9,570 nt of DNA. It comes from an uncultured Oribacterium sp. (GTDB taxonomy: Bacteria > Bacillota > Clostridia > Lachnospirales > Lachnospiraceae). The stretch lies in contig CAKQWR010000071.1 in NCBI GenBank assembly GCA_934279105.1, positions 1 through 9,570 of the forward strand, written 5' to 3'. The first letter of the stretch is position 1. Each line of letters begins with the position of its first letter. Position numbers and translations under genes: made by a program. Under the pieces are notes generated by a model that worked only from the letters and a program-made list of their open reading frames with translations, searched no databases and was not told the DNA's origin. Shown here one piece after another: positions 1 to 9,570 of the stretch.

Positions 1-1
1 G

Positions 2-628
2 CTCTGTGAGCAGGATGCCGATGCACTGGCGGAGACGCTGGACGCAGTGGCGGAGAAGTTCGGTGATCTCCTTCCGGAGATGAAGTGGATCAACTTCGGC
101 GGCGGACACCACATTACGAGACCTGGCTATGACATCGCACGGCTCGAACAGTGCATCCGTCGTGCGCAGGACGCATGGGATGTAACGGTTTATCTCGAGC
201 CGGGCGAAGCCTGTGCACTGAATGCCGGCTTCCTGCTGACCCATGTACTGGACGTCGTGAAAAACGGTGATACGACCATCGCCATACTCGATGCCAGTGC
301 GGCGTGTCACATGCCGGACGTCATCGAGATGCCATACCGCCCGCCACTGCTTCAGGCCGGAGACGCGGGCGAAAAGGCCTGTACGGTCCGCCTCGCCGGA
401 CCGACCTGCCTCGCCGGTGATGTGATCGGCGACTACAGCTTCGACGCAGAACCGAAAATCGGGGATCTCCTCGTTTTCGGCGATATGGCGATCTACACGA
501 CCTGCAAAAACAACACCTTCAACGGCATGCCACTGCCGGGTATTTATACCCGGAAACCGGACGGCCAGACAGAAGAAGTCGTTCATTTCGGCTACCGGGA
601 TTTCAAGTACCGGTTGGGACGGATGTGA
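2..628 (+). CDS. nspC: Carboxynorspermidine decarboxylase, 3' part (5' end outside window)
   Basis: The reading frame is open from base 2, so the GTG at 47 is internal and the true start lies upstream. The 208 residues present are a bit more than half of the roughly 370-380 usual for NspC. NspC is a PLP-dependent decarboxylase of the alanine-racemase fold that converts carboxy(nor)spermidine to (nor)spermidine in the cytoplasm, in the alternative bacterial polyamine route. Visible family signatures are NFGGGHHITR, YLEPGEA (a phosphate-binding region), HMPDVIEMPYRP, the GPTCLAGD segment that carries the likely catalytic Cys and the substrate-contacting acidic residue, and the terminal FGYRDFKYRLG. 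Its usual partner, carboxyspermidine dehydrogenase, would be expected upstream, but this cannot be seen. No classical terminator follows directly; a large palindrome begins 32 bases after the stop. The family call rests on remembered motif patterns and is confident. Confidence 0.93.
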   Translation, partial: LCEQDADALAETLDAVAEKFGDLLPEMKWINFGGGHHITRPGYDIARLEQCIRRAQDAWDVTVYLEPGEACALNAGFLLTHVLDVVKNGDTTIAILDASAACHMPDVIEMPYRPPLLQAGDAGEKACTVRLAGPTCLAGDVIGDYSFDAEPKIGDLLVFGDMAIYTTCKNNTFNGMPLPGIYTRKPDGQTEEVVHFGYRDFKYRLGRM

Positions 629-660
629 TGGTGGACATCCTTTCTACGATGGAAACAGCG

Positions 661-901
661 TAGGCCGTGTGCCCGGAGTGCCTGCCATCCGAAACACAAT
701 ACTCCGAGTACGGAAAAAGCTAAAATCGACCCTGAAGAACCAGTAGGTCCTCCGCAATCGACTGAGTTTCCTTGATGGAAACTCAGTGTTGCGGAGGAGT
801 CTAAGGAAAATCACTCCAACTGGTTCTAGCAGGGGCGATTTTGTTTTTCTGCGCACTCTTCGTATGGTTTCGGATGGCAGGCTCTCCGGGCACACGGTCT
901 A
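661..901. repeat. 241-bp imperfect palindrome: MITE-like element or large structured RNA
   Basis: Bases 661-695 pair with 867-901 with one mismatch (T679/T883) and one G-T pair (664/898). This includes uninterrupted runs of 14 bp (665-678 with 884-897) and 16 bp (680-695 with 867-882). Further in, AAAATCG at 722-728 pairs with 836-842, AGAACCAGT at 736-744 with 819-827, and CCTCCGCAA at 749-757 with 789-797. An 11-bp apical stem (761-771 with 777-787) closes a 5-base loop. Bases 696-721 and 843-866 are recognisably similar but have diverged. The right arm has about 20 extra bases (798-817) with no match on the left. The outer ends are TAGGCC and GGTCTA, so a TA target duplication as in IS630/Tc1-mariner MITEs is possible but unproven. 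No convincing ORF lies inside. It could instead be a long hairpin RNA read through from nspC, or an elaborate terminator, because a T-rich stretch follows the inner stem at 839-849. Confidence 0.85.
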
Positions 902-950
902 AACGGCGGTTCCAGAGGAAGCGTACAGCCACGAGATTTACAAATCGTAA

Positions 951-988
951 TGTTTTCTATATATCTTGTAGTGTTTTCTCGATATAAT
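951..988 (+). promoter_or_regulatory. Probable promoter of the acetyltransferase gene
   Basis: A perfect -10 hexamer TATAAT sits at 983-988, which would start the transcript near 995 and give a leader of about 24 bases. No good -35 is found at 16-18 bp spacing (the hexamer there reads TATATC), so the promoter is either weak or activated. The 8-mer TGTTTTCT occurs at 951-958 and again at 972-979, each followed by an ATATA run, so the second copy lies just upstream of the -10. Confidence 0.55.
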
Positions 989-1018
989 GAGGAAAAATAG
1001 AATGGGAGTGTGGAGAAC

Positions 1019-1522
1019 ATGAGTGAAGAATTTGATATTCGGCATGCGCGTATGGTGGATATCGATGCGATTGCGGCGGTGGAAGCCGAGTGCTTTCCGG
1101 TGGCAGAGGCGGCGACACGGGAGGAATTTGCCGAGCGTATCCGCTACTATGGCGACTATTTCTGGTTGCTGTACGAGGGGGATAAACTGATTTCCTTTGT
1201 GGATGGATTCGTAACAGATGAAGCGGATCTAACAGATGAGATGTATGAACGTGCGGAAATGCATGATGAACACGGTGCGTGGCAGATGATCTTCGGGGTA
1301 AATACCCTGCCGGATTATCGGAAGCGTGGATATGCCGGTCGACTTCTCCGACGGGCCATCGCGGATGCACGTCAGCAGGGACGAAAAGGCGTCGTCCTGA
1401 CCTGCAAGGATCGCCTGGTGCATTACTACGCAGGCTTCGGCTTCATGGATGAAGGCATCAGTGGGTCTACACACGGAAACGTCGAGTGGCATCAGATGCG
1501 ACTGACATTCCCTATCGTCTAG
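1019..1522 (+). CDS. GNAT-family N-acetyltransferase
   Basis: This 167-residue protein has the GCN5-related N-acetyltransferase fold, which transfers an acetyl group from acetyl-CoA to an amine. The acetyl-CoA pyrophosphate loop (motif A) is visible at about residues 94-106 as VNTLPDYRKRGYA, with the R/Q-x-x-G-x-G/A signature R101-G104-A106. It is followed by helix LLRRAIADARQQ and motif B around YYAGFGF (137-143). The N-terminal ECFPVAEAAT (23-32) resembles the arylalkylamine N-acetyltransferase-like subgroup. The substrate cannot be inferred. ATG 1019 is chosen because GGGAG at 1004-1008 is correctly spaced for it; the upstream in-frame GTG at 1010 would directly abut that ribosome site. 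The gene appears monocistronic: it has its own -10 upstream, and a new promoter follows before the next gene. Confidence 0.88.
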   Translation: MSEEFDIRHARMVDIDAIAAVEAECFPVAEAATREEFAERIRYYGDYFWLLYEGDKLISFVDGFVTDEADLTDEMYERAEMHDEHGAWQMIFGVNTLPDYRKRGYAGRLLRRAIADARQQGRKGVVLTCKDRLVHYYAGFGFMDEGISGSTHGNVEWHQMRLTFPIV

Positions 1523-1534
1523 GTGTAGCTTACG

Positions 1535-1562
1535 CAGGCGTCCATCCTCCGGGACACGCCTG
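1535..1562 (+). other. Hairpin after the acetyltransferase gene, possible weak terminator
   Basis: CAGGCGT (1535-1541) pairs with ACGCCTG (1556-1562) around a 14-base loop, 12 bases after the stop codon. Inside it GTCC (1540-1543) can alternatively pair with GGAC (1552-1555). No T-run follows, so it is not a classical intrinsic terminator. It may stabilise the 3' end or act as a Rho-assisted stop. A second small palindrome, CTGAAATTTCAG, lies at 1571-1582. Confidence 0.4.
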
Positions 1563-1631
1563 AAGAACCGCTGAAATTTCAGTGCTTGTATGGATTTCCG
1601 TAGAATGGACGATGGTACATACGGATCACTG

Positions 1632-1640
1632 TGGTATAAT
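1632..1640 (+). promoter_or_regulatory. Extended -10 promoter for the membrane protein gene
   Basis: TGGTATAAT at 1632-1640 is a perfect -10 hexamer (1635-1640) with the TGn extension. The sequence 16-18 bp upstream (around 1611-1617) does not resemble a -35 box, which fits an extended -10 promoter. The predicted start near 1647 leaves a leader of about 80 bases before the ATG at 1726. Confidence 0.6.
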
Positions 1641-1725
1641 CAAAATGTAAACCAAGGTTCTGAACAGATTTTTCTGAAATATAAGCAGCTGGCTACGTTT
1701 AAAATAAGAAGTGGAGGAAATTGCG

Positions 1726-2400
1726 ATGGCAGATGAGCAGATGAGAAATACAACAAGTGCAGGCAGCGCTTCTTCGGCCTCCGCAGGTAGTCCGGTGAAG
1801 CGGGCACCACGGAATGATATAAGTGCTGTACCGAGAACCGAACGCTTACGTCGACCGGCGGATCCAAACGAACTGCTGACGCATAATCAGCCGCCACGTC
1901 GTCCGACCCCGAATCGGACAGAGCCGGAGCGCGCGGGTGTACCGTTGCAGGACATCCGAAAAGAGGATGCATCGAGCTATACCGGTGGTCTCGCTGCAGA
2001 AGAAGCAGCGGCGAAGCAGGCGAAATCTCGTCGCAACAGCGACAGCTTTATACCAGGTGCCGGCTATGAGGGCCCGACCAATGCAGAGCTGATGATCGAA
2101 ATCAAGCGAAACCGCTACATCATGATTACAGTGCTCGTGCTACTGTTCATCATGCTCGTGACCTTCTTCGGCTTCAGTATTTACATTTATCGTACCTTCC
2201 AGATGTATGAGACACAGCTGCAGGATGCATTCGATACCATGGAGAAAATCGACGATATGGTCGGTAAACTTCAGCAGACCTATGCGACCTACAGTGGTCA
2301 GATCGATGACTTCTTCGACACCGTCAGCGAACTGAAAGGTTATGTCGACACCTTCAAGAGTCTTCTCGGTTCGCTTCCGAAGATTCAGCTTCCGTTCTAA
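1726..2400 (+). CDS. Single-pass membrane protein of unknown function
   Basis: I do not recognise this 224-residue protein. Residues 1-125 are hydrophilic and probably disordered: a Ser/Ala-rich start, then an Arg/Pro-rich stretch (about 25-70, including PPRRPTPNRTEP), then a Glu/Ala/Lys segment. A basic patch (KRNR, 127-130) precedes one hydrophobic span at about 131-155. By the positive-inside rule the N-terminus should be cytoplasmic and the last 70 residues outside. That outer part (156-224) has no Cys and many amphipathic heptad-like positions (METQ-like start, DAFDTMEKIDDMVGKL, DDFFDTVSELKGYVDTF), suggesting a short coiled coil. There is no N-terminal signal peptide. ATG 1726 is chosen because GGAGG at 1713-1717 sits 8 bases upstream; the in-frame GTG at 1711 would overlap that site. 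The gene has its own promoter and terminator. A role in the envelope or in protein assembly is possible, but nothing shows it. Confidence 0.8.
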   Translation: MADEQMRNTTSAGSASSASAGSPVKRAPRNDISAVPRTERLRRPADPNELLTHNQPPRRPTPNRTEPERAGVPLQDIRKEDASSYTGGLAAEEAAAKQAKSRRNSDSFIPGAGYEGPTNAELMIEIKRNRYIMITVLVLLFIMLVTFFGFSIYIYRTFQMYETQLQDAFDTMEKIDDMVGKLQQTYATYSGQIDDFFDTVSELKGYVDTFKSLLGSLPKIQLPF

Positions 2401-2413
2401 AAGGTAGAATGAT

Positions 2414-2433
2414 CATACGTATGGAAACGTATG
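2414..2433 (+). other. Small inverted repeat downstream of the membrane protein gene
   Basis: CATACGT (2414-2420) and ACGTATG (2427-2433) form a 7-bp stem with a 6-base loop, 13 bases after the stop codon. No T-run follows. It precedes the real terminator and may only be a 3'-end structure. The remainder of the stretch up to 2488 shows nothing else. Confidence 0.35.
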
Positions 2434-2487
2434 AGACGAAGATAAATGCAGAACAGATGAATAAAGAACATTTCGCTTATCATCACT

Positions 2488-2541
2488 AGAGGGCGGCGTG
2501 CTCCTGAATGTATATCCAGGATGCACGACGCCCTCTTCTTT
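2488..2541 (+). terminator. Intrinsic terminator between convergent genes
   Basis: The left arm 2488-2506 pairs with 2517-2536 through about 18 base pairs, with one mismatch (G2496/A2528) and one bulge (T2522). The loop is about 10 bases, and TTCTTTAT follows. A further T-run lies at 2554-2559. It ends transcription from the membrane protein gene. On the minus strand the flank after the stem is not T-rich, so it probably does not serve the cupin gene well. Confidence 0.8.
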
Positions 2542-2622
2542 ATCGTATGTTCGTTTTTTCTGTGAATCATGCTCCACTGTAGAGTGGCAAGTCGATGTCG
2601 GTGTTCATAAGAGAACGTCGCT

Positions 2623-2976
2623 TTAGTCTTTTACGAAGTCCTCACGATACGGTGCGAAGATGTCGATGAGCTGTCCGGCCTCGAGGCAGACACAGCCATG
2701 CTCGACACCGTCGGTCTTCAGAAGGGTATCGCCCTCGGTGACGATGTGCTTCTCACCATCGATCGTAAACTCGAACTTGCCGGACTTGATATAGGTGATC
2801 TGGGTGTGCGGATGATGGTGAAGCTTACCGATCGCGCCCTCGTCGAAGGTGTTTTCGACGACCATGACGTCGTCAGAATACGCAAGTACGCGCTTCGTAA
2901 CGCCCTCGCCACCGGACTCGGTAACGATGTCCTTATAAAATACCCAACGTTCATTCTTGTGCTCGTGATGTAACAT
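2623..2976 (-). CDS. Small single-domain cupin, KdgF-like
   Basis: This 117-residue protein is one cupin barrel with no signal peptide. Cupin motif 1 is seen at about residues 47-66 (GAIGKLHHHPHTQITYIKSG), with a His cluster at 53-57 and Gln59 where classical motif 1 has Glu. Motif 2 is at about 82-95 (GDTLLKTDGVEHG), with His93 as the third metal histidine. The C-terminus has D105-x-F107-x3-R111 in DIFAPYR. The overall pattern, including the Gln ligand and the D-x-F-x3-R tail, is that of KdgF-type cupins, which linearise 4,5-unsaturated uronates from pectin or alginate breakdown. No uronate or pectin gene is nearby, so this exact activity is an inference and other sugar or small-molecule roles remain open. 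The ATG is set by AAGGAG, 8 bases upstream (plus coordinates 2985-2990). The gene is convergent with the membrane protein gene. Confidence 0.88.
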   Translation of the reverse strand: MLHHEHKNERWVFYKDIVTESGGEGVTKRVLAYSDDVMVVENTFDEGAIGKLHHHPHTQITYIKSGKFEFTIDGEKHIVTEGDTLLKTDGVEHGCVCLEAGQLIDIFAPYREDFVKD

Positions 2977-3008
2977 GATGTGTTCTCCTTTTTATGTCAC
3001 GTAATATT

Positions 3009-3040
3009 AGGGGGACGGATACGAGAGTGTCCGTCCCCTT
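3009..3040 (-). promoter_or_regulatory. GC-rich hairpin in the cupin leader
   Basis: Bases 3009-3019 pair with 3030-3040 (ten Watson-Crick pairs and one G-T pair), loop about 10 bases, with the core GGGGACGGA/TCCGTCCCC. It lies between the predicted cupin start site and its ribosome binding site, and also downstream of the metallophosphatase gene. The minus-strand flank after the stem, CTAATATTACG, is only mildly T-rich. It may be a leaky terminator for the upstream gene, a leader attenuator, or an mRNA-stabilising stem. Short GGGGAC...GTCCCC hairpins of this kind recur between genes in Clostridia (recollection, not tested here). Confidence 0.6.
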
Positions 3041-3059
3041 ACTCCGTATTGTTTTCTCT

Positions 3060-3088
3060 ATTTTAACGCTCGGTGAACCGCTTTACAA
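3060..3088 (-). promoter_or_regulatory. Sigma-A-type promoter of the cupin gene
   Basis: On the minus strand TTGTAA (plus 3083-3088) is followed after exactly 17 bp by TAAAAT (plus 3060-3065). Transcription would begin near 3053 and give a leader of about 77 bases containing the 3009-3040 hairpin. It lies 35 bp downstream of the metallophosphatase stop, so the cupin can be expressed independently of that gene. Confidence 0.65.
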
Positions 3089-3123
3089 GCTACGCACAAC
3101 ATAATAAAAACACCATAATAAAA

Positions 3124-4590
3124 TCATGCCTCTACAACGAGGCGTCCCTCCACTTCACGTGCGAGGTGCTGATTCACCGTGATGTATTCTTCGACGACAT
3201 CGCGGGCAGAGGTGGAGAGTACACTGGTCTTTCCATTTGCTTCCGCTTCTTCGAGGGTGATATCGAGGAACGGCTTCAGATTCGTATAATGATATTTCTG
3301 CATCGCTACGGTGTAGAGCCGGTCCGGATGCAGCGGCTCACCATCGAGCGTCAGCTCACGGAAGGCCTGTGCACTTCTCGACCAGACGATGCGCATACCA
3401 TGTGAGAACTGATAAAATTCCGTGTGCTCGCCGACGAAGGCATCTTCACGGAGAATATGCCGGATCATGCGCTCAAGCTGTGTGCCGGTCACCTTCAGCA
3501 TGTAGACGGCATCGTCATACGGCAGGCACTCGACGAGGTCGCCATAGTGGACCACCGGTCCGAGGGTAAGACTTCGAATCGCGCCGGAGCCCATCAACAT
3601 GAGGTCGATGGCGAAGCTGTCGCGCAGGATATCTGCAATCAGATTGCCGAGCGAGGTTTCCTGATTTCTTTTCGGATGCGTAAGCTCATGCGCGAAACGT
3701 GTCACGATGCGGTCGTACTTCTGCGAGGTGACATCCTTATAGTGTTGAATGAAATTCTCCACCTCACGGTCACGCGGGCAGTGACTGTCATCGATCGGGA
3801 TGATCTGCCAGGTGAAGCTGTCGATGGCATTGAGATCCGTGTCCACCATGATGTCGAAGCGACCGATCTGATTCGTACCGGTACCCGCCTGTACGATGTA
3901 GATGTCATTGACCTTCGCCGGCGCCTCCGGAAGTGTATGGCTGTGCCCGCCGATGATGATGTCCACGCCCCAGTCCGGATCCAGCATCTCGGCCAGCTTT
4001 TTATCCTCTTCGAAGCCGATATGCGTGAGGAGCACGGTGAAGTCGATATCGATGGCATTGTACGCGTTACAGATGTTGCCGACTTCGTGTGCGGCTTCGG
4101 CGATGTCGACGAAGGAACCGATGAGATCGTCACTCTTCGTGGCGGCCAGCACTTCCTCCGTGATGATGCCGATGAACAGAATCTTCATGCCATCGAGCTT
4201 CGATATCCAGTACGGCCGGAACATGCGGCGACCGTTCGACTTGATGTGCAGATTCGCGTTGATGATCGGGAAGTCGGCGCATTTCTCGAGGAACAGGAGA
4301 TGCGCGAGGCCATAATCGACCTCGTGGTTGCCGATGGCAGCGACGTCCGGTCCGACCAGGTTCATGATGCCGATCGTGGAGGTGCCCTTATACTCTGAAT
4401 CGATGACACTGCCCCGGAACATATCGCCCGCGACCGCATAGATCACGTTTTTCTCCTCCCGTCGTACTTTATTGACATAGCCAGAGAGCAGGGATACACC
4501 ACCGACGAGCTTCTCATCAAGCTCCTCCTCGAGAAAATCGCCATGCATATCGTTCGAATGCAGAATCGTCAGCTTTTTCAGGTTCTTCAT
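3124..4590 (-). CDS. Cytosolic 5'-nucleotidase-family metallophosphatase (UshA/YunD-like)
   Basis: This 488-residue, two-domain enzyme likely hydrolyses nucleotides or related phosphate esters. The N-terminal calcineurin-like domain has the full di-metal set: D14 and H16 in HSNDMHG, D56 in AGDMFRGS, N88-H89 in GNHE, H190 in LLTHIGF, and H216/H218 in GGHSH. The C-terminal 5'-nucleotidase domain (about 300-488) begins with TSLGNLIAD (312-320) and contains MGSGAIRS, where many relatives have N-x-G-G-I-R. Unlike UshA it has no signal peptide or anchor, so it should act in the cytosol like Bacillus YunD. The start is set at ATG 4590 by GGAGG, 7 bases upstream; an in-frame ATG at 4638 would place 16 residues over the leader and has no ribosome site. 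It is divergent from sbcD, another metallophosphatase. The true substrate (nucleotides, UDP-sugars, cyclic nucleotides) is not determinable here. Confidence 0.9.
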   Translation of the reverse strand: MKNLKKLTILHSNDMHGDFLEEELDEKLVGGVSLLSGYVNKVRREEKNVIYAVAGDMFRGSVIDSEYKGTSTIGIMNLVGPDVAAIGNHEVDYGLAHLLFLEKCADFPIINANLHIKSNGRRMFRPYWISKLDGMKILFIGIITEEVLAATKSDDLIGSFVDIAEAAHEVGNICNAYNAIDIDFTVLLTHIGFEEDKKLAEMLDPDWGVDIIIGGHSHTLPEAPAKVNDIYIVQAGTGTNQIGRFDIMVDTDLNAIDSFTWQIIPIDDSHCPRDREVENFIQHYKDVTSQKYDRIVTRFAHELTHPKRNQETSLGNLIADILRDSFAIDLMLMGSGAIRSLTLGPVVHYGDLVECLPYDDAVYMLKVTGTQLERMIRHILREDAFVGEHTEFYQFSHGMRIVWSRSAQAFRELTLDGEPLHPDRLYTVAMQKYHYTNLKPFLDITLEEAEANGKTSVLSTSARDVVEEYITVNQHLAREVEGRLVVEA

Positions 4591-4631
4591 ATAAGTGCCT
4601 CCTTTCTTCTGAGGGGGTAATACCAGATATA

Positions 4632-4670
4632 TATTCATATTATATTACAATTTTACATATAATATGAATA
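4632..4670. promoter_or_regulatory. Perfect 14-bp inverted repeat with mirror-image promoter elements
   Basis: TATTCATATTATAT (4632-4645) and its exact complement (4657-4670) flank an 11-base spacer. Because of the symmetry, each strand carries TTCATA, 18 bp, TATAAT: plus at 4634-4639 and 4658-4663, minus at 4663-4668 and 4639-4644. The minus copy is well placed to drive the metallophosphatase gene, with the start near 4632 and a leader of about 42 bases. The plus copy would give sbcD a second, distal promoter. The same repeat could equally be an operator that covers both elements. Confidence 0.65.
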
Positions 4671-4758
4671 AAATTTAATTATCATAATCGAAGCTGTATC
4701 ACTTCAATCGGAGAAACCGCATGTCGGCTGGCTGAATAGGTAGCGAGCAGGCGTGCCA

Positions 4759-4787
4759 TTCACAGGTATCTTCCGATGCGATATAAT
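4759..4787 (+). promoter_or_regulatory. Sigma-A-type promoter of sbcD
   Basis: TTCACA (4759-4764), a 17-bp spacer and TATAAT (4782-4787) make a near-consensus promoter. Transcription would begin near 4794, leaving a leader of about 69 bases. Its -10 overlaps an in-frame ATG at 4776, which argues against that ATG as the sbcD start. Confidence 0.75.
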
Positions 4788-4817
4788 AAGAAGCATCTTC
4801 ACGGTGGACGCTCATTA

Positions 4818-4843
4818 CGGAACAACAGAGGGCGCCTGTTCCG
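4818..4843 (+). other. Hairpin in the sbcD leader
   Basis: CGGAACA (4818-4824) pairs with TGTTCCG (4837-4843). A competing pairing, AACAG (4824-4828) with CTGTT (4836-4840), can also form. It ends 7 bases before the AAAGGA ribosome site (4851-4856), so it could modulate access to that site. No regulatory role is shown. Confidence 0.4.
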
Positions 4844-4862
4844 GACCACGAAAGGATTTGCC

Positions 4863-6179
4863 ATGAAATTCATCCATCTCGCGGATCTTCATATCGGGAA
4901 GCGTGTCAATGCGTTTCCGATGCTGGAGGATCAGCGTTACATTTTAAAACAGATTCTTACGATCTTGCGTGAGGAGCAGCCGGATGGCGGTGTCATCCTC
5001 GCCGGTGATATCTACGACAAGGCGATTCCGAGTGCGGAAGCGGTCGAGCTGTTCGACGAATTCCTCTACCAGCTTGCCGCGCTGAAGCTGCGGGTGTTCA
5101 TCATCGCGGGCAACCACGACTCGCCGGAGCGCATCGCCTTCGGAAACCGTCTCATGGACCACGCCGGTATCTATCTGTCGCCGGTGTATGATGGCCACGT
5201 GAAGCGCATTACCTGCCTCGATGCCGCATCTGCATCCACCTGTCCGCCGGTCGATGTCTATCTTCTGCCGTTTCTGAAGCCGGCGAATGTCCGTCGTTTC
5301 TATCCGGATGAGACCATCGAGAGCTACACGGATGCGATGCGAATCGCCATCGCGCATATGGACATCGATCCGACACACCGGAATCTCATCGTGACGCATC
5401 AGTTTGTAAGCGGTGCGAGCCGCTCTGACTCAGAGGATATCTCTGTCGGCGGTACGGATAACGTCGATGCATCGGTGTTCGCACCGTTTGATTACGTCGC
5501 ACTCGGTCATCTGCACGGACCGCAGCAGGTCCGTTTCCGGTCAGCACCGGATGCCAATGCTGCTGATCAGGATACAAGCTCGGAAGCAGTGATACATGCC
5601 CTCCTGTCCGCCGATGCGGATTCGGAAGTATCCTCGACTGACCATTCGGAAAGCAGCGCATCAGCGGTAAAAACCATGACCGCTGGTCCGGTGATCCGTT
5701 ATTCCGGTACGCCACTGAAATACAGTTTCTCGGAGGCACGCCATCATAAGTCTGTGACGATCGTCGAAATCGGTGCGAAGAAAGCAGATGGCACGACGGA
5801 CGTCTGCATTGACACGCGGGAACTGAAGCCGATGCATGACATGCGGGAGATCCGCGGCAGTTATGAGGAACTCACGCTGCGCGCGAATTACGAGGGCACG
5901 GCGACGGACGATTATATGCACGTGACGCTTACCGATGAAATCGAGGTTCCGGACGCGGCACGTCATCTGCAGGTAATCTATCCGAACCTGATGAAGCTCG
6001 ACTATGATAACGCGCGGACGCGCGGACAGGGCGACGAAGGCCTGGAACTCGAAGCGCTCGAGGAGAAGTCACCGCTCGACCTGTTTTCAGAGCTTTTCGA
6101 AAAGCAGAATCATAAGGAGATGACCGAGGAGCAGGCACGTTACGTACAGGCACAGATGGAGAAAATCTGGGAAGCATAG
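4863..6179 (+). CDS. sbcD: Exonuclease subunit SbcD (Mre11-like)
   Basis: This 438-residue protein is the nuclease subunit of SbcCD, which cuts hairpins and processes blocked or double-strand DNA ends, working on nucleoid DNA with SbcC. Mre11-type metallophosphatase motifs run in order: D8 and H10 in ADLHIG, D49 in AGDIYD, N84-H85-D86 in GNHDSPER, H179 in VTHQ, and H216/H218 in GHLHG. The capping domain and the C-terminal SbcC-binding region follow. Residues about 226-276 (bases 5538-5690) are a Ser/Ala/Asp-rich, low-complexity insertion between GHLHGPQ and RYSGTPLKYSFSE, which are normally separated by only a short loop. ATG 4863 is chosen because it has AAAGGA just upstream and yields the standard MKFIHLADLHIG start; the ATG at 4776 overlaps the promoter. 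sbcC follows after 173 bp on the same strand with no terminator between them. Confidence 0.95.
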   Translation: MKFIHLADLHIGKRVNAFPMLEDQRYILKQILTILREEQPDGGVILAGDIYDKAIPSAEAVELFDEFLYQLAALKLRVFIIAGNHDSPERIAFGNRLMDHAGIYLSPVYDGHVKRITCLDAASASTCPPVDVYLLPFLKPANVRRFYPDETIESYTDAMRIAIAHMDIDPTHRNLIVTHQFVSGASRSDSEDISVGGTDNVDASVFAPFDYVALGHLHGPQQVRFRSAPDANAADQDTSSEAVIHALLSADADSEVSSTDHSESSASAVKTMTAGPVIRYSGTPLKYSFSEARHHKSVTIVEIGAKKADGTTDVCIDTRELKPMHDMREIRGSYEELTLRANYEGTATDDYMHVTLTDEIEVPDAARHLQVIYPNLMKLDYDNARTRGQGDEGLELEALEEKSPLDLFSELFEKQNHKEMTEEQARYVQAQMEKIWEA

Positions 6180-6240
6180 GACGGGACGCGTACAGATCGA
6201 GCATGATCGGAGAACATCGGATACTGTGCGGCATGCGGAA

Positions 6241-6354
6241 CGATGGCATCTGCGCGGAACTGAATCGCAAGGAAAGGAAGAAAGAAGCGCAGAAAATGTA
6301 ACGATGACATCCGTGTGGAACAGAATCTGATGGAAAAGTGTGGAGGAACAGAAT
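6241..6354 (+). repeat. Degenerate direct repeats in the sbcD-sbcC spacer
   Basis: Bases 6241-6277 and 6302-6338 align without gaps at about 27 of 37 positions (shared core CGATG, CATC, GGAAC, GAATC, GGAAA), a 61-bp period. A shorter third copy, GTGTGG-agg-AACAGAAT at 6338-6354, repeats 6313-6326 and contains the sbcC ribosome site and the first bases of its start codon. The rest of the 173-bp spacer (6180-6352) holds no terminator and no promoter that I can support. Confidence 0.5.
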
Positions 6355-9133
6355 GCGACCACTGAAATTAAAGCTGTCCGCTTTCGGACCATATAAGGGC
6401 GTGACAGAAATCGATATGGAGAAGCTCGGCGAGAGCGGGCTTTACCTCATCACAGGCGACACCGGTGCCGGCAAGACCACGATTTTCGATGCCATTACCT
6501 TCGCCCTATTCGGTGAGGCCTCGGGTGAGAACCGGACCGCCGGTATGCTGCGTTCGAAGTATGCAGAGCCGGAGACACCGACCGAGGTCGAGATGTGCTT
6601 CCGTTATCGTGGGAAGGACTATACCGTGAAGCGGAATCCGGAGTACGAGCGCCCGGCGAAGCGTGGCGGCGGCACGACGATCCAGAAGGCAGATGCGGAG
6701 CTGACGCTTCCGGACGGCGCGGTACTCACGAAGCCGCGGGAGGTGGACCGGAAGATCCTCGAGATTCTCGGCGTCAATCACCAGCAGTTTTCGCAGATCG
6801 CGATGATCGCGCAGGGCGACTTTCTGAAGCTGCTGCTGGCAGATACGAAGGAGCGACAGGAAATCTTCCGTAAGCTCTTCGAAACAGAACACTATAAGGC
6901 ACTGCAGATGCAGATCCTGAATGATTCGAAGCGTCTCTATGGCGAGAAAGAAGATGCTCGAAAAGCCATCGAGCACTATGTGCAGGCCACAACGGCAGAT
7001 CCACTGAGTCCACTCTCTGTCGAACTGGAGCGTGCGCATCAGGGGGCAATGCTGACGACGGACGTGCTGCCACTGCTCGAAAAGATCATCGCAGGCGATG
7101 AGGAGCGAAGCGGGCAGCTCGAATCGAACATCAGCGAGACGAGCGAAGCGCTCGAAAAAATCAGCGGGCATCTGACGACCATCCATGCGTATCAGGAGCT
7201 GAAAGCGACATATGAACGTACGGATGCGCAGCTGAAGGAGGCCGGACCGAAGCTGGAAGAACTTCGAACACGCTTCGACACGGAACAGGCGCGGGAACCG
7301 GAACGGAAAGAACTGGAACGCCGCATCACCGTTCTCACGGAGGCACTTCCTCAATACGAAGAGCTTAGCCGGCGTATGCAGCTGCAGGCGACACGGGAGC
7401 AGCAGCTTATCCGGATCCGTGCGGAACAGAAGACGCGCAGCAGCAGGCAGGCGACGTGGAAGCAGCAGCTCGATCAGGCGAAAGCCGAGCTGCAGACCAT
7501 CGGAATGGTAGAGGCAGCACTTGCCACGAAGATGGCAGAACAGGCGGAGAATGCACGGAAGCGCAGTGAGCTGAGTACGCTGACGAATCTGTTTGAGGCG
7601 CTGAAGGTGCAAAGTCAGAAGTATGCGGCAGCACAAAAAGACTTCGAGCAGGCATTTTCGAAGTATGAACAGGCAGATGCTTCCTATAAAGAGTGTAACC
7701 GGGCGTTTCTCTGTGAACAGGCGGGGATTCTGGCGAGCAGTCTGAAGCCAGGAGACAGCTGTCCGGTCTGTGGGCATGCCATCACCGCAGAGAGTGCGCT
7801 TGCGACGCTCTCTGCGTCGGCACCGACGGAAGCCGATGTGCAGGCGGCACAGAAGCGCGCGGAGCAGCTGCGGAGAGATGCGGAAGAAAAGAGCGGTACG
7901 GCGAAGGGACTTCGTGGAGAGTATCAGGGTGCGGCACAGCATGTGCTGCAGCAATGCAAGACGCTTTTCGGCGAAATGAAGGATCTGAACCTCGCATATC
8001 AGCGTGTGAAAGAAGCCTGTACGACGCTCACCGAGGAGGCAACGATACTGACGGCGGCGGTGAAGGAACTGACAGGGAAAGCAGAACGAAAGAAAACGCT
8101 GGAGAAGCAGATTCCGGACGCAGAGCAGAAGCTTGCGGCGCTGAATGATGAGATCCAGCAGGCAGAGGCGCAGCAGATCGAGCTTCAGACGGCCTTCACA
8201 GCAGCTGCCGGAGAGCTCGAGGAGCGGCGCGTGAAGCTTCCGTTTGCATCCGAAAAGGAGGCACGGGCAGAAATCGCTCGTCTCAGCAAACTTCAGACAC
8301 AGGCGATGGAAAGCTTCCGTCAGGTGGATCAGGCCGTACGTGTAGCGGAAGAGAAAATCGCAGAGCTGCGCGGTTCGCTGCAGCAGCTCGAGGAACAGAT
8401 GAAGACGGCAGAAGGTGCGCAGTATGATGAAGCGACCGAGCGGGCAGAGCAGACCCGCCTCAGTGGTCTGCGGCAGCAGCTCCGGGAGGAGGCCAATGTC
8501 GTCATTGCCCGCATCCAGAATAATTCGATGCATCTCGGAAAGATCCGTGCGGGTGCCGATGTGCTTACGGAGAAGGAACGGCACTATGCCTGGGTGAGTG
8601 AGCTTTCCAATACGGCCAACGGCACAGTGGCCGGCAGTGAGAAGATGACGCTCGAGACCTACATCCAGACGACCTACTTCGACCGCATCCTCAGGCGGGC
8701 GAACACGCGCCTCATGATCATGAGTGATGCGCAGTATGAGCTCGTGCGTCGGAAGAGCGCCGACAATATCAAATCGCAGTCGGGCCTCGAGCTGGACGTG
8801 CTCGACCACTACAACGGCACGCTGCGTTCGGTGAAGACCCTGTCGGGGGGAGAGTCCTTTAAGGCTTCCCTTAGTCTCGCCCTCGGGCTCAGTGATGAAA
8901 TCAGCTCCAGTGTCGGCGGTATCCGCCTCGACACCATGTTCGTCGATGAGGGCTTCGGCTCCCTCGACGAGGATTCGCTGCATACCGCGATTCAGGCGCT
9001 CGCGGAACTCACCGAGGGACATCGCCTCGTCGGCATCATTTCTCACGTCGGGGAGTTGAAGCAGCAGATCGACAAGCAGCTCGTCGTGACGAAGGACCGC
9101 GCCGGCGGCAGCCAGGTCGAGGTGGTCGTATAA
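6353..9133 (+). CDS. sbcC: Exonuclease subunit SbcC (Rad50-like SMC ATPase)
   Basis: This 926-residue protein is the ATPase and DNA-tethering subunit that controls SbcD; it is a little shorter than many SbcC proteins. The N-terminal lobe has FGPYKG, Walker A GDTGAGKTT (35-43, Lys41) and the Q-loop in AMIAQGDFLK (Gln154). A long coiled coil rich in Glu, Gln, Lys and Ala follows (about 190-440). The zinc hook CPVC at 470-473 lies almost exactly at mid-length. The return coil spans about 500-760. The C-terminal lobe has the ABC signature LSGGE (830-834), Walker B MFVDEGFGSLDED (Asp865, Glu866), and the switch histidine in IISHVGEL. All catalytic parts are present, so the protein should be active. 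ATG 6353 is set by GGAGG at 6342-6346 with a 6-base gap; the in-frame GTG at 6338 would overlap that site. It should share a transcript with sbcD. Confidence 0.96.
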   Translation: MRPLKLKLSAFGPYKGVTEIDMEKLGESGLYLITGDTGAGKTTIFDAITFALFGEASGENRTAGMLRSKYAEPETPTEVEMCFRYRGKDYTVKRNPEYERPAKRGGGTTIQKADAELTLPDGAVLTKPREVDRKILEILGVNHQQFSQIAMIAQGDFLKLLLADTKERQEIFRKLFETEHYKALQMQILNDSKRLYGEKEDARKAIEHYVQATTADPLSPLSVELERAHQGAMLTTDVLPLLEKIIAGDEERSGQLESNISETSEALEKISGHLTTIHAYQELKATYERTDAQLKEAGPKLEELRTRFDTEQAREPERKELERRITVLTEALPQYEELSRRMQLQATREQQLIRIRAEQKTRSSRQATWKQQLDQAKAELQTIGMVEAALATKMAEQAENARKRSELSTLTNLFEALKVQSQKYAAAQKDFEQAFSKYEQADASYKECNRAFLCEQAGILASSLKPGDSCPVCGHAITAESALATLSASAPTEADVQAAQKRAEQLRRDAEEKSGTAKGLRGEYQGAAQHVLQQCKTLFGEMKDLNLAYQRVKEACTTLTEEATILTAAVKELTGKAERKKTLEKQIPDAEQKLAALNDEIQQAEAQQIELQTAFTAAAGELEERRVKLPFASEKEARAEIARLSKLQTQAMESFRQVDQAVRVAEEKIAELRGSLQQLEEQMKTAEGAQYDEATERAEQTRLSGLRQQLREEANVVIARIQNNSMHLGKIRAGADVLTEKERHYAWVSELSNTANGTVAGSEKMTLETYIQTTYFDRILRRANTRLMIMSDAQYELVRRKSADNIKSQSGLELDVLDHYNGTLRSVKTLSGGESFKASLSLALGLSDEISSSVGGIRLDTMFVDEGFGSLDEDSLHTAIQALAELTEGHRLVGIISHVGELKQQIDKQLVVTKDRAGGSQVEVVV

Positions 9134-9229
9134 TGCTTTTACGGAATGAAACATGGAGGATGCAAAGATACCGAGCCATACATTCGGAATAGAAACAATA
9201 CTGAACACAAATGCGAAATAGCGTTCAGT

Positions 9230-9341
9230 AACTATTTAAAAAATTTTATATAGTTCAAATTTTTTAAAGAACGGAGAGGATGAAAAGGACGGAAATACGT
9301 CTTTTTCATTCATCTCCGTTTTTCATAGTTTTTAAAACTAT
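9230..9341. repeat. AT-rich inverted repeats flanking the terminator
   Basis: AACTAT (9230-9235) and ATAGTT (9250-9255) form one inverted pair before the terminator. ATAGTTTT (9325-9332) and AAAACTAT (9334-9341), with a single central T, form a perfect 17-base inverted repeat after it. Within the gene-free stretch 9134-9508, bases 9134-9229 show only a weak 6-bp stem (CTGAAC/GTTCAG, around 9201-9227) and no ORF that I can support. Confidence 0.45.
9271..9323 (+). terminator. Strong intrinsic terminator after sbcC
   Basis: The left arm 9271-9291 (ACGGAGAGGATGAAAAGGAC and one more base) pairs with 9298-9319 through about 20 base pairs with minor mismatches. The loop is 6 bases, and the run TTTTT (9319-9323) follows. 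It lies 137 bases after the sbcC stop and closes the sbcDC unit before acpP. An A-rich stretch precedes the stem, so weak termination on the other strand is also possible, but no minus-strand gene needs it here. Confidence 0.8.
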
Positions 9342-9363
9342 TTCTTCTTCAGAATTTATTCGA

Positions 9364-9392
9364 TTGACTTCCCATGCTATTTCACTTATTCT
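9364..9392 (+). promoter_or_regulatory. Probable acpP promoter
   Basis: TTGACT (9364-9369), a 17-bp spacer and TATTCT (9387-9392) match sigma-A consensus at 5 of 6 and 4 of 6 bases. Transcription would begin near 9399, giving a leader of about 110 bases. Position, orientation and the preceding terminator all fit an independent acpP promoter. Confidence 0.6.
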
Positions 9393-9410
9393 AGGCACCA
9401 TCGCGAGGAA

Positions 9411-9442
9411 AGTTAAAATATTTTAATAAAAAGTATTTAACT
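9411..9442. promoter_or_regulatory. Nested palindrome in the acpP leader, possible operator
   Basis: AGTTAAA (9411-9417) and TTTAACT (9436-9442) are exact complements. Inside them, TTAAAATATTTTAA (9413-9426) is a perfect 14-base palindrome. It lies just downstream of the predicted start site, where a repressor could act. Fatty-acid genes in Firmicutes are often controlled by FapR or FabT, but the match to either known site is poor, so no regulator is assigned. Confidence 0.4.
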
Positions 9443-9481
9443 ATCAACACTCGTAAGCAGAACACAAATAGTAGATGAATC

Positions 9482-9494
9482 GCCGTGCTACGGC
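9482..9494 (+). other. Small hairpin just upstream of the acpP ribosome site
   Basis: GCCGT (9482-9486) pairs with ACGGC (9490-9494) around a 3-base loop, ending 3 bases before the AGGAG at 9498-9502. It may protect the 5' side of the ribosome site or stabilise the message. Confidence 0.35.
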
Positions 9495-9508
9495 AAAAGG
9501 AGAACAAA

Positions 9509-9570
9509 ATGGATTTCGAGCAGGTTAAGGACATTATCGTAGATACACTCGCATGTGATGAGGAGAAGGT
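9509..9570 (+). CDS. acpP: Acyl carrier protein, N-terminal fragment (runs off the window)
   Basis: Twenty complete codons are present. The start MDFEQVKDIIVDTL followed by ACDEEK is typical of helix 1 and the first loop of bacterial acyl carrier proteins, the small cytoplasmic carriers of growing fatty-acid chains on a phosphopantetheine arm. The DSL serine that takes the prosthetic group would lie beyond the window and cannot be checked. AGGAG (9498-9502) sits 6 bases before the ATG. The leader is AT-rich and contains palindromes and a small hairpin. With its own promoter and a terminator upstream, it probably begins a transcript; whether fab genes or rnc follow is not visible. Confidence 0.85.
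   Translation, partial: MDFEQVKDIIVDTLACDEEK

Follow-up and report, generated by a model that had tools for sequence, protein, structure and literature searches.

REPINs and REP-BIMEs are dispersed, non-coding, extragenic elements whose inverted, conserved ends form a hairpin with compensatory changes (PMC3116915). ERIC/IRU sequences (127 bp) and other bacterial MITEs are intergenic inverted repeats present in tens of copies, some of them in 3' UTRs (PMC10969869), and the bacterial stem-loop families of Cozzuto 2008 are intergenic with a common predicted fold (PMC2267715). Template-switch correction of quasipalindromes homogenises arms and inverts spacers (PMC8604942, PMC8794818). The family of palindromes described here resembles each of these in the respects named, as far as the portions of the sources drawn upon go. 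Its members are dispersed non-coding DNA palindromes, located mostly at the 3' ends of genes, with arms that are probably kept by template switching and exchange of hairpin tips, not by selection on an RNA fold.

The window, the whole stretch of 9,570 nucleotides that was analysed, contained a 241-base palindrome at 661–901 that is real and far beyond chance. Its outer arms (35 nt, 94% complementary) ranked first by length among the inverted repeats listed for the window. The fold of 641–920 had a minimum free energy of −164.8 kcal/mol, against a mean of −85.7 (sd 5.3) for shuffled sequences (z −14.9; 0 of 200 shuffles as good), and weak pairing extended past the element, to about 650–914. A covariance model of the family matched 691–871 with 171 bits; at E ≤ 1e-20 the window had no other match. 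The large near-perfect palindrome after nspC and the 11-bp apical stem with a five-base loop, both proposed by the sequence-only reading, were borne out. The parts of the element and its neighbors were as follows:

661..901, no strand assigned: palindromic element, the only copy found in the window (inverted repeat, fold and covariance model match)
661..695, plus strand: left outer arm; the outermost ~10 bp are specific to the locus, and the inner CCGGAG...GAAAC is common to the family
867..901, plus strand: right outer arm (inverted-repeat listing and copy alignment)
695..708, plus strand: internal loop, conserved 5' side, here CACAATACTCCGAG (copy alignment and covariation)
855..866, plus strand: internal loop, conserved 3' side, here ACTCTTCGTATG (copy alignment and covariation)
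722..746, plus strand: variable middle stems, 5' strand; the CTAAG site of the family is CTGAAG here, at 732–737 (copy alignment)
818..841, plus strand: variable middle stems, 3' strand (copy alignment and covariation)
799..817, plus strand: conserved 3'-side bulge, CTAAGGAAAA and neighboring bases, in one arm only (copy alignment)
761..787, plus strand: apical stem of 11 bp with the loop TTGAT at 772–776 (predicted fold)
2..628, plus strand: nspC, 3' part (PF00278), its stop codon 32 bases before the element
1019..1522, plus strand: GNAT acetyltransferase gene downstream of the element (Pfam search)
640..3110, no strand assigned: block of element, GNAT gene, membrane protein and cupin, inverted relative to the related locus L001 (10742–14277; alignment to L001)

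The same reading had called the inner arms diverged. Breaks in pairing do exist there; they are not plain decay, being motifs conserved across copies, with CACAGTACTnCGAG opposite CTCTnCGTATGG. In the copy alignment, CTAAG faced CTAAG with one A.A mismatch, and the conserved bulge CTAAGGAAAA occurred in the 3' arm only. A TA duplication at the ends, also suggested, was absent as a family trait: among 31 aligned copies the first two columns read TA only in the window, L098 and L109. The breakpoints of the inverted block lay within 631–673 and 3093–3123, the first at the edge of the palindrome. Window positions 1711–2400 encoded a predicted protein without a Pfam match, the DNA of which was conserved in L001.

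Open sbcD and sbcC genes occupied window positions 4863–9133, 4 kb from the 241-bp palindrome, and sbcD was also found in the genome of L001 (G001). SbcCD is a palindrome-cutting nuclease that cuts such hairpins. Dozens of near-palindromes longer than 200 bp persist in a lineage with open sbcD and sbcC genes.

A search with NspC gave 80 loci, of which 21, L001 and 20 others, had their genomes scanned for the element. L001, a locus of a Lachnospiraceae metagenome-assembled genome with an NspC 94% identical to that of the window, belonged to the closest genome found, G001, in which 31 places resembled the element (E < 1e-4). The covariance model (R1) was built from 30 of these places and the window. 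In total, 49 distinct copies were read in G001: 30 from the similarity search and 19 more through the model. None of the genomes of the 20 other loci matched, in a set that had no known positive, and an exact-pattern scan of genome contigs for the window element gave no match. Within a set of 17 genomes of the genus, ten had a model match at E ≤ 1e-6. Altogether, 143 distinct copies were read, 142 in ten related genomes and one in the window, after two duplicates were dropped; the family thus has at least 143 copies, where the sequence-only reading had linked an RNA to a single copy after nspC. The shuffle test and the 143 copies in ten genomes and the window rule out chance or artefact.

The copies read numbered 15 to 23 per genome in G005, G012, G014 and G017 (23 in G017) and one to three per genome in G002, G010, G011, G015 and G016. 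Outside the genus, 2 of 298 other Lachnospiraceae genomes gave one weak match each, in a scan that scored the top eight candidates per genome, which makes absence outside the genus approximate. The genomes are drafts, and the first-look filter in the genome searches may miss diverged copies. One G001 copy, L101, had a core of the family type and outer arms that read as unrelated sequence, yet still paired.

A tree of RNase P from 15 genomes split the six zero-copy genomes (G003, G006, G007, G008, G009 and G013) from nine carriers with a local support of 0.99; usable sequences were lacking for G004 and G012. In a search with SbcD, two zero-copy genomes, G003 (59%) and G004 (67%, across half of the protein), were nearer to the window than all carriers except G001, the others having 42–46% identity. 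This ranking is at odds with the RNase P grouping, a point that weakens the reading of the family as a whole. A phage or plasmid origin was rejected, as the window's copy had no phage or plasmid match, a G005 copy had no match in plasmids and phages, and patterns of the G005 and G001 types had no match in viral contigs. A literature search, with subscription journals mostly outside its reach, found no paper on this family.

The copies were concentrated at gene ends. Among the 140 of 143 copies with genes called on both sides, 94 lay in tandem gaps, 39 in convergent gaps, and 7 in divergent gaps; the control gaps numbered 65, 8, and 30, respectively (chi-square p 2e-8). With the element edge set at the core minus 25, and with gene and terminator calls that were our own simple ones, 111 of 172 distances from the edge to a stop codon fell within −15 to 40 nt, compared with 7 of 108 distances to a start. 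Another intrinsic terminator was present at 17 of 125 element-bearing gene ends versus 39 of 135 control ends (p 0.004). At the window itself a consensus terminator scan of 560–1060 gave a single match, on the minus strand and inside the element; on the plus strand, the interval from nspC to the GNAT gene had none. As no T run followed position 901 either, an intrinsic terminator in the strict sense was rejected. Judged from sequence, it is a fair inference that the hairpin itself may mark the transcript end, in either orientation.

Sizes spanned from 35 bp to nested doubles. The 16-mer GAGCCGGAGGGCATCC (≤1 mismatch) occurred 55, 39, and 40 times in G005, G012, and G014, and its reversed control 0 times in the 17 genus genomes. 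Pairs of GAGCCGGAGGGCATCC closed palindromes of 35, 36, 41–43, 57, 62–65, 68, and 127 bp (20 read), one of about 150 bp (L245:349–498), and full-length ones; in these, inverted conserved ends formed a hairpin, a mark of REPIN/RAYT systems. In G012, a 63-bp palindromic remnant (L357) occupied the same site as the full copies L176 and L212; its joint coincided with ATAAAT, a sequence found in both arms, as expected from slippage. A whole element lay inside the arms of another in L178/L214, L183, L200, and L211, with every joint at CTANGA; L167, the orthologue of the nested L211, was single. The site of L202 held a plain terminator hairpin in G014, and that of L204 a mini palindrome in G014; at the L204 site G012 retained the outermost arms together with a portion of the right one. 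L340 (G014) consisted of a left arm only, and its adjoining flank read like that of L192 in G012. Orthologous sites varied in presence and absence among the genus genomes; nine filled/empty alignments of five loci revealed no target duplication, some of the empty sites being deletion remnants. In the orthologous palindromes of this family, which come in many sizes, one can follow how palindromes grow, shrink, invert, and rearrange.

Some palindromes enclosed a second, small repeat (AGAAAGAATCC...GGGCAG), ~77 bp long and bearing three short hairpins. It lay near the apex in ten copies (L179, L180, L181, L198, L199, L200, L201, L216, L245, and L248) and in an arm in four (L242, L246, L249, and L253); L213, L195, L177, and L175 were orthologues without it.

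The aligned copies (30 from G001 and the window) had two-sided changes at 64 of 79 consensus pairs, so the covarying pairs that had been set as the sign of an RNA were there. Across 50 distinct rows, 464 cells had changed on both sides and 13 standard pairs on one side, 95.8% of cells were paired, and the covariation score was 0.428, against 0.141 when shuffled and at most 0.101 when slid. Covariance model E-values came near 1e-40 across species. Many dispersed copies, the sign that had been set for a MITE, were found as well (31 places in G001; 10 of 17 genus genomes), without the TA at both ends that was to accompany them. Because dispersed copies and covariation point to different answers, a third test was needed, namely the balance of G.T and A.C mispairs: a selected RNA stem should tolerate G.U, not A.C.

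For this count the left arm was aligned with the reverse complement of the right arm, by a procedure blind to strand and independent of RNAalifold. The 143 copies gave 12,024 Watson-Crick pairs, 234 G.T, 240 A.C, and 1,220 other mismatches. By position, G.T and A.C numbered 94 and 96 in sense tandem, 45 and 54 in antisense tandem, and 78 and 74 in convergent copies; on the element's model structures, which came from RNAalifold, they numbered 21 and 35, and 91 and 79. The RNase P control from 15 genus genomes contained 156 G.U and 6 A.C, on a structure that was also obtained from RNAalifold, which favors G.U over A.C. Since the mispairs of the element are strand-symmetric, pairing is kept at the DNA level, by a process indifferent to strand: either one arm is copied from the other, or there is selection on a DNA cruciform, which would likewise yield equal G.T and A.C. 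The family would pass covariation, the usual proof of a folded RNA, yet has no G.U excess, and so seems to be a natural example of covariation that arises at the DNA level. The count of G.T versus A.C is a cheap check that could serve other predicted RNA families.

Mirrored changes were seen directly in 14 close orthologue pairs (close genomes, flanks 82–98% identical), in which 94 pairs had two-sided changes that preserved pairing, 3 had two-sided changes and were unpaired, 81 had one-sided changes, and 1148 were unchanged. By our own arithmetic, sides changing independently at the observed rates would give about 14 two-sided changes, about a third of them paired. The close pair L178/L214 had two one-sided changes and no mirrored ones. 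Changes that are mirrored and strand-symmetric between arms, as found here, are those by which template switching in quasipalindromes is recognized. Mirrored changes also arise by exchange between copies, so these counts take in both processes together. Were template switching acting by itself, the conserved asymmetric loops should be lost; as the loops persist, they are selected or refreshed from other copies. In L201 and L179 the ~60 bases outside CTAAG on each side were nearly identical, and the inner stem and apex differed. Linkage among outer, middle, and apex modules was not significant (p 0.68, 0.24, and, for middle-apex, 0.06, which is near significance) in 35 non-orthologous copies, obtained by parsing 48 of the 60 copies of G005, G012, and G014 and dropping 13 as orthologues; this is expected if copies trade parts. 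Recent gene conversion was the part of the sequence-only reading that held best, both between arms and between copies.

In yeast, template switching homogenises the arms of inverted repeats and inverts their spacers, according to part of PMC8604942. Flips of the element were counted from flank matches, using only pairs in which both flanks matched on either side of both elements. Orientation was kept in 15 of 15 close pairs (within G005/G012/G014 and G011/G016). At distantly compared sites the element was flipped in six of nine cases (L083/L221, L096/L165, L105/L177, L166/L242, L210/L235, and L240 vs L248 and L154) and had the same orientation in three (L095/L241, L153/L249, and L200/L225). 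Repeated insertion at one site could account for the flips instead, an alternative raised by the L210/L235 site, which is empty in G014 and G016. Pairs with one common flank were outside this count, as were window/L084, where the block 640–3110 is inverted on one side, and L172 vs L189 and L208, which showed another rearrangement breakpoint at an element.

These results bear on several other explanations. A structured RNA family, either a 3'-UTR or a small RNA, with a stem of ~100 bp that is selected and pairs that covary for that reason, would account for the strong covariation, the reach of the covariance model across the genus, the conserved unpaired motifs, and the location near stop codons. 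We consider it quite improbable, as the hairpin RNA of the sequence-only reading is disfavored by the equality of G.T and A.C, which held when split by position and stood against 156 to 6 in RNase P. Opposite orientations at orthologous sites also speak against it, and an Rfam scan of 560–1060 gave two matches, both far below the gathering score. A classical MITE, that is, a deleted insertion sequence with ends cut by a transposase supplied in trans, is unlikely, if slightly less so. Dispersed non-coding copies in intergenic gaps, within the 50–500 bp of such elements, agree with it, as do presence and absence at orthologous sites, the conserved ends GAGCCGGAGGGCATCC in G005/G012/G014, and confinement to part of one genus. 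The filled and empty sites without a target duplication (nine alignments, five loci) and the lack of TA ends as a family feature argue against it. Among 53 left-arm matches in the drafts G014 and G005, judged by coordinates, no transposase-bearing relative was noticed; seven extra left-arm places were read, of which L339, L340, and L342 had no partner outer arm. Nor were transposases of the family compared (Y1) co-distributed with the element. The name MITE suits the element in a loose sense only, with no TA or other target duplication seen and no transposase linked.

A REPIN mobilized by a RAYT (REP-associated tyrosine transposase) is the least probable of these explanations, and very unlikely in our judgement. 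It has in its favor the inverted conserved 16-mers closing a hairpin, the compensatory changes, and the extragenic place, as given in part of the description of REPINs (PMC3116915), and RAYT-like genes exist in G001, G002, G005, and G014. Against it, 20 loci around Y1_Tnp genes (20 of 55 listed matches) gave no covariance model match, the flanks of eight RAYT-like or Y1 genes held no hairpin of the family, and G017, with 23 copies read, had no Y1_Tnp match. The draft genomes G010, G011, and G016 likewise gave none. A Y1/RAYT partner was therefore rejected: Y1 was not co-distributed with the element, and no element lay beside the Y1 or RAYT-like genes examined. As separate observations, a RAYT-like Y1 protein was encoded upstream of apparently the same gene in G014, G005, G001, and G002 (L365, L366, L370, and L371), a gene that presumably has a YifB/ComM-like start; a different RAYT-like gene in G005 (L367) was bracketed by GGGGACGGTTCTC hairpins; and G005 had 30 Y1_Tnp matches, many of them fragments and several located at contig ends, a pattern that would fit a recent IS200-type expansion breaking the assembly.

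Under the preferred reading of template switching and tip exchange, a replication fork would meet the hairpin and the new strand would be copied from the other arm, which would mirror mutations and sometimes turn the inner part over. Copies would trade inner parts by way of the conserved blocks common to them, and slippage would shorten some. New copies may enter hairpin tips, perhaps often that of a terminator hairpin behind a gene, and the hairpin would then act as the transcript end of the upstream gene in either orientation, a step proposed from sequence. A more specific and rather doubtful version invokes a dedicated cellular enzyme that would cut both arms of the extruded palindrome at the conserved CTAAG/CTAAG A.A mismatch and would swap, add, or nest tips between copies. 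If such a tip-exchange enzyme exists, the genus has, behind its genes, a library of modular palindromes that propagates itself.

The family is best read as REPIN-, ERIC-, or MITE-like in habit and self-homogenising. Unlike REPINs, it has arms of up to ~115 bp, nested to longer ones, it forms a size ladder, and no RAYT was found beside it; its mispairs are strand-symmetric, and no such test for REPINs was encountered in the available part of PMC3116915. In contrast to ERIC and other MITEs, it has no target duplication that was seen, its inner modules show no significant linkage, its elements are nested, and orientation can differ between copies at the same locus. The families of Cozzuto 2008 were proposed as possibly acting at the RNA level, and no strand-symmetry test was encountered in the available part of that source (PMC2267715). 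Quasipalindrome correction was studied in coding DNA and RNA genes, as given in part of PMC8794818; here it would act on dispersed repeats with very long arms.
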